Assembly (NCBI GenBank): GCA_020051695.1 | Contig: JAGVQM010000041.1 | Span: 62,001 to 126,000, forward strand | Reading direction: 5' to 3' | DNA length: 64,000 bases | Source of the DNA: Candidatus Zixiibacteriota bacterium | Lineage (GTDB): Bacteria; Zixibacteria; MSB-5A5; WJJR01; JAJRUJ01 | Shown here: positions 1 through 64,000 of the stretch, in pieces | Layout of the letters: each line of letters starts with the position of its first letter | Position numbering within the stretch: the stretch's first letter is position 1 | Notes under the pieces: generated by a model | Databases searched by the model: none | Told to the model about the DNA's origin: nothing | Seen by the model: only the letters and a program-made list of their open reading frames with translations | Made by a program: the position numbers and the translations under genes

Positions 1-1
1 T

Positions 2-373
2 GCCGATGACCTGGTCAATCACGGTTTCGCGGCTATCGACATCGATGTCCGCCGCAACGCTTACGGCCGCCAGGTGCATTCGCATACGGGGGAGGGCATG
101 GTGGATCTGGGGGCCGGCCCGCGGCTGTTCCCCATGGTGTTTATCCGCGCCCCACGGATCGAACGGGTCGGCGAGGGTGTGCGTGTACTGGGACACCGCA
201 ATGGGGAGCCGACGATGGTGGCCAACGACCATGTTCTGGCCCTGAGTTTTCATCCTGAATTGTCCGGTTCTGATGAGGTCCACCGTTTTTTTGTCGAGAC
301 GTTTGTGGAAAGCCGGCGGCAACATCATCAACCGGACATTGCCCTGACCACGCACACAACAGGCGGCAACTGA
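2..373 (+). CDS. pdxT: PdxT, glutaminase subunit of PLP synthase (5' truncated by window edge)
   Basis: This is the C-terminal 123 codons of the class I glutamine amidotransferase that feeds ammonia to PdxS for pyridoxal 5'-phosphate synthesis. The frame is open from base 2 and contains RRNAYGRQ, the FIRAPRI strand and SFHPEL. The His and Glu of SFHPEL are the expected second and third members of the Cys-His-Glu triad; the nucleophile Cys lies off the window. After the normal family end (HRFFVETFV) there are about 20 extra polar, His-rich residues of no known role. The TGA overlaps the lipA ATG by one base (TGATG), suggesting translational coupling. Identification rests on motifs over a fragment but the match is good. 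Confidence 0.9.
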   Translation, partial: ADDLVNHGFAAIDIDVRRNAYGRQVHSHTGEGMVDLGAGPRLFPMVFIRAPRIERVGEGVRVLGHRNGEPTMVANDHVLALSFHPELSGSDEVHRFFVETFVESRRQHHQPDIALTTHTTGGN

Positions 374-1317
374 TGGCGCATCTCCCACGACCTGACCGTT
401 GCCGTCCCACGGCCGCACATCCGGCCGGGCGCAAACCCGTCTGGTTGAAATCCAGGGCCACATTCGGGCCGGAATATGTGAAAGTCAAAAAAACGCTTGC
501 CGCCTGCGGTTTGCATTCGGTGTGCGAGGAGGCCAACTGCCCGAACATGCGGGAGTGTTTTTCGGCCGGGACTGCAACGTTCATCATCCTTGGCAATATT
601 TGCACGCGCGGTTGCCGTTTTTGTGATGTCGCCGGGGGGATACCTTCCGGGCTGGACCGTGATGAACCCCGGCGGCTGGCCGAGAGTGTCGCGCAATTAA
701 AATTAAAGCAGGTCGTGGTGACTTCGGTGACCCGTGATGATTTGCCCGATGGCGGCGCGTCGATTTTTGTCGAGGTCATCAACCAGTTGCGGGTGCGTGA
801 TCCACAGGTGAAAATCGAGGTACTCATCCCTGATTTCGCCGGGAACAACACGGCATTACAGGCAGTTTTGGCCGCCGAGCCGGATGTACTCAATCATAAT
901 ATCGAGACCGTACCTCGCCTGTATCGCCGGGTGCGGCCCAAAGCCGATTATGCCCGTTCGCTCGATATCCTGCGCGCTGCAGCGGACCATCCCGGCACGT
1001 TTCGGGTTAAATCGGGGATCATGGTCGGGCTGGGGGAGAGCTGGGACGAAGTGCTCGAAACAATGCGGGATATCCAGGCCGCCGGGTGCAATATCCTGAC
1101 AATTGGGCAATATCTCGCGCCGTCGGAGCGCCATCTCCCGGTCGAACGCTATTATCCCCCCGAGGAATTTATCGAACTGGCGCGGTTGGGTAAAAAAATG
1201 GGTTATGCCCATGTTGAGGCCGGGCCGCTGGTGCGCAGCTCGTATAAGGCCTTCGAGCAGGCCGCGCATGCCGAAGCCGTCGACGAAAGGCAAATGCCAG
1301 GTGATCGTCACGTTTGA
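373..1317 (+). CDS. lipA: Lipoyl synthase LipA
   Basis: Radical SAM enzyme that inserts two sulfurs into protein-bound octanoyl groups to make lipoate. The 314-residue length is typical. The auxiliary 4Fe-4S ligands are C51, C56 and C62 (CEEANC then NMRECF), and the radical SAM CxxxCxxC is C77-C81-C84 (CTRGCRFC). The RSSYKA motif near the C-terminus carries the Ser that ligates the auxiliary cluster. The start overlaps the pdxT stop, and the 3' end overlaps ispG by 17 bp, so pdxT-lipA-ispG looks like one transcript. No lipB is seen nearby. Confidence 0.96.
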   Translation: MAHLPRPDRCRPTAAHPAGRKPVWLKSRATFGPEYVKVKKTLAACGLHSVCEEANCPNMRECFSAGTATFIILGNICTRGCRFCDVAGGIPSGLDRDEPRRLAESVAQLKLKQVVVTSVTRDDLPDGGASIFVEVINQLRVRDPQVKIEVLIPDFAGNNTALQAVLAAEPDVLNHNIETVPRLYRRVRPKADYARSLDILRAAADHPGTFRVKSGIMVGLGESWDEVLETMRDIQAAGCNILTIGQYLAPSERHLPVERYYPPEEFIELARLGKKMGYAHVEAGPLVRSSYKAFEQAAHAEAVDERQMPGDRHV

Positions 1318-2377
1318 TCGCAAACCGACGCGGGTCGTCAAGATCGGCGGCGTTAAAATCGGCGGTCAAAACCCGGTTGCCGTGCAGTCGATGTGTGATA
1401 CCGATACCCGCGATGTCACTGCCACCGTCAAACAGATTCATGCGCTCGAGGAAGCCGGCTGCGAAATCGTGCGCGTGGCCGTGCCGGACCAGCAGGCCGC
1501 CGCTGCTCTCCCGGAAATCAAAAAAGCCATCGCGCTGCCCCTGGTAGCTGATATTCATTTTGACTGGAAGCTTGCTGTCGCCTCGGCCAAAGCCGGGGTC
1601 GATAAGTTACGCATCAATCCCGGTAACATCGGGGGAAAAGAAAAAATAAAAGAAGTCGTTGCGGCCGCAAAAGATTGTGGTTTACCAATCCGGGTCGGAG
1701 TCAACCAGGGTTCAATCGAAAAAGACCTGCTTGATAAATACGGCGGCCCGAACCCACAGGCCCTCGTTGATTCCGCGCTGCGCAACGTCGAATATATTGC
1801 CGAGTTCGATTTCAACGACATCGTATTATCGCTGAAAGCATCGGACGCGTCGCAGACCATCGCCGCCTATCGGCTGGTTTCCCAAAAGTGTGATTTTCCG
1901 CTGCACCTTGGTGTCACCGAGGCCGGGCCGCAGTGGTCGGGGACGATCAAGACCGCCGTCGCCTTCGGCGCCCTGCTGGCCGAGGGAATCGGGGATACGA
2001 TCCGCGTCTCGCTGACCGCGCCGGTGGAGGAGGAAGTCAAAGCCGGGTGGGAGATCCTCAAGGCCCTCGGTTTACGGCAGCGCGGGCCGGTGTTGATTTC
2101 CTGTCCGACGTGCGGCCGGCTGGAGATCGACCTGATCGCTCTGGTCGGGGAAGTGCAGCAGATGCTGGAGAAGATCAAAGAACCGATCACCGTCGCGGTG
2201 ATGGGTTGTGTGGTCAACGGCCCCGGCGAGGTCCGCGACGCCGACATCGGCATCATCGGCGGCAAGGGTGTTTATCTGCTGACCCGCAAAGGCAAGATTG
2301 TATTCCGCACGAAAGAATTATCCGAAGCCCGCAGCGCACTGCTGGAACATCTGGATGAGATAACGAAAAAAGAATGA
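1301..2377 (+). CDS. ispG: IspG, (E)-4-hydroxy-3-methylbut-2-enyl-diphosphate synthase
   Basis: Iron-sulfur enzyme of the non-mevalonate isoprenoid pathway, converting MEcPP to HMBPP. The frame stays open upstream to 1103, but that stretch lies inside lipA and is not IspG-like. I place the start at GTG 1301, preceded by a GAAAGG ribosome site at 1285, giving about 358 residues, the usual short bacterial form. N-terminal TIM-barrel sequence (VKIGG, PVAVQSM) and the cluster-binding C-terminal part are present: CPTCGR provides two Cys, and GCVVNGPGE provides the third Cys plus the conserved Glu. The start inside lipA implies coupling with lipA. Confidence 0.95.
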   Translation: MIVTFDRKPTRVVKIGGVKIGGQNPVAVQSMCDTDTRDVTATVKQIHALEEAGCEIVRVAVPDQQAAAALPEIKKAIALPLVADIHFDWKLAVASAKAGVDKLRINPGNIGGKEKIKEVVAAAKDCGLPIRVGVNQGSIEKDLLDKYGGPNPQALVDSALRNVEYIAEFDFNDIVLSLKASDASQTIAAYRLVSQKCDFPLHLGVTEAGPQWSGTIKTAVAFGALLAEGIGDTIRVSLTAPVEEEVKAGWEILKALGLRQRGPVLISCPTCGRLEIDLIALVGEVQQMLEKIKEPITVAVMGCVVNGPGEVRDADIGIIGGKGVYLLTRKGKIVFRTKELSEARSALLEHLDEITKKE

Positions 2378-2408
2378 ACGCTTGATGTATTAATTGGAGA
2401 TGTTCATC

Positions 2409-3038
2409 GTGAACGTGAAATCTATTCTTGATCGGCCAGACTATGAAGAATATTTAGTTCGGATATATTTTGGGAGTTCATCTGCGGATTTAAGATCATG
2501 TATAAGCAGAGCGTATCGCGATTTTACCCGCACCCTGCATGGTCTGGGAAGATTGCCAATGCGGAGGGTTTTGCAGAATCATGCTGCCGATTATCTGTTC
2601 CGGCAGTTTTCGGACCTGCAGGACGGAGTGAAACCAAAAAATCAAGAAGATTACGATTACTGGCATCGAATGACTTGTGGTGAATTAATTTCCCTATACG
2701 AAAAGCATGGTTACGAGAGATTTTGTTTTGGTCAGGGACAGAAGTGGATAAACATGGCATTCAAGTATATCTATGTACTCGGTGAGGATAGGGTTTTCGG
2801 ATTTGGTGAGTTGTACGAATTTTGCCATGTGCCGATCGACAATATTTTGATTAAACAACTTGAAAAATATGGTTTCCCTCGACCCTCCAGGCCATGGAGC
2901 CGTCTCGGCGATTATGATGAGTATCTCTCCCTGCAATTGTGGATAAGAAAACGGTTTTCTCTGCTACCCCTTGATGTTGAATTTTTGCTTTGGATGGGCC
3001 GAGATCCCGCTATTGAGGGGGAAGATGCGGTTCGCTGA
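2409..3038 (+). CDS. Hypothetical protein, about 209 aa
   Basis: I do not recognise a named family. The frame is open from TTG 2394. The best ribosome site (GGAG, 2396-2399) is 9 nt ahead of GTG 2409, so I prefer that start (first residues V/M-NVKSILDRPDY). The protein is soluble, with no signal peptide or membrane segment, and rich in Tyr, Phe and Trp. A central stretch GQGQKWINMAFKY looks like a conserved family motif, and the C-terminus has PLDVEFLLWMG. Base composition is visibly more AT-rich than ispG or clpC, which may mean recent acquisition. It lies 31 bp after ispG and ahead of a hairpin repeat and the clpC terminator. Confidence 0.72.
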   Translation: MNVKSILDRPDYEEYLVRIYFGSSSADLRSCISRAYRDFTRTLHGLGRLPMRRVLQNHAADYLFRQFSDLQDGVKPKNQEDYDYWHRMTCGELISLYEKHGYERFCFGQGQKWINMAFKYIYVLGEDRVFGFGELYEFCHVPIDNILIKQLEKYGFPRPSRPWSRLGDYDEYLSLQLWIRKRFSLLPLDVEFLLWMGRDPAIEGEDAVR

Positions 3039-3136
3039 CAGTAGTCAGACTTCCAGAGGGAGTAAAATCCGCTGGAACGTACACGTTGGGTGAGGCGTTA
3101 ATGTGGATTACCGTCCCCCGATGGGCACCATTAACC

Positions 3137-3159
3137 GTGGCACGGGCATCCTGCCCATG
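3137..3159. repeat. Short hairpin repeat R1, copy 1
   Basis: The segment contains GGGCA-tcc-TGCCC and matches 49269-49291 at 22 of 23 positions. Just downstream (about 3162-3189) a second palindrome with GGCC arms around GGGAC is visible. Both lie in the 213-bp gap between the hypothetical gene and clpC and look like dispersed REP-type palindromes. Confidence 0.5.
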
Positions 3160-3194
3160 CATGAGTATGGCCGGGACGGCCATGCTCATACTGT

Positions 3195-3227
3195 AAAAAA
3201 AACCGGCGGGGGAGAACCCCGCCGGTT
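3195..3227 (-). terminator. Intrinsic terminator of the clpC operon
   Basis: On the minus strand an 11-bp perfect stem (AACCGGCGGGG against its complement, 5-nt loop) is followed by eight U. It sits 24 bp after the clpC stop and is the clearest rho-independent terminator in the window. Confidence 0.9.
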
Positions 3228-3251
3228 GTTGATTACAATTTCAATCTGCGC

Positions 3252-5738
3252 TTAAACGTTTTCCGGCTGAATCTTCGGCTCAGGTTCGCCCACCGGTTTG
3301 GCGTCGGGTTGTTTTACCCTGATGTCGAATGATAATTCTTCAACGCCCTCTTTGTGGTCGATCGCCACATTGCAATCACCGGCAAACTGTCCGCGCAAAA
3401 TCTCCTCGGCCAGCGGGTCTTCAAGATATTTCTGGATCGCGCGCCGCAACGGCCGCGCGCCCAGCGTGGGTTCATACCCCTTGTTGGCCAGGAATTTCCG
3501 CGCTTCTTCGGTAAGGGTAAACGAAATGCCCCGTTCGGCCAGCCGCCGCGCCACATCTCCCAGCAGCAAATTGACGATCTTCAGGATATCCTCAAGGTTC
3601 AGCTTGTGGAAAATGATCGTCTCATCGATGCGGTTGAGCAGTTCGGGGTTGAACAGTTTCTTCACCTCGGTGAGCACTTTCTTTTTCATGTTGTCGTATG
3701 ATCCGTCGACTTCCTCCTGGGCGAAGCCGACGGTCTTCCCGTCACGGATCTCCCGCGTGCCGATGTTGGAAGTCATGATCACCACGGTGTTCTTGAAGTC
3801 GACCTTGCGCCCGAAACTGTCGGTCAGCGTGCCGTCATCCAAAAGCTGCAACAGGATGTTGTATACTTCCGGGTGTGCTTTCTCGATTTCATCAAGCAGG
3901 ACCACCGAGTACGGTTTGCGGCGCACTTTTTCGGTTAACTGGCCGCCTTCCTCGTACCCGACATATCCCGGCGGGGCACCGATCAGGCGCGAGACCGCAA
4001 ACTTCTCCAGATATTCCGACATGTCGATGCGGATCAGCGCATCAGCGTCCTCGAACAAAAACTGCGCCAGGACACGTGCCAGCTCGGTTTTGCCCACACC
4101 GGTGGGACCGAGGAACACAAACGAGCCGATCGGCCGGCGCGGGTCGCCCAAACCGGCGCGCGAACGCCGGATCGCGCGGGTCAGCGCGGTGATCGCCTCC
4201 TGTTGCCCGATAATCTGGCGGTTGAGTTCCTCTTCCATCCGGATGAGTTTTTTGGATTCTTTTTCCTCCAGCCGGAACAGGGGGATCCCGGTAATCAGCG
4301 CGACAACCTGGGCCACGTCCTCGTCGGTGAGTGTGTAGCTTTTCTTGTCGCGGTCTTCCTCCCATTGCCGCTGCTGTTTTTCGAGGTCTTCGCGCAGGAA
4401 CTTCAACTGGTCGCGCAATTGTGCGGCTTTCTCAAATTCCTGGTTTTTGACCGCTTGTTCTTTGTCCTTGGCCACCCGCTCGATATCGTTTTCCCGCTGG
4501 GTGAACGAATCGGGCCGGGTGAAGGAGGTCAGGTGCGCGCGCGAGCCGGCTTCGTCGATAATATCGATCGCCTTGTCCGGCTGGTGCTTCCCGGTGATGT
4601 AACGGTTGGACAACTTCACCGCGGCATGGATCGCCTCATCGGAGATATTGATTTTGTGATGGTCTTCGTAACGAGTCTTCAATCCCTGCAGGATGTTGAC
4701 CGTATCCTGGAACGTGGGCGGATCGACCATCACTGTCTGGAACCGCCGCTCCAGCGCACCGTCTTTTTCGATGTATTTCCGGTATTCGTTCAGCGTGGTC
4801 GCGCCGATACACTGCAGCTCGCCGCGCGACAGCGAGGGTTTGAAAATATTGGAGGCATCTAGCGAACCCTCTGCGCCCCCGGCCCCGACGATCGTATGCA
4901 GCTCGTCGATGAAAATAATCACGTCTTTGGTATTGATGATTTCATTCAGGACCGCTTTCAGCCGTTCCTCGAACTGGCCGCGGTATTTCGTCCCGGCGAC
5001 CAGCGAGGCCATGTCCAGCGTGACCAGCCGCTTGTTTTCCAGCGTCTGGGGGATGCGCCCGGTGACAATGCGTTCGGCCAGCCCTTCGGCGATTGCGGTC
5101 TTGCCGACCCCCGGTTCGCCGATTAACACCGGGTTGTTTTTCTTGCGGCGGGACAAGATCTGGCTAACCCGCTCGATTTCCTTGTCGCGGCCGATAATCG
5201 GGTCCAGTTGTCCGCGGCGCGCCATTTCGGTGAGGTCACGGCCAAAATGGTCCAGCGCCGGAGTTTTTGATTTTTTGCGCTTGCGCCCGAACGATGAGGG
5301 CCGTCCGCCCTGGATATTTTTCAGTTCCTCGTAGGCCTCTTTATAGTCGATATCGTACATCGACAAGACCTGCGCGGCCACGCCTTCTTCGTCTTTCAAC
5401 AACGCCAGCAGAATATGTTCGGTGTCGATGTCTTTGGATTTCAGGGCGCGGGCTTCCTGGCCCGAGACTTCAAGCGTCTTTTTCGCCCGGGCGGTCAGGG
5501 GAAGCTGCCCCATGGTCATCGTGCCGCCGGATGGTTGAACGACTTCTTCAACCGACGTCTTCAATTCGTTGAGGTCCAAGCCGATATTTGTGATAACGTC
5601 GATCGCCTTGCCTTCACCCAACCGAATCAAGCCCAGTAACAGATGCTCGGTCCCTATGTAATCATGTCGTAGCCGGGCCGCCTCATCACGAGCGAATTCG
5701 ATGGCTTTGCGCGCTGCTTCGGTAAACATTTCATTCAT
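3252..5738 (-). CDS. clpC: ClpC, AAA+ unfoldase (ATP-dependent Clp protease ATP-binding subunit)
   Basis: Hexameric unfoldase expected to feed substrates to ClpP, including arginine-phosphorylated proteins marked by McsB. The 828 residues show the double Clp-N repeat (about 1-150), D1 with GEPGVGKT and FIDELH, a UVR-type coiled-coil middle domain (around 425-460, [15 protein letters not shown]), and D2 with GPTGVGKT and [10 protein letters not shown]. The UVR segment separates ClpC from ClpA and ClpB. It is the last gene of mcsA-mcsB-clpC, 111 bp after mcsB, and ends before a strong terminator. No ctsR is present and I saw no CIRCE-like element, so regulation must differ from Bacillus. Confidence 0.96.
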
Positions 5739-5849
5739 GCGTGTGACTCCCGAGCGTCATTGTGCGCGGCCGTCCCGACCGCACTTTTTCCCTGCCTGCC
5801 AACTCCCATATATTATATCGGTAGTCCCGCCAGGAACGTTTGCATCCTT

Positions 5850-6971
5850 TTAGTCATCTTCTTTTATTGCGGTGTCCGGTTTGTTGTCGGGGGCATCCTG
5901 ATAGTCCATGGTTTTGACGATAGGCCACAGCCGTTCACGGATCAACGCCGCGCGCGCGACATCACGATCGTCCGCGGACATCCGGCGGCCCATCATCCTT
6001 TGCAGGTGCGCGCGGCGCGTACACAACAGCAGGTCGTTCAACAACGCATAATCAACGCCCTTGATGATCCTGGTGGAAACGCCCAGCCGCACTGCCGACA
6101 ACAGGTTCATCACCTCATCGGAGGTCAGCACCCGGGCCAGCCCCAGGATCCCCAGTGCGCGCCAGATCTTGTCCTTGATCTGGTCGGGGGCGTCGGCAAA
6201 CAACCGTTTGCGCGCATCCTGTTCGTAGGCGATCAACTGCCGCGTCACTTTTTCCAGCGATTCGATCAGGTCTTCTTCCGAGCGCCCCAGCGTGGTCTGG
6301 TTGGAAATCTGAAACAGATTTCCGATGACGTCCGAACCCTCGCCGTAGAAACCGCGCACGGTCAACCCGATTTTGTTGACCTGGGACAGCATCGTGTCCA
6401 TGTCCCGCGTCAACACCAGCCCCGGCAGGTGAATGAGCACCGAGGCCCGCATGCCGGTGCCGACATTTGTCGGGCAGGAAGTGAGATACCCCAGCCGAGG
6501 GTCGGTGTCGTACTCCAGGACGGCGCCGAGTTGTTCGTCCAGATCCGAGACCATGGTCATCGCCTGACGGATATTCATCCCGGAGCTGACTGCCTGCAGG
6601 CGCAGATGGTCTTCTTCGTTGATCATCAGACTGGTCGTCTCATCCTCGGTGATAAACAATCCGGCCGACCGGTCCTCGCGCAGGAACTCCTTGCTGATCA
6701 GGTGGCGTTCGATCAGGATATCGCGCGTAAATTCATCGATGCTCGCGCTTTCGACAAAAAACCCGGACTTGGCAACCCCGGTCTTGTCAATGGCCGTGCT
6801 GACCAAATCCACGACCCGCTTGTGTTGGCTTTCATTGGCCCGTTGCGGGTACAGGTGCTCGGCGATATTTCGCGCCAGACGGACGCGGCTGGACAAGACA
6901 ATGTCGCCCCGCTCGCCCTGACCGGAAAGCCATGCCGCCGGCTGGTTTCCCAGATCTTCCAGAGATTTCAT
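5850..6971 (-). CDS. mcsB: McsB, protein arginine kinase
   Basis: Phosphagen-kinase-fold enzyme that phosphorylates arginine on proteins, a degradation tag read by ClpC. The 373-residue length fits McsB. Visible signatures are the N-terminal VLSSRVRLARN nucleotide/substrate region and CPTNVGTGMRASV, which contains the active-site Cys of the guanidino kinase family. Translation overlaps mcsA by 4 bp (ATGA), the arrangement expected for an activator-kinase pair. The C-terminal tail is acidic (AIKEDD). Confidence 0.95.
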   Translation of the reverse strand: MKSLEDLGNQPAAWLSGQGERGDIVLSSRVRLARNIAEHLYPQRANESQHKRVVDLVSTAIDKTGVAKSGFFVESASIDEFTRDILIERHLISKEFLREDRSAGLFITEDETTSLMINEEDHLRLQAVSSGMNIRQAMTMVSDLDEQLGAVLEYDTDPRLGYLTSCPTNVGTGMRASVLIHLPGLVLTRDMDTMLSQVNKIGLTVRGFYGEGSDVIGNLFQISNQTTLGRSEEDLIESLEKVTRQLIAYEQDARKRLFADAPDQIKDKIWRALGILGLARVLTSDEVMNLLSAVRLGVSTRIIKGVDYALLNDLLLCTRRAHLQRMMGRRMSADDRDVARAALIRERLWPIVKTMDYQDAPDNKPDTAIKEDD

Positions 6972-7498
6972 CGATTCGAGCCCGCCGAGCCGCTGATCCG
7001 CGACGTGATTCCCAGTTTCCGGAGACGATCACGCAGCAATGCGGCTTGTTCAAAGTTTTCTTCCATGATCGCTTTCCGCAGGTCTTCTTTAAGTTGAATT
7101 TCCTCGGAAAGCGGAGTTTTCTGGCTGCCACGGGAACGCGGTGTGCGGCCGCGATGAATCGTCGAGCCGTGGATGCGCCGAAACAGGTCTTCCAGCGGTT
7201 TTTCGAAGGCGCGATAACACCGCCCGCAGCCGAACCGGCCGATTCTGGAGAATTCGACGAATTTCATCCCACAGCCGGGGCATTCCAAATCCGCAATCTG
7301 CCCGTTCACTTCGCTCGTGCCGTCTTTTACCATCCCGGCCAGGAATTCGGCCAGCGGGAACGGTACATCATCCAGCGGATTACCGAAACCCTTCTTGCGC
7401 GCACATTCCTTGCACAGATTCAATTGGACTTTTTTCCCCTCCTGAATCTGCGTCAAATGGACGGAGGCCTCATTTTTATCACAATTTTCGCATTTCAT
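6968..7498 (-). CDS. mcsA: McsA, zinc-finger activator of McsB
   Basis: Small adaptor that activates the McsB arginine kinase. The 176 residues hold two four-Cys zinc modules: C3/C6 with C29/C32 (MKCENC, LCKEC), and a second with CPGC and CGRC. A C-terminal UVR motif follows (LRKAIMEENFEQAALLRDRL), matching that in ClpC. It is the first gene of the mcsAB-clpC set, separated by 158 bp from lolD on the same strand, so it may have its own promoter in that gap. I could not define convincing -35/-10 boxes there; only a TATAAC hexamer near 7605-7610 is visible. Confidence 0.94.
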   Translation of the reverse strand: MKCENCDKNEASVHLTQIQEGKKVQLNLCKECARKKGFGNPLDDVPFPLAEFLAGMVKDGTSEVNGQIADLECPGCGMKFVEFSRIGRFGCGRCYRAFEKPLEDLFRRIHGSTIHRGRTPRSRGSQKTPLSEEIQLKEDLRKAIMEENFEQAALLRDRLRKLGITSRISGSAGSNR

Positions 7499-7656
7499 CG
7501 TCGCTACCCTTCTCCGCCACCAGGGTCAACCTGCCGAACGCGGGCATTTTTTTGCTGAAGTGATACGCGGAGCCCTCCCTCGGCACAGGTCCGTCTCCAT
7601 ACGTGTTATATCGGTCATCATTGGCAGGTACCTACACCCCCTGACTAAAACCCCGG

Positions 7657-8400
7657 TTACCCCGTCCCCCCGGGGGACATAGGGCCGTCGGTTTCGGGCT
7701 GTAATCTGCCCTCAAACACACGAAATACCCGATCTGAGCGGCGGGCCAGGTCCGGGTTGTGCGTGGCGATCAGGAAGGCCCGCTGTGCCCCTTCTTTCAG
7801 GTTATACAATAATTCATGCAATAACGTAGCGGTGCTTTCGTCTAAATTGCCACTTGGTTCATCGGCAATGACCAGCGCCGGCGAGCCGACCAGCGCACGG
7901 GCCACGGCAACCCGCTGCTGTTCGCCGCCCGACAATTTCCCCGGCCGGTGTTCGGCCCGGTCAGTCAGGCCGACCTGGCCTAATATATCCCGGGCTTTCG
8001 CCAAGGCCGTTCGCGGATTGGCGCGACCCACCAGCAGGGGCATGGCCACATTTTCCAGTGCGGTAAACTCCGGCAATAAATGATGAAATTGGAAGACGAA
8101 ACCCAGACTCCTGTTGCGCAAACGAGCCCGCTCGAACTCGCTGAGCGCATAGGGGTCTCGTCCGCCGATCAGTACCTGTCCGCTTGACGGCGGGTCGAGT
8201 GCGCCGATAATATGCAACAGCGTACTTTTGCCCACCCCGCTGGGACCGATCAGTGAAACCATTTCACCCGCGCCGACCGTCAAATCAATTCCCCTGAGGA
8301 CTTTTAATGTTCCTCCGGGCGAGGCGAACTCGCGGGTCAGGCCGGTGACCCGGCACATCTCCGGGTGCGCTGCAGTGTTGTTTGTCTCCATCTCCATCAT
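7657..8400 (-). CDS. lolD: LolD-type ABC transporter ATP-binding protein
   Basis: ATPase of the lipoprotein-releasing LolCDE-type exporter, at the cytoplasmic face of the inner membrane. Walker A GPSGVGKST, ABC signature LSGGEQQRVAVARAL, Walker B LVIADEPSGNLD and the switch His (ATHNPD) are all present. The reading frame continues upstream to 8547, but that part overlaps lolC and is Cys/Trp-rich nonsense. I start at ATG 8400, 22 bp after the lolC stop, giving 247 residues (family about 230). MacB-family ATPases are similar; the single permease partner next door supports the Lol assignment. Confidence 0.92.
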   Translation of the reverse strand: MMEMETNNTAAHPEMCRVTGLTREFASPGGTLKVLRGIDLTVGAGEMVSLIGPSGVGKSTLLHIIGALDPPSSGQVLIGGRDPYALSEFERARLRNRSLGFVFQFHHLLPEFTALENVAMPLLVGRANPRTALAKARDILGQVGLTDRAEHRPGKLSGGEQQRVAVARALVGSPALVIADEPSGNLDESTATLLHELLYNLKEGAQRAFLIATHNPDLARRSDRVFRVFEGRLQPETDGPMSPGGTG

Positions 8401-8422
8401 TGATAAACCCGCATCAACCGAA

Positions 8423-9643
8423 TTATTCCAGCCGAAACACTTCCACGGGATACAGCCGTGACGCCCGCCGGGCCGGATAAATCGTCGCCAAAAACGACAC
8501 CACCAGCGACACCGCGCACACCAGCAGCACGTCCTCCGGGCGGACATCCACCGGCAGCGAGTTGATGAAATAAATCTCCGGCGGCAGCGGGATAAAATTG
8601 AACGTATCCTGCAGCCAGCAGAGCAGCAAGCCGACCGCCGAACCGGTCAGCGTGCCCAGGGCGCCGATGATCATGCCTTTGATCATAAAAATCCGCGTAA
8701 TCCCGTTCGTCGGGGCGCCCATCGCTTTGAGGATGGCGATGTCCTTGCGCTTGTCGATGACGATCATAATCAGCATCGAAACGATATTAAATGCCGCCAC
8801 CGCCACGATCAGGCACAACGCCAGGAACAATGCATATTTCTCCAGTTGCATCCAGGAAAACAAATTCTTATGCATCCGTTTCCAGTCGGTGGCGAAATAG
8901 GGCGGCCCGAGCGCCTCATCCAATTGAGTGGCGACCTCGTCGGCCTTCTCCCAGTCGTCAGTCATCACCTGGATTCCGGTCACCCGGCCGCGCAGAAAGA
9001 ACAAATCCTGCGCATCCGCCAGCGCGATGTACGTCAGGTTGGCGTCATATTCATACATCCCGGTCTCGAAAATGCCGCCGACCACGAATTTCATGACTTT
9101 GGGAGAGGAGGTCAGTTCCTGGCCTCGCAGCGAGACCAGCACGACTTCGTCGCCCAGATCGACATCCAGCCGTTCGGCCAGCGTCATCCCCAGCATCATC
9201 CGCCGGACGCCCATGCTGTCGCGTTCCAGATCAAAGGTCCCGTGAATGACCGATGCGGCCGCCTGAGTGACCAGCTTTTCTTTGTCGGGCACAATCCCTC
9301 GGACGACCACGCCGTCGTTTTCCACCGCCGAGGAAATCGCTGCCTTGAAATAGATGAACGGCGCGGCCGCCAGCACATGCGGCTGTTCGAGGATCGTGGA
9401 CTCCACGGTCTCATATTCCTCGATGCCGTCACCGAAGACGTCGAAGACCGACACATGGGCGGTAGTATTGATAATGCGGATTTTGACCGTGTTTTCGAAC
9501 CCGTTCATCATGGCCAGGGCAAACGTGAGTGCGGCCACGCCGACGGTAGTACCTAATACAGCGATTAATGAAATAAGCGAGATGAAACCTTCTTTTTGCC
9601 GCGCGCGCAGGTACCGCCGGGCAATGAACAGCGGATAAGCCAT
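8423..9643 (-). CDS. lolC: LolC/LolE-type lipoprotein-releasing permease
   Basis: Inner-membrane permease extracting lipoproteins for transfer to the outer membrane. The 406 residues follow the family plan: one N-terminal transmembrane helix (about 20-45), a large periplasmic domain, then three C-terminal helices (about 270-300, 320-345, 370-395). The FtsX-like loop ILKAMGAP is visible after the second helix. The 5-bp gap from lysS and 22-bp gap to lolD indicate co-transcription. One permease gene suggests a homodimeric LolF/LolCE-like exporter. Several lipobox proteins in this window are plausible cargo. Confidence 0.93.
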   Translation of the reverse strand: MAYPLFIARRYLRARQKEGFISLISLIAVLGTTVGVAALTFALAMMNGFENTVKIRIINTTAHVSVFDVFGDGIEEYETVESTILEQPHVLAAAPFIYFKAAISSAVENDGVVVRGIVPDKEKLVTQAAASVIHGTFDLERDSMGVRRMMLGMTLAERLDVDLGDEVVLVSLRGQELTSSPKVMKFVVGGIFETGMYEYDANLTYIALADAQDLFFLRGRVTGIQVMTDDWEKADEVATQLDEALGPPYFATDWKRMHKNLFSWMQLEKYALFLALCLIVAVAAFNIVSMLIMIVIDKRKDIAILKAMGAPTNGITRIFMIKGMIIGALGTLTGSAVGLLLCWLQDTFNFIPLPPEIYFINSLPVDVRPEDVLLVCAVSLVVSFLATIYPARRASRLYPVEVFRLE

Positions 9644-9648
9644 GCCGG

Positions 9649-11112
9649 TTACGTCCCCTCCGGCCGCATCGTGGGGAAGAGAATAACTTCGCGAATCGAC
9701 GCCGCGCCGGTCAACAGCATCACCAGCCGGTCGATACCGAAGCCCAGCCCGCCGGTCGGCGGCATGCCGTAGGACAATGCCCGCAGATAATCTTCGTCCA
9801 TGACGTGCGCCTCATCATCGCCGGCGCCGGCCTGCCGGCTCTGCGACTCGAACCGCTCACGCTGATCATCCGGGTCGGACAACTCGGAAAAGGCATTGCC
9901 GATTTCCTTGCCGCCGACAAATAGTTCAAACCGTTCGGCCAGGGTCTCGTCCCGGCGGTTGGCCTTGGCCAGCGGGCTGATCTCGCGCGGGTGGTCGGTG
10001 ATAAACGTGGGGCGTACCAGGTTTGGCTGCACTTTCTCGGAGAACACCTCGTCGATAATCTGCCCCCAGGTGTTTTTGCCGGTGAGATCAACGCCGATCT
10101 CCGTGGCCAGCCGGCGCACCTCATCTATCGAGGAATTGGCGAAGTCCCGGCCCGTCGCCGTGCGGATCGATTCCAACAGCGGTACCTCCGGCCATTCGCC
10201 GGAAATATCGATGACCTCTTCGCCAAGCTGCAGCGTTTCACTGCCGCGCACCTCCCGCGCGATATGCAGGATCAACTCGCGGAACAGTTTCATGATATCA
10301 TGGTAGTCCAGATACGCCGCGTAAAATTCGACCATGGTGAATTCCGGGTTGTGTTCGCGGTCCATGCCCTCGTTGCGGAAATCCTTGCACACTTCATAGA
10401 CCCGGTCGAATCCCCCGACAATCAGCCGCTTCAGGTATAATTCGTCGGCGATCCGTAGATACAACCTCATGTCCAGCGCATTATGGTGGGTGACAAACGG
10501 CCGCGCCGCCGCGCCGCCATACAACGGCTGCAATACCGGCGTTTCCACTTCCAGGAAACCGTGCTTGTCCAAAAATGCCCGTACCGCGCGCAAGGTTTTG
10601 GTACGGGCCGCGAAAATCGCCATGACTTCCGGGTTGACGATCAAATCCAGGTAGCGCCGCCGGAAGCGGATGTCGACATCGGTCAATCCGTGCCATTTTT
10701 CAGGCAGGGGCAGCAGCGACTTGGCGAGAATTTCCAGCTTGCGCACTTTAACCGTGGTTTCCCCGGTCTTGGTCTTAAACACCTCACCGCTGACGCCGAT
10801 GATGTCGCCGAGATCAAAATCCTTGAACAGGGCAAACGTGTCTTCATCGACTGCATCCTGACGCAAATATCCCTGCAGCTTGCCGGTCTGGTCCTGCAGA
10901 TGGAAAAACATTGTCTTCCCGTGTCCACGGACCGACATCAACCGCCCGGCGACCGCCACGGTTTTGCCTTCAAGGTGCTCGAACCCGCCGGCGACTTCGG
11001 CCAGTTTATGCGTACGGTCATAGCGGTAGGGGAATGGGTTGATCCCTTTGGCGCGTAAACGTTCAAGTTTTTCCCGGCGATGGACCAGCGGATCGGATTT
11101 TTCGTCAGCCAT
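9649..11112 (-). CDS. lysS: Lysyl-tRNA synthetase, class II
   Basis: Charges tRNA-Lys. The protein has an N-terminal OB-fold anticodon domain (about 50-140) and a class II catalytic core with motif 2 FRNEGMDREHNPEF and motif 3 GFGIDRLVMLLTG. I use ATG 11112 (MADEKSD), with a G-rich ribosome site GGGGGTG just upstream, rather than the in-frame TTG at 11124. The 487-residue length is typical. It appears to be the first gene of the lysS-lolC-lolD transcription unit. Confidence 0.96.
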   Translation of the reverse strand: MADEKSDPLVHRREKLERLRAKGINPFPYRYDRTHKLAEVAGGFEHLEGKTVAVAGRLMSVRGHGKTMFFHLQDQTGKLQGYLRQDAVDEDTFALFKDFDLGDIIGVSGEVFKTKTGETTVKVRKLEILAKSLLPLPEKWHGLTDVDIRFRRRYLDLIVNPEVMAIFAARTKTLRAVRAFLDKHGFLEVETPVLQPLYGGAAARPFVTHHNALDMRLYLRIADELYLKRLIVGGFDRVYEVCKDFRNEGMDREHNPEFTMVEFYAAYLDYHDIMKLFRELILHIAREVRGSETLQLGEEVIDISGEWPEVPLLESIRTATGRDFANSSIDEVRRLATEIGVDLTGKNTWGQIIDEVFSEKVQPNLVRPTFITDHPREISPLAKANRRDETLAERFELFVGGKEIGNAFSELSDPDDQRERFESQSRQAGAGDDEAHVMDEDYLRALSYGMPPTGGLGFGIDRLVMLLTGAASIREVILFPTMRPEGT

Positions 11113-11370
11113 AAACACCCCCAACCTGTTTTACAACAGCGGGGGAATATAGGCCCTTGCCGAAAAGGGGTCAATGCAATTAGGGATATTTCAAGGCAGG
11201 GGAGAGTAGGTCTCCATGGGAATGTTCTTGCAATTCAGGGAGATATATCTGCCGCGACATGTGATTTGCAGGACCATGCTACCCGTGCACGGCTCATTTC
11301 ATTTTGGCAGACAACTTGCTACGAAAGAGCTGATAATCTACGACATTTGTCAAAAATCAATTAATATTTA

Positions 11371-11399
11371 TTAACAGGCATTTATTGAAACAATATTAA
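11371..11399 (+). promoter_or_regulatory. Putative sigma70-type promoter upstream of the DUF2089 gene
   Basis: TTAACA at 11371-11376, a 17-nt spacer and TATTAA at 11394-11399 lie in a markedly AT-rich tract (about 11330-11430), 45 bp ahead of the ATG. The rest of the 331-bp gap from lysS shows no gene; it probably also holds the divergent lysS promoter. Assignment is by consensus only. Confidence 0.4.
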
Positions 11400-11443
11400 T
11401 ATTTGTGCGTAATTATATTAAGATAATTAATGAGGGTCGCAAA

Positions 11444-11818
11444 ATGAAACAGGAATGGCAGGAATTGATGCAACTCGTCGGCGGTAAAACCATTGTGGTG
11501 GAACGTGTTAGGTTATCCGGTTCGGGCGTCGCCATCGAGGGCGAATTCGAACCGCCCCCCTTGGCCCGGTTATCCGCCGAAGATCAGGTTTTTGTAGCCG
11601 CGTTTCTGCGCTGCCACGGTTCGATCAAGCAAATGGAGCGCTATTTCAACGTCAGTTACCCCACAATCAAAAACAGACTTAACCGCATCGGCGCACAGGT
11701 GGAATTTGTCGAAATCGGGCCTGCCGCGCAGCATAACGACGTCCTGGAACGACTCGATGCAGGTGAGATCACGGTCGACCAGGCGGTGCACCTGCTGAAG
11801 AAAGGAGATAAGTCATGA
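11444..11818 (+). CDS. DUF2089-family small regulator-like protein
   Basis: A 124-residue protein with a central helix-turn-helix-like block (LSAEDQVFVAAFLRCHGSIK followed by SYPTIKNRL), characteristic of DUF2089 proteins, and a C-terminal helical motif LERLDAGEITVDQAVHLL. No biochemical role is established that I know of; a DNA-binding regulator is likely. Start ATG 11444 has GAGGG 7 nt upstream; the frame extends to GTG 11405 without a better site. The stop overlaps the next gene by ATGA. Confidence 0.85.
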   Translation: MKQEWQELMQLVGGKTIVVERVRLSGSGVAIEGEFEPPPLARLSAEDQVFVAAFLRCHGSIKQMERYFNVSYPTIKNRLNRIGAQVEFVEIGPAAQHNDVLERLDAGEITVDQAVHLLKKGDKS

Positions 11819-12246
11819 CTGAATCACGCCATCGGATTTTGCAAATGCTGGCTGACGGGAAGATCACTGTCGAGGAAGCCGAGCGATTGATGACCGCGGC
11901 CGGGGAAGAAGTCGGTCGTCCGGCGAGGGAGGAAGATTCGCCGGCGGGAAATAAACAAGCCAAATATCTGCACATTACGGTCAATGCCGGTGAGGGCGAC
12001 GACCAGAACAAAGACCGCGTCAACATCAAGATTCCATTGCGGCTGATCAAGACCGGGATGGCGCTCAGTTCGTTGCTGCCGGAGAAGGCGCGCGCGCAAG
12101 TCAATGCGGCCTTGAACGAAAAGGGAATCCATCTTGATTTGAACACATTAAACGCGAAGTCGGTGGATGAACTGATCGCGGCACTTCAGGAAACCAATAT
12201 TGAAGTCGAAGATCACGATGACAAAGTCCGCATCTATTGCGCCTGA
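11815..12246 (+). CDS. SHOCT-like / YvlB-N-like domain protein
   Basis: 143 residues. The N-terminus (RILQMLADGKITVEEAERLM) is the short two-helix motif seen in SHOCT-like and YvlB-type proteins. It closely resembles the C-terminal motif of the preceding DUF2089 protein. The rest (about 45-143) is alpha/beta with no transmembrane segment: a beta-type KYLHITVNA stretch, a helical IKTGMALSSLLPEKAR part and a VEDHDDKVRIYC end. The ATGA overlap makes a co-translated pair with the upstream regulator, and the two may interact or compete through the shared motif. Function unknown. Confidence 0.82.
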   Translation: MTESRHRILQMLADGKITVEEAERLMTAAGEEVGRPAREEDSPAGNKQAKYLHITVNAGEGDDQNKDRVNIKIPLRLIKTGMALSSLLPEKARAQVNAALNEKGIHLDLNTLNAKSVDELIAALQETNIEVEDHDDKVRIYCA

Positions 12247-12277
12247 TGACGGTCCATCGACAATAACCCGCGGCGCA

Positions 12278-12314
12278 CCCGGGGCAAAGAATCCGCCAGG
12301 ATCTTTGCTCCGGG
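12278..12314. terminator. Strong hairpin between convergent genes
   Basis: CCCGGGGCAAAGA and its complement form a stem of about 16 bp with one bulged A and a GCCA loop. It lies between the ends of the SHOCT-like gene (plus) and the lipoprotein gene (minus). Neither strand has a clear U-run after the stem, so termination is inferred from position and stability. Confidence 0.5.
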
Positions 12315-12366
12315 CGGGCGGTTAAAATTCGCATTTTGTAAACTCGCCGATTATCGGCAGAGCACA

Positions 12367-12864
12367 TTATTCCGGGCAACTGCAGACCACCCGGATATCA
12401 TACGTCGTAACCGAGTCGGTCAGCGGGATGTCGGCTTCAGTAGCGGCGTCACGACACGAACCGCTGTTGCAACGGATCGCGCGGCATATCGGCACATTGC
12501 CGCGCAGCACCTGTGGCCGTTCCCAAAGCACCGGGTCACCCGGCACGTCCGTCCAGGCTACGGTAATCCGGTAGGTGCCTGTCCGTTTGGGCGCGGCCGG
12601 TTCGGCAGGATCGGGGCCCAGCCGCACCGTATCTGCGGCGCCCGAGCTGTTCGGCTCTTCGTCGCTGTGCAGGATAGTGTGTACTCGCACATCGGCCGGG
12701 ATCGAAATCTGCCGTCCGTCGCACTCGTTAACGACCACGATCCGGCCGGTGAGGACGTAAGTCTGTGGTTCTTTTTTGCCGCAGCCGGTAATAAGCAACA
12801 ACGCGCCCAGTGCCCGGCAACTGGCAGTCAAAAACCTCACCCGTGATTTTTCATATTTCAACAT
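12367..12864 (-). CDS. Predicted lipoprotein of unknown function
   Basis: 165 residues from ATG 12864, which is preceded by GGGGG. A basic N-terminus and hydrophobic stretch end in a lipobox LITGC with Cys28. The mature part begins GKKE, has a beta-rich VLTGRIVVVNECDG segment, and ends with a Cys-rich region (CRAIRCNSGSCRD, CSCPE) that could be disulfide-bonded in the periplasm. No family recognised. It is separated by 161 bp from the upstream nitrilase gene on the same strand; nothing else is visible in that gap. Confidence 0.8.
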   Translation of the reverse strand: MLKYEKSRVRFLTASCRALGALLLITGCGKKEPQTYVLTGRIVVVNECDGRQISIPADVRVHTILHSDEEPNSSGAADTVRLGPDPAEPAAPKRTGTYRITVAWTDVPGDPVLWERPQVLRGNVPICRAIRCNSGSCRDAATEADIPLTDSVTTYDIRVVCSCPE

Positions 12865-13025
12865 TGGTCCCCCTGGTTGGGTATTCATTCAACGTGATAC
12901 AGTAGGTCAGCCCGCCCGCCCCGGCAAGGGGATAATCGTCCATCGGTACCCGACGGAAGAGCTGTTCTTGATACAGTTGCGCGGGAGCAACGTCCCTGAG
13001 GTATCTATCCGAGTACCGGCACTGA

Positions 13026-13808
13026 CTATTCGTCCAGTGCCGGGACCGGAGCGGTAAATACCATCTTTTGCTTGAATTCACGGATCTCATCAAGGTCCAG
13101 CTCGGCAAACAGGATGCGTCGCCGGTCTTCATCCTCGATTTTGACCTTGGCCAGCACGCCCCACGGCGCAAAAATCCCGGAGCGGCCCTGCAAACGGCGT
13201 CCAAACAACGTGCCGACTCCGCCGGCCTTCACTACATAGGCATTGGCCCGTTGGGCGCCGCGCACGAATATCTCATTGTCGCGTAGTTGTTTATCAAACA
13301 GGGTATCTTCGGGTCGATGGGGGCTGGTCGTCGGCACGAAAATGATATCTACTGCCTTTTTGTGTAACTCGCGAAACGAATTTTCGTTGAGTACATCGGC
13401 GCAAATCAACACCCCGATCCGGACGCCGTCGATCTCAAAGGACGCGATATTTTTCCCCGGCAGTATGCCTCGTCGCGGCTCGTTGCCGTACAAGTTGATC
13501 TTCTGATAAGAACCGACCAGCCGCCCGCGCGAAAAAATCATCGCCGTGTTGGCATACCCGCCATCGGTTGGCATCACAATCGATCCGCCGATAATTGTGG
13601 TCGATAAGTCCACCGAGAGTTTTTCAAGCAGGGCGGTATTCCGTGCGGCGGCGCTGGCGGCCTGTTGCATATCAGTACAGTCCGGGCCGATAAAACAATA
13701 CTCCGGCAGGCAGATAAAATCCGGCCGGCGACGAATAATAAACAACTTGTCCTCAAGGGTGACCTGTCTCCCCAGCGTGTATTGCAATGCCGCGATACGT
13801 ACGATCAT
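13026..13808 (-). CDS. Carbon-nitrogen hydrolase (nitrilase superfamily)
   Basis: Amidase/nitrilase-fold enzyme of 260 residues. The Glu-Lys-Cys catalytic set is visible: E36 in CLPEY, K103 in YQKINLYGNE and C136 in GVLICADVLNE. The frame runs upstream to 13937, but ATG 13808 (MIVRIAALQYTLG) begins the canonical first strand and has AAGGAT upstream, so I start there. Substrate cannot be told from sequence. No neighbouring pathway genes give a hint; a divergent nitroreductase lies 261 bp away. Confidence 0.9.
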   Translation of the reverse strand: MIVRIAALQYTLGRQVTLEDKLFIIRRRPDFICLPEYCFIGPDCTDMQQAASAAARNTALLEKLSVDLSTTIIGGSIVMPTDGGYANTAMIFSRGRLVGSYQKINLYGNEPRRGILPGKNIASFEIDGVRIGVLICADVLNENSFRELHKKAVDIIFVPTTSPHRPEDTLFDKQLRDNEIFVRGAQRANAYVVKAGGVGTLFGRRLQGRSGIFAPWGVLAKVKIEDEDRRRILFAELDLDEIREFKQKMVFTAPVPALDE

Positions 13809-14069
13809 TACCGAGCCATCCTTGACATATTCATCCGTGCCGTCAGTTCTTATACCGAACTTACCGGCGGGAGGTTGCGCCCGGGATCCGCCGTACCGCA
13901 CAGCCAATTCTCCGCCCCCTCCCTTCCGGGCGGACAAGGGATATACGGAATTGCGGTTCCGGGCAGCATAATATTTTGCCGCTTTTGCCTCGAACGCGAG
14001 GTTTTTGCTTTTGCGGCCGTGGTCGAATGGCTACCATGGTAAAGCAAGCGTGCGGCCAAAGGAGCAGAT

Positions 14070-14873
14070 ATGACAGAGATGCCGAGTGAGAAGATTCTGC
14101 AATTTTTGAATTCACACGGTTCGGTGCGCCGCTATACCGACCAGCCGTTGACCGATGAACAACTTGGCCGGATTATCGAGATCGCCCAGCGTGCACCGAC
14201 CTCATCGAATTTGCAGGCCTACTCGATCATTGTCGTGCGTGACCCGCATAAAAAAGAGGCGCTGTCGGTCCTCAGCGGCAACCAGCCGCATGTGCGCGAA
14301 TGTCCGGTCCTGCTGGTATTCTGTCCCGACCTGCTGCGGTTACGAAAAATCTGCCGCGAGGCCGGATACCGGTTTCGCGAGGAATATTTCGAATACCTGT
14401 TGGTGGCGGTGGTTGATGCCGCCCTGGCCGGGCAAAATGCCCTGCTGGCCGCCGAGGCGCTGGGACTGGGGGCGTGCATGATCGGCGGCCTGCGCAACCG
14501 GCCGCAGGAGGTCTCCGAACTGCTCGAGCTGCCGCCGCGGGTTTTCGCCTTATTCGGGTTAACCGTCGGCGTGCCGGCCGGGCCCGCCCAGGTCAAACCA
14601 CGTTTACCGGTAGACATCGTGCGGCACGATGAATGGTACGATACCGAGCATCTGGAACGGGGATTGGACGAATACGACCAGACAATGCGCGATACCGGTG
14701 TTTATCGCGGCCGCCGCATCGAGCTCGAAGAGATCGGCCACGATCTGACCGAGAAATTTTCAGAAGAGGACTATGGGTGGTTGGAACATACCGCCCGGCG
14801 GCTGGGCAATCCCGCTTCGGCCCGGCCCGACCTCAAGCCATTTTTAACCGCGAAAAAATTCGGCTTTTTGTAA
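14070..14873 (+). CDS. NfsA-type nitroreductase, FMN-dependent
   Basis: 267-residue flavin oxidoreductase. The N-terminal SVRRYTDQPLTDEQL and RAPTSSNLQAYSIIVV motifs bind FMN; a central LAAEALGLGACMIGGLRNRP block and a long C-terminal arm (about 190-267) match the NfsA/FRP group rather than the shorter NfsB group. AAAGGAG lies 7 nt before the ATG. Likely role is NADPH-dependent reduction of nitro or quinone compounds; the true substrate is unknown. Six bases separate it from the next gene. Confidence 0.92.
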   Translation: MTEMPSEKILQFLNSHGSVRRYTDQPLTDEQLGRIIEIAQRAPTSSNLQAYSIIVVRDPHKKEALSVLSGNQPHVRECPVLLVFCPDLLRLRKICREAGYRFREEYFEYLLVAVVDAALAGQNALLAAEALGLGACMIGGLRNRPQEVSELLELPPRVFALFGLTVGVPAGPAQVKPRLPVDIVRHDEWYDTEHLERGLDEYDQTMRDTGVYRGRRIELEEIGHDLTEKFSEEDYGWLEHTARRLGNPASARPDLKPFLTAKKFGFL

Positions 14874-14879
14874 TCGCGG

Positions 14880-15674
14880 ATGATCATTATCTCGGCTATG
14901 ACCGACAGCAAACCACCATCATCCCGGAGCGTGCCGCTGATTGCGGCGCATCGCGGCGCCAGTACCGCCGAGACCGAAAATACCATCGCGGCATTCGATA
15001 AGGCCACGGCCGGGGGCGCCGATTCGATCGAACTCGATATCCGCTGGACGGCCGACGGCACGGCGGTGGTTTATCATGACCCCGCGGTGGCCCTCCATGG
15101 CCACCGGACTCCTGTTCGGAAACTGACCCTGGCGGAGTTCACCGCGCTGAAAGCCCGACAGGGAATTACCGTGCCCACACTGGCCGAGACCCTGCGCTGG
15201 GCCAAAGATACGGCCCCGCTGATCTTCGACATCAAGGACACCGGGCGCGAGGATGAGTTTATCGAGGAAGTCGAACGCTGCGGTTTTCATCCCCGGTCGG
15301 TGTTCAGTTCGTTCCGGCTGACCGTGATCGGCAGGATCAAAGCCCGGCGGCCCCAGTGGTGTACGGCATGGATTATCGGCAACACCGGCGGGGCATTGAT
15401 GCGGGCATTGTTGACCGGGCCGATCATTACGCGTGCGGTCCGCTGGGGCGCCGACGCGCTGCACTTTCATTCAAGCTGGATTTCGCCCGGTCTAGTGCAG
15501 CGCTGCGGCAAAGAGCAACTCCAGGTCGCGGTCTGGACAGTCGACCGGCCGGAAGACATGCGCACATTCACCGAGATGGGCGTGAACACGATCATCACCA
15601 ATGTGCCGGAAGTGGCCCGCCGGACGCTGGCGGAGCATTTTCCTCCCGCCGATGCCGTAAAATCGCGTCAGTGA
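14880..15674 (+). CDS. Glycerophosphodiester phosphodiesterase (GDPD family)
   Basis: 264 residues with the GDPD signature: AAHRGAS (catalytic His), ETENTIAAF and IELDIRWTADGTAVVYHDP, which supplies the metal-binding Glu/Asp and second His. The C-terminal VWTVDRPEDM and ITNVPE strands complete the TIM barrel. No signal peptide, so probably cytosolic like UgpQ, hydrolysing glycerophosphodiesters to glycerol-3-phosphate. Start could be ATG 14880 or 14898. The gene follows the nitroreductase closely. Confidence 0.92.
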   Translation: MIIISAMTDSKPPSSRSVPLIAAHRGASTAETENTIAAFDKATAGGADSIELDIRWTADGTAVVYHDPAVALHGHRTPVRKLTLAEFTALKARQGITVPTLAETLRWAKDTAPLIFDIKDTGREDEFIEEVERCGFHPRSVFSSFRLTVIGRIKARRPQWCTAWIIGNTGGALMRALLTGPIITRAVRWGADALHFHSSWISPGLVQRCGKEQLQVAVWTVDRPEDMRTFTEMGVNTIITNVPEVARRTLAEHFPPADAVKSRQ

Positions 15675-15699
15675 AACGTACTCCCTGTGGGAGTAGACG

Positions 15700-16740
15700 A
15701 TGATGGCGCAACATCCCATGGAAGCTCAATTCTGGGAACCACGACCCAACGGGGTCACGCTATGCACACTGTGCCCCCATTTGTGCCGCATTCGCTCCGG
15801 TCACTATGGTATTTGCGGGGTGCGGAAAAACGAGCGCGGGAGGTTGTATACGCTGGTGTACGAACAGGCCGCCGCGCTGCACGTTGATCCCATCGAAAAA
15901 AAGCCGCTGTTTCATTTTTACCCTGGCTCGCGTTCAATGTCGGTCGCCACGGTCGGCTGCAATTTTCGCTGCCGGTTCTGCCAGAACTGGGACCTCTCGC
16001 AGGCGCCCAAGGGAAAAGATCGGCAATTCGGCGGCAAAGTCGTTCGCCCGGCGGAGGTCGTGCACATTGGCGAACAATACGAGTGCCGGTCGATCTCGTT
16101 CACGTATTCGGAGCCGACGGTTTTTTATGAATATGCCTACGACACCGCCCGGCTGGCCACGGAGCATAATATGTCCGGCGTGTTTGTCACCAACGGGTAC
16201 ATCACGCCGGGGCCGTTGGAGCATCTCCGGCCGTACCTCGCCGCGTTAAATGTCGATTTGAAGAGCTTTAATCCGGATTATTATAAAAGGACTTTGGGCG
16301 CAAAATTGCAGCCGGTGCTGGATTCGTTGCGAAAAATGAAAGAACTCGGCTTTTGGCTGGAAGTGACCACGCTGGTCGTGCCGACAAAAAATGATTCGGA
16401 TAAAGAACTCACACAAATCGCCGAATTCATCTGCGGGCTGGGACCGGAAATTCCCTGGCATGTCTCCGCGTTCCATCCCGATTACCTGATGACCGACCTG
16501 CCGCGGACGTCCCTGACGACGTTACGGCGGGCACGGCAAATCGGCCTCGACACCGGATTGCGTTATGTCTATACCGGCAACATCCCCGGTGATAACGGTG
16601 AATCGACATATTGCTATCGTTGTGGGGCGCTGGTTATCCGGAGGCTGGGGTTCAGTATTGTCGACAACCGGATCACCAACGGCGCCTGCCCCGAATGCGG
16701 GACAAAGATCGACGGTATCGGCATGGATAACCGGGCCTAG
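15700..16740 (+). CDS. amrS: AmmeMemoRadiSam-type radical SAM protein (AmrS-like)
   Basis: 346 residues of the PFL-activase-like radical SAM group. CTLCPHLC near the N-terminus, the CxxxCxxC cluster site in GCNFRCRFCQNW, and a C-terminal zinc-ribbon-like pair (TYCYRCG, CPECG) match AmrS. In other genomes this protein occurs with Memo (AmrB) and AMMECR1 (AmrA); neither is beside it here. Function of the system is not established. GGGAG precedes ATG 15700 (15703 also possible). Confidence 0.9.
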   Translation: MMAQHPMEAQFWEPRPNGVTLCTLCPHLCRIRSGHYGICGVRKNERGRLYTLVYEQAAALHVDPIEKKPLFHFYPGSRSMSVATVGCNFRCRFCQNWDLSQAPKGKDRQFGGKVVRPAEVVHIGEQYECRSISFTYSEPTVFYEYAYDTARLATEHNMSGVFVTNGYITPGPLEHLRPYLAALNVDLKSFNPDYYKRTLGAKLQPVLDSLRKMKELGFWLEVTTLVVPTKNDSDKELTQIAEFICGLGPEIPWHVSAFHPDYLMTDLPRTSLTTLRRARQIGLDTGLRYVYTGNIPGDNGESTYCYRCGALVIRRLGFSIVDNRITNGACPECGTKIDGIGMDNRA

Positions 16741-16804
16741 GCATTTCCAACCGATACGGCGGCGCCCTGGACCGCCAAATTCTCAGAAAACCACTCGTTT
16801 TTCC

Positions 16805-16833
16805 TTGACTGCTGCCGGCCGGTTTTATATATT
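16805..16833 (+). promoter_or_regulatory. Sigma70-type promoter of a short transcription unit
   Basis: TTGACT (16805-16810), exactly 17 nt, then TATATT (16828-16833). It stands in the 371-bp gap between amrS and rsgA and points at the 19-codon ORF and two terminators below. Confidence 0.65.
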
Positions 16834-16888
16834 TTGACAAGTGCAGGCGCAAAAAAAGCCGGTTTGTACAGAAAGGAGGCGTGTTTGT

Positions 16889-16948
16889 ATGGCAGCTGTG
16901 GCGAATGACATCATCGTACATTCACGCCCTGGAAACGGTCTGCACTAA
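16889..16948 (+). CDS. Short ORF (19 aa) in a promoter-to-terminator unit; leader peptide or part of a small RNA
   Basis: ATG 16889 to TAA 16946-16948 encodes MAAVANDIIVHSRPGNGLH. It is preceded by an unusually strong ribosome site AAAGGAGG (16872-16879), 9 nt from the ATG, and lies 56 bp after a consensus-like promoter. The transcript should end at 17010, giving about 170 nt. No Trp, Leu or His run suggesting amino-acid attenuation is present. Whether the peptide or the RNA is functional cannot be decided from one sequence. A GTG at 16881 in another frame reads through the terminator and is only 1 nt from the ribosome site, so I discount it. Confidence 0.45.
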   Translation: MAAVANDIIVHSRPGNGLH

Positions 16949-16976
16949 AGGGTCACGGTCTTTATATAACACCGTT

Positions 16977-17010
16977 GACGGCCGACCCAAGGGGTGGCCG
17001 TCCTTTTTTT
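16977..17010 (+). terminator. Intrinsic terminator after the 19-aa ORF
   Basis: GACGGCC (16977-16983) pairs with GGCCGTC (16996-17002), with an inner ACCC/GGGT helix and an AAG loop, followed directly by C and seven T. A textbook terminator, 29 bp after the short ORF. Confidence 0.85.
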
Positions 17011-17017
17011 GGGCACC

Positions 17018-17045
17018 GCGGGCGTGAAAAGCGCCCGCTGTTTTT
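17018..17045 (+). terminator. Second (tandem) terminator hairpin
   Basis: GCGGGCG (17018-17024), a 7-nt loop and CGCCCGC (17032-17038) are followed by TGTTTTT. It backs up the terminator just upstream, insulating rsgA (start 17112) from the short unit. Confidence 0.65.
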
Positions 17046-17111
17046 CATATGTGACTGTGCGGCATGGCCGTATCGTCACCAAACGGAAGATCGTGACGAG
17101 GGGATTTTACG

Positions 17112-18197
17112 ATGGTTTTGACGAGTTTGGGCTGGGGGGATTTTTTTGCCTCACACTTTGAGCCATATGCACATGACGGTCTGTTGCCCGCCCGCGTGGC
17201 TCGGGAGCACCGCGAGCGTTATGTCATTTTCGGCGAGCACGGAGAGTTTACCGCAGAAGTTTCGGGCAAACTGTGGCACAATGCACACTCGCGAGCCGAT
17301 TTCCCGGCGGTCGGCGATTGGGCGGTTTTTTCCCCGCGGCCCGAAAATCAGGCGACAATTCATGCCCTGCTGCCCCGGCGCAGCACATTTTCTCGCAAGG
17401 CAGTGCTCTCCGGCGAGGAAACCGATGAACAGGTTCTGGCGGCCAATATCGATACGGTATTCTTAGTCAGCGGCCTGGATCATGATTTTAATCTCCGGCG
17501 CATCGAACGCTATCTCACCATCGCCTGGGACAGCGGCGCGATACCGGTCATAGTGCTGAACAAAATGGATTTGGCTGAGGACCTGGGTTCGCATATCCGG
17601 GATATTGGGGCCATTGCTTTCGGCGCACCGATTCATCCGATCAGCGCCAAAAAAAACGAAGGCATTGAGGCGCTCCACGAATATTTGGTGCCGGGCAAAA
17701 CCGTGGCGTTCCTGGGTTCATCCGGTGTCGGGAAAACAACGTTGATTAACTCACTGGCCGGCGAGGAGCTGGGGAAAGTCCAGGAAGTGCGCGAGGATGA
17801 CAGCCGGGGACGGCATACGACAACCTCACGGGAATTGATGGTGTTGTCCTCGGGGGCGATGGTGATCGATTCCCCCGGGCTGCGCGGTCTGGCGGTCTGG
17901 GGCGATGAGGAATCGTTGACCAGGTCATTTCGCGATATCGCTGAAATCGCCGAAGGATGTCGGTTTGCCGATTGCAAACATGATACCGAACCGGGATGTG
18001 CGGTTCGGGTGGCGCTGGCCGACGGTACTCTGGATGAGGGGCATTTCGGCAATTACTTGAAACTCCAGCGTGAATTGAAATATCTGGCGCGACGGCGCGA
18101 TCGCAATGCCCGGCGCCAGGCCGAACGTCAGTGGGACAAAAAAGTCCGCCAGCATTTTGCGGACGTCAAGGAACTGCGCAAGCGCGGTCTAGCGTGA
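17112..18197 (+). CDS. rsgA: RsgA, ribosome small subunit-dependent GTPase
   Basis: Circularly permuted GTPase for late 30S maturation. The order of motifs is G4 NKMD, G5 SAKK, G1 GSSGVGKT, G3 DSPG, as expected for RsgA/YjeQ. An N-terminal OB-fold occupies about 1-100, and a C-terminal zinc knuckle (CRFADCKHDTEPGC) is followed by a long basic helix rich in Arg. The 361-residue length is normal. GAGGGG lies 9 nt before ATG 17112. Confidence 0.95.
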   Translation: MVLTSLGWGDFFASHFEPYAHDGLLPARVAREHRERYVIFGEHGEFTAEVSGKLWHNAHSRADFPAVGDWAVFSPRPENQATIHALLPRRSTFSRKAVLSGEETDEQVLAANIDTVFLVSGLDHDFNLRRIERYLTIAWDSGAIPVIVLNKMDLAEDLGSHIRDIGAIAFGAPIHPISAKKNEGIEALHEYLVPGKTVAFLGSSGVGKTTLINSLAGEELGKVQEVREDDSRGRHTTTSRELMVLSSGAMVIDSPGLRGLAVWGDEESLTRSFRDIAEIAEGCRFADCKHDTEPGCAVRVALADGTLDEGHFGNYLKLQRELKYLARRRDRNARRQAERQWDKKVRQHFADVKELRKRGLA

Positions 18198-18222
18198 ATG
18201 GCTTTTAGCGGTCGGGACCCGG

Positions 18223-18242
18223 GTCCCCGCCCCGGCGGGGAC
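18223..18242 (+). terminator. Hairpin downstream of rsgA
   Basis: GTCCCCGCC-CC-GGCGGGGAC is a perfect 9-bp palindrome (the real loop must take in some stem bases), 25 bp after rsgA. Only a weak T-run follows (GGGGTTTC). Terminator role is inferred from position. Confidence 0.45.
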
Positions 18243-18346
18243 GGGGTTTCGACAGGATCCTCCGCACCCCGCCAAGCCGGGTAACGCAAGCGGTGGATCA
18301 TCCGTGCCGATATATACAGCAGACTATTGCGCACGCGGAGATGTCC

Positions 18347-19150
18347 ATGGCCAAAATTCTGCTCATCGAAAGCGGAAAACAACAGTTTGCCGAATTGCTT
18401 GCTTTGCTGGAGAACCTGGGACACGAACTGCTCGTTGTCGGACATGTGAAAAACGCCCTGAAAGCACTTGAGGGCGGGCCGGATATCGAATTGATCATTT
18501 GCGCATTGCGGCCCATTAATGGCTCCAGTGCAGAGCTGGCGCGCATGGTGCTTGGCAATCAATCCCCGCGCCACGTTCCGCTCATTTTTGCGTCATGCCA
18601 GTGGCAGACGGAAGATATTTGCCTGCTGGCCCGGGCCGGCGCACGAAAATTCATCAGTTTGCCGGTCAAAAAAGAATACCTGGGAACGCAGATTGCCGAA
18701 GCCCTGGCCGGGGGACCGCCGACAATCCTCATCGTGGATGACGAAAAACCGGTTCAGGAATTGCTGGCCAACATACTGAGTCTCGAACGGTTCAAAGTGC
18801 TGACCGCCGGGAATGCAGTCGAAGCGCTCGAGATACTCTCCGCCAACCCGGTCGCCGCAGTCATCACTGATGTCCATATGCCGGGCCAGTCCGGACTCGA
18901 TTTGCTGATCGCCTGCAAAGCCAAATATGAGAAGATGCCGGTCATTTTAATCACCGGTTATAGTGATAAATATTCTGAAGACTGGGCGGTATCACATGGG
19001 GCGGACGGCTATCTCCGCAAGCCATTCAAAAACCGGGAATTGGTTGAGACTGTACAAAAAGCGTTGTCGCGATACACTGATCGTCGTCTTCCCGCCAAAC
19101 TGACTGCGGATAGGATTGCCCCCCGGTGCCAGACCGGGGCAGTGAACTGA
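18347..19150 (+). CDS. Response regulator with two receiver domains, the first degenerate
   Basis: 267 residues from ATG 18347 (GGAG 6 nt upstream; the frame opens at GTG 18293). The second receiver (about 125-245) is intact: VDDE acidic pair, phospho-acceptor Asp in ITDVHMPG, Thr in LITGYS and Lys in RKPFK. The first (about 1-120) keeps the fold but has IES in place of the acidic pair, ALRPING at the acceptor position and no usual Lys-Pro. There is no output domain after residue 250. No histidine kinase is adjacent. Likely a signalling adaptor; partner unknown. Confidence 0.88.
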   Translation: MAKILLIESGKQQFAELLALLENLGHELLVVGHVKNALKALEGGPDIELIICALRPINGSSAELARMVLGNQSPRHVPLIFASCQWQTEDICLLARAGARKFISLPVKKEYLGTQIAEALAGGPPTILIVDDEKPVQELLANILSLERFKVLTAGNAVEALEILSANPVAAVITDVHMPGQSGLDLLIACKAKYEKMPVILITGYSDKYSEDWAVSHGADGYLRKPFKNRELVETVQKALSRYTDRRLPAKLTADRIAPRCQTGAVN

Positions 19151-19250
19151 TCGAATTGGACCTGCCGGACAGCTGCCACCATCCGGGACACGGCACATGT
19201 AATACCTCGTGGTGCGCGACCAAAGCATACCATCGCGGAGCGGTCCCGGC

Positions 19251-21539
19251 TCAACTCCGTGCTTCCAGCCGCGCCACTCGTGCGCGGGCATCGTCAAGCA
19301 GTGGAAGGCCGGCATCGGCATCTTTCCAGAGGTCAAGAAAGGTGTGATACTGTTCCAGGGCTTTGTCAAACCAGTTGGACTGTTCGTAGGCCAGCCCGAG
19401 ATAATAGTGCGCCTGCACGTTCCAAATACTGTGGAAGGTCCGCATCGTCGTATAGATCGTCGTCAGCCGCTCAAACTCGGCGACTGCTTCGGGCAGGCGG
19501 CCTGCCGCCAGATACGCCCGCCCCAGCATAAATTGCTCGGGGTAGCGCCGGTTGACCTCGGCGATCTTCTCGAAATTATCGACTGCGGTTTTGTCATTCC
19601 CCCGTTGCAGGGCAATGCAGCCGACAGCATACCAGTAGGGATCCGGATCATACCCGCCGGCTTCCAGGTCGGCCTTCAATTGGTTCGCGACGTTTTCCGC
19701 CTCGGCCGGGTCGCCGCCTTCGGCCAGCAATTGCACGTAATTCTGGGTTTCGTAAATTGCCGCTTCGGGACTAAGTGTGCGGAAGATCTCCAGTTGTTTT
19801 TGAAATTCTTCCCGTGCCCGCGCATAATCTCCCAGTTCGCTGTAAATCCGGGATTTGAGAAAATATTTGTAGCCGGTATTCAACGTTAATGGCCCGTCGG
19901 CCTCATCCGCGGCGATGCTTTCGTCGGCAACCTGCAACGCCCGATTGAATTTGCCCTGATGCAGGGGAATGTATGGCAAATACAAGCGGCCGATCACCCT
20001 CATCCGCGGGTTCGGATCGTGCGCGAGTACCTGGTACAGACTTTCTGCCTGAGCGTATTCCTGCCGCAGACAATGCAAATGCCCCAAATTCCAGATCGAG
20101 TTGTGGAAATCCGGTTTGATCTCGAGCGCTTTGCGGAACGATTCGATGGCCAGGTCTATCCGCCCATTGCGGCCGTAGATATCACCTCGGCTGTCGTACG
20201 GATTGGCCTCGTTCGGTGCCAGTAAAATATAGGAGTCGATCGTAACGATGGCCTTTTCATATTCTCCCATGGCATCATACAGGTAGGCCAGGTTGTTCAC
20301 TGCCGGACGATACAGCGGGTCGACCGCCAGGGCACGCAGGTAGTGCGCTGCCGCGGAATCGTAGTTGCCCTCCGCCGAATGAAGCCCGGCCAGTCGGTAA
20401 TGGGCCTCTTTTTCCTCCGGATAGGCGGCGAGCAATCGCTCCAATTCGGCCAAGGCGGCAATCCTGTTGCCGTCGGCCACTGCCTGGCGGCTCCGGATAT
20501 AGAAACGGTCGAGTGGGGCGGCACGATCGATGTGTTCCACGGCCTTATTGATTAGCTTGGCGTCGGTCAACTCCGCCAGGTAATAATAGGCCATGGCCAG
20601 CGTGGAATCGAGCTCGAGGGCCCGGGTAAAATAGCGGGCGGCATCGCTCCGGTAAAATTTTTGCAGCTCTTCGATTCCCTGCAGGAAATTGCGATAGGCC
20701 TCGGGGGAGGAAGTGGTCAACTGCGCGACCGGCGGGTCGGGCTCCTGCCCGGCAGCGGGGGGAAGAGATAAATCATTTTTTGTCGCTGCCGACAGCCGAT
20801 CGACCAGCGCAAAGACTTCCTCGCCGGGTTCCCCGGTAATGCGGTGGGAGGCGACCACTTCGCCGTGGTGGACCTCGATCAACTGGCTGGTAATGACGAG
20901 GTGCGGTTCGGTCTGCAGGATACTGCCCAGAAGCATCAATTCCGCGCGGGCGGTATCCGCCACGGCCTGCGCAGTTTCCCGCGTGATTGATTTTTCACCC
21001 TGCCGGCCCAGCAGTTTGAGGATGTCGTATATGCGTTGGCCGGAGACGACTTTCAAATACGCGGAGGACGACAGATCGGTAATCAGCAGGTTCGCCGCTA
21101 TTTCGCCCAATTGCAGCGTATCCTGCGGGTCGGCCAGGTTATCGAAATACATGACGGCTAGGTGGGGGCCGAGGGCTTGCGCGTCCTGGCTCGGGTGAAA
21201 TTCTATCTGCCATGGTCGAAGCAGGACTACCAGCAGGACCGCTGCCGCCACCGCCAGCGGGAGCAGGGCCGGCCGCAGTCGAATTATCATCGGCGGCTTT
21301 TCCCGGCCGGCTGCAATACCCTGCTCCGCGGGTAAGGCGGCGATCTGATGGATGACTCGGTGGATGTCCGGGTCGTTCCTGATCATTTGCGACTCGTCGC
21401 CGAATTGCAGCAACTCGCGGCGGCAGTGCGCACATTCCAGCGCGTGGACCTCCAGCGCCCGCCGGTCTTCGTCGTTCAGCATGCCGAGCTCATAAGCCCA
21501 TAACAAATCGGCAAAATGTTTGTCGCGACAGCCGCTCAT
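19251..21539 (-). CDS. Membrane anti-sigma factor fused to TolB-like domain and TPR array
   Basis: About 762 residues from ATG 21539, which overlaps the sigma-factor stop (ATGA). N-terminal zinc-finger anti-sigma domain with H32-x3-C36-x2-C39 (HALECAHC), one transmembrane helix (about 89-108), then a FlgO/TolB-amino-like domain (about 118-255, beginning LGPHLAVMYFDNLADP), and roughly nine TPR units to the C-terminus. By position it should bind and silence the ECF sigma encoded just upstream, with the TolB-TPR part in the periplasm as sensor. The same TolB-TPR plan follows the kinase at 45124. The frame opens at 21566 but that extension lies within the sigma gene. Confidence 0.88.
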   Translation of the reverse strand: MSGCRDKHFADLLWAYELGMLNDEDRRALEVHALECAHCRRELLQFGDESQMIRNDPDIHRVIHQIAALPAEQGIAAGREKPPMIIRLRPALLPLAVAAAVLLVVLLRPWQIEFHPSQDAQALGPHLAVMYFDNLADPQDTLQLGEIAANLLITDLSSSAYLKVVSGQRIYDILKLLGRQGEKSITRETAQAVADTARAELMLLGSILQTEPHLVITSQLIEVHHGEVVASHRITGEPGEEVFALVDRLSAATKNDLSLPPAAGQEPDPPVAQLTTSSPEAYRNFLQGIEELQKFYRSDAARYFTRALELDSTLAMAYYYLAELTDAKLINKAVEHIDRAAPLDRFYIRSRQAVADGNRIAALAELERLLAAYPEEKEAHYRLAGLHSAEGNYDSAAAHYLRALAVDPLYRPAVNNLAYLYDAMGEYEKAIVTIDSYILLAPNEANPYDSRGDIYGRNGRIDLAIESFRKALEIKPDFHNSIWNLGHLHCLRQEYAQAESLYQVLAHDPNPRMRVIGRLYLPYIPLHQGKFNRALQVADESIAADEADGPLTLNTGYKYFLKSRIYSELGDYARAREEFQKQLEIFRTLSPEAAIYETQNYVQLLAEGGDPAEAENVANQLKADLEAGGYDPDPYWYAVGCIALQRGNDKTAVDNFEKIAEVNRRYPEQFMLGRAYLAAGRLPEAVAEFERLTTIYTTMRTFHSIWNVQAHYYLGLAYEQSNWFDKALEQYHTFLDLWKDADAGLPLLDDARARVARLEARS

Positions 21540-22075
21540 CGCCGGGAATTCCCTTTCTCCAGACATTGTCTCAACCGCGCCCGCGCCCGCGAAAGACAGA
21601 TCAGGACGCTGTTTTTGGACGCGCCCAGCTTTGCCCCGATCTCATCGCCCGAATATCCCTGAAAGTGCAAATCCAGGATTTCGGCGTACCGCCTGTTGTC
21701 CTGCCCCATCCGTTTCAGGCACTCCACGAGCCGCCGTTTCAGCTCCGGATCGGGTGTGTAGACCTGGCCGGCCAGATCACTGTCTTCCGTGCCGACGAAT
21801 TTACTTTGCCGGGTCCGCTTGGCCCGATAATACGAAAACAACTTGTGTTCGAACACCTTATAGGCCCATGCGGCAAAGCTTTTTTCGATGCGGACCTCCT
21901 TATATTTATCCGCAATCGTCAGCAGGACGTCCTGGACCACTTCCTGGGCGTCCTGGCTGTTCTGTATTCTTTGTCGCAGATACAGGTGAAAACTTTCCCC
22001 AAGGTCGGAAAAAAGTCGTTCTTCCGCCTGTCGATCGCCGTCCCGGGCGGCCTGATATAAGGCCTCGATTTCCAT
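21536..22075 (-). CDS. ECF-type RNA polymerase sigma factor
   Basis: 179 residues: sigma region 2 (about 10-85, with AQEVVQDVLLTIADKYKE and SFAAWAYKVFEHKLFSYYR) and region 4 (about 110-170, with YAEILDLHFQGYSGDEIG and NSVLICLSRARARLRQ helix-turn-helix). It is coupled by a 4-bp overlap to its probable anti-sigma. The 212-bp gap upstream, shared with the divergent dockerin-protein gene at 22288, is a natural place for an autoregulated promoter, but I could not define boxes by eye. Confidence 0.92.
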   Translation of the reverse strand: MEIEALYQAARDGDRQAEERLFSDLGESFHLYLRQRIQNSQDAQEVVQDVLLTIADKYKEVRIEKSFAAWAYKVFEHKLFSYYRAKRTRQSKFVGTEDSDLAGQVYTPDPELKRRLVECLKRMGQDNRRYAEILDLHFQGYSGDEIGAKLGASKNSVLICLSRARARLRQCLEKGNSRR

Positions 22076-22287
22076 CTAGTTGGCCGTCCTCATCACAAAG
22101 GAGTATACATTGATACCCGACAGGGAGCAAACACATACCCGCCTGTTAATGCCTAAAAGTCTTTTCTCCGAAGGCGCCGTGACCTGTCAAATATCCGCGG
22201 TTTTTTTTCATGCCGGTGAAATGATTTGGCCGCCGCCGCGACACTTAAGGCAAGTGAAATCGAGTGGGTTGTTGAGGCGGAGGACCT

Positions 22288-24306
22288 ATGTGCAAAAAGT
22301 GTGTGTGGTTGGTGTGTGTCTGCTGGTGCATGTTGCCGGTAGTTGCCGGCGCCCAGAATCTGTTGAACGGTCCCGAGAGTGTGGTGTTCGATTCGCTGCA
22401 CAACAGGTACCTGGTGGCGAACTACAACGACGGCAATCTCATTGAAGTCACGCCCGAGGGAGAACAGACCCTGTATTACTCGCCGGGCGGACACAGTTTC
22501 GGCTCGCATATTGTCAACGGCATATATTATGTGACTCAAAATGCCCGGGTATTGGGATTTGATCTGAGCACTGATGAACTGGTCGTGGACCAATCGGTTA
22601 TCAACGGCAGGTGGCTGGACGGCATCACCTCCGATGGGTCGGAATATCTCTATATTGTCTGTACTGCCGGCCAGATCTACAAATACAGAATCAGCGATAA
22701 CACCTACGTCCTTTTCGCCAATGCCGGGTTGGTCAGCAACCTGCAAACGTGCGTATATGACGGTGATTACAACCGGCTCGTGGCAGTAGAATTTTATGAG
22801 GACGCGCCGATCAAGGGGGTGGACCTCACCTTTGCGGATGTCACAACCCTGGCGACCACCACGGTCGGTGACTGGGACGGCGTGACCATCGACGACGAAG
22901 GTTACATTTACGTCGCCGCCGCAACCGACCGGGTCATTTATCGGTATGAACCGACCTTTACCGACCCGCCTATCGTCTTTTGCGACGTTCCCGGCTGGCC
23001 GGCGGGAATCAATTACAACCAGCGCGACCATATCCTGGCCATTCCCTGTTTCTACCAGAACCAGTTGGTTCTGGTGTTGGATATCTATAAGGCGGATTCC
23101 GACGGTGACGGCTTGGTCGATGCCTATGACAATTGTCCGAATGATGCCAACCCGCTGCAGGAAGACGGCGACAGTGACGGAGTCGGTGATCCATGTGACA
23201 ACTGCCCGGACAATGCCAATCCCGTACAGGAAGATATCGACGGTGACGGTATCGGTGATATCTGTGAGACATTGCGGACCTGGATGGTGCGGATTGATGG
23301 GGTGGGCGATGCGGTGACCATCCAGGCCGCAATTGATTCGTGTACACATGGCGACACGGTGCTGGTGAGTGATGGGTACTATTCCGGAGACGGCAACCGG
23401 GCGTTTGATTTCGGCGGCCGCCGCAGTCTGGTGCTGCGCTCGGAGCATGGTCCCCAGACCGTGGTTATCGACTGCGACGGCAGCGTAACCGAGGCCCGCC
23501 GGGCGTTTACGTTCGATAACGACGAGGATTCAACGTTCGTGCTGGATGGATTCACGATCATCAACGGGTATGGGGAATATTTTAACGGCGGCGCCTCCGG
23601 CGGGGCCATCCTGGTCGATAATTGCGAACCGACGATCAAAAACTGTGCGTTTGCTGGCAACGTGGCAGTGTACGGGGGTGGGGTGTATCTGTATCGTTCA
23701 GACGCCAGGTTGACCAATTGCACGTTCGCCGGTGACTCCGCGCAGCTCGGCGCAGCAGTCTTTGCCTATGTCAGCAGCGACGTCGAGATTGAAAACAGTA
23801 TCATCGCCTTTAATACCGGGGGGCAGCCGGTTTACTGTTTGTCCGCCAGCACGGCCACGTTGTCCTGCTGTGACGTGTTCGGCAACGTTGGGGGGGATTG
23901 GGTGGGGGCGATCCTCGGGCAAAACGGCATTAACGGCAATATTTCGGCCGACCCGCTGTTGTGCAATGTCGCGATCGGCGACCTTGGCCTGACCGATGAA
24001 ACATCCCCGTGTCTGCCGGACAATAACGATTGTGCGGTGCTCATCGGCGCGCTGGGGATCGGCTGCTCGTGCAATTGCGGTGTGCCCGGCGATGTGAATT
24101 GCAGCGATGACCTGAATCCCGTCGATGTGTCGTTTTTGGTTAAATTTGTTTACCTGTCATTGAACGCCATGTGCGAGCCGCCGAATTGCCCATATCCGGT
24201 GGGCGATATGAACTGCGACACGCAGGTCAATCCGGTCGATGTTGCTTATCTGGTCAAGGCGGTATATAAAGCACAAGACGCCATTTGCGAGGGCTGCGCG
24301 CCGTAA
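22288..24306 (+). CDS. Secreted protein: beta-propeller, TSP3 repeats, beta-helix and dockerin pair
   Basis: 672 residues. Cys-rich signal peptide (about 1-22, cleavage near VAGAQ); a repetitive propeller-like region (about 25-270, with NGPESVVFD and DGVTIDDEGYIYVAAA); two calcium-binding thrombospondin type-3 units (DSDGDGLVDAYDNCPNDANP); a right-handed beta-helix of the periplasmic-copper-binding type (about 330-570, GGVYLYRSDARLTNCTF); and a C-terminal dockerin pair (GDVNCSDDLNPVDV and GDMNCDTQVNPVDV). The dockerin loops contain Cys. GGCGGAGGA precedes the ATG. Probably surface-exposed, bound through a cohesin such as that encoded at 39564. Catalytic activity is not evident. Confidence 0.88.
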   Translation: MCKKCVWLVCVCWCMLPVVAGAQNLLNGPESVVFDSLHNRYLVANYNDGNLIEVTPEGEQTLYYSPGGHSFGSHIVNGIYYVTQNARVLGFDLSTDELVVDQSVINGRWLDGITSDGSEYLYIVCTAGQIYKYRISDNTYVLFANAGLVSNLQTCVYDGDYNRLVAVEFYEDAPIKGVDLTFADVTTLATTTVGDWDGVTIDDEGYIYVAAATDRVIYRYEPTFTDPPIVFCDVPGWPAGINYNQRDHILAIPCFYQNQLVLVLDIYKADSDGDGLVDAYDNCPNDANPLQEDGDSDGVGDPCDNCPDNANPVQEDIDGDGIGDICETLRTWMVRIDGVGDAVTIQAAIDSCTHGDTVLVSDGYYSGDGNRAFDFGGRRSLVLRSEHGPQTVVIDCDGSVTEARRAFTFDNDEDSTFVLDGFTIINGYGEYFNGGASGGAILVDNCEPTIKNCAFAGNVAVYGGGVYLYRSDARLTNCTFAGDSAQLGAAVFAYVSSDVEIENSIIAFNTGGQPVYCLSASTATLSCCDVFGNVGGDWVGAILGQNGINGNISADPLLCNVAIGDLGLTDETSPCLPDNNDCAVLIGALGIGCSCNCGVPGDVNCSDDLNPVDVSFLVKFVYLSLNAMCEPPNCPYPVGDMNCDTQVNPVDVAYLVKAVYKAQDAICEGCAP

Positions 24307-24345
24307 TTGTTGCCGGATTCCCCGTAAATTTTTCCGGAGATGAGA

Positions 24346-24385
24346 CGGCATTCGGCGGGGATATCACGACTCCCGCCGAATGCCG
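24346..24385 (+). terminator. Long perfect inverted repeat after the dockerin-protein gene
   Basis: CGGCATTCGGCGGG (24346-24359) pairs fully with CCCGCCGAATGCCG (24372-24385) around a 12-nt loop, 40 bp past the stop codon. No U-run follows, so it may terminate weakly or protect the 3' end of the mRNA. Confidence 0.55.
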
Positions 24386-24547
24386 CATATTGTCCGGTTC
24401 GTTCCGCTTAAGGAATTTCCATTTTGTTGCGGAACGTCCCTAAACCGGGTGCTTTATTTTCCGAAAATCAGGATGGAGGATGCTCCGTCGTTAAATTCCA
24501 CCGGTCATGGAAGACCGGATAGAACGTACCGGAGTGGGGAGCAAATC

Positions 24548-25426
24548 ATGCCTGTTGCCGAACAGACAATCACCGACCGCGTTAATGATTTCTATGAACA
24601 GATGCCCTTCAACTACGCCCAGGACGCGGGCCATTTTGCCGCCGTCTTGCGCCGGGGTAATCCCTTGTCGCAGAGTTACCCTAACGTGCACACGGTACTT
24701 GACGGCGCGGAAGGGATTTCTGTAGCGGATATTGGCTGCGGGACCGGCTGGTTTGCCAATTGCACCGCTTATCATTACCGGCTGAACACGACCGGAATCG
24801 ATTTTTGCCGCTCGGCCCTGGACCGCGCGGCCGAGATTGCACGTGAGTTGGCGGTGGAAGACAGGGTCACTTTCGTCAAACAGGACATTTTGGCCTTGCG
24901 ACCCAATCCCATGTACGATTTTGTCAACTCCTTGGGCGTCCTGCACCATACTGCCGATTGCCGGACGGCGTTACTGACTGTATGCGCCTTGATCAAGCCG
25001 GGGGGATATCTGCATTTGGGATTATATCACAAATACGGCCGTGAACCGTTCCTGGGCCTGTTTGACGAAGTGCGCGAAAAATTGGCGGCTTGTGGTGAGG
25101 TTTCCCGCCGCGCCAAGCAGGAGGCCTATGCTGTTTTTCGGGCGTTGAACTCCCGGATTTCAGATGAGCTGTTGCTGCGTTCCTGGTTTCGTGACCAGGT
25201 CCTCCATCCGCACGAAACGCAGCACACCCTCCGTGAGGTACACCAATGGCTGGCAGAATTCGGCCTCGAGGTCCGCTCGACCAGCATCAACCAGTTTCAG
25301 CCCATTTCCGACATTGAAAAACTGTACGAACTGGAAAAGGGTTGCCGAGAGTTGTCGATCGAAAATAACATCAGGCGCAAGACATATTACCCCGGATTTT
25401 TCACGATACTGGCTCAGAAAAAGTGA
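24548..25426 (+). CDS. SAM-dependent class I methyltransferase
   Basis: 292 residues from ATG 24548 (GGGGAG 7 nt upstream); an upstream extension of the frame to 24380 lacks methyltransferase features. Motif I VADIGCGTGWF, motif II-type TGIDFCRSAL, motif III KQDILAL, and GVLHHTADC / IKPGGYLHLGLYHKYG are clear. The latter resemble methyltransferases acting on small lipids or quinone-like substrates, with a C-terminal alpha domain after about 200. Substrate unknown. It stands alone between two dockerin-protein genes; the 236-bp gap after it has no recognisable gene. Confidence 0.88.
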   Translation: MPVAEQTITDRVNDFYEQMPFNYAQDAGHFAAVLRRGNPLSQSYPNVHTVLDGAEGISVADIGCGTGWFANCTAYHYRLNTTGIDFCRSALDRAAEIARELAVEDRVTFVKQDILALRPNPMYDFVNSLGVLHHTADCRTALLTVCALIKPGGYLHLGLYHKYGREPFLGLFDEVREKLAACGEVSRRAKQEAYAVFRALNSRISDELLLRSWFRDQVLHPHETQHTLREVHQWLAEFGLEVRSTSINQFQPISDIEKLYELEKGCRELSIENNIRRKTYYPGFFTILAQKK

Positions 25427-25662
25427 TATGTCAGCCACGTTGACTACTTAATCGGTTGATATGCAATATGTTTTGTCATTCGCTCCATTTTCCGCTTCAA
25501 ATTCCATAGGCAATCCGGCGATTATTCATATATTAAGAGACAACCGACGAGGGGCAGGGCGTTTAGCTGTCCACGCCGGGGAAACTGGTGATGTGGCATG
25601 GCCAGATGGATAATCTCATTTTTCCACACTATGCATATTGACCTGCGATGGGGAGAGCCGCG

Positions 25663-28600
25663 ATGAAGATCAGGGGTTTGGTGAATTTACTGATTGTGTT
25701 ATTGTTCTTGTCGGCGTTTGGTTTCTTGTTAGTCGTTTCATTTCCAATAGCTTCCGCTGCCGAAACAATTACCGTGGAATATACGTTCGAACGGCCCGAA
25801 ATCCGCGAGATTACCATCGACGGTGTTGGATATCACAAAATCCTCATGGCCGGGGCACCGAATTCCGGGATTGCCGGACATCCGCTGCTTCCCGCGCGCG
25901 GGGCCAATATCCTGTTGCCGCAGGATAGCCGCATCTCGCAGATTGAGGTGGTCCCCGACGGCAAAGTCCTGCTTGGCGGCGGCTTTTCGCTTGTGCCGGC
26001 CGGCCGGCCATATAAACTTTCCGCAGGCCCCGGCGCACTCGTGCCGCTGGCCCGGGATTCGGCGGTGTACGGCTCGGCCTTGCCGGTTCCGGGGAAGGTC
26101 TATGAACAAATCGGCACGCAGCAGTTTCGTGGACAGCGGTTTTTCACCTTAAAACTCACACCGGTCGAGTATATTCCGGCCTCGGGAGAACTATCATACT
26201 ATGCCACGATTACGGTTATTGTCCACACCGAACCAGCCGATCGCCAAAGTACGCTGTACCGCGGCCTGCTCGCCGATCGCACCGAGCTGCAACGCAAAGT
26301 GGATAATCCTGAGCTGCTCGACGCCTATTATCCTCAGGCGCGGGTCCCGGCGGCGAACTATGATCTATTGATCCTCACCACGCAGACACTGGCCGGTTCT
26401 TTTCAATCCTTGAAGGATTACCATGATACCACCGGCGTGTTGACCGAAATCCACACCATAACCGAAGTCGGCAGCAGTGATCCCGCGGCAGTCCGGGATT
26501 ACATCCGCGAACGCTATCTTAATGACGGCATTCAATACGTCCTGATCGGCGGTGATGATGATTTGATTCCTGCGGTCAACCTGTACGTGGCCTCGTGGGC
26601 GGGCGCGGGAGCGGATATTGAATATGCCATGCCGGGCGACCTGTATTTCGGCTGCCTTGACGGGACGTACAACTACGATGCCGATTCCCGCTGGGGTGAA
26701 CCGACCGATGGTGACGGCGGCGGGGATGTGGACCTGGTGGCTGAGGTGGCGGTCGGCCGGGCGCCGGTCGGCAACGTCACGGAAGCCGATCGGTTTGTGA
26801 GCAAAACCATGCAGTACCTGACCACGTCCGATACTTATCTGCAAAATATCCTCATGTGCGGGGAATACCTGGGTTTCGGCGGAGTATCGGACTATGCCGG
26901 GAATATGATGGATCAAATTGTGGATGGTTCCTCGGCCGATGGTTATACGACTATCGGCATTCCCGCCGACCAGTATGCGATCGACCGGCTGTACGACCGC
27001 GACTGGCCGGGTAACGACTGGCCGGTGTCGGAATTAAACTCGCGGGTCAACAACGGTCTGCATGTAATCAACCACCTGGGGCACGGCAACACGGATTGGG
27101 CTTTGAAAATGACCTCCAGTGCCGTGTTGACCAACTTCGCCAATACCGACCACTGTTTTTTGTATTCGCAGGCATGTTATTCCGGACATTTCGATGACGC
27201 TGAGTGTTGGGCCGAGTACATGGGGATCAAGACCGATTACGGCGCCTGGGCCGTAATCATGAACGCGCGGTACGGTTGGGGGGCATCCTATTCCACCGAC
27301 GGCGCTTCGCAGCGGTTTAACCGCGAATTCTGGGACGCGGTGTTTAATTCCGCCGAAGGCATGCCGGAAATCGGCCGGGCCAATGGCGATTCCAAGGAAG
27401 ACAACCTCTATCGGATCAACGAAGACTGTATGCGGTGGTGTTATTATGAAATCAATCTGTTTGGCGATCCGACAGTAAGCATCCGCGGCGCTGCTGGGCT
27501 TTCGTTTAGCTATCCCGGCGGCATTCCCGAAACAGTACTGCCGAACGATGCAACAACATTTGAGGTGCTGATCAATGCGTATGGCGACGCAGTGCTTGTT
27601 CCGGGAAGCGCCCAATTGCATTATTCGATTTCCGGCGCCCCATGGCAAACCGATGCGTTGGCTGAAACCGGTCCGGGCGAATACCTGGCTGTCCTGCCGG
27701 CGTTGAATTGCACGCATGCCATTGAATTTTACATCAGCGCCGAGGAGGAAACAACCGGCCGTGTTTGCGACCCCGATCCGGCTTCGCCGCACACCGCCTT
27801 TCCGGTAACCGGCGAAATTGCCTTTTATGAAGATGATTTCGAGACCGATCAGGGGTGGACCATTTCCGGCGGGCAGTGGGCGCGCGGGACTCCGCTTGGC
27901 GGCGGCGGCGCCTACGGCAACCCGGACCCGGCAGCCGCACATTCGGGTACCCAGGTCTATGGGTATAACCTGAGCGGAGATTATATCGCCAATATGCCCG
28001 AATATCATGTGACCAGCCCCGTCATCGATTGCTCCGGCCGGGTCAATGTGCACGTCAAATTCTGGCGCTGGCTGGGCGTGGAAAGCCCTTCCTATGACCA
28101 TGCCTCTGTCCGAGTGTCCACGAACGGCGTTACCTGGACGACAGTTTGGCAGAACGGCACTGAGATTGCCGACGGCGCCTGGACCGATTGCGACGTCAAC
28201 ATTTCCGCGGTCGCCGACAACCAATCGACGGTGTACCTGCGCTGGACGATGGGGACCACCGACGGCGGCTGGGAGTATTGCGGCTGGAATATTGATGATG
28301 TCCGCGTCGTGGCTGCCGATTGTGAGGATGCCGGCGCCGATTCCGATAACGACGGCATCCTCAATGGTGTGGACAATTGCCCATACACCGCCAATCCGGG
28401 GCAAGAAGACGGGGACGGCGACGGCGCAGGTGATGTCTGCGACAATTGCGTGTCCATCTCCAATCCGCCGCAGGAAGACGCCGATGACGATGGGACCGGC
28501 GACGCGTGTGATGAGTGCACTGATGTCGACGGCGACGGCTGGGGGGACCCGGGATTTGCCGCCAATACCTGCGCGGTCGACAATTGTCCGGACACGCCCA

Positions 28601-29112
28601 ACCCCGCGCAGGAAGATAACGACGGTGACGGTGACGGCGATGCGTGTGATCCGGATGACGACGATGACGGGGTCGTGGACCTGCAGGATAACTGCCCGTT
28701 TGTGTCCAATGCCGGTCAGGAAAACAACGACGGCGACGGATTGGGTGATCTGTGTGATCCCGATGACGACAACGACGGCGTGGCCGATCTGGATGATAAT
28801 TGCCCGCTGGCCGGGAACCCCGGACAAGAAGATGGCGACGGTGACGGCCTTGGTGACGTATGTGATGATTGCGATTGCAGCGAACTGGGCGACTGGGACG
28901 GCAACGGCAACTGTGACCCGCTCGATGTCGGGTACATCGTGGCTTATGTCTACAAATCGTGGGGCTCGCTTCCGCCGCCGATCGACAATTGTCCGGAAGT
29001 CCACGGCGATTGGGATTGCAGTGGGTCGCTTAATCCCGTTGATGTCATCCGCATGGTCAATTACGTCTACCGCTCACAGGCGGTCGGACCTTGCGAACGT
29101 TGCACGGAATAA
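25663..29112 (+). CDS. Secreted C25 (gingipain-type) cysteine protease with TSP3 repeats and dockerins
   Basis: 1149 residues from ATG 25663 (GGGGAG upstream). Signal peptide (about 1-33, ending near ASAAE), propeptide-like beta domain (to about 230), C25 catalytic domain with His474 (HLGHGN) and Cys505 (SQACYSG), an Ig-like segment after 610, a jelly-roll/MAM-like domain (about 725-890, [12 protein letters not shown]), five or so thrombospondin type-3 calcium repeats (about 895-1075), and a C-terminal dockerin pair ([32 protein letters not shown]). Unlike gingipains it has no T9SS-type C-terminal domain here; the dockerins probably provide surface attachment. The long antisense ORF over the repeats is compositional. 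Confidence 0.92.
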
Positions 29113-29200
29113 ATTAAGAACCAGGAATCTGTAAACGCTGGTGACAAAACAGGTTATTGACATTTTCGATATACATGTGCGACCGCGGCCCGAACAGGGC

Positions 29201-29228
29201 TTGACATCGGTTGTGCAGGTATTATAAT
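29201..29228 (+). promoter_or_regulatory. Consensus promoter for tRNA-Cys
   Basis: TTGACA (29201-29206), 16-nt spacer, TATAAT (29223-29228): both hexamers match the sigma70 consensus exactly, 44 bp before the mature tRNA 5' end. Confidence 0.85.
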
Positions 29229-29271
29229 CAGTTCGTCGAACGGGGCCGATAATCACGGTACGCCCCGAGGT

Positions 29272-29346
<75 letters not shown>

Positions 29347-29478
29347 TTCCCAGAACAATGAGTCAGTTAACCGGGCATATATCCTTACGGGATTTGGCTA
29401 GTGTGTTGACAAGGGAACCCCGCGTCGATATCGTCGGTAAAAGCAGGCAAGGTGTTGCTTTGCCTCACGGGAGAACCG

Positions 29479-30051
29479 ATGGGTAATGCCGGAAAAACAT
29501 TGATGTGCGCGGTGATGCTGTCGTTGGCGCCTTTCGTCAGCTCCGGCGGGCAGGTCAGTTCACCCGAGGCGGTTGTCGATTCCGCCGCCACCCGGCTTAC
29601 TGCTCAGGACTGGTCGGGCTACGCCGCACTGATCCATCCGGACGTGCTGCAGGATTTCGCATATTACGTGATGAAAATAACCGATATCCGCATGCAGACC
29701 GGCGGCGGGGGCGAGGAATTCGATTTGTTGTTTGGCCGCCCGACCATGGAGGAACTCAAATCCGCCGAGCCCCGCACATTGTTCGCCAATTTCCTCGGAG
29801 CTTCGATCAAGGCCGTGCCCGAGTTTGCACAGATTATGCTTCAAGTCAGTTCCAAACGGCTGGGCACTGTCAGCGAAGGAGAACAATTCCGGCATATCGT
29901 CATTCGCCAAAGCTACCGGATTGGGGAAAACGTCGCCGATCGAGTGGAAGTGCTGACCTTGGAACGGGACGGTGAAACCTGGAAAATGCATCTCCCACCC
30001 AGCATCGTGACGTTTCTTGATGAATTGGGCTGGCCCCGGATGGATGGCTGA
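29479..30051 (+). CDS. Exported hypothetical protein, about 190 aa
   Basis: Start ATG 29479 with GGGAG upstream. An N-terminal signal peptide (GKTLMCAVMLSLAPFVSS) precedes a mostly helical/alpha+beta mature protein. The mature part has a SPEAVVDSAATRLTAQDWSG opening and a C-terminal EVLTLERDGETWKMHLP strand pair. This is reminiscent of small NTF2-like or DUF4878-like folds that scaffold exported proteins, but I cannot assign a family. The 3' end overlaps the following HAD gene by a few bases, so they may be co-translated. Confidence 0.75.
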   Translation: MGNAGKTLMCAVMLSLAPFVSSGGQVSSPEAVVDSAATRLTAQDWSGYAALIHPDVLQDFAYYVMKITDIRMQTGGGGEEFDLLFGRPTMEELKSAEPRTLFANFLGASIKAVPEFAQIMLQVSSKRLGTVSEGEQFRHIVIRQSYRIGENVADRVEVLTLERDGETWKMHLPPSIVTFLDELGWPRMDG

Positions 30052-30718
30052 ATCGATGAGCGAATTGCAGGCAGTAATTTTCGACTTTGACGGCGTCCTT
30101 GCCAATTCGATTCCAGCCTATCGTAGTGCGGTGGCAGAAGCAGCCGGCCAAGCGGGTATCGATGATCCGGATGCCGGGCAGATTGCCAGCTCAGATACGC
30201 GGACTGTTGCCCGGCGAATTATTGAACAATACGACCTCGAAATCGACACCGAGACGTTGGCCGAACAGATTGAAAACTTCGCACTCGATCGGCTCCTGAC
30301 AACACCACACATCGTGCCGGGAGCGGTGAAACTGGTTTCCGCCATCCGTCAGGCGGGTCTGCGGACTGCTATCGCTTCGCTGGCTCCCCGGAGAAACATC
30401 GAGGCAGTGCTGCGCCAGGGGGGGATGGCCGATTATTTTGAAGCCATCGTGGCGGCCGAGGATATCGTCAATATTAAGCCCAACCCGGAAGTTTTTCTCA
30501 AGGCAGCAGAGGCACTTGATCTGGCCGGCCGCGATTGTCTGGCTATCGAGGATTCCCCCACCGGTCTCACTGCCGCCAATGATGCCGGGATGGTGACTGT
30601 AGCGCTGACCACTACCGTACCGGCGGACCGCCTTGGTCACGCGCATTACATCGCCGGGTCTCTCGCGGAGTTGACGCTGGAAAAACTTAATGAGATATAC
30701 CTGGCTCACCGGCCGTGA
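30044..30718 (+). CDS. HAD-superfamily phosphatase/phosphomutase (beta-phosphoglucomutase-like)
   Basis: About 224 residues. Motif I DFDGVLANS contains the nucleophile and general-acid Asp pair; motif II is in TAIASLAPRRN, motif III Lys in NIKPNPEVF, motif IV in AIEDSPTGLTAA. A helical cap lies between motifs I and II. Similar proteins act on small sugar phosphates or phosphoglycolate; the substrate is not predictable. Start is ATG 30044 overlapping the previous stop, or ATG 30056 (MSELQAVIF). Confidence 0.88.
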   Translation: MAESMSELQAVIFDFDGVLANSIPAYRSAVAEAAGQAGIDDPDAGQIASSDTRTVARRIIEQYDLEIDTETLAEQIENFALDRLLTTPHIVPGAVKLVSAIRQAGLRTAIASLAPRRNIEAVLRQGGMADYFEAIVAAEDIVNIKPNPEVFLKAAEALDLAGRDCLAIEDSPTGLTAANDAGMVTVALTTTVPADRLGHAHYIAGSLAELTLEKLNEIYLAHRP

Positions 30719-30870
30719 TTTCGGCGGCTCGTTTTTCACCTCGTGTACTCCGAAAGTCGCAATCCAATAGGTGCTTACCGCGTTATCGTAATGTAATTGT
30801 TTGTTTTACACTGTATCTCCCGTATTAGCAGGGTCCCGCTTGCGGTCGGTCTGTATTCTTACATAAACAT

Positions 30871-30898
30871 TTGACCCGGCCGGACATTTGATTATGTT
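30871..30898 (+). promoter_or_regulatory. Putative promoter of the M29-like gene
   Basis: TTGACC (30871-30876), 16-nt spacer and TATGTT (30893-30898), 47 bp before the ATG in an AT-rich gap. Consensus match only. Confidence 0.45.
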
Positions 30899-30944
30899 TA
30901 TTACAGGGTTATGTGATCCGGACTGCCTTGAAAGGAGGTCAGCC

Positions 30945-32147
30945 ATGCGAAAAACGATGATGCTGTTAGTAGTGGTCGTGTGTGTGGTGGGGCAGATGGC
31001 CGTCGGGCAATCAACCGGCGAGCAAGCCGTGGCTTTGGATTATCAAGTCCTGGCCGAAAAATTGGTCAACCAGTGCGCGGGGATACATGAGGGCGACCTG
31101 GTGCGGATTTCAGGCGGGGTGCGCGACTGTAAATTGTTGGAAAACCTTGCCGTGCTGGTCCGGGCCCGGGGTGCGTTTCCCCTGATCACACTGTCCAGCG
31201 ATGAAATGACCAGACGGTTCTATGAAGAGATCCCGGAAGTATACGATGTGCAGACATCGGATTTTGAGGTCAAGCTGGCCAGCATTATAACCGCGCGAAT
31301 CCACGTAGACTATAGTGAAACCGAAAACCCGCTCAGTGGTGTTCCTCCTGAGCGCATCGTGACGGTCAACCACGCCAACGCCCCGGCGTGGGACTTGATG
31401 CTTAAACGGAAAGTCCGGCAGGTCTACCTGGGGAACGATCTGTATCCCACTGCCGAACGGGCGCAGTTATTCGGTGTGGCACAGGATGAGCTGGCGAAGA
31501 TCTTCTGGAGTGGTGTGAATGTCGACTATACTCAACTCCGCAAAACCGGCGAAGCCCTGCGCACGGCGCTTGACGGGGGGCAGATAGTGCACATCACACA
31601 TCCCGGCGGGACCGATCTGAAAATGGAGATCACGGCCCGGCGGATATTTGTCAGTGATGGTGTGGTTTCGCCGGAGGATATGCAACAGGGCAACGCCGGT
31701 TGTCTGGTCTGGCTGCCGGCGGGAGAAGTGTATGTGACGCCGGTCCCCGAAACCGCCGAGGGAAGAGTTGTTGTCGATCGACAGTTTTTCCAGGGTCAGG
31801 AAATCCGGGGCCTGGAGTTGAAATTCAAGGCGGGAAAACTGGTCTCAATGAAAGCGGAATCCGGCCTGGAGCCATTGAAAGCCATGTACGACGCACAGGG
31901 GCCGGGGAAGGATGTGCTGTCGGTGGTCGATATCGGGATCAATTCCAACGTCCATAATATTACGGGCAGCCGGATGGTGGCGTGGATGGCGGCCGGTACG
32001 GTTACCGTGGGACTGGGGGACAATACCTGGGCCGGCGGCATGAACAATTCGCCGTTTGAATTTTACAACCACCTGTCGGGCGCGACGTTAAAAGTCGACG
32101 GCAACGTGCTGGTCGATGCGGGTGAACTGGTGCTTAAGGTCCCCTAG
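30945..32147 (+). CDS. Exported M29-like (aminopeptidase) family protein, probable loss of metal ligands
   Basis: 400 residues from ATG 30945, with a perfect AAAGGAGGT ribosome site 6 nt upstream. Signal peptide about 1-23 (LLVVVVCVVGQMAVGQ). The remainder follows the thermophilic aminopeptidase (M29) fold: LPAGEVYVTP retains the first Glu, and DIGINSN and GGMNNSPFEF align with family C-terminal blocks. By eye, however, the usual HIALG is TVGLG and the HWD ligand pair is EFY, so several two-metal ligands appear replaced. M29 enzymes are normally cytosolic. It may be a non-catalytic or altered exported relative. Confidence 0.82.
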   Translation: MRKTMMLLVVVVCVVGQMAVGQSTGEQAVALDYQVLAEKLVNQCAGIHEGDLVRISGGVRDCKLLENLAVLVRARGAFPLITLSSDEMTRRFYEEIPEVYDVQTSDFEVKLASIITARIHVDYSETENPLSGVPPERIVTVNHANAPAWDLMLKRKVRQVYLGNDLYPTAERAQLFGVAQDELAKIFWSGVNVDYTQLRKTGEALRTALDGGQIVHITHPGGTDLKMEITARRIFVSDGVVSPEDMQQGNAGCLVWLPAGEVYVTPVPETAEGRVVVDRQFFQGQEIRGLELKFKAGKLVSMKAESGLEPLKAMYDAQGPGKDVLSVVDIGINSNVHNITGSRMVAWMAAGTVTVGLGDNTWAGGMNNSPFEFYNHLSGATLKVDGNVLVDAGELVLKVP

Positions 32148-32210
32148 GCCGATCGTCGAGTCTTTGCCGGATAAGATTGGTTTGTCGTTTTGATTTACTG
32201 GGAGAGTGGC

Positions 32211-32229
32211 GAGCACATGGCATGTGCTC
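32211..32229 (+). terminator. Hairpin between the M29-like gene and tRNA-Leu
   Basis: GAGCACA-TGGCA-TGTGCTC, extended by flanking GGGAG and CTTCCC, 63 bp after the M29-like stop. No U-run; possible processing or weak termination site. Confidence 0.4.
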
Positions 32230-32325
32230 CTTCCCTCAGTCATTTGCGCATTATAGACAATGGGTATAAAAACGACCTTGCGCCTCCAGCGGTGAATTTG
32301 ATTACTTCTTGTTGTACGGCCAATT

Positions 32326-32411
32326 GCCGGAGTGGCGGAAGTGGTAGACGCCAGGGACTTAAAATCCCTTGGGAGATTTCTCCCGTGCCGGTTCGAGTCC
32401 GGCCTCCGGCA
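32326..32411 (+). tRNA. tRNA-Leu (TAA)
   Basis: Acceptor GCCGGAG pairs with CTCCGGC (32404-32410). Anticodon stem AGGGA/TCCCT frames the loop CTTAAAA (anticodon TAA, 32360-32362). A long variable arm (TTGGGAGATTTCTCCC) marks a class II tRNA, and the T arm is GGTTCGAGTCC. Discriminator A73 fits Leu. CCA is not encoded (GAGG follows), unlike the tRNA-Cys above. A weak promoter (TTGCGC, 15 nt, TATAAA at 32265) lies upstream. Confidence 0.97.
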
Positions 32412-32662
32412 GAGGTTATGCATAGTGTCACCATTTGTGCGCCGAAACACTGACGCCGGCTGCAACTTGTTGCGATAAAAAGTCATACGAGTCCAATCGC
32501 CCGTATCGTCCGACACTAAAACGAATAAAATGGTTGCCCCATTCTCGGGGTATGCACTTATATAATCAGTCTTAAGCTCGTACTTGAGACTATTGGGGCC
32601 GGGTCAGGGGGGACCGGAAGTGAAGGGAGGGCATTAACCTGGCAGTGCCGAAAGGCAAAATC

Positions 32663-35600
32663 ATGGCGAATTGGAAAACGTGTATTTTTCTGGTCTGGAT
32701 CGGGATTTCGACCTCCGGGGTCCGGGCCATGCCCCCGGTGCAGCAACGGGCCGAATTATATCGCTCGGTCGCCGATCTCGAAATCGATTATCAGGTCACG
32801 GTCGATGCCAATCAGCTTTCCATGTTTGTGACCAATATCGGGTCCTTTGGGCGCGATAATACGAATTTGCTGGGACGCACCGACGGGTTGTATTTTCCGG
32901 CGGGATATCACACGACGATCCTGTACTCCGGCGGGCTGATGCTCGGTGCACTCGTCGACGGCGCAGTCCGCGTCAGCGCTGCCGGATACCCACAGCATAC
33001 CTATTCACCCGGGCCCATGAAGGACGGCACTTTCCAGCCGGATAGTAGTTCTTTCAGGGTGTACAAAATATTCCGCGATTTGTATGAAAACGGGTTTTAC
33101 GACGACCCGCGGCCGGTAACCGACCCCCAAGCACAAAAACGTTGGGATGATTATCACAACTGGCCTGCGGAGATGGGCGCGCCGACCTATCCTGACGGCC
33201 TGCCCCGGTTTTACGGCGATCAGACGTTATGGTCGGTGTTCAATGATGCCGATCCGGCCACGCATACCAACCTCTTCGGTTCAAGTTCCGGGTTGGGTGT
33301 GGAAATCCAGCAGACGACTTTTGCCCTGGACATTTCGAACCCCCTGAAACGGTGTATCTTTACTCGGTACCTGCTGATCAATAACGGCGCCCATGATTTG
33401 GACAGTATGTACGTGACCTTGTGGGGCGATCCGGATATCGGTGATCCCAACGACGATCGTTCCGGCTGTGATATATCGCTGGACCTCGGCTATGCCTATA
33501 ACGCGCAGGATGTGGATTCCCTGTATGGCGTCGGCCCGCCCTCGGTCGGTTTTTGCCTGCTCAATGGCCCGCTGACGCCGTCCGCCGCCGATTCCGCTCA
33601 GTTTCTCTGGGAATGGCGGCAGGGATACCGCAACCTGCCAATGACTTCCTTCATCAGGACCATCTCGGGCACTGATCAGCTGAACGCTCAGGAATCCTAC
33701 TGGTACATGCAGGGCCGGGACGCAAAAAACGGTGGGTACGCGATCTTTGATCCGAGGACTTTCTATCCGACCACGTACATGGTTTCCGGTGATCCAATCA
33801 CCGGGAGCGGGTGGGTGGATGATGCCGCCAGGATCAACCGGGAGGTATCCATCACCGTGGAGCAGACAATCCACGACTATGAAAGTCCAATCGAACCGCC
33901 TCTTAATGTTTTTGAAAGTCCCGATTACTACGACTTGTGGCACGTTTCCTCAGATCAGCCCGGTGATCCCCTGCGATTTGATCATCTTGGTCATATTGGC
34001 ACAGGCGTCTGGGAAATGCGCTTCGTTGATGCAATGTTCGGCAGCTTATATTACGATTGGGATACGCGCTTGCCGACAGCTCCGGCCCTGGCGCCATTCG
34101 AGGTTTGGTCCGAAGGCCAGCGGCTGGAAATATTTATCGACGACATCAATGCTGATGGTCTATGGTCACCCGGGGATGTTGTTTATTTTTGGGAAGAGTT
34201 ATATCATTCTGCACCATATCTAATTGCGACACCTGCAGATTCCACGCTGCGCATTGGGCGGATTATCATCAACGACTCAGCGCCCCTGGATCATCCCGTC
34301 ATTCGTTTTACGTCGACCGAGACCGCAGATACACTTCCCGGCGCCGACGGCCGATTCATGGTTTCCACGGGCCCGTTTCACATGGCCCCCGGCGATACCC
34401 AGGAAGCCTCGTTTGCCATCATGGTCGGCGCGGATGATACCTACCTCCAGTCCATATCCGATCTGGAGACCAACGCCGCCGCCGCGCGGGACGCCTGGAG
34501 CCGGGGTTTTGACGGCCCGCATTTCCTGCACCCGCCGACGCCGGTGCGGGACACGCTCTTCGAGGTAATCGAAGGTGAGGAGATCACTTTTACTGTCTCG
34601 GCGATTGATTCCACGCTTGGTGATACGGTCACTCTCACGGTCGGCGGCATGCCGTCCGGCGCCGTGTTGTCGCCGTCGTTGCCGTTAAAAGGCAATCCGG
34701 CACGAACTACGTTCTCCTGGACCCCCGGCGCAGGGCAAATCGGCAACCATCAAATGCTGTTCAGCGCCACGGACCTGAACACGGGCTTTACCGAAACCTA
34801 CCCGGTCGGGATCAGGGTCTTGACGGCCAATGTCCCGCCGGAGTTTTCCCATCCACCTACCCCGGCGTGCGACACCGCCTTTAACGTCGTGGCGGGCGAT
34901 ACGCTGGAATTTATCATCGAGGTCTTCGATGTAGACAAGCTCGATGATGTGACGCTGACCATCGACGAGTTGCCGCAGGGCGCCCTGCTGACTCCCGCGC
35001 TGCCGGCAACAGGCAATCCGGTCCAGACGACATTTCGTTGGACTCCCGATTACTCTCAGCTCGGTTCGCATACATTCAACTTCGGAGCCATTGATCCGAC
35101 GGGCGCCGTGGCGGAAACCTGCTCCTTCACAGTTATCGTTTCTTCGGCGGGCCTGGCCCCGGAATTTGTTCATCCCCCGACACCGGGGTGTGAAACGACC
35201 ATTATTACCTCGGCCGGTGTGCCGGTAAGTATAACGGTCGAGGCCTTTGACCCGGTAGCTGCCGACCGCGTGACATTAAGCGTGGCGAATCTTCCAGCCG
35301 GGGCCGTGCTGAGCAATGCCCTTCCCGCCACGGGCAACCCGGTGACGACAACCCTGACCTGGCAGCCGGCCTATAGTCAGCTTGGTCTGCACACGGTGCA
35401 GTTTGCGGCCCGGGATTCCATTGATGGTCTGGCCGCGCAATGTTCGTTTATTATCGAAGTGATTTCGGCGGACCTTCCGCCGATTTTTGCGCATCCGCCA
35501 ACGCCGAAATGTGACAGTATATTCACTATCGAGGCGCGGGATTCGATATGTTTGATCATTGAGGCCTTCGATGAGATCGCGGCTGACCGGGTAACGCTGA

Positions 35601-37099
35601 GTGTGACAGGACTGCCGCCAACCGTCGTTGCCCATCCCCTACTGCCGGTGACCGGTAATCCGGTCAATTCACAGATCTGCTGGCGGCCAACGTATGCCGA
35701 GCTGGGCCATTACCCCGTTGTAGTCACGGCCACCGATTCAATCGACGGACTGGCTGTCCAGTGTCCGTTTCTATTCCAAGTCGTTTCGGCGGCCATCCCG
35801 CCGGAATTTGTCCACCCGGCGACTCCCGCCTGTGATACCGTGTTCCAGGTGCAGGTGGGGGATACCGTGCAATTCAATGTTCATGTGTTGGACGTCATTG
35901 ATGTCGAGACAGTGACGCTGAGCGCCGACGGTGTGCCGGCCGGCGCGGTCATTACCCCGGCGTTGCCGTCCTCGGGCAATCCGGTCCATGTTACGTTTTA
36001 CTGGGTGCCGATCTCCGCCGATGTCGGCGGACATTCCCTGGCATTCACCGTTACGGATTCGATCGACGGTCTGACCGACGAATGTCTTGTCGAACTGGCT
36101 GTTACCCAAAATGCGCTGGAAATCGTGAGCGTGACTCCGACCGGAACATTGCAAATCGACAGCAGTTTCAGCATCACCTTCAATTATCCGGTGGATACGC
36201 TCTACCTTGATGATGAGGAATTATCTCCCACCATCGGTTTCATCCCCCATGGCGGCCGATACAGCACTGCTGATAATCGGCACACCATCGTGTTTCACCC
36301 GTTTAATTTGTTTCCTCCGCTCAGCGAGGTGTCCGTGGATTTATCAGGGCTTCGCGGCGCGGACGGGCAAACCTGGGCTGAGGGGTCCCAGCGCACCATT
36401 ACGTTCCAGACCGGGTACGGCGTTTATTCCGGCGATCTGAATAATGACGGCCGGGTCGATTCACTTGATGTATTGCCCATCGCAATGCACTGGCGGCAGG
36501 AGGGGCCGACGGCAGCTGCTGATGGCTGGCGCACATGGGGCGTGCGCCCGGCGCGGGATTGGTCTCCTGCCACGGCAGTATACGCCGATGCCAACGGCGA
36601 CGGTCTCGTCGATGAGACAGACTTGTTCCCCATCGGCCGCCATTGGCACCGGACACACGGTAACGCCAGTCCCGTGGCCGGGGCGGGTGCGGACTTCGAC
36701 CCGACGTTCTACCAAACGGAATTACGGGCGTTTTACGATGCCATCCGGGAAGATGATTCGCCGTTTATGCGCAATGTCCGCACGCAACTGGAACACCTGT
36801 TAGGGGTGGCGGCGGTCCCACAGGATTTCTTTCTGGCGCAGAATCACCCCAATCCGTTCAACGCCGAGACCTCGATCACTTTTGCGCTGGCGCAGCGAGA
36901 GTATATCACGCTTACAGTCTATGACGCGCTGGGGCGGACGGTCCGTGTGCTGGCGCAGGGGGATTATCCTCCCGGCAGCCATACGCTCGGCTGGGATGGT
37001 CTCGACGGAAAAAACTTGCCGGTGAGCAGCGGAGTGTATTTCTATACCCTGACTGGGAAAAAGCGCAGCGAGACACGCAAGATGATGCTGCTGAAATAG
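32663..37099 (+). CDS. Giant surface protein: Ig-like repeats, dockerin pair, FlgD/T9SS-like C-terminal sorting domain
   Basis: 1478 residues from ATG 32663 (AAAGG 7 nt upstream; the frame opens at GTG 32645). Signal peptide about 1-22. Region 25-615 is a unique beta-rich domain. Five cadherin/Ig-like repeats start near residues 620, 727, 832, 938 and 1046, each opening with a HPPTP- or HPATP-type motif and containing a GNPV-type turn. An SbsA-like Ig domain (about 1150-1250) follows. A dockerin with two calcium loops (DLNNDGRVDSLD, DANGDGLVDETD) comes next, then a C-terminal FlgD-Ig domain (NHPNPFNAETSITF to MMLLK). A -10-like TATAAT at 32561 lies upstream. First gene of a five-gene set. Confidence 0.9.
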   Translation: MANWKTCIFLVWIGISTSGVRAMPPVQQRAELYRSVADLEIDYQVTVDANQLSMFVTNIGSFGRDNTNLLGRTDGLYFPAGYHTTILYSGGLMLGALVDGAVRVSAAGYPQHTYSPGPMKDGTFQPDSSSFRVYKIFRDLYENGFYDDPRPVTDPQAQKRWDDYHNWPAEMGAPTYPDGLPRFYGDQTLWSVFNDADPATHTNLFGSSSGLGVEIQQTTFALDISNPLKRCIFTRYLLINNGAHDLDSMYVTLWGDPDIGDPNDDRSGCDISLDLGYAYNAQDVDSLYGVGPPSVGFCLLNGPLTPSAADSAQFLWEWRQGYRNLPMTSFIRTISGTDQLNAQESYWYMQGRDAKNGGYAIFDPRTFYPTTYMVSGDPITGSGWVDDAARINREVSITVEQTIHDYESPIEPPLNVFESPDYYDLWHVSSDQPGDPLRFDHLGHIGTGVWEMRFVDAMFGSLYYDWDTRLPTAPALAPFEVWSEGQRLEIFIDDINADGLWSPGDVVYFWEELYHSAPYLIATPADSTLRIGRIIINDSAPLDHPVIRFTSTETADTLPGADGRFMVSTGPFHMAPGDTQEASFAIMVGADDTYLQSISDLETNAAAARDAWSRGFDGPHFLHPPTPVRDTLFEVIEGEEITFTVSAIDSTLGDTVTLTVGGMPSGAVLSPSLPLKGNPARTTFSWTPGAGQIGNHQMLFSATDLNTGFTETYPVGIRVLTANVPPEFSHPPTPACDTAFNVVAGDTLEFIIEVFDVDKLDDVTLTIDELPQGALLTPALPATGNPVQTTFRWTPDYSQLGSHTFNFGAIDPTGAVAETCSFTVIVSSAGLAPEFVHPPTPGCETTIITSAGVPVSITVEAFDPVAADRVTLSVANLPAGAVLSNALPATGNPVTTTLTWQPAYSQLGLHTVQFAARDSIDGLAAQCSFIIEVISADLPPIFAHPPTPKCDSIFTIEARDSICLIIEAFDEIAADRVTLSVTGLPPTVVAHPLLPVTGNPVNSQICWRPTYAELGHYPVVVTATDSIDGLAVQCPFLFQVVSAAIPPEFVHPATPACDTVFQVQVGDTVQFNVHVLDVIDVETVTLSADGVPAGAVITPALPSSGNPVHVTFYWVPISADVGGHSLAFTVTDSIDGLTDECLVELAVTQNALEIVSVTPTGTLQIDSSFSITFNYPVDTLYLDDEELSPTIGFIPHGGRYSTADNRHTIVFHPFNLFPPLSEVSVDLSGLRGADGQTWAEGSQRTITFQTGYGVYSGDLNNDGRVDSLDVLPIAMHWRQEGPTAAADGWRTWGVRPARDWSPATAVYADANGDGLVDETDLFPIGRHWHRTHGNASPVAGAGADFDPTFYQTELRAFYDAIREDDSPFMRNVRTQLEHLLGVAAVPQDFFLAQNHPNPFNAETSITFALAQREYITLTVYDALGRTVRVLAQGDYPPGSHTLGWDGLDGKNLPVSSGVYFYTLTGKKRSETRKMMLLK

Positions 37100-37114
37100 A
37101 CGCGGAGGAAACAC

Positions 37115-38407
37115 ATGAACATACTTTGGCGCTGGGGTATGGGCGCCCTCATTCTGGCGGTTATGGGTTGTGCGCAGACTGCCTCTCAGTTGGGCCATAA
37201 CGCCATGAAACAGAAAAACTACTACCTGGCAGAATCCCGCTTCCAGGAAGCGCTCGCCGCCAACCCACAGGACTGGGCGGCCCGCCGTGGACTGGGGCTG
37301 GCCTATTACGGGCGTGGCGAGTATGACCAGGCGGCCCGGGAACTGGAAACCGTCCGACAGCAAATGCCCGCCGACGGCCAAACCAGTCTGTATCTCGGCC
37401 TGACCCGTGAACGTCTCGCCGATTTCGCTGCTGCTGAGCAGGTGTACAGCCGTTATGTGGCGCTGGACAATAGTTCGCAACTGGCCCGGCGCATCCGCGG
37501 ACGTCTGCTCTATGTCCAAAATGAAAAAGCGCGGCAGCAGGTGCAACAGGCCATCCAATTCGATCAACCGCTGATCGGCGACGCCGGAGGGGCGCGGGTG
37601 GTCGGTGTGCTGCCGTTTATCCCGGTCGGGGAGGACGCCGAGCGGCTCGATCCGCTGGCGGTCGGTCTGGCCGCGCTGGTGGTGGACGACCTGTTCCGCA
37701 TCGGGAGCATTAAACTCGTCGAACGCATGCAATTGAATTATATCCTTGATGAACTGGCGCTGGCCGGTGATTCGGTGGTCGATGTTTCCTCCGCGCCGCG
37801 CTTGAACCGGTTGATCGGCGCGGGCTACCTCGTGCGCGGCGACCTGGTGTCGCTGGACAACGAGGAGGTCGGGATTCATTCCGGAGTTATCAATACTCGG
37901 CAGAAGACCTACAACCCGGTCATCGATTCGGAAGAAAAATTCAGCAAGTTATGGAGCCTGCAAAAACAAATTACGTTTGCGATTATCGACTCACTGGGCA
38001 TCGTCCTGACTCCCGAGGAGCGCAACGCGATCAGCCGGGTGCCCACGGAAAATTATGAGGCCTTTCTGGCCTACTGCAACGGCATTGCGGAAAAAGACCA
38101 GGGCAACTATGATGCCGCCGGGCAATACTTCAACCAGGCGGTGCTGGCCGACCCCAACTTTGGCCAGGCCGTGGACATGAAAGAAGAGGCCGGCCTGCTG
38201 GAGGAAAACGGCGGCAATCAGGATGAATTCGAAAGCACGCTCGGCTCGCAGATTGGCGGCGAGACGCTGGCGACGGGCTTTGACACGGATGTCACCGGCG
38301 AATTCGAAGACCTGACCGAAAACGGTGTGGATAACAACGATACCGTGCCGGTCGAGGATGTCACCGGGGAGACTGGGACGGTGTCTGTCGGCGGGACCAT
38401 TCGGTAG
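37115..38407 (+). CDS. CsgG-like lipoprotein with N-terminal TPRs
   Basis: 430 residues; GGAGG precedes the ATG and the gap from the previous gene is 15 bp. Lipobox LAVMGC gives Cys19 as the acylated residue. TPR-like helices occupy about 25-140. The CsgG/FlgO-type domain spans about 160-320 (VVGVLPFIPVGEDAERLDPL, LVERMQLNYILDELAL, YLVRGDLVSL), then another TPR unit and an acidic, low-complexity Thr/Asp/Glu tail. CsgG forms the curli export channel in the outer membrane. Here a related lipoprotein sits between an exported giant protein and a barrel protein, so a role in export or assembly is plausible but unproven. Confidence 0.85.
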   Translation: MNILWRWGMGALILAVMGCAQTASQLGHNAMKQKNYYLAESRFQEALAANPQDWAARRGLGLAYYGRGEYDQAARELETVRQQMPADGQTSLYLGLTRERLADFAAAEQVYSRYVALDNSSQLARRIRGRLLYVQNEKARQQVQQAIQFDQPLIGDAGGARVVGVLPFIPVGEDAERLDPLAVGLAALVVDDLFRIGSIKLVERMQLNYILDELALAGDSVVDVSSAPRLNRLIGAGYLVRGDLVSLDNEEVGIHSGVINTRQKTYNPVIDSEEKFSKLWSLQKQITFAIIDSLGIVLTPEERNAISRVPTENYEAFLAYCNGIAEKDQGNYDAAGQYFNQAVLADPNFGQAVDMKEEAGLLEENGGNQDEFESTLGSQIGGETLATGFDTDVTGEFEDLTENGVDNNDTVPVEDVTGETGTVSVGGTIR

Positions 38408-38417
38408 GAGGGCAACG

Positions 38418-39557
38418 ATGCGCATTGCGCGATATCTTATCATTGCGGCCGCCCTGCTGGCGCCGGGCCGGACGCTGCTTGGCGCGACCTGGTCGGAGGA
38501 GTATTCGAAAGTCTCGGTGTTTTATCTATACAATACCTGGAATGAATCATTCGGTGATGATGATTTCGATATCGGCGAGGGTGTTGCGGGTGTCAAAGCC
38601 CGGCATGTGGTCAATCCGCGGCTTGCTTTGGATTTATGGGGGGCATTGACCAGCGCGAAATATGCCAATTCAACACCGGGCGAAGAGGGCGCAAATTTTT
38701 CCGCGCTGAGTGATACGCGGCTGAAAGGGACCTACTATCTCGGGAACCGCCTGTTCAGCGTCGCGGTGTCGCTTAATCTGCCGACCGGTAAGACGGCGTT
38801 GACCGACGAGGAATATCTGCTGGCCCTGGGTGTTGCCGACAATTCCCGCAAGTATATTGTCCGCCGGTTCGGACAGGGGCTGGATATCGGCGGTGAGGTC
38901 TTTGTGCTGCCGCGCAGCGGCAACATTGAATTCCAATTGGGCGCCGGGTACGTGGCCAAAGGCAGCTACCAGCTCCGCGAGGCGACCACGGCCGAATATA
39001 AATTCGGCAACGAACTGTTTGCCAGCGCCGCAGTTGAAATCGGCAGCCGGCCGGTCGGTTTCGAAGGCGGCGTGATATTTACCAGCTACGGTGATGATGA
39101 AGCCGACTCGCGCGTGGTCTTCCGTCAGGGGAAGACGATTGTCGTTCACGGGCGGTTGTTCTATATCCGCGAGCTGCAGGGCGCCGTGGGGTTCACCCTG
39201 ATCTCGCGCGGCCCGGCAAAGACCGCCGACGGCAGCGGTGAGTTGACCGAGGAATCGATCAAATCCGGGCGAAACGAAATGCAGGTGTACGCCTCCGGCG
39301 GCAAACCGCTTACTCCTGCAGTCCAGGCGCTTGTCCGTCTCGAATACAAAATGACCGGCGCGAACGACTATGACGAAGACGTTGCGGGGTATCGCCCGGG
39401 GGCCGACTACCTGGGGCTTGGCGGCGGAGTGAACGCGCGGTTCTCGCTGGCGTGGTCGGGCAATCTCATGGCGACATATTACACCGGCGGGACTAATGAC
39501 GATCATGACTTGACCGGTCTGGGGCTGGCGGCCGTGTTAACGTTCAGATACTGGTAG
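38418..39557 (+). CDS. Predicted outer-membrane beta-barrel protein
   Basis: 379 residues from ATG 38418 (GGAGGG upstream), 10 bp after the previous gene. Signal peptide about 1-23 (LLAPGRTLLGA). The mature sequence is a succession of short amphipathic strands alternating with acidic turns (FSVAVSLNLPTGKT, VEIGSRPVGFEGGVIF, LMATYYTGGTNDDHD). It ends in VLTFRYW, a terminal aromatic residue as recognised by the BAM machinery. No enzymatic or transporter family recognised; similar barrels have been annotated as 'transporter' without evidence. Confidence 0.82.
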   Translation: MRIARYLIIAAALLAPGRTLLGATWSEEYSKVSVFYLYNTWNESFGDDDFDIGEGVAGVKARHVVNPRLALDLWGALTSAKYANSTPGEEGANFSALSDTRLKGTYYLGNRLFSVAVSLNLPTGKTALTDEEYLLALGVADNSRKYIVRRFGQGLDIGGEVFVLPRSGNIEFQLGAGYVAKGSYQLREATTAEYKFGNELFASAAVEIGSRPVGFEGGVIFTSYGDDEADSRVVFRQGKTIVVHGRLFYIRELQGAVGFTLISRGPAKTADGSGELTEESIKSGRNEMQVYASGGKPLTPAVQALVRLEYKMTGANDYDEDVAGYRPGADYLGLGGGVNARFSLAWSGNLMATYYTGGTNDDHDLTGLGLAAVLTFRYW

Positions 39558-39563
39558 GGGCAG

Positions 39564-42476
39564 ATGAGAACAACATTCCTCTATATTTTGGCGGGCGCGA
39601 TGTTCATCGCCGCGGCATTACTGTTGAATTGCGGGACCCAGAATCCGGGTGGCAGCTTTTCCGGCGCCTCTGCTGCAGTCGATGTCCGGCTGGTCAGAAG
39701 CTCGCTGGCCGAGCAGATCACCCGCGTCAGTCTAAGCGTCGCCGCGGACGGCACAACCGTGCACCAGGCCAACGCGCAGGTGGTGGACGGGGTGTTCCAG
39801 TTTGCGGAATTCGAAGTGCCGGTGGGCAATGTCTCTTTTTCATTGCATGCGACAAATGCCGCAGGCAACGTTTTGTATGCGGGCGATACCACGGCGAGCG
39901 TTATCGCCGGCGCCGTGACTCAACTATCCATCGAATTGTTGCCCGCTGTGCCCATGATCAAACTGTCGCCGTATTTCACGGAACTCGAACCCGGCGACCA
40001 GTTTTTCAGCACGCTGGAGATGTTTAATATCGAACGTTTTTATAGCGGCTCATTTGCAGTCCAATATGATCCGGCGTTGATATCCTTTAACGGTACGATC
40101 AGCCAGGTGGGGAATGCCTGGGGTAATCTGGTGACGTTTGCCCGGGACGTGGGGGATACGGTCCTTGTCTCGATCACACGGACGACGACTTCCGACGATA
40201 CGGCGCCGGCAGGCGCATACTCGCTGGTGCGGCTGGGTTTCGCTGCGCTGGCCGGTGGAGATACCGAGCTGAAGTTAATCTGTGACCAAATCGAGGACCT
40301 TGACGGGCCCATTGCTGAACGGCAGGTATTGCACTGTGACCCGCAGCTGGTTTCCATAGTCGGGCCTGAGTCAATTCCACCCGGCCGGATCAACGATTTG
40401 AAAACTGATTCGATCACCAGTACCTGGATCACATTGAGCTGGACTGCTCCCGGGGACGACAACTCGACCGGGACTGCCGCGCAGTACGATTTCCGTTATT
40501 CGACCTCGCCGATCACCGAAACGAACTGGCATTCGGCCTTGCAGGTCCTGAATATGGCGCCCCCCGGCCCGGCGGGTTCTACCGACCAGATGACTGTGCC
40601 CAACCTGGGGCCGTCCACGGTTTACTATTTTGGCATCAAAGCCGCAGACGAAGTACCCAACTGGTCCCAGTTATCCAATATCGTTTCGGCGACCACGTCA
40701 ACGGCGCCGGATACTATTCCGCCGGGTATTGTTACCGATCTGCGCGTGGTGGGTGTTGCCGCCACTTCGGTTATTCTGGTGTGGACGGCGCCGGGTGATG
40801 ACAGTGCAGCCGGCGGCGCAGCCGCGCAATACGATTTGCGGTACTCCACTTCGCCGATTTCGGAATCCAACTGGGCCGGCGCTGCTGCCGTGACGGTTGG
40901 TTTTGCGCCGGGCACGCCGGGCGCTAATCAGCAGTATACGGTCACCGGCCTGCAATCCAACATCGTGTACTATTTCGCCCTGAAAACCGCCGATGAGGTC
41001 CCCAACTGGTCGGTGATTTCCAATAATACGAGTTCGGCCACGGCCGATGGTGTACCTCCCGCGGCCATCACGGATCTGCTGACAGGTGCGCCCACGGATA
41101 CATCGATCACTCTGCAATGGACGGCGCCGGGCGATGACGGCAACTACGGCACGGCGGCGCAGTATGATATCCGTTATTCCTCACTACCGATCGACGCAGC
41201 AAATTGGACTGCCGCCATCCAGATCACCGGCGAGCCGACTCCGAGTCCGGCGGGTACGGTACAAAGTTATATGGTCAGGGGACTGATGCCTTCGACAGCG
41301 TATTATTTTGCCATGAAAACCGTGGACGATGCCGGCAACTGGTCAGCGTTGTCCAACGTAGTTTCCGAGACGACGGAACAGCCGCAGGACCTCATCCCGC
41401 CGGGGACTATTGCCGACCTGCGGGTAATCGATTCAACGTCGTCCTCCATCACTCTGGCCTGGACGGCACCCGGCGATGATAATCTGCTGGGACAGGCCGG
41501 TACCTACGACCTGCGCATCGCGACGTTTTTAATTACCCCCCAGAACTGGGACCAGACGACTTCGCTACTCGGTGTGCCCGCGCCCGCCGCTGCCGGGAAT
41601 CAAGAATCGGTCGCTGTCATTGGGTTATGGCCGCAAGCCCATTATTATTTTGCGATCAAGACCGCCGATGAGGTCCCCAACTGGTCGGGATTGTCCAATG
41701 TGGCTTCCTCGACAACGCTCGCCCCGCCCGATGTTACGCCGCCCTCCGCGATCGCCGATCTGGTCGTGGAGGACGTTGCCGCAGATATGGTCTCTTTGAT
41801 CTGGACCGCCCCCGGCGATGACGGAATGGTCGGCGTTGCTTCAGCATACGACATCCGTTATTCTACATCGCTGATTACCTCATCCAACTGGGCTTCGGCA
41901 ACGCAAGTTGCCGGGGAGCCGCTGCCCGGTGCAACCGGTACGACCGAAAGTTTTGCCGTAGGCGGCCTTGATCCTGCCACGACGTATTATTTCGCCATCA
42001 AGACCGCCGATGAGGTCCCCAACTGGTCGGGACTGTCCAATGTGGTAGATGCGGTAACAAATGTGGGCATTGTGGGCTGGGTCAGACTGGACCGTATGGA
42101 ACCGGATATCTACAATATGAATTTCGACCACTCGGACTACGCAGGGTTCGATAATTTCTTCGAACCGCCGGAGTACGATCCACATTGGAGCGTCTCCGGT
42201 TATAATGCCTGGCTGGAATTCGAATTTTCCGGGCAATACGATTTCTTCATCCACGCTACGCCCTCGATGGGTACGGAGACGCCCCTCTGTCTGGTAACAT
42301 TCTTTATAAATGACGCGGTTGTGCCGAATTTTCCGATCGACCCGGGGCCATCGACGCCGTGGGTTAATTACTATATTCCGGCTGAGAATTTCACGAACGG
42401 GACGAATCGAGTCAAAATTCAACTGGTGAGTTCCACGCCGCTGTGGATCGACGCGGCCTGGATTCAGCAACCATAG
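39564..42476 (+). CDS. Lipoprotein with cohesin domain and five fibronectin type III repeats
   Basis: 970 residues, 6 bp after the barrel gene. Signal peptide with lipobox LLNC (Cys23). A short Ig-like domain (about 35-125), then a cohesin-type domain (about 128-267: LEPGDQFFSTLEMFN, FAVQYDPALISFNG, YSLVRLGFAALAGG). Five FN3 repeats start near 271, 386, 496, 611 and 726, each with a TAPGDD loop and YYFA-K-DE-NWS ending. The C-terminal 835-970 is a jelly-roll-like module possibly binding carbohydrate. Cohesins bind dockerins; three dockerin proteins are encoded in this window. A lipid-anchored cohesin could hold them at the surface. Domain calls are from visible motifs. Confidence 0.85.
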   Translation: MRTTFLYILAGAMFIAAALLLNCGTQNPGGSFSGASAAVDVRLVRSSLAEQITRVSLSVAADGTTVHQANAQVVDGVFQFAEFEVPVGNVSFSLHATNAAGNVLYAGDTTASVIAGAVTQLSIELLPAVPMIKLSPYFTELEPGDQFFSTLEMFNIERFYSGSFAVQYDPALISFNGTISQVGNAWGNLVTFARDVGDTVLVSITRTTTSDDTAPAGAYSLVRLGFAALAGGDTELKLICDQIEDLDGPIAERQVLHCDPQLVSIVGPESIPPGRINDLKTDSITSTWITLSWTAPGDDNSTGTAAQYDFRYSTSPITETNWHSALQVLNMAPPGPAGSTDQMTVPNLGPSTVYYFGIKAADEVPNWSQLSNIVSATTSTAPDTIPPGIVTDLRVVGVAATSVILVWTAPGDDSAAGGAAAQYDLRYSTSPISESNWAGAAAVTVGFAPGTPGANQQYTVTGLQSNIVYYFALKTADEVPNWSVISNNTSSATADGVPPAAITDLLTGAPTDTSITLQWTAPGDDGNYGTAAQYDIRYSSLPIDAANWTAAIQITGEPTPSPAGTVQSYMVRGLMPSTAYYFAMKTVDDAGNWSALSNVVSETTEQPQDLIPPGTIADLRVIDSTSSSITLAWTAPGDDNLLGQAGTYDLRIATFLITPQNWDQTTSLLGVPAPAAAGNQESVAVIGLWPQAHYYFAIKTADEVPNWSGLSNVASSTTLAPPDVTPPSAIADLVVEDVAADMVSLIWTAPGDDGMVGVASAYDIRYSTSLITSSNWASATQVAGEPLPGATGTTESFAVGGLDPATTYYFAIKTADEVPNWSGLSNVVDAVTNVGIVGWVRLDRMEPDIYNMNFDHSDYAGFDNFFEPPEYDPHWSVSGYNAWLEFEFSGQYDFFIHATPSMGTETPLCLVTFFINDAVVPNFPIDPGPSTPWVNYYIPAENFTNGTNRVKIQLVSSTPLWIDAAWIQQP
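41644..42045 (+). repeat. Near-identical 60-bp direct repeats within the FN3 array
   Basis: Bases 41644-41703 and 41986-42045 match at 57 of 60 positions. Less similar copies end FN3 units near 40989. Identity at DNA level indicates recent duplication or gene conversion between FN3 units. Confidence 0.8.
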
Positions 42477-42502
42477 AGTTGATAGGCGGGGAATCATCGT
42501 CC

Positions 42503-43252
42503 GTGGGAATCTACAAAGATTTCGCCCATTTCTATAAAAACGGGCATTATCCCGATTTCAGCAAACGCATGTTCGAACTGCTGCCGGGAGTCCTTGAACT
42601 GTTCGAGGCCCGGCCGCAACGCGTGTTGGATATTGCCTGCGGCGAGGGGACTTTTGCTGTGGCCATGGCCCGGGCCGAGTACGACGTGACCGGCATCGAT
42701 GAGTCCGAGCGGATGCTGCACTACGCACGTGCACGCGCCAGGAAAGAAAAAGTCCGAGTCGGTTTTCACGCCCAGGACATGCGGTCGCTGTCCTTCGTTG
42801 ACGAATTCGAGCTGGTGACCTGTTGGTTTGATAGTTTGAATTACTTGCTGGAACTGGACGATGTGTGCCGTACTTTCGCCGGTGTGGCCCGGGCGCTGCG
42901 TCCGGGCGGCTTGTTCATCTTTGATGTGAACACAATCTACGGGCTGGCGGTCAACTGGCAAAGCGAGGGTTGTTTTGTTCAGACCGACCGCCCGAAATTA
43001 TTTGAGGTCCTGCGCCCCGAATACGATTATGAAGCAAATATCGCCACCCTGCGGATCACCGGATTCCGCAAGACAGCGGAGGGCTGGCGGCGCATGGACG
43101 AACAACACCGGGAACGGGGGTATACGCTGGAAGAGCTCGCGACATGTGTGGACCGGGCCGGGCTGCACAAGCTGGCCTGCTGGGGCAGTTTCCGGGAAAA
43201 GAGCGAACCCCAGTCCGACAGCGGCCGCGTGTGGTTTGTCGTCGGAAAATGA
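42503..43252 (+). CDS. SAM-dependent class I methyltransferase
   Basis: 249 residues. The frame opens at 42443 inside the cohesin gene, but GTG 42503 (VGIYKDFAHFY) is preceded by GGGGA and starts the conserved region. Motif I VLDIACGEGTFAVAMA, acidic IDESERML, motif IV WFDSLNYLLE and LRPGGLFIFDVNT are clear. The 26-bp gap after the cohesin gene suggests co-transcription with the surface-protein set. Substrate unknown; methylation of a glycan or lipid is one possibility. Confidence 0.87.
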   Translation: MGIYKDFAHFYKNGHYPDFSKRMFELLPGVLELFEARPQRVLDIACGEGTFAVAMARAEYDVTGIDESERMLHYARARARKEKVRVGFHAQDMRSLSFVDEFELVTCWFDSLNYLLELDDVCRTFAGVARALRPGGLFIFDVNTIYGLAVNWQSEGCFVQTDRPKLFEVLRPEYDYEANIATLRITGFRKTAEGWRRMDEQHRERGYTLEELATCVDRAGLHKLACWGSFREKSEPQSDSGRVWFVVGK

Positions 43253-43394
43253 CTGCGATGACCTCTTATCAGTTGCATCAATGCCTTCGTTTGCCGGTTG
43301 AATAATACTTGCTGTACAAAGCATCAATGCCGTATGTTGCGGGTCGGGCGGTTGCATGACGGCCCGGGGCGAACGCAGACCGGCAAGGGAGCAT

Positions 43395-44900
43395 ATGACC
43401 GACGACGAAAAACGCACTACACCAGGGCAAGTGGAAGAGCAACAGCCGGCCGAGCGGATTGTCGAACCCGACCATGCCCTGCCTGAAATCAATCTCGAGC
43501 AACTGCCGCAGAAATTGCAGGAGGCCGCGGCCCGCATCGGCTGGACCAGGTTAATGCCGGTGCAGGCGCGGGCGATTCCGTATTTATTGGCCCGGCGTGA
43601 TCTCATGATCCAATCACGCACCGGCAGCGGCAAGACGGGGGCTTTTATCCTGCCGATCCTCGAGCGCATTGATCTATCGCTGAACGCCTGCCAGGCGCTG
43701 GTGCTGGCGCCGACCCGCGAACTGGCTCGGCAAATCGCCAAGGAGGCCGAGGACCTCAGCGGCTCAGGCGGCGTGCGCACGATTGCCGTGTATGGCGGCG
43801 TGGGGTATGGGCCGCAGATCGATGCTTTCCGCAAAGGCGCCCACCTGGTGGTGGGGACACCCGGCCGCGTGCTCGATCACCTGCTCAAACGGTCGCTGAC
43901 TTTGAAAGACCTTAAAATCCTGATCTTCGACGAAGCCGACCGCATGATGTCGATGGGGTTTTATCCGGATATGAAGCGCGTGCGCGAATACCTGCCGCGC
44001 AAACCGCTCAGCGCCTATATGTTTTCGGCCACGTTCCCGCCGCATGTCCTGCGGCTGGCCCGTGAGTTTTTGCACGAACCGGAAATGCTCAGTTTGAGCC
44101 GTGATCATGTTCATGTCGCTGAAGTGCAGCACGTGTTTTATGCGATACCGGCCATGGAAAAAGACCGCTGTCTGGTACGCATTATCGAGATGGAAAACCC
44201 GACTTCCGCCCTGATTTTCTGCAACACCAAAGCCACGGTGAATTATGTCACCGTGGTGTTGCAGCGTTTCGGTTATGATGCCGACCAGTTGAGCGCCGAT
44301 TTAAGCCAGAGCGCACGGCAACACGTGATGGAACGGGCCAAGGCCGGCCAACTGCGTTTCCTGGTGGCCACCGATGTCGCAGCCCGGGGAATCGACATTC
44401 ACGATTTGTCGCACGTCGTGCTCTATGAGCAGCCCGAAGAAACCGAGGCCTATATCCACCGCGCCGGCCGGACCGGCCGTGCCGGGGCCGGGGGCGAGGC
44501 AGTCTCACTGGTCACCCGGTTGGAATTAATCGCGCTGCAGCGGGTTGCCGACCAGTTCGGCATCGAGTTGATTGAACGCCCCGCGCCGAGTGATGCCGAT
44601 GTCGCCGCGGTCGTTTCCGAACGGGTCACGGCCCTGCTGGAGACCCAGCTGCGCTCGCGTGATACACTGCAAACCGAACGCATGCAACGATTTATTCGTC
44701 TGGCGCGGGAGCTGGGTCAGGAAAATGACGCCGGTGCGCTGATCGCGATGCTGCTGGATGATTATTATCAACAAACGCTTCATGCCGCGCCGCCGCGTCC
44801 GCCTGCCGAGGCAGTTGAATCATCGGTCCCATCGGGCCGCCCATCACCGCCGCAGGAAAAACCCCGTCAGCGTAACAGCCGCCGCCGCAAACGCCGCTGA
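43395..44900 (+). CDS. DEAD-box ATP-dependent RNA helicase
   Basis: 501 residues from ATG 43395 (AAGGGA upstream; ATG 43356 also in frame). Motifs in order: Q-like MPVQARAIPYL, I SRTGSGKT, Ia APTREL, Ib TPGRV, II DEAD, III SAT, IV LIFCN, V ATDVAARGIDI, VI HRAGRTGR. The C-terminus is a short helical region ending in a basic RNA-binding tail (RQRNSRRRKRR). Similar to CsdA/RhlE-type helicases in ribosome assembly or mRNA turnover. The 223-bp gap after it contains a TTGACA near 45059 but no good -10 at proper spacing. Confidence 0.94.
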   Translation: MTDDEKRTTPGQVEEQQPAERIVEPDHALPEINLEQLPQKLQEAAARIGWTRLMPVQARAIPYLLARRDLMIQSRTGSGKTGAFILPILERIDLSLNACQALVLAPTRELARQIAKEAEDLSGSGGVRTIAVYGGVGYGPQIDAFRKGAHLVVGTPGRVLDHLLKRSLTLKDLKILIFDEADRMMSMGFYPDMKRVREYLPRKPLSAYMFSATFPPHVLRLAREFLHEPEMLSLSRDHVHVAEVQHVFYAIPAMEKDRCLVRIIEMENPTSALIFCNTKATVNYVTVVLQRFGYDADQLSADLSQSARQHVMERAKAGQLRFLVATDVAARGIDIHDLSHVVLYEQPEETEAYIHRAGRTGRAGAGGEAVSLVTRLELIALQRVADQFGIELIERPAPSDADVAAVVSERVTALLETQLRSRDTLQTERMQRFIRLARELGQENDAGALIAMLLDDYYQQTLHAAPPRPPAEAVESSVPSGRPSPPQEKPRQRNSRRRKRR

Positions 44901-45123
44901 GCGCCGTTTCTTTCGTTGCCCCGAGCGGACTATGGACGCTCGCCTGCCGGCTTTTCCAACGCGACCACAGCAGGAATAGCGCGCCGGGCCACCGGTTCAC
45001 CCGACAACGCGCGTGTTTGCAGCGTCAATTAAAACACCTAAAGACATCGCAAAATCAGTTGACAGAGTCACGCGATTTGACCCAATTACACCAGTGAACC
45101 GAATTGCGGGTTGATTTTTATCC

Positions 45124-47787
45124 GTGGACGGGGTTGAAGCTGTGGATGACCGACTGCCGGACGATGAGCGGACGCAGAGTTTTACCGTCCTGACCGAAGG
45201 CACGCTGGTTTCCCATTACGCGGTGATCAAACGCCTCGGCGCCGGGGGCATGGGTGAAGTCTATCTGGCGGATGATACTCGTTTGCACCGCAAGGTGGCG
45301 TTGAAATTCCTGCCCGCGCACCTGGTCTCGGATGAGCAGGCCCGGACCCGCTTTGGCCGAGACTCACGGGCTGCGGCCTTGTTGGATCATCCCAACATTG
45401 TCACCATCCATGAAGTCGGGGAATTCCAGGGCCGGCCGTACTTCGCCATGCAGTTTGTCGAAGGCCCGACTTTGCGTGATTATTGTTCCGGCCGGGATCT
45501 GACGGTTCCGGAGATTATCAACCTGACCATACAAATTTGTGAGGGGCTGGCCAGGGCCCATGAAGCGGGGATCGTCCATCGGGATATCAAACTGACCAAT
45601 ATTATGATCGATGCCGATGGGCGGCCGATATTGCTGGATTTTGGCCTGGCGACGATCCCGGGCGATGAAAAACTGACCCGGACCGGTTCCACGATGGGCA
45701 CAGTGGGCTATATGTCGCCGGAACAGGTCCTGGCCAAAAAAGTGGATGCCCGGTCGGATTTGTTTTCTCTGGGCGTGGTCCTCTATGAAATGATCACCGG
45801 CCGCCAGCCGTTCAAAGGTGAAAACCAGGCGTCGTCGCTGCATGCCATCACTCATGATACCCCTGAACCGCTGGCCCGCTTCAAGACTGGCGTCCCCGAC
45901 CGGCTGCAATTTATCGTTTCGAAACTCCTTGAAAAAGATCCGGCGCTACGGTACCAGAACGCCGCCGGGGTGATCAGCGATCTCAAACGCGCGAATCTTT
46001 CCGGGGATTCCGTATCCCCCGTGCGGTCCCGGCTATTCACGCGTCCGGTCGTGTGGGGTGTCGCGGCATTGACCGTCATTCTCCTGGTTGGTCTGGTGAT
46101 GAAATTTCTCATTGGAGGTGGGCTGACTCATCGAGAGGACCGGCCGCTGATGCTGGCCGTGCTGCCGTTTCAGAATCTGGGGGCGGCGGAGGATGAGTAT
46201 TTTGCCGATGGCATTACTGAAGAAATCCTCACCAATCTCGCCCGGTTGTCGGGACTTGGAGTCATCTCGCGCTCCAGCGCCATGAAATATAAAAATACCG
46301 ACAAAGACCAGCATCAAATCGGCCGGGAACTTGGCGTGGAGTATCTGCTGGAGGGCACGATCCGCTGGGACAAATCAGGCGGGTCCAGCCGGGTCAGGAT
46401 CAGTCCGCAGTTGATCTGCGTGAAGACCCGGATCAACGAATGGAGCGAGACGTTTGACACGGTCATCAGCGATATTTTTGCCGTACAATCCGGTATCGCT
46501 CGGCAGGTCGCGCAGGCGTTGAACGTGACCCTGTTGGAGTCCGAACAGCAGGCGATCACCCAGCCGCCGACCACCAATCCCGAGGCGTATGATTTTTATC
46601 TGCGCGGCAACCAGTATCTGTCAAGTTCCGAAAAAGATATCCGCAATGCCGAGGAAATGTATCGGCGGGCCATTGCCGTTGAGCCGTCTTTCGCGCTGGC
46701 GTACGCACAACTTGGTTTTGTGCACACCCAGATGTACTGGTGGCACTATGACTCATCACCCGAACGGCTGGCGGCGGCCAAACAGGCGATCGATCGTGCT
46801 CTGGAAATTTCGCCAGGGCTGGCCGAAGGGCAGTTTTCGCTGGCCTGGTACTATTATCACGGGTTGCGCGATTATGATCGCGCGTTGGAAATGTTTTTCA
46901 CCGCGCGGCGGGGGCAGCCAAATAACAGTCGGTTGATCAAGACCATTGGGCTGGTCCAGCGCCGGCAGGGGAAATGGCAGGAGGCGGCCGACAACCTGCA
47001 ACGTGCTGCGGAACTGGACCCCCGCAGTGCCGGCAATTTCAATGAACTGGCCGGCACGCTGATCAGTCTTCGCCGATACGCCGCAGCCGATACGCTGCTG
47101 GGCAGGGCTATTGAGCTGGCCCCTGATCTGCAGTGGGCCTACGTCAATAAATGTCTGCTTTATCTCCTGTGGGACGGGGATACTAAACGGGCGCGGGGAG
47201 TTATTCGCGAGGCCCTCGCGGCCTGCGACCGCTGGCCGTTTCTGACCTATCTGGAAATTACGCTGGACAGAATGGACGGCGCGTATGAACACGCCTTCGG
47301 TCTGTTGTCCGGGCCGGGCAGCGCATATGCAATCGGCGGAACCGATACCGCGGAATATTATTGCATCAAAGCCGACATTTGCCGGCATTACCGGCCGCAG
47401 CTGAGGGAAATCTACTGCGATTCGGCCCGCCTTCTCCTCGAACGGTACGTCAGCTCCGACCCCGGCGAACCTTATTACCATTTATTCCTGGGGCGTGCGT
47501 ATGCCGGGATGGGCCGCAAGGAGGATGCCATCGCCCAGGCGTTGAAGGCCATCGAATTGTTTCCGATCTCCTCGGATGCTTATTCAGCTCCCGATTTTAT
47601 CGGCGTGCTGGCCGAAATCTATACGATGACCGGAGAATACGACCTGGCTCTTGGCCGGCTTGACTATATGCTGTCCATACCCTCATGGATCTCGATTCCG
47701 TATATCCGCATCTGGCCGGAGTTCGCGCCGCTGCGCGAGCATCCCGGATTTGGTGAACTTGTCGGGAAGTATTCACCTGTGAATTAA
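45124..47787 (+). CDS. Ser/Thr protein kinase receptor: PknB-like kinase, TM helix, TolB-like domain, TPRs
   Basis: 887 residues from GTG 45124. Kinase domain about 30-290: GAGGMGEVY glycine loop, VALKFL Lys, HRDIKLTN catalytic loop near 150, DFGLA, and GTVGYMSPEQ activation segment. One transmembrane helix (about 310-332, WGVAALTVILLVGLVM). Then a TolB-amino/FlgO-like domain (about 340-480, LAVLPFQNLG, VEYLLEGTIRWD) and about eight TPRs to the end. The kinase should face the cytoplasm and the TPRs the periplasm. Same extracytoplasmic architecture as the anti-sigma protein at 19251. No ATG lies near the GTG and no strong ribosome site is visible, so the start is less certain. Confidence 0.92.
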   Translation: MDGVEAVDDRLPDDERTQSFTVLTEGTLVSHYAVIKRLGAGGMGEVYLADDTRLHRKVALKFLPAHLVSDEQARTRFGRDSRAAALLDHPNIVTIHEVGEFQGRPYFAMQFVEGPTLRDYCSGRDLTVPEIINLTIQICEGLARAHEAGIVHRDIKLTNIMIDADGRPILLDFGLATIPGDEKLTRTGSTMGTVGYMSPEQVLAKKVDARSDLFSLGVVLYEMITGRQPFKGENQASSLHAITHDTPEPLARFKTGVPDRLQFIVSKLLEKDPALRYQNAAGVISDLKRANLSGDSVSPVRSRLFTRPVVWGVAALTVILLVGLVMKFLIGGGLTHREDRPLMLAVLPFQNLGAAEDEYFADGITEEILTNLARLSGLGVISRSSAMKYKNTDKDQHQIGRELGVEYLLEGTIRWDKSGGSSRVRISPQLICVKTRINEWSETFDTVISDIFAVQSGIARQVAQALNVTLLESEQQAITQPPTTNPEAYDFYLRGNQYLSSSEKDIRNAEEMYRRAIAVEPSFALAYAQLGFVHTQMYWWHYDSSPERLAAAKQAIDRALEISPGLAEGQFSLAWYYYHGLRDYDRALEMFFTARRGQPNNSRLIKTIGLVQRRQGKWQEAADNLQRAAELDPRSAGNFNELAGTLISLRRYAAADTLLGRAIELAPDLQWAYVNKCLLYLLWDGDTKRARGVIREALAACDRWPFLTYLEITLDRMDGAYEHAFGLLSGPGSAYAIGGTDTAEYYCIKADICRHYRPQLREIYCDSARLLLERYVSSDPGEPYYHLFLGRAYAGMGRKEDAIAQALKAIELFPISSDAYSAPDFIGVLAEIYTMTGEYDLALGRLDYMLSIPSWISIPYIRIWPEFAPLREHPGFGELVGKYSPVN

Positions 47788-47816
47788 ACGATGACGACAC
47801 AGCGAGGACGAATTCA

Positions 47817-49211
47817 ATGACGCGCTTGACATTTTATGGGGCGACCGGGGGAGTGACCGGTTCGCGGTTTTTGCTGGAATCATCCGGAACAACTTTGCTG
47901 ATCGACTGCGGATTGTTCCAGGGCGCCAAGCATGAACGGTTGCGCAATTGGGAACCGTTTCCTGTCGCGCCGAAAAGTATCGACCGCGTCCTGCTGACCC
48001 ATGCCCATATCGACCATTCCGGGTATCTCCCCCGCTTCGGGCGCGAGGGTTTCTCCGGCACGATCCATTGCACCCACGCCACTGCGGACCTGTGCGATAT
48101 TCTGCTGCGGGACAGTGCGCATCTGCAGGAGGAAGATGCTTTCTGGGCCAACGAGAAAGGATTTTCCCGGCACAAACCGGCGTTGCCGCTGTATACGGTG
48201 GAAGACGCCGAGAAAATATTGCGACAATTCGCCTCGGCATATTACGGTGAAGACCTGTTTATCAACGATAGTCTGCGGGTGAAATTCAAGGATGCCGGAC
48301 ACCTGCTGGGATCGTCGCTGGTGGATATCAAATGCAGTACCGGCGCACATCCCAGGAAAATCCTGTTCTCCGGCGATCTGGGCAAACCGGGGGCGGCCCT
48401 GCTCCGGGACATGGTGCAGGCCTACAACGTCGACTACCTGGTCCTGGAATCCACTTATGGCAATCGGCTGCATGAGGATGTCGCGCCGGTTGCCGAATTG
48501 GCGCGGGTTATCCGCGAGAGTGTCGAACGGGGCGGAGTGCTGGTCGTGCCCGCGTTCTCGGTCGGGCGGTCGCAAACCCTTCTGTATGCGATCCGTGAAC
48601 TTGAGGAGGCCGGCCAGATTCCGCACCTGCCGGTGTTCATGGATTCGCCGATGGCCATCGACGCGACAAAAATTTTCGAAAAACGGCTCTCCGATTTAAA
48701 CCTTAAAACAAGAGTCCAGACCCTGGCGGGTATCAGCATCTTGCAGCCGAAAGAATTGCACATCTGCCGCACCAAGGTCCAATCGATCGCCATCAACGAT
48801 ATCGCCACTCCGGCAATTATCATCTCCGCCAGCGGCATGGCCACCGGCGGGCGGATTCTGCACCATCTGGTCAACCGGCTGCCTGATCCGAAAAACACCA
48901 TTTTGTTTGTCGGGTATCAGGTCCCGGGGACACGCGGCTGGACACTGCTGGAGGGCAAACCGACCCTGAAAATCCACGGGAAGTATGTCACGGTCCGCGC
49001 GAAGATCGAAAATATCTCCGGGTTTTCCGGCCATGCCGACTACCGCGAAATTTCGGCCTGGCTGATGGGTTTCAACCGGCCGCCGGAAAAAACGTTTATC
49101 GTGCACGGTGAGCCGGAATCGTCGGCGGCACTGGCCGGACACATCCGCGAGACATTCGGCTGGGAAGTCGTGGTCCCGGAATTCGGCGAGACCCACGAAT
49201 TGAATTTATAA
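47817..49211 (+). CDS. Metallo-beta-lactamase / beta-CASP RNA-processing exonuclease family
   Basis: 464 residues. The MBL core has HAHIDHSG (metal-binding motif 2) and further His/Asp in DAGHLLGS and FSGDLG. The beta-CASP insertion (about 180-390) includes ESTYGNR, VPAFSVGRSQTLL and ISASGMATGGR, followed by FSGHADYREI and IVHGEPESS. This matches YSH1/CPSF73-like bacterial ribonucleases; the usual role is RNA cleavage or 5'-3' trimming. The gene starts 29 bp after the kinase gene. Cytosolic; no KH domain. Confidence 0.92.
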   Translation: MTRLTFYGATGGVTGSRFLLESSGTTLLIDCGLFQGAKHERLRNWEPFPVAPKSIDRVLLTHAHIDHSGYLPRFGREGFSGTIHCTHATADLCDILLRDSAHLQEEDAFWANEKGFSRHKPALPLYTVEDAEKILRQFASAYYGEDLFINDSLRVKFKDAGHLLGSSLVDIKCSTGAHPRKILFSGDLGKPGAALLRDMVQAYNVDYLVLESTYGNRLHEDVAPVAELARVIRESVERGGVLVVPAFSVGRSQTLLYAIRELEEAGQIPHLPVFMDSPMAIDATKIFEKRLSDLNLKTRVQTLAGISILQPKELHICRTKVQSIAINDIATPAIIISASGMATGGRILHHLVNRLPDPKNTILFVGYQVPGTRGWTLLEGKPTLKIHGKYVTVRAKIENISGFSGHADYREISAWLMGFNRPPEKTFIVHGEPESSAALAGHIRETFGWEVVVPEFGETHELNL

Positions 49212-49268
49212 CCGGGGCCGGGGGGCATCGTACGCAGTCTTGACGTTTTGCTAAGGGATTGGAAAACT

Positions 49269-49311
49269 GTGGCATGGGCATCCTGCCCATGTGCCCCGAC
49301 GGAGGTCGGGG
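49269..49311. repeat. Hairpin repeat R1, copy 2, plus adjacent palindrome
   Basis: CATGGGCA-tcc-TGCCCATG (49273-49291) matches copy 1 near 3137 at 22 of 23 positions, and is followed by CCCCGAC-ggag-GTCGGGG (49294-49311). It opens a 731-bp gene-free stretch (49212-49942) that consists mostly of repeats; short ORFs in it are not credible genes. Confidence 0.7.
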
Positions 49312-49350
49312 CTGCGGTTTATCATTTTGATATGTGTCCGTTGTCGTCCC

Positions 49351-49657
49351 GGCGCAGGCCGGGACCCAGTCTCATTTCCCGCGCCGCCGGGAATCCTTTC
49401 CCGGCGGAATCATTCGGGAAGTGGCCCTGACGTTTCGTCAGGGTTTCGCAACCCAGTCGTTGTTGGTGTTCGTTTCGATTGTCATTCTCTATTCGATGCG
49501 CTCAGAAACCCCGAGTGGAACTCGGTGCCACGCCAGCCGACAGCGGTGATAACAGGAGAAAGTTATAAATCGCGCGGTATTTAAACCGTCGATTTGCCGT
49601 AATTCAGTCATTCACCTACCGGAGTCTTACCCCACCGCAAGCGGATGGGGCACCCGG
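49351..49657. repeat. Composite intergenic repeat, unit 1
   Basis: Made of a 97-bp element A (49351-49447) and a 35-bp element B (49623-49657). A contains two perfect hairpins: CCGCCGGGA with its complement (49384-49407) and CCCTGACG-ttt-CGTCAGGG (49425-49443). B contains CCCCA...CCGC / GCGG...GGGG. Between them is a diverged segment (around GATGCGCTCAG) also shared with unit 2. Confidence 0.85.
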
Positions 49658-49697
49658 CTGACCCGCACGACACGTCAATGTCATATTATGTCACCCA

Positions 49698-49941
49698 GGC
49701 GCAGGCCGGGGTCCAGTCTCCTTTCCCGCGCCGCCGGGAATCCTTTCCCGGCGGAATCATTCGGGAAGTGGCCCTGACGTTTCGTCAGGGTTTCAAGGCC
49801 GCATTTGTTGTTATTGTTCGTTTTGATTGTTAGGCTCTATCCGCTGCGCTCAGCATGCCTTATACAAATCATCGATGTAATGTAACCTGGTCATCGTTAC
49901 GAGATGAGTCTTACCCCACCGCAAGCGGATGGGGCACCCGG
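49698..49941. repeat. Composite intergenic repeat, unit 2
   Basis: Element A (49698-49794) differs from unit 1 at only 3 of 97 positions, all in the first 30 bases. Element B (49907-49941) is identical over 35 bp. The order A-B is kept with a shorter middle, so the array arose by duplication followed by deletion. It abuts the end of the nuclease-like gene. Confidence 0.88.
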
Positions 49942-49942
49942 G

Positions 49943-50827
49943 CTACAGTTTCGGGTCTAGTTTCTTGATTAATCCTAATAATACTTTTTGCTTTTCCGGG
50001 ATCGTCTGATTAATACCGTGTGCGTCAGTGATTATCGCTCTCTTTATTATCTTTCCAGCTTCATCTATTGCTGGCACATGTAATACTAATAGAAGAATTT
50101 GGCAGTAATCCGAATGTCTGCAGTTTCCCCAGGTTTCCTCATCGATCGATAAAGCAATTTCTTTTAATCTCATATGACAATATTCATGAATTGCCTTATC
50201 ATTTTCGGCTACAATTATGTTTTCTCCTTTGTGGAGGGATTTGCCAACAGCAAGTGCTATTATACCCCAAAATGTCCCACTAAATGTGTTTTTGCTTCTT
50301 TGTTCCAATTGCTTCAATCCATCCTTAATTGCTCGTCTGTACTTGGCTTCACTTTGAGGCCTTTTGCATTCAACCATAACGATGGAATTATGAAAGGTAA
50401 ATATTATATCCGATTCATTTGATTTTAGCATATCAAAACCACGACGTTTTAAAGTAGCCGACATAGTGAGTTCAAATCCCGTATTGCGAGCCAAATTGGA
50501 AGAATTCGACGCGTATTCGGTTCGTGCGCTTTCGGGGCCTCCTGCATAAATCCCTAATTTATCCACTGGTAATATATCACGATCGGCACGGTACATTCTC
50601 CAGATTTGGATTAGTTCAAGTGCCTCATTAATGGCATAGATTGTTTTATAGTCACGGATTTTTGCGAAATGCTTGCCATCAGCTGTCAAGACTTCTTGTA
50701 GTATCTCCCGACATCCTCGGAATCTGCCAATTTTCGCAGGGCGACCGCATATTTCTACCAACCAAGAATAAGCATTGTCAAATTCGGATATGAAATCCGA
50801 AGGCTCTATAATCTCTTCGACATTCAT
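49943..50827 (-). CDS. PD-(D/E)XK nuclease-like protein of unknown function
   Basis: 294 residues, noticeably AT-rich and Ile/Lys/Asn-rich compared with neighbours. A restriction-endonuclease-like core is visible: E119 in TGFELTMSA, D140 in NESDIIFTF, and E153-x-K155 in VMVECKRP, followed by a helix with QSEAKYRRAIKDGLKQLEQR. N-terminal 110 residues are helical. No helicase or methylase partner is adjacent. It is flanked on both sides by palindromic repeats, as often seen for mobile or defence cargo. Family not recognised; nuclease activity is inferred from the motif. Confidence 0.8.
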   Translation of the reverse strand: MNVEEIIEPSDFISEFDNAYSWLVEICGRPAKIGRFRGCREILQEVLTADGKHFAKIRDYKTIYAINEALELIQIWRMYRADRDILPVDKLGIYAGGPESARTEYASNSSNLARNTGFELTMSATLKRRGFDMLKSNESDIIFTFHNSIVMVECKRPQSEAKYRRAIKDGLKQLEQRSKNTFSGTFWGIIALAVGKSLHKGENIIVAENDKAIHEYCHMRLKEIALSIDEETWGNCRHSDYCQILLLVLHVPAIDEAGKIIKRAIITDAHGINQTIPEKQKVLLGLIKKLDPKL

Positions 50828-50856
50828 TGGATGCCCGGTGCCCCATAGCCCGGTGC

Positions 50857-50915
50857 CCCACAGCTCCGCTGTGGGAATCCTGCTATAACCACCTATCCCA
50901 CAGCAGAGCTGTGGG
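50857..50915. repeat. Two similar palindromes upstream of the nuclease-like gene
   Basis: CCCACAGC-tcc-GCTGTGGG (50857-50875) and CCCACAGC-aga-GCTGTGGG (50897-50915) have identical 8-bp arms and different loops. The first is preceded by GGTGCCCCA, the same prefix carried by element B. They lie in the gap between two minus-strand genes. Confidence 0.75.
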
Positions 50916-50948
50916 CGACCAAAACTATGTAAATCTTATCCGACCCAA

Positions 50949-51719
50949 CTACTCATCCATCCACTTGGGCTGCCGTTTATTTAAAAATGCGTCCAAACCC
51001 TCGTGCGCGTCTTTGGTGGACATCATATCTTTCAGGTACAGGTTTTCGGCGATGTCGAGCGCTTCGGCGAATGGTTTGCCCAGCCCGGCTTTGATCGTTC
51101 TTTTGCACAGGCGCAAAATGGCGCCGGAGTGGGCGGTGAGTTTCCTGATGAAATCCTGGCAGCCCTGGTCGAATTCTTTGGGCGGGAAGACGCGGTTGAC
51201 CAGTTCGATCTCTTTGGCCTGGTCCGCCGAAATCACCTGGCCCAATAACAGCAGTTCGTAAACACTTTTCAGATAGCCATAACCGGGAAAGGCCGCCGCC
51301 GCGACGGGAGGGAAGACCCCCACAGAAATTTCCGGCTGGCCGAATCTGGCCTTGCTGGAGGCCAGCACCATATCGCAAAAACAGGCCAGCTCGCACCCGC
51401 CGCCCAGCGCCGCGCCGTGCACCAGCGCCACCGTGGGACATTGAAAAGTGTCCAGCAGCAGAAACATCTTGTGGAACGTATGGATCATTTGCTCGACTTT
51501 GTCGGCGGTATGTTCGCTGACATCGACGCCCGCCGAAAAGGCCTTACCGGTCGCGTTGAACACCAGTGCGCGCAAATCACGGCCTTTGTTCATTGCTTCC
51601 AGTGCGGTGTTGATCTCCTCCATCATGGCGATATTGAGGATATTCAACGGCTCGCGCTGCAGCGTGAGATATGCCGTCCCGGCGCTCTCCGCGATCGCGA
51701 TATAGTGGTAATCAGCCAT
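50949..51719 (-). CDS. Enoyl-CoA hydratase/isomerase (crotonase); resembles dienoyl-CoA hydratases
   Basis: 256 residues. Crotonase fold with oxyanion-hole segments AFSAGVDVSEH and HGAALGGGCELACFCDMVLAS, and a downstream FGQPEISVGVFPPVAA. The N-terminal PLNILNIAMMEEI stretch resembles cyclohexa-1,5-diene-1-carbonyl-CoA hydratases of anaerobic benzoyl-CoA degradation, but generic enoyl-CoA hydratase activity is equally possible. It is the last gene of a five-gene minus-strand operon, starting 1 bp after the thiolase stop. Confidence 0.85.
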   Translation of the reverse strand: MADYHYIAIAESAGTAYLTLQREPLNILNIAMMEEINTALEAMNKGRDLRALVFNATGKAFSAGVDVSEHTADKVEQMIHTFHKMFLLLDTFQCPTVALVHGAALGGGCELACFCDMVLASSKARFGQPEISVGVFPPVAAAAFPGYGYLKSVYELLLLGQVISADQAKEIELVNRVFPPKEFDQGCQDFIRKLTAHSGAILRLCKRTIKAGLGKPFAEALDIAENLYLKDMMSTKDAHEGLDAFLNKRQPKWMDE

Positions 51720-51720
51720 C

Positions 51721-52905
51721 TTACGACTCCCGTTTGATCAGCATGGCCATCGATACGCCGCCGCCGCCGCAAATTGCCGCCAGCCCGGTTTCCTGATTAT
51801 GGGTTTTCAGCGCATAATATAACGTCACCAGAATCCTCGCTCCGGAAATCCCGGTCGGATGCCCCAGCGCAATCGCGCCGCCATGGACATTCAATTTTGA
51901 CCGGTCCCAGCCCAGCACCTGCTCATTGGCCAAAACCTGCACCGCAAAGGCCTCGTTGACCTCGATGAGGTCGGGGTCATTGATCGTCATCCCGGCTTTC
52001 TGCAACACTGCGGGAATCGACACCCCCGGGCCTTCACCCATCGTCGAGGGGCCAACAGCTACTGCGGCATACCCCAGCAGTGAAAACAGCGGTTTCACCC
52101 CCAGCGCCCCGGCTTTTTCGCGGCTGGTGAGTACCAGCGCGCAGGCGCCGTCCGACATGCCGCAGGCATTACCCGCCGTCACCGACCCGTCTTTTTTGAA
52201 CGCCGGGCGGAGTTCGGCCATTTTCGCAATGGTGGTATCTCGCCGTATGGTCTCATCGGCGGAAAACATCAACGTTTCTTTTTTCGATTTGACCTCGACC
52301 GGTGTCAACTCTTCGGCAAACCAGCCCATGTCCTGCGCGTGGGCGGCCTTCAGATGCGATGAGACCGCAAATTCATCCTGGGACTCACGAGTAATGCCGT
52401 ATTTTTCGACCAGGTTTTCCGCCGTGCCGCCCATACCCTGGCCGATCAGCGGGTCAATGGAGTCCGACCAGCCGTCCTCCAGCTCCCGGTTGCCCATCTT
52501 GAAGCCGTCCCAGCGGGCGTTTTTCAGCAGGTAGGGGATCGTCGACATCGAGTCGAACCCGCCGATCAGGACAATCTGTGAATCGCCCAGCCGAATCGAC
52601 TGGCTGGCCAGTTGCGCGGCCTTCATTCCCGAGGGGCAGGCCATGTTGATCGTCTGGGTCGGCACCCCTTCCGGGACCCCGCCGCGCACGGCCGCCGTGC
52701 GGGAGGGGTTCGGGCCGTTGCCTGCCTGACGGCAACTGCCGAGGATGACCTCGTCGATGTCCCCGGGTTTCACGCCGGAACGTTTGATCGCCTCGCGAAT
52801 AGCGGCGGCGCCGACATCATATGCCGCCATGGACTTCAAGGTCCCGCCGAATCGCCCCATCGGCGTCCGGCACGCCGCGATACAGACAACATCGTTCAAT
52901 TCCAT
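51721..52905 (-). CDS. Acetyl-CoA acetyltransferase (thiolase)
   Basis: 394 residues. Nucleophile Cys in NMACPSGMKA, His in GGAIALGHPTGISGAR and second Cys in AAICGGGGVSMAML complete the thiolase catalytic set. EVNEAFAVQVLA is the conserved NEAFA motif. It cleaves or forms acetoacetyl-CoA-type thioesters. It lies 31 bp after the SDR and 1 bp before the hydratase, consistent with a beta-oxidation or acyl-CoA chain-shortening unit. Confidence 0.93.
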   Translation of the reverse strand: MELNDVVCIAACRTPMGRFGGTLKSMAAYDVGAAAIREAIKRSGVKPGDIDEVILGSCRQAGNGPNPSRTAAVRGGVPEGVPTQTINMACPSGMKAAQLASQSIRLGDSQIVLIGGFDSMSTIPYLLKNARWDGFKMGNRELEDGWSDSIDPLIGQGMGGTAENLVEKYGITRESQDEFAVSSHLKAAHAQDMGWFAEELTPVEVKSKKETLMFSADETIRRDTTIAKMAELRPAFKKDGSVTAGNACGMSDGACALVLTSREKAGALGVKPLFSLLGYAAVAVGPSTMGEGPGVSIPAVLQKAGMTINDPDLIEVNEAFAVQVLANEQVLGWDRSKLNVHGGAIALGHPTGISGARILVTLYYALKTHNQETGLAAICGGGGVSMAMLIKRES

Positions 52906-52936
52906 GTATCATTCCTTTGCTGGCTGTTTTTTTCGC

Positions 52937-53683
52937 TCAGATATACTGCCCGCCATCGACTTTGATCACCTCACCGGTCACGTGGCGTGTATGCTCGGTG
53001 CACAACAGCGCGATGACCGAAGCCACTTCCTCGGGTGTGCCCAACCGGCCGAGTACCGTCTCATCAACCGCCTTTTGTTTGATCTCCTCGGACAGGCCGG
53101 TCATCATGTCGGTCAGGATCATCCCCGGCGCCACGGCGTTGACATTCACGCCATATTTACCGAGTTCGCGCGCTACGGCCTTGGTCAGTCCGACAATGCC
53201 GGCTTTGGCCGCCGAATAGTTGGCCTGGCCGAATTTGCCGCGCAAACCGTTGATCGAGGTGACGTTGATGATCTTGCCCGATTTTTGTTCGCGAAAATGC
53301 GGGGCGGCCGCGCGGATAAAATTGAAATATCCCTTCAAATCGGTGTCCAGCACCGTATCCCACATCTCCTCGGTCATTTTCCAGATCACGCCGTCCCGGT
53401 TGACCCCGGCGTTATTGACCAGGATATCCAGCTTGCCGAACTCGGCGATGACCTGTTCGACCATTGTGCCGGCCTGCGTAAAGGAGGCGACATCACACTG
53501 GACCACCAGCGCCCGCCGGCCGAGTTTTTTGATTTCGTCGCCCAGTTTATTGGCTTCCACATCGTGCTTGCGGTAATTGACCGCCACATCGCACCCGCAT
53601 TGTGCCAAAAACAACGCGGTGGCCGAGCCGATCCCCAGTGATGAACCGGTCACAATGGCGGCTTTGTCCTGCAGATCGAACAT
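52937..53683 (-). CDS. Short-chain dehydrogenase, 3-oxoacyl/3-hydroxyacyl-CoA type (FabG/PhaB-like)
   Basis: 248 residues. Classical SDR: TGSSLGIGSATA cofactor loop, NNAG, catalytic Ser in NVTSINGL, YSAAK, and C-terminal GEVIKVDGGQYI. Between a methyltransferase and a thiolase it probably interconverts 3-hydroxyacyl-CoA and 3-oxoacyl-CoA. NAD versus NADP use is uncertain; Arg38 in NYRKHD hints at NADP. One base separates it from the upstream gene. Confidence 0.9.
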   Translation of the reverse strand: MFDLQDKAAIVTGSSLGIGSATALFLAQCGCDVAVNYRKHDVEANKLGDEIKKLGRRALVVQCDVASFTQAGTMVEQVIAEFGKLDILVNNAGVNRDGVIWKMTEEMWDTVLDTDLKGYFNFIRAAAPHFREQKSGKIINVTSINGLRGKFGQANYSAAKAGIVGLTKAVARELGKYGVNVNAVAPGMILTDMMTGLSEEIKQKAVDETVLGRLGTPEEVASVIALLCTEHTRHVTGEVIKVDGGQYI

Positions 53684-53684
53684 C

Positions 53685-54458
53685 TTATCTCCTTGGTGGC
53701 TTGGTCCCGATAATAAACATCATCATTTTGTCGCGGCTGATTGGTTCATCGCGGGTCGAGCCGTACCCCTCGATATCGATGAACCCGGCCGCTTCGAGCA
53801 TGCCGGCCAGTTCGTGAAAACTGTACATCCGCAGGTTCATCTCGAATACTTTTTCCACGCCGTCCTGGAGGAAATGCCATGTCGCATAGTTGATTGAGCG
53901 CCGGTAATCGAACCGGCGTTTTTCCTGGATTTTGATCAACCCTTTACCCCCCGGGGCGGGGATTTCGTACCCGCCGGTCGCCTCATAATTGGCCATGATC
54001 CAGTCGCGGTTGATCACATGCAGCATGAATTTCCCGCCCGGCTTGAGCGCGCGAAATATCTTTTTCAGGACCAGCAGGTTGTCGGATTCTTTGGCGAAGT
54101 AGCCGAATGATGTCCACAAGTTGCCCGCGCCGTCGAATTGTCCGGCAAACGTGATCCGCCGCATGTCGCACCGGACGGCCTGCACCGGAAGTTTGTACCG
54201 CCGGGCTTTGGCGGTGAATTCGTCCAGGTATGACTGGGTGATATCCACACCGGTCACCTTGATCCCCTTGCGGGCCAAGGGCAGGGCAATCCGTCCGATC
54301 CCGCAGGGACAATCAAGGAACGATTTGCCCGGCGCCAACCCCAGTTTGTTAATAACATAACGTGCCTGGGCGTTGGTCGCCTGGGTGGAAATCAGCACGA
54401 ATACCGGGCGGAATGTCGGAAAAAAACCATCCCACCACCCGCTGTCGTTTTTAACCAC
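53685..54458 (-). CDS. SAM-dependent methyltransferase embedded in the acyl-CoA operon
   Basis: 257 residues. The frame runs upstream to 54803 inside the crotonase gene; the true start is GTG 54458, overlapping the crotonase TAG by one base and preceded by GGAGGG. Motif I FLDCPCGIGRIALPLA, motif II KVTGVDITQSYL, motif III VRCDMRRI, and LKPGGKFMLHVINRD identify a class I methyltransferase. The substrate is not evident. Its position between two CoA-ester enzymes is unusual and invites a role in modifying an intermediate, or it may be a passenger. Confidence 0.88.
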   Translation of the reverse strand: MVKNDSGWWDGFFPTFRPVFVLISTQATNAQARYVINKLGLAPGKSFLDCPCGIGRIALPLARKGIKVTGVDITQSYLDEFTAKARRYKLPVQAVRCDMRRITFAGQFDGAGNLWTSFGYFAKESDNLLVLKKIFRALKPGGKFMLHVINRDWIMANYEATGGYEIPAPGGKGLIKIQEKRRFDYRRSINYATWHFLQDGVEKVFEMNLRMYSFHELAGMLEAAGFIDIEGYGSTRDEPISRDKMMMFIIGTKPPRR

Positions 54459-55417
54459 TAGCCCTCCAGCCTGGCGCCGCACATGCCACAGAATTTGAAC
54501 AACCCGGGAAGTTGGGTGGCCCCGCATGCGGCACAGGTGAGTTTGTATGGGCCGTACTTGAATTCCGATGAACCGCCCTCGGCGGCCAGTTTGCGCAGTC
54601 CCATGTAATCGGCCGGGCGTTTTTCCACAAAGGCCTGCATCCCCTCGTTGGGTTCCCACGAGGCAAAATGCAGGGCCAGCCAGTCGGTGGCATGGCCGAC
54701 CGTGGCAAACCACACCTGCTCTTTCCAGTAATTGACCTGCGTTTTGGTATAGCGCATACACTCCGGGAATTTTTTCAGCAGTTTCCCGGCCATTTCCAGA
54801 CAAGCTTCGTCCAACTTATTCCGGGGAACGATCTGGTTGACCAGCCCCCACTCCAAAGCTTTGGCAGCCGGTATTTTTTCATTCAGAAAGAGGATTTCCC
54901 GCGCGCGGCGGTCGCCGACAAAAATCGGCAGCCATTGCGTCGCCCCGCCGCAGGCCACCGAGCCGACGTTGGTGCCGATCTGCCCGATGTACGTGTCCTC
55001 GGCCATAATCGACAAATCGCAGGCCATGTGCGATTCATTCCCGCCGCCGACCGCCATGCCGTTCACCCGGGCGATCACCGGTTTGCCGCAGCGCAGGATC
55101 GATTCGATATACCCGCCGAAATATCCCATGTATTTGAAATAGTCGCGCGGCTTTTGCGTGTAGTATGCGGCGTACTCCTTGACATCGCCGCCGGTACAGA
55201 ACGCTTTGTCCCCGGCGCCGGTGAAAATAACCACCCCGACTTTATCGTCCCACTTCGCGTCGGTAAATGCCGTGGCCAGCTCCTGCAGGCAGGGCGTGGA
55301 ATACGCGTTGTAATTTTGCGGGCGGTTGATGGTAATCCGTGCAATCCAATCCTTTTTCTCGTATAGTATGTCCTTAAACCCATATTCCGCTGCGGTTTTC
55401 GGTTCGAAGTAATTCAT
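54458..55417 (-). CDS. Crotonase-family hydratase/hydrolase with C-terminal zinc ribbon
   Basis: 319 residues from ATG 55417 (GGAGGAAA upstream). Crotonase core with FTGAGDKAFCTGGDVKEYAA, RVNGMAVGGGNESHMACDLS and VGSVACGGATQWLP. The FCTGG/KEYA/YY and GKPVIARVNGM blocks resemble 6-oxocyclohex-1-ene-1-carbonyl-CoA hydrolase (BamA/Oah); other parts resemble BadI/MenB. The last 35 residues add CAACG and CGMCG, a four-Cys zinc ribbon not normal for crotonases. First gene of the operon. The exact reaction is uncertain; ring hydrolysis of an alicyclic CoA ester is a reasonable hypothesis. Confidence 0.85.
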   Translation of the reverse strand: MNYFEPKTAAEYGFKDILYEKKDWIARITINRPQNYNAYSTPCLQELATAFTDAKWDDKVGVVIFTGAGDKAFCTGGDVKEYAAYYTQKPRDYFKYMGYFGGYIESILRCGKPVIARVNGMAVGGGNESHMACDLSIMAEDTYIGQIGTNVGSVACGGATQWLPIFVGDRRAREILFLNEKIPAAKALEWGLVNQIVPRNKLDEACLEMAGKLLKKFPECMRYTKTQVNYWKEQVWFATVGHATDWLALHFASWEPNEGMQAFVEKRPADYMGLRKLAAEGGSSEFKYGPYKLTCAACGATQLPGLFKFCGMCGARLEG

Positions 55418-55618
55418 GTTTTCCTCCATCACGGCAAAATATCTCCAGTGTTATATCCAATTGTTCACCGGTGGTCTGGCCGACACAGGACAAAGCCGGG
55501 AGTCAGTACACAATATCCGTCCCGTTCCCAAAATCTTGCGGCCATGGGGCCAAAAGTATGCCCCCGGACAGCCAATCGCAAGCGGATTTTGGAATTACAA
55601 ACGGGCAGCGCGAGGGTC

Positions 55619-56434
55619 TCAGCGCGGCGCAGATTGGTCCAGTTGACGAATGGCGTCAAGTACGCCTTGGCCGATGGTTGCGGCTTTCCGCGAGATGTAA
55701 AAACAGCGCTCCGGGTCACCGCGCGGGTCGATATCGCCGACTTTCCGGCCACGAGTCACCGGATCGCCGTCCCGCAACAATCCGCGGAGCACGCCGGCCA
55801 GCGGACACTGAACGGCAATAGCGCCGATTTGGCCGATTCGCTCGCCCGGAACCACCGGTTCGCCGATGCGGCGTCCGGTAGTGAAGATACCATCAGCCGC
55901 CGCGCGCATCACCCGCCGGGTCGTGATACCATCTACCGCCGCAGGTATGCCGGTATAACCTTGCGGACCCCCGGTGTGGTAAATTCGGCCAAGGTCATCC
56001 CCACGGTTGGTCTCGACCGCCGCATGGCAATTGTCACCGGCAATAAATCCCGGTCCCAGACCAATGACTATCCGGGCCATGTTTTGCGAACAATCGCTTG
56101 TGGTTTTCAGCATTCGGCCGTCTACCAAAATGCGTGGAGCCAGCAGAGGCGCTGATTCTGCATCCGGGTCAATGAGAACCGGGATCTTTTTTGCGGTGAG
56201 GACACCGGTGATCTCGGCCGCCGTTGCCGCGCGCACAGCAGTTATCCCTTCGACAGTCTGTACGCCGGCGAATACCGCCTCGGCAAAACATACGGCCCGC
56301 CGCACACATAACGGGGTCGGCCGTTCCAGCGCAATCACCTCATAGTCGGCCCGGAATAAAATGCTGATGACGCCGGAGGCCATCTCGCCCGCTCCCCGGA
56401 CGACGACTCTGATCCTGGGGGACGGCGCGGTCAT
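55619..56434 (-). CDS. yqeB: YqeB-type (EF2563) molybdenum-hydroxylase maturation protein
   Basis: 271 residues. N-terminal Rossmann-like VVVRGAGEMASGV and FRADYEVIALERP, followed by VRRAVCFAEAVFAG, match the EF2563/YqeB family found with selenium-dependent molybdenum hydroxylases. A C-terminal part with TGRRIGEPVVPGERIG resembles biotinyl-like swivelling domains. It overlaps xdhC by 4 bp (ATGA). Role is inferred from genome context in other bacteria: maturation of the hydroxylase encoded divergently from 57926. The 201-bp gap to the downstream crotonase has no clear signal. Confidence 0.87.
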   Translation of the reverse strand: MTAPSPRIRVVVRGAGEMASGVISILFRADYEVIALERPTPLCVRRAVCFAEAVFAGVQTVEGITAVRAATAAEITGVLTAKKIPVLIDPDAESAPLLAPRILVDGRMLKTTSDCSQNMARIVIGLGPGFIAGDNCHAAVETNRGDDLGRIYHTGGPQGYTGIPAAVDGITTRRVMRAAADGIFTTGRRIGEPVVPGERIGQIGAIAVQCPLAGVLRGLLRDGDPVTRGRKVGDIDPRGDPERCFYISRKAATIGQGVLDAIRQLDQSAPR

Positions 56435-57213
56435 GAATGAGGAATGTATTTCTTTTTGCGAACGGCAATTATTTCGGCGATGATCGAAAGGGCGATTTCA
56501 TAGGGTCCCTCACCTCCGATGTCCAGACCGATCGGGGCGTGAACACGAGCGAGCGACGCTCGCTCGACACCCTCTTGTTCCAGGGCCGAGTATACCGCGG
56601 CGATTTTGGCTTTCGAGCCGATCATCCCGATATAGACGCACTCCCGAGTGACAACCTGGCGCAGCACCGCCAGATCGGCGACATGTCCATGAGTAACAAT
56701 AACAATATAGGAGTCCCTGCCGATGGCGGGGAAATCCCGGGTAAACTGCGCATCGGTCAGGATCGTTTTTGCCGGAGGAGTGAATTGTTCGAGCATCTCG
56801 CGGCGGTCATCGACGATGGTAATTGCCAAATTCATCGGCGCGGCCAGCCGGGCCAGGTCCCGGCCGATATGCCCTGCGCCGAAGATGATCAACTGTTCCC
56901 GCTGCGCAAACCGCTCGAGAAACACCTCGGCCCGGCCCCCGCAGTTCATGCCGGTGGCCTCGGGGCCCTCTTTCTCGAAACGGTACGTTTTTAACAGGTG
57001 GCTGGTGTCTTCGGCCAATAATCCCAGACAGTCTTCGATGACCAGCTTTTCGAAATACCCGCCGCCGATAGTCCCCGAGATCGTGCCGTTGGGGAAGACC
57101 AGCATCCGCGCGCCGGGCTGTCGCGGTGAGGAACCACTCACCCGGACAATCGTCGCCAGGACAAACGGCTCACCGGCCGCTTTTCTGTGGGCCAGTTCCT
57201 GTATAATATCCAT
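56431..57213 (-). CDS. xdhC: XdhC/CoxI-family molybdenum enzyme maturation factor
   Basis: 260 residues. N-terminal XdhC domain (LATIVRVSGSSPRQPGARML, GTIGGGYFE, NCGGRAEVFLE) and C-terminal Rossmann domain (LIIFGAGHIGRDLARLA, IVDDRREML). XdhC-type proteins bind molybdenum cofactor, aid its sulfuration and insert it into xanthine-oxidase-family enzymes. The gene overlaps mocA by 44 bp upstream and yqeB by 4 bp downstream, forming a three-gene maturation operon. Confidence 0.93.
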   Translation of the reverse strand: MDIIQELAHRKAAGEPFVLATIVRVSGSSPRQPGARMLVFPNGTISGTIGGGYFEKLVIEDCLGLLAEDTSHLLKTYRFEKEGPEATGMNCGGRAEVFLERFAQREQLIIFGAGHIGRDLARLAAPMNLAITIVDDRREMLEQFTPPAKTILTDAQFTRDFPAIGRDSYIVIVTHGHVADLAVLRQVVTRECVYIGMIGSKAKIAAVYSALEQEGVERASLARVHAPIGLDIGGEGPYEIALSIIAEIIAVRKKKYIPHS

Positions 57214-57802
57214 CGTGTTCTTCTTTTAACTGCCGATAATCTTCTTCCGTATCGAGATCAAGCTGTATCCGGCCGTCCGGTACTTCCATGATTTCGCCCG
57301 CATTTTCCGCGAGGAGGTCATTGCCGATCAGATCGCCGGACAATCGGGCCAGCCGCGAAAACATTCTCCGGGCAAATATAATGGGATGGCCCCGCCCGGC
57401 GGGAGTTTTTATATACAAAATCCCGGGCTGCACTGTGCGGAATTGCGCCAGCGCCCGGTCGATGAGGGCAGTTGAAACTGCCGGTTTATCGGCCACCATG
57501 AACAACGCCGCACCGTTGCGCGCCTCCAGCGCGCGTAACGCACAATTGATTGATCCTGCCCGGCCCAGCGCGTAGTCGGGGTTGTGGATAACCGACGTTC
57601 GCTGATCAAGCAGCGGAGCTATCTGGGTAGAAGTCCGCTCCGCCTCGAAGCCCGTCACCGCGATAACCTGGTCCACCGTGGAACGCTGCAATTGCCTTAA
57701 CGATTCCTCAATGACTGTCCGGCCATGATAAGGGAGGAGCAGCTTATTACACCCCATTCTCTGCGACATCCCCGCCGCAAGCAGGATGCCTGTGATTCGC
57801 AT
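57170..57802 (-). CDS. mocA: MocA-like molybdenum cofactor cytidylyltransferase
   Basis: About 210 residues from ATG 57802 (57811 and 57817 also possible). Nucleotidyltransferase signature LLAAGMSQRMGCNKLLLPY, with LFMVADKPAV for metal binding and GRGHPIIFARR. MocA adds CMP to molybdopterin to make the MCD cofactor used by xanthine-oxidase-family enzymes. Its location ahead of xdhC and divergent from the hydroxylase genes supports this over a sugar-nucleotide role. The 123-bp divergent gap before 57926 should contain both promoters. Confidence 0.88.
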   Translation of the reverse strand: MRITGILLAAGMSQRMGCNKLLLPYHGRTVIEESLRQLQRSTVDQVIAVTGFEAERTSTQIAPLLDQRTSVIHNPDYALGRAGSINCALRALEARNGAALFMVADKPAVSTALIDRALAQFRTVQPGILYIKTPAGRGHPIIFARRMFSRLARLSGDLIGNDLLAENAGEIMEVPDGRIQLDLDTEEDYRQLKEEHDGYYTGTGPQKSGR

Positions 57803-57925
57803 GACGCTCATGAGCACAAGATATCACTTTTCCGCCGGGATGACAAACACCGGGTGGCAGGAGAAATTTCCCCTTGCCCCGGCCGCGTGGGGTTTGGATA
57901 TTCATCCGGTCAAGGAAAGGTCGCG

Positions 57926-58941
57926 ATGATTTTACCTCGTTTTGATGTGCTGACTCCCGCGACGGTTACAGAAGCCTGCGCGCTTTTGGCCGCCCACACC
58001 GCTGCCGGTGTGCGGATCCTGGCCGGCGGCACCGACCTGCTGGTCGAGTTGCGCCGGCCGATTATCCCGCAACACGTTCCTCGCTGTGACGGCTGCCCGA
58101 CCCACCCGGAGGGGGCGGTCTTTTCAACCATTGATTGCACGATGTGGAACTCCGAGCCGCTGATGGCTGCCGGGGGATCGGTTCGGGCGGCGGTAAAGCC
58201 CCCGGCGTTTTTGTTGTCCCTGCATAAACTGCGTGATCTGCGGGGGCTGCAAAAACGTACGGACGGCTCGCTGCGCGTGGGGGCGTGCACGACCATCACC
58301 GACATTGAGCGGTCGCGCGATATCCGTGAGGGATGGACCGCTCTGGCCGAGGGCGCAGACAATCTCGGCAGCCCGCTGGTGCGTAACCGGGGGACTGTGG
58401 GAGGGAACATTGCCAACGCCCGCCCGGCCGCCGACACTGCCGTGCCGACCATTGCCCTGCGCGCGACCCTAGTCTTACGGAGCACCTCCGGCATCCGGAC
58501 AATCGCCGCCGCGGATTTTCCCACCGGCCCCGGCAAAACGATCATCAATCCCGGTGAAATCCTGACCTATATCGAATACCCGGCGCCGGCGAAATATTCC
58601 GGCAGCGCGTATCATAAACTCGCCAACCGCAAGGCGCTGGAAATTTCCACCGTGGGTGTCGCAGTTTACCTCGCATTGGAAACGCCGGGCGGTCCGGTGG
58701 CCGATGTCTCGGTCGCGCTGGGCGCCGTCGGCCCGAAACCGCTGGCCGCCGCCTCGGTCGGCCCGGTGCTACTCGGCAGGATCCCCGATGAAACCGCCAT
58801 CAATGATGCCGCCCGCGCGGCTATGGAAGATGCGCGGCCGATTGACGACCATCGCGGTTCGGCCTGGTATCGGCTGCAAATGGTGGAAGTGCTGACCCGC
58901 CGGTTATTGAAAACTGCGCTGGCCCGTGCTGAAGGCAAAAA

Positions 58942-58945
<4 letters not shown>
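57926..58945 (+). CDS. Molybdenum hydroxylase FAD-binding subunit with an unusual Cys-containing insert
   Basis: 339 residues; AAGGAAAGG precedes the ATG. FAD-binding motifs ILAGGTDLLVELRR and TVGGNIANARPAAD are present with the CODH-C domain at the end. Between ELRR and FLLSLHKLRDL, where relatives have a few residues, there are about 45 extra (roughly 45-91) containing C54, C57 and C71 (C-x2-C-x13-C). The characterised 4Fe-4S inserts of HcrB and PaoB lie after the GGN motif instead, so this is a different position. Overlaps the 2Fe-2S subunit by ATGA. Confidence 0.9.
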
Positions 58946-59404
<459 letters not shown>

Positions 59405-59412
<8 letters not shown>

Positions 59413-61765
59413 CTACCGCATCCTCAATACCCGCGCGCGGCGTGTCGATGCCGTCGATAAAATTACCGGCCGCGCGATGTACACCGATGACTTCCAGCGG
59501 CCGAATATGCTGTACGCGGCACTGTTGCACTCCCCGCTGGCCCATGCCCGCATTTTGAATATTGATACCTCCCGCGCCGAAGCATTGCCCGGCGTCAAGG
59601 CAGTCGTGACCTGGCGCGAGGCGGGCACCGTCCCCTACGGGGTCAGCCCCGCCCGCTATGACGAGACGATATTCTGTTACGACAAGGTCCGCTATGTCGG
59701 CGACGAAATCGCCGCCGTGGCCGCCAGCGATTTGGATACCGCGCTGGAAGCGATAAATTTAATTAAAGTTAATTTTGAGGAATTGCCGCTGGTGCTTGAC
59801 GGCCTTACCGCGATGAATGACGGACAGCCGCGATTACATGACCAATACAAAAATAACATGTGCGCGGAGGTGCACTGGCATTTCGGCGATATCGAACAGG
59901 GCCGCCGGGAATCGCACATTATCCGCACCGACAAGCTGACCAGCAAGATGCAGGACGGCGCGTTTATGGAGCCGCAAAGTGTGCTGGCCGAAGTCGATGC
60001 GCAGGGCGATCTGATCATGTACAGTTCGACCCAAGCCCCGCATTATGTCCAGCGCACGCTGGCCATGGCTCTGCAAATGCCCCTGCATAAGGTGCGGGTC
60101 ATTAAACCGGCGGTCGGGGGCGGCTTCGGACCGAAAGCATCGTGCTCTACCGCCGAACTGGCGACGTGCCTTTTGGCGATGAAAACCGGGCGGCCGGTGA
60201 AAATTACGTTTGATCGCGAGCAGGTTTTTTTGCATTCACGTGCCCGGCACCAGTTTTTCCACACGATGACCACCGGGATTAAAAAAGACGGCACCCTGTC
60301 GTTCCTCGATCATCACTGTATCCTCGATGGCGGCGCGTATGCCAGTTTCGGTATTGCCACGATTTATTACGCCGGGTCGTTGCTGGGCGGGCCGTACCGG
60401 TTGAAAAACATGAAATATGACGGATACCGCGTGGTGACCAACAAGCCTGCCTGCGGGGCGCAGCGTGGCCACGGCGCGGTGATCGCCCGCGCGTTATTCG
60501 AAGTCCAGCTCGACCGTCTGGCCGAGGAACTGGGCTTGGACCCCATCGAACTGCGGCTGAAAAATGTCATGGAAGCCGGGGAAACGACCTGCAACGAGCT
60601 GTTTGTCTCCAGCTTCGGGATGCGCGAGGCACTGGAGGCCGTGCGCGATTCGGCGGCGTGGCAGACCAAGCGGGAGCGGGCCGGGAAGACGCATCGCAAC
60701 GGCAAGGGGATCGGCGCAGCCTGCGGCTTTTTTGTCTCGGGCGCGGGGTATTCGATCTACCGTTCGCGCACCTATCATTGTACGGTGATTACCAAGGTCG
60801 ATGAAGTCGGCGGCGGCGTGCTGGTGCAGTCCGGGGCGGCCGATATCGGGCAGGGGTCCGATACAGTGTTGGCGATGATCACTGCCGAGGAGCTGGGCAT
60901 TACGCTAGACGATGTCCGCGTGGTCAGCGGCGATTCCAAATTGAGCGTCGATCTCGGCGCGTATTCTTCCCGCACGACCCTGATGACCGGCCACGCCTGC
61001 CGCGAGGCGGCGCAGGACGTCAAACGACAAATTCTGTCAGCCATCGCCGCGCTGCTTTCCGTGCCGCCGGAAACGCTTGATCTGAAAGACGGCTTTTTGG
61101 TCAGTCTGGCCGGTCCGCTGGATATCTCCGAATTGCGCCGCGAATATCTGCGGGAACACCTGGGCTTTACCGACCTGCCCGAAGGCCCCCAGCTCACGTT
61201 TGCCGAGGCGGGCCGCATTGCCTTTCTGGAACTCGGCGCGATCGTCGGCACGGGCAAATATAAGCCGCCGCCGCTGGGTGGCTCGTTTAAGGGCGCGGCA
61301 GTGGGGACCTCGCCGGCGTTTGGCTGTTCGGCGCAGGTGGCGGAAGTCACCGTCGATCTGGAGACCGGCCGCGTCACGGTGGATAAGATCACCGGCGCAC
61401 ACGATTGCGGCTTCGCGATCAACCGCACGCAGGTGGAAGGTCAAATGCAGGGCTCGATGATGATGGGTATGGGCGAGGCGCTGATGGAACAAATCCAGTA
61501 TGACACTAAAGGCCGCATTGTCAACGCCAACCTGGCCGAATACAAAATCCCGACGGCGCTGGACATGCCGCACCTCGAAGCCATTATCGTCGAATCGCAC
61601 GAACCGCACGGCCCCTATGGGGCGAAAGAAGTGGGGGAGGGCGCGATCATGCCGGTCATTCCCTCGATTTTGAATGCGATCTACGACGCCACGGGCGTCC
61701 GTATCGACGAACTGCCGATCACGCCGGAACGGGTGGTGGCGGCATTGCGGACGGGGGGGAAGTGA
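59405..61765 (+). CDS. Molybdenum hydroxylase large (molybdopterin) subunit
   Basis: 786 residues of the xanthine dehydrogenase/aldehyde oxidase/4-hydroxybenzoyl-CoA reductase family. N-terminal hammerhead domain (about 1-135, DAVDKITGRAMYTDDF), then Moco-binding segments GGGFGPKASCST, ACGAQRGHGAVIARALFE and QSGAADIGQGSDTV. The conserved Glu is in KEVGEGAIMPVIP near the C-terminus. The maturation genes opposite fit an MCD-type cofactor, possibly with selenium. Substrate cannot be read from sequence; nearby CoA-ester genes make an aromatic or N-heterocyclic acid worth testing. Confidence 0.92.
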
Positions 61766-61819
61766 TGGCAAATTTTACAATTAGATAATACTTGGCATAC
61801 CTGCATATGAAAGGCGATA

Positions 61820-63811
61820 ATGGGCATTTTGAATAGAGCTTACTATTCTTCCACATTCGAGGAATTCCTCGATTCGACTGATGAGGAAGTGATCGGGTCC
61901 CTCAGTATTCGAAGCGAACTTGAGTTAGTTCAATTGCAGAGAAATGCTTGGCTTGAAGAATGTTCCATTCTTCGGCAAGCCTTGCACGGTATCAGTGGAT
62001 TTATACTGCTGGAGTACTCGATCCCTCGGATGGGGCGAAGGGTAGATGCCATCCTCATACTCCCCAAAGTTATAATCGTCGTCGAGTTCAAGATTGGCGA
62101 AGCACGTTATACAGGGCAGGCGATTGACCAGGTGTATGACTATGTACTTGATCTAAAGAACTTCCATAAACAGACCCACGACAAGGATGTTATTCCTGTC
62201 CTGGTTGCCACCGAAGGTCCGAGCCAATCTCCGATATTTAATAGGCAGCCAGATGGCATTTATCGCCCAGTTTGTGTCAATCGCCATGATTTCAGGCATT
62301 TATTATATCAGATTAAAGGTCATGTATCTGGATATGAGATTGACGTACCGGCGTGGTTGGACTCGATTTACTGCCCCACGCCTACAATTGTTGAGGCGGC
62401 CCAAGTGCTGTATCAGGGGCACAACGTGCAAGACATTTCCAGAAGCGAATCTGGGGCAGAGAACCTAACAAAAACTGCGGAAGCAATACGGAGAATTATA
62501 CTAGAATCCCGTACAAAGAACATAAAATCAATATGTTTTGTCACGGGCGTTCCTGGAGCGGGGAAAACGTTGGCGGGATTAAATATTGCGAATTCGTGGA
62601 ACGATCCGGAAAACAATCAACACGCCGTATTTTTATCAGGCAATGGTCCCCTAGTAGATGTTCTCAGAGAGGCGCTAGCGCGCGATGATGTCCAGCGAGC
62701 GAAAATCGCAGGAATGACACTGACAAAGAAAGCAGCATTGTCCAAAGTCAAAGCTTTTATCCAAAATATTCATCATTTCAGAGACGACGCATTGAGTTCT
62801 TCTATAGCCCCCGTTGAACGAGTTGCAATATTCGACGAAGCCCAAAGGGCTTGGGATCTCAAGCAGACAGCTGCCTTCATGAAATCGAGAAAGAGAATAC
62901 CACATTTTGGTATGTCTGAACCGGAATTTCTCATATCTGTTATGAATCGGCATGCCGAGTGGGCAAGTATTATTTGTCTTGTCGGAGGAGGACAGGAAAT
63001 AAATACCGGTGAGGCTGGTCTCGCAGAATGGCTTCGGGTGCTCCAAATTGCTTATCCTCAATGGTGGGTGTATATTGCCGAAGACCTACTGGATTCAGAA
63101 TATGCAGATGTGTTAACGACGGCAATGCTGGAAAATATTGGCAGAATCGAACGGAGAAGTGATCTTCATCTATCCACATCAATTCGCTCCTTTCGGGCAG
63201 ATGCCGTGTCGTCCTTCGTAAAAGCTCTGCTTGATTGCGATGACAATAGGATACAATTACTTCTTAGTAAAGTACTCCCCTCATATCCGATATGTATGAC
63301 CCGTGAAATTGATCGTGCTAAGGATTGGTTAAAGAACAAAGCCCGCGGTTCGGAACGTTACGGTGTCATTGCTTCATCTGAAGCACAACGACTGAAACCT
63401 TATGGCATAAACGTGAAAGTGGAAATTGATCCGAAAAATTGGTTTCTCAATGGGAAAAGCGACATCAGGTCTTCGTATTACCTTGAAGATGTGGCGACCG
63501 AATTTCAGATTCAGGGGCTTGAGCTAGATTGGGTATGTGTTGCGTGGGACTGCAATTTAAGATATGACAGTAAAGGATGGGAGTATCACTGTTTTCGTGG
63601 GACACGGTGGCAAATGATCAGGAGTGAAGAAAGAAAAAGGTTTTTGAAAAATGCTTATAGAGTGCTTTTGACGCGGGCAAGGCAAGGCATGATAATATTT
63701 ATACCTGAGGGGAACGAAATTGACCACACCAGGCGGCGGGAATATTATGATGGAACGTATGAGTATTTGCGTAACATCGGAATACCTGAAATTGGTGCTA
63801 CGGTGTCCTGA
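61820..63811 (+). CDS. Nuclease-helicase fusion, DUF2075 type
   Basis: 663 residues, AT-rich relative to neighbours; AAAGG 7 nt before the ATG. N-terminal PD-(D/E)XK-like nuclease: D76 in GRRVDAIL, E89-F-K91 in IVVEFKIG, then a Gln at 100. The DUF2075 P-loop helicase core follows: Walker A TGVPGAGKT (about 240-250), motif II FDEAQRAW (about 337), C-terminal EFQIQGLELDW and YRVLLTRARQGM. DUF2075 proteins are often linked to defence or DNA repair but mechanism is largely unknown. It starts 54 bp after the hydroxylase and is followed by repeat element B. Confidence 0.88.
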   Translation: MGILNRAYYSSTFEEFLDSTDEEVIGSLSIRSELELVQLQRNAWLEECSILRQALHGISGFILLEYSIPRMGRRVDAILILPKVIIVVEFKIGEARYTGQAIDQVYDYVLDLKNFHKQTHDKDVIPVLVATEGPSQSPIFNRQPDGIYRPVCVNRHDFRHLLYQIKGHVSGYEIDVPAWLDSIYCPTPTIVEAAQVLYQGHNVQDISRSESGAENLTKTAEAIRRIILESRTKNIKSICFVTGVPGAGKTLAGLNIANSWNDPENNQHAVFLSGNGPLVDVLREALARDDVQRAKIAGMTLTKKAALSKVKAFIQNIHHFRDDALSSSIAPVERVAIFDEAQRAWDLKQTAAFMKSRKRIPHFGMSEPEFLISVMNRHAEWASIICLVGGGQEINTGEAGLAEWLRVLQIAYPQWWVYIAEDLLDSEYADVLTTAMLENIGRIERRSDLHLSTSIRSFRADAVSSFVKALLDCDDNRIQLLLSKVLPSYPICMTREIDRAKDWLKNKARGSERYGVIASSEAQRLKPYGINVKVEIDPKNWFLNGKSDIRSSYYLEDVATEFQIQGLELDWVCVAWDCNLRYDSKGWEYHCFRGTRWQMIRSEERKRFLKNAYRVLLTRARQGMIIFIPEGNEIDHTRRREYYDGTYEYLRNIGIPEIGATVS

Positions 63812-63925
63812 TGGCTCAGGGAGAAAGTATGCGTGTTTGAGTCAGTGGCTTTGCACTTGTGCCCGTCGAAACATCGGTTTCACAGAATCGCCGCCTGTGT
63901 CAGGAAATCTGGGTGGCCCAGGTGC

Positions 63926-63957
63926 CCGGGTGCCCCATCCGCTTGCGGTGGGGTTAG
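63926..63957. repeat. Element B, third copy (inverted relative to 49.6-49.9 kb)
   Basis: 28 contiguous bases (63926-63953) are the exact reverse complement of the core of element B at 49623-49657 and 49907-49941; the next few bases diverge. It lies about 115 bp after the nuclease-helicase gene. The remaining 189-bp tail of the window has no gene that I can see. Confidence 0.85.
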
Positions 63958-64000
63958 ATTCTTCGCGCACTCACCTGGTACCGCACCCAGTCGGGTGGGT

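Follow-up and report, generated by a model that had tools for sequence, protein, structure and literature searches.

In the 64,000-nt stretch of Zixiibacteriota DNA analysed here (the window), a gap at 16741-17111 separates a radical-SAM gene (15700-16740; called amrS in an earlier, sequence-only reading) from the second rsgA of the source genome. The latter (rsgA2; 17112-18197, forward strand) encodes a long-type ribosome small subunit-dependent GTPase A (TIGR00157, 158.3 bits, cut-off 100; PF03193, 167.1 bits, cut-off 30) and is the presumed regulated gene. All of the elements described below are contained in this gap and lie on the forward strand. A promoter, TTGACT-17-TATATT, occupies 16805-16833 (-35 at 16805-16810, 17-nt spacer, -10 at 16828-16833), followed by a Shine-Dalgarno (SD) sequence that is kept in relatives, AAAGGAGG (16872-16879), and by a leader short open reading frame (sORF) of 19 codons plus stop, MAAVANDIIVHSRPGNGLH (16889-16948; ATG at 16889, TAA at 16946-16948). 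Two hairpins follow: terminator 1 (16977-17010), with an 8-bp stem at 16977-17002 and U7 at 17004-17010, and terminator 2 (17018-17045), of a conserved CCGCGG type, with its stem at 17018-17038 and a U-rich tail, UGUUUUUC. Three segments can pair in alternative ways. Arm A (GGCGUG, 16878-16883) begins in the SD, is extendable to 16892 across the start codon, and is one partner of arm B (UUCACGCCC, 16921-16929), which occupies +33 to +41 in the last half of the sORF; arm C (GGGCGUGAA, 17020-17028), the 5' side of terminator 2, is the alternative partner of B. With a start near 16840 and an end at the U-run of hairpin 1, the predicted RNA is ~170 nt long, and its predicted 5' end, AGUGCAG (16840-16846), is complementary to CUGCACU (16940-16946) at the sORF stop, forming a candidate outer stem. 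The promoter, SD, 19-aa ORF, two U-tailed hairpins and ~170-nt predicted RNA of the sequence-only reading were all present where it had placed them, confirming that the observation is real.

The same reading had judged these signals to be of higher quality than those around neighbouring genes, which is just partly right because promoter- and terminator-like sites, taken singly, are not beyond chance: 15 kb of sequence contained 11 promoter-like sites (9.2 ± 3.0 in shuffles) and 13 terminator-like sites (17.0 ± 3.8 in shuffles), and the 10/12 promoter matches at 16805-16833 were equalled by three other sites in the 15 kb. The combination of SD, sORF, and sORF-complementary terminator, on the other hand, is far beyond chance. 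A composite signature, defined as an SD, an sORF of 15-22 aa, and a terminator with a 5' arm complementary to the sORF, occurred once in the window and four times in 80 named rsgA loci (128 kb and 917 kb, respectively, with both strands counted), overlapping matches to one sORF being merged into a single occurrence. All five are rsgA leaders, and the signature was otherwise absent from a background of about 1 Mb.

Recurrence of the leader with rsgA2

DNA similarity searches of the gap against 38 relatives yielded just short, chance-like matches outside its own genome, so the conservation of the element is invisible to BLAST. The layout nevertheless recurs at rsgA2 orthologues as a TTGAC promoter, about 50 nt, GAAAGGAGG, an sORF, at least one hairpin, a CCGCGG-type terminator, and rsgA2. 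An sORF was present at 29 of the 30 rsgA2 loci of relatives (the start was picked by hand among candidates in each of the 29), and in most of these a TTGAC-type promoter precedes it by 45-62 nt, measured from the end of the -10 to the ATG; at the 30th locus (G063), the element lies ~870 nt upstream of rsgA2 with another gene between. The SD, start, length, and codon-position pattern of the short ORF appear to be kept across relatives, and predicted intrinsic terminators lie between the ORF and the gene, although a U-tailed hairpin like terminator 1 was not found in many relatives.

The 20 sORF-bearing loci with a recognised terminator 2 were aligned (alignment A1), and a covariance model built from them (R1) was run on 132 genomes of the Zixiibacteriota phylum. 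At E<=1e-3, R1 matched 42 of 56 genomes with a long-type rsgA, defined by our own cut as a match of 1e-50 or better, compared with 0 of the 76 other genomes; at this threshold, 14 of the 56 lacked a match. Of the 43 R1 matches, 39 shared contig and strand with rsgA2 and preceded it, three were on a contig other than that of the rsgA2 match (the element of G126 points off the contig end), and one, G113:C1:439861 (E 5e-4), looked chance-like, lying inside another gene. The one other genome examined of the window's family (G001) has neither a long-type rsgA nor the element. Comparison across genomes shows that the architecture and its link to rsgA2 are conserved. When R1 was applied to the 80 named rsgA2 loci of many phyla, eight matches were obtained at E<1e-4 (five Zixiibacteriota, Hydrogenedentota L126, L118, and Phycisphaerales L145).

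These distributions bear on the proposal, made in the sequence-only reading, of a free-standing ~170-nt small RNA acting in trans. While such an RNA would account for the promoter of its own and the two terminators, it is not favoured and we regard it as extremely unlikely, given that the element is tied to rsgA2 across families, that the conserved pairs (see below) join the sORF to the terminator adjoining rsgA2, and that the ORF looks translated.

Several variants of the arrangement were observed. At L126:1705-2511 and L118:471-1268, leader and rsgA2 are separated by a class I methyltransferase gene (PF13649), and a gene with a similar start occupies this place in G063 and G062 (loci L176, L177). 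A second SD-led short ORF is found directly before rsgA2, after terminator 2, in L032, L036, L038, L044, L051, L053, L056, L059, and L165; it may be a second, translational leader. In four Zixiibacteriota genomes of one family (L171-L174), in which the rsgA matched is short-type rsgA1 only, a similar sORF and terminator are followed by a small lysine-rich gene without a known family and then by rsgA1.

Constraint on the leader peptide and its RNA pairings

Removal of near-duplicates reduced the sORFs used for codon analysis from 48 to 39, of which 21 are exactly 19 aa long. The commonest residues at peptide positions 2-5 are T, A, V, and V, giving a shared front of M-T-A-V-V. Information at codon positions 1/2/3 among the 39 sORFs was 0.57/0.34/0.23 bits for codon 2, 1.11/0.45/0.15 bits for codon 3, and 0.63/0.37/0.23 bits for codon 4, and the same fourfold residue was encoded by a different codon in 371 of 533 pairs. 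The middle of the peptide varies freely. Constraint falls on every codon position in codons 13-16, a stretch that overlaps arm B in the alignment. Given these codon-position patterns, selection seems to have acted on the protein at the front of the ORF and on the RNA at its end; comparison shows codons 2-4 to be under what appears to be peptide-level constraint, and the sORF looks translated. The RLR motif is absent from the window's peptide and is not common to the 39 sORFs, occurring in single cases (e.g. L053, L187).

It was also suggested in the sequence-only reading that the locus could be a stand-alone small-peptide gene, in which case the 19-aa product would act in trans, the terminators would end the transcript, and rsgA2 would be a mere neighbour. 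The strong SD and start, the peptide constraint on codons 2-4, and a length kept near 19 aa are in keeping with such a gene, and it is not favoured although the ORF looks translated: the peptide middle is free to vary, codons 13-16 are constrained as RNA, B:C covaries, and the element is found with rsgA2 only (42/56 vs 0/76 genomes). We therefore consider a small-protein gene very improbable.

Comparison shows strong covariation of B:C and weaker covariation of A:B in the aligned sequences. In A1, 91.2% of B:C cells hold a standard pair, and 9 of 10 pairs are changed on both sides, with 31 double-change cells; this level of covariation was reached by none of 500 shuffles, and slid partners pair in 28-50%. 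Complementarity of B to its own C, measured against that between loci by a kinship-blind statistic, was reached by 0 of 20000 permutations for the 20 loci, and likewise by 0 of 20000 for 12 loci outside the model (13, less L118, in which no terminator 2 was found). For A:B, 79.5% of cells are paired, 6 of 7 pairs are changed on both sides, and 1 of 20000 permutations reached the own-locus value (20 loci; kinship-blind), with pairing poor or absent in several loci, while the A:C control gave no signal (2432/20000; 20 loci). The terminator-2 stem is paired in 93.9% of cells and displays no covariation in A1 because it is nearly invariant. Terminator 1 did not covary with the sequence after B (5436/20000 permutations, in a set contaminated with third hairpins), and no alternative partner for it was found. 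The refuting condition named in the sequence-only reading, a lack of conservation of both ORF and RNA structure in relatives, was checked by covariation and by codon pattern, and the element withstood it on both counts.

A search of Rfam 15 with the region returned no gathering-score match; the highest-scoring family, ncS16 (16 bits vs 48), and ncr1241 (14.6 bits) were rejected as its RNA family, being far below gathering scores, and no gathering-score match accounted for the leader in 20 other rsgA2 loci. The rsgA2 leader is a covarying RNA element absent from Rfam 15. A single gene preceded by a terminator and alternative structures is also what would be expected of a metabolite- or protein-binding riboswitch, or of an autoregulatory leader (e.g. 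RsgA2 acting on its own leader), with the sORF incidental. This we consider very unlikely: conservation falls on the SD and start of the sORF, on its codons 2-4, and on arms B and C, an unpaired conserved core was not seen, and no Rfam family matched.

Proposed attenuation mechanism and related systems

Taken together, rsgA2 synteny, the covarying pairing between sORF and terminator, and peptide-level constraint on the ORF support the remaining proposal of the sequence-only reading, that of a leader regulating rsgA by read-through, and we propose that the region is probably an attenuation leader that senses ribosomes and acts in cis on rsgA2. That it is conserved suggests a use in bacteria for turning rsgA2 on at times of faltering translation. 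RNA polymerase would start near 16840, and the 19-codon sORF would be translated during leader synthesis. If ribosomes run through the sORF, C would be left free, terminator 2 would fold, and rsgA2 would be off. If no ribosome loads, A would pair with B, hiding the SD and start codon; C would again be free, terminator 2 would form, and rsgA2 would be off. A ribosome held near the sORF start, however, would cover A and leave B free to pair with C, whereupon terminator 2 could not form and rsgA2 would be transcribed. The order of synthesis (B, then C, then the rest of terminator 2) may matter. B:C overlaps the terminator-2 stem as an alternative pairing that excludes the terminator, and we infer that it is the antiterminator; early stalling on the sORF would be the 'on' state, and the signal is presumably impaired translation or 30S function, not a small molecule. 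Several observations count against an attenuator of this kind, among them the poor or missing A:B pairing at some loci, the lack of an R1 match in 14 of the 56 rsgA2 genomes, and the absence of both gene and element from G001. Terminator 1, with its U7, precedes C, and B:C cannot remove it. Folding energies in the window favour the off state (-80.3 kcal/mol vs -72.6 kcal/mol with B:C forced), and the minimum-energy fold keeps terminator 2 even without the first 15 nt of the sORF.

The closest known case to the rsgA2 leader, and a precedent for it, is the hflXr (lmo0762)/rli80 attenuator of Listeria monocytogenes, for which a 14-aa leader ORF, an alternative terminator/antiterminator, an RLR arrest motif, and induction by antibiotics are described (PMC6310831). 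Both have a short leader ORF, an alternative terminator and antiterminator (as proposed for rsgA2), and a downstream paralogue of a ribosome-associated GTPase. They differ in that the target here is an RsgA paralogue and the sORFs share M-T-A-V-V and have no common RLR, and in that antibiotic induction was demonstrated in Listeria (PMC6310831), whereas the rsgA2 leader is described from sequence comparison. The uORFC-6-1 motif before hflX in Bacillales likewise combines a covarying RNA with a conserved uORF, encoding an RLR peptide motif, before a ribosome GTPase gene (PMC8632094). Gene and peptide motif are different, however, and the RNA structure of uORFC-6-1 lies wholly downstream of the start codon (PMC8632094), whereas arm A of the rsgA2 leader overlaps the SD. 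The gene downstream of the present leader is of the rsgA family and not of the hflX family to which the targets of hflXr/rli80 and uORFC-6-1 belong. A search of open-access papers (subscription papers were mostly outside it) turned up no report of a leader, sORF, or attenuator of rsgA, and a word search of the main texts of PMC2965389 and PMC8632094 revealed no mention of an rsgA leader.

Leaders before rsgA2 in other phyla

Upstream of rsgA2, automatic picking gave an SD-led sORF at 41 of 45 loci in Cyanobacteria (MTELLAVRV.., MSEFIATHLHTRR..) and at 18 of 23 in Bacillota, the picks being doubtful in some (e.g. L105, L111, L159). After removal of near-duplicates (41 to 29 cyanobacterial, 18 to 17 Bacillota), complementarity between sORF and downstream leader was higher within than between loci, with 1 and 0 of 10000 permutations for Cyanobacteria and Bacillota, respectively. 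It extends up to 16 bp (L131) and beats dinucleotide shuffles at p<=0.05 in 27 of 67 loci. For some of the cyanobacterial and Bacillota sORFs, the SD region of rsgA itself is a possible partner. In a Listeria locus (L191, 1268-1460), the sORF MAIVKMENLIINTGVFYL precedes rsgA2 and ends in GGGGGUAUU.., which is complementary, by eye, to AAUGCUCCC; the latter has the SD of rsgA as a possible alternative partner, in an ermC-like layout.

Translation attenuators of the ermC type combine a leader peptide with alternative pairing. They are mentioned in PMC6310831, and resemble the present leaders in both respects; pairing of this kind, to the rsgA SD region, is possible for the rsgA2 leaders of Listeria and some cyanobacteria. 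They differ from the leader in the window, where the target arm lies within an intrinsic terminator and not at the rsgA2 SD. A leader with the opposite or another logic, in which a ribosome over the sORF end is the 'on' signal or control is mainly on rsgA2 translation, would be in line with the Listeria layout, with an sORF end that, in some cyanobacteria and Paenibacillaceae, is complementary to rsgA's own SD region, with the second SD-led sORF directly before rsgA2 in several relatives, and with a terminator 1 that B:C does not remove. We consider it unlikely, as a ribosome over B would prevent B:C, the pair within terminator 2 that covaries most strongly in the phylum.

RsgA is a late 30S assembly checkpoint. 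If the attenuation leader proposed for the window is taken together with similar leaders across Zixiibacteriota, Cyanobacteria, and Bacillota and at single loci of Hydrogenedentota and Phycisphaerales, a tentative reading, which we consider possible but doubtful, is that RsgA-dedicated leader-peptide attenuators across phyla sense faltering initiation or 30S function and induce RsgA2 as a ribosome-protection or 30S-repair GTPase, a counterpart of HflXr. Many bacteria keep a second, long-type rsgA, which would be a candidate inducible ribosome-stress factor if the leader reads ribosome behaviour; its role in ribosome stress could then be tested directly with reporters and translation inhibitors. 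A precedent for an inducible RsgA copy, one of two, is found in Streptomyces coelicolor, where the RsgA/EngC paralogue SCO6149 is named among the genes that are activated by WblC/WhiB7 and follow tetracycline, and SCO5211 is not (PMC7157823). Control in S. coelicolor differs in being exerted by a transcription factor (PMC7157823).

All 154 plasmid RsgA records were <60% identical. On one Lysinibacillus plasmid (L193), a long-type rsgA adjoins the fosM fosfomycin resistance gene; the 76 nt preceding this rsgA contained no evident leader, and a link to resistance is therefore not claimed. In an Anaerosolibacter genome, two copies of the Clostridiales-2 RNA (RF02937; L140:2180-2260 and L140:4322-4403) flank or overlap the rsgA2 leader region.

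Follow-up and report, generated by a model that had tools for sequence, protein, structure and literature searches.

The DNA analysed here, which we call the window, is a stretch of 64,000 nucleotides from a Candidatus Zixiibacteriota bacterium. Between positions 32663 and 43252 it carries five open reading frames on the plus strand, separated by gaps of 15, 10, 6 and 26 bp (Table 1). The last of these gaps presumes that the methyltransferase starts at the GTG at 42503; its longest reading frame, from the GTG at 42443, overlaps the preceding gene. No strong terminator was found in the short gaps that separate the first four genes, in a terminator scan that overall performed at chance level. 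An earlier interpretation made from the letters alone (the sequence-only reading) had proposed a five-gene cohesin-dockerin surface assembly operon, and open reading frame and domain searches recovered all five genes with the gaps and domains it had described. An 887-aa Ser/Thr kinase with TPR, encoded at 45124-47787, some 2 kb further downstream, matches the profile of the CsgG-like/TPR protein (E 7e-48).

Table 1. Features of the window discussed in the text (positions are those of the window).
Feature	Position	Strand	Remarks
Secreted beta-helix protein	22288..24306	+	terminal dockerin-like pair, short-linker type
C25 (gingipain-like) peptidase	25648..29112	+	TSP3 repeats, terminal dockerin-like pair
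docC, giant secreted protein, 1478 aa	32663..37099	+	Ig/He_PIG repeats, internal long-linker dockerin, C-terminal FlgD-like/T9SS type A sorting domain
docC dockerin module	36401..36667	+	two canonical EF-type loops, DLNNDGRVDSLD and DANGDGLVDETD, 51 residues apart
docC FlgD_ig/Por_Secre_tail (TIGR04183)	36848..37087	+	C-terminal sorting-like domain
CsgG-like/TPR lipoprotein, 430 aa	37115..38407	+	lipobox cysteine 19; TPR N-terminal, CsgG-like central, TPR C-terminal
Putative outer-membrane beta-barrel, 379 aa	38418..39557	+	marker gene of the cluster
Cohesin lipoprotein, 970 aa	39564..42476	+	lipobox cysteine 23; small beta domain, cohesin, five FN3, C-terminal region
Cohesin domain	39945..40364	+	residues about 128-267 of the 39564 protein
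Class I methyltransferase	42503..43252	+	co-directional neighbour, probably outside the system

Pfam searches of the docC product returned He_PIG/Ig repeats, Dockerin_1 at residues 1257-1321 and an FlgD_ig tail, and the tail scored 33.3 bits against the T9SS sorting-domain model TIGR04183 (cut-off 23). The description of this gene as a giant dockerin protein with a FlgD/T9SS-like C-terminus is thereby borne out. The dockerin matches PF00404, its matches in the PDB are dockerins, and the duplicated calcium-binding loops expected of such a module are present, with both loops canonical in almost every member of the family. The spacing of the loops is 49-60 residues in 14 homologues, one of which is that of the window, compared with 28-39 residues in six ordinary dockerins checked likewise, five from the genome that contains the window (the source genome) and one a clostridial sequence taken for comparison. 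Judged by their sequences, the docC dockerins are a distinct long-linker family that tracks the cohesin of the cluster. Exactly two proteins of the source genome carry a dockerin of this kind, the docC of the window and one on contig C20.

When Pfam Cohesin is used alone, the window's cohesin is overlooked: the 39564 protein reaches only E=0.068, and a genome-wide search with that model misses it. A homologous lipoprotein from a second locus of the same genome (BLASTP 3e-12) does pass Pfam Cohesin, and PF00963 is matched by 20 of 27 homologues of the 39564 protein. With a family profile searched against the PDB, the top 16 matches were all cohesins (best 1.6e-5), only cohesins appeared down to E ~0.03, and the match covered positions 128-252. 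An AlphaFold model of the domain, built from a three-sequence alignment (mean pLDDT 76), found cohesins as its best matches in Foldseek, including the archaeal non-cellulosomal cohesin of Archaeoglobus (2xdh, TMt 0.74). The PDB profile, the Pfam matches of the homologues and the fold of the model together confirm a cohesin fold at residues about 128-267, where it had been proposed; the fold check suggested at the time was thus run and passed. The protein carries a single cohesin, and its five FN3 domains and its lipobox agree with the FN3 lipoprotein read earlier. Its first small beta domain recurs in the extracytoplasmic part (residues ~390-490) of the cluster kinase of family f2, with E-values down to 3e-20 for the kinases of loci L097, L098 and L100.

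The assignment of the 38418 protein as a beta-barrel is retained as putative. Scattered weak matches to outer-membrane barrel families occur among its orthologues only; the protein itself has no Pfam match, and its family profile matched no barrel in the PDB.

We next consider how far this arrangement extends across Zixibacteriota. Four of the genes (docC, CsgG-like/TPR, barrel and cohesin) are kept in order across many families of the phylum at ~20-45% identity, a conservation that by sequence comparison is far beyond chance. In its most complete form the cluster is an operon of six genes that starts with a kinase, the order being kinase, second CsgG-like gene, CsgG-like/TPR, barrel, cohesin lipoprotein and dockerin giant (type I). 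Contig C20 of the source genome holds a complete paralogous set, consisting of a dockerin/FlgD giant, a cohesin lipoprotein, a CsgG-like/TPR lipoprotein and a barrel, together with a Ser/Thr kinase with PEGA domains. In type I loci of families f1 and f2, the barrel is followed by a 395-aa protein with no Pfam match (family 'X', L037:13501-14688).

Of 133 Zixibacteriota genomes searched by profile, 74 have the barrel, 77 the cohesin and 72 both; the corresponding Fisher test (P=9e-29) is uncorrected for phylogeny and only indicative, because the genomes counted share ancestry. At the level of loci, the cohesin lies within 500 bp of the barrel in 71 of 85 barrel matches, always on the same strand, and within 6 kb of a long-linker dockerin in 29 of 53 dockerin matches. 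About half of the docC matches have no adjoining cohesin match, and many of these lie on short contigs; the strict docC profile detects 40 of the 133 genomes, versus 77 for the cohesin. The co-occurrence in relatives that the sequence-only reading had anticipated is accordingly found for four of its five families. The pair of cohesin and docC persists where the barrel is absent (genomes G019, G049 and G054) and stays together on a contig other than that of the barrel in genomes G005 and G007, which argues for a partnership of these two proteins.

The methyltransferase had also been counted in the set. It is absent from all related loci, and we therefore treat it as a passenger and reject it as a cluster member.

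The window locus is best explained as a divergent second copy (type II) of this Zixibacteriota surface-assembly cluster. Type II loci were seen in seven genomes, which belong to families f1 and f5 and to a single genus of f2; these loci have neither the kinase nor the second CsgG-like gene, and their cohesin lipoprotein is longer wherever the locus is long enough to judge. A long-linker dockerin gene stands beside the type II set in the window alone; the other six type II loci lack a counterpart. The exact gene order of the sequence-only reading is not supported as the conserved one, in which (type I) the kinase comes first and the dockerin last. As the methyltransferase is unconserved and the placement of docC is specific to the window, the five-gene unit proposed earlier becomes a four-gene unit with a local arrangement. 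In two relatives a divergent gene beside the type II locus (L077:8773-12378 and L078:1607-5218) encodes a protein of 1.2 kaa with a terminal ordinary dockerin; the product of the former, the one of the two that was tested, is an M4-family peptidase.

Could the neighbourhood be an accident that brought unrelated envelope genes together? This does hold for the methyltransferase, and among type II loci docC adjoins the others in the source genome only. The phylum-wide synteny and the second, complete set of paralogues elsewhere in this genome nevertheless refute chance for the CsgG/TPR-barrel-cohesin neighbourhood, as the type I loci do for its linkage to docC, and we consider an accidental grouping scarcely credible.

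The role of the CsgG-like/TPR lipoprotein bears directly on how docC leaves the cell. By the mechanism that the sequence-only reading implies, this lipoprotein would assemble into an oligomeric pore in the outer membrane through which, together with the barrel, it secretes the dockerin giant. In favour of this, Pfam CsgG matches the 37115 protein above cut-off, most type I loci encode a second CsgG-like protein with a stronger match (50.8 bits), and both CsgG-like proteins are conserved with the barrel. CsgG has two transmembrane beta-hairpins per subunit. The Pfam match of the 37115 protein covers profile positions 39-105 of 210 only, and the segment that holds both hairpins measures 97 aa in E. 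coli CsgG versus 44 aa here. For this comparison we used an E. coli CsgG sequence 100% identical to annotated csgG records, with hairpin positions that we take from established knowledge of the CsgG structure. The two hairpins per subunit that mark the curli (type VIII) channel are thus missing from the 37115 protein, which lacks room for them and therefore probably forms no channel. The profile of the CsgG-like subdomain had no match in the PDB, and AlphaFold (three sequences) resolved the TPR parts only, the model being too weak for the CsgG-like part. Literature searches on CsgG-like/TPR lipoproteins returned nothing relevant. Of the CsgG-like TPR lipoprotein described earlier, the TPR, the lipobox and a partial CsgG match stand, while the secretion channel is disfavoured by the partial profile match and the short hairpin segment. 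Given also that a T9SS route is present and that docC bears a T9SS signal, we judge secretion through a channel of the cluster's own to be improbable.

That route rests on several observations. The tail of docC is the kind of C-terminal sorting domain (TIGR04183) by which T9SS cargo is recognised. A SprA homologue occurs in 129 of 133 Zixibacteriota genomes (e.g. G000:C25:248835-252803), and the PorV family in all 20 genomes searched, with at least 8 matches in each and 15 in the source genome, which thus contains both of these T9SS components. The presence of SprA and PorV across the phylum suggests a T9SS in Zixibacteriota. A GldM model gave no match and is uninformative, being silent in control genomes too. 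Because of its TIGR04183 tail and the SprA and PorV homologues, we propose a T9SS-like export of docC, which appears likelier than export through a CsgG channel. The FlgD-like C-terminus had already been taken as a surface-sorting signal, and its TIGR04183 score upholds this; the T9SS translocon and PorV were missing from that reading. Five genomes from the order of the window have a PorV gene ~4.5-7 kb downstream of type I docC; eight genomes from other families do not, and we dropped this linkage as a general feature.

The source genome contains many more dockerins and cohesins than those of the cluster. At least 33 dockerin loci score over the cut-off, and 12 cohesin matches were found at E<=1, seven of them over the cut-off of Pfam Cohesin. 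Seven of the 17 terminal-dockerin proteins that were inspected are peptidases (two M6, two M28, one M1 and two C25) and one is GH116-like; several of the genome's cohesin proteins have a T9SS sorting domain at their end. This peptidase-rich, cellulosome-like set is spread over contigs C6, C11, C14, C25, C28, C38, C39 and C42 (L111-L130) and includes 25648-29112 of the window. The terminal dockerin-like pairs of the 22288 and 25648 proteins are visible, though below the Pfam threshold. Since these dockerins are of the ordinary short-linker type, both proteins likely belong to the genome-wide terminal-dockerin set, outside this cluster. The sequence-only reading had offered the dockerins of the genes it placed at 22288 and 25663 as partners of the window's cohesin: the dockerin-like pairs at their ends were found, and they are of the other type.

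The abundance of dockerins raises the alternative that the cohesin lipoprotein serves many of them as a general receptor, with a peptidase-dominated cellulosome-like complex in which docC is one client. Besides the number of dockerin loci over the cut-off, the share of peptidases among the terminal-dockerin proteins inspected (7/17) and the existence of further cohesins, this alternative can point to the terminal-dockerin M4-type peptidase genes that adjoin type II loci in two relatives. Against it, the docC dockerins differ in their loop spacing (49-60 versus 28-39 residues) and track this very cohesin, and the other cohesin proteins, several with a T9SS tail, look like better candidates for the terminal dockerins. 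The peptidase/terminal-dockerin network is probably separate from the cohesin-dockerin set of this cluster, and we hold the general receptor to be unlikely, if less so than the secretion channel.

From the above we infer an export route, a surface location, cohesin-dockerin binding, a platform role and kinase control, as follows. The docC protein, with its C-terminal FlgD-like domain as sorting signal, would cross the outer membrane by a T9SS-like SprA/PorV route. The cohesin of the cluster's own outer-membrane lipoprotein would then bind the internal, calcium-binding long-linker dockerin of docC and so keep the giant non-covalently at the surface. In the outer membrane, the barrel and the CsgG-like/TPR lipoprotein(s) may provide a platform on which the cohesin lipoprotein sits, and the Ser/Thr kinase of type I loci may sense or control this platform. 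For T9SS export of docC with cohesin-dockerin capture at the surface on a barrel/CsgG-like/TPR platform, taken as a whole, we see the chances as evenly balanced. More tentative is the further proposal of a kinase-linked outer-membrane docking machine, in which a lipoprotein cohesin captures its own T9SS-exported long-linker dockerin giant.

The kinase also invites a different reading, namely that kinase, CsgG/TPR lipoproteins, barrel and cohesin make up an envelope sensor for which docC is a ligand and not a structural layer. A Ser/Thr kinase does head the type I operon, and in family f2 kinase and cohesin lipoprotein have a domain in common; yet the window locus has no adjacent kinase of the type I kind, and the docC proteins have the repeat-rich architecture of an adhesin or scaffold. 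Such a regulatory or sensory module seems to us rather improbable. Returning to the docking of docC by the lipoprotein cohesin, much of the earlier notion of a non-cellulosomal cohesin-dockerin set survives: the cohesin fold, the conserved co-occurrence and a lipoprotein and barrel of its own stand, and the CsgG channel and the methyltransferase fall away.

Most of what is known of cohesin-dockerin pairing comes from the breakdown of cellulose. Clostridial cellulosomes have in common with this cluster the cohesin fold, a calcium-loop dockerin and scaffolding by tight pairing, which is known there and predicted here. A classical cellulosome would have dockerin-bearing glycoside hydrolases and a multi-cohesin scaffoldin with a CBM; Pfam found neither glycoside hydrolase nor CBM in the five genes, in agreement with the earlier argument against a classical cellulosome, and the cohesin is single. 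The cluster differs further in its lipoprotein anchor of Gram-negative type, in a dockerin that is internal, with a linker ~15 residues longer, and followed by a T9SS-type tail, and in its CsgG-like and barrel partners. T9SS cargo resembles docC in its TIGR04183 tail, with SprA and PorV homologues in the genome; the proposed capture of cargo by a lipoprotein cohesin is, to our knowledge, no part of T9SS anchoring. With curli CsgG (type VIII) the cluster shares a CsgG-like central domain within a lipoprotein; it differs in that the hairpin segments are missing, TPR is added and no CsgA/B/E/F-like partner was seen. Noncellulosomal cohesins such as Archaeoglobus 2xdh, which is among the best fold matches, likewise occur outside cellulolysis; Peer et al., in 2009, reportedly described such cohesin/dockerin modules mostly as scattered modules, unlike the conserved multi-gene cluster found here. 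In Cloacimonadota, a cellulosome-like complex has been proposed for Ca. Stygibacter, with C-terminal dockerins on peptidases including C25 and S8 and a cohesin scaffold that carries a T9SS-type CTD (PMC8542988). The terminal-dockerin peptidases and T9SS-tailed cohesin proteins of the wider Zixibacterial genome resemble that complex; in the portions of that report drawn on here, an operon of a cohesin lipoprotein with CsgG-like/TPR, barrel and kinase is undescribed (PMC8542988).

An open-access literature search under the spelling 'Zixibacteria' found no publication joining this lineage with dockerin, cohesin or type IX secretion. The cluster is real and conserved, its mechanism plausibly a variant of the cohesin-dockerin principle, and its cohesin-dockerin genes are part of a phylum-wide envelope cluster with a kinase and T9SS-type cargo in an uncultured lineage. 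This suggests that cellulosome-like docking serves to fix a large protein at the cell surface, not to digest cellulose. If the pairing is true, it would reveal a new way of retaining T9SS cargo at the surface and supply protein engineering with a new subtype of dockerin, and it would give studies of how Zixibacteriota construct their surface a testable starting point.
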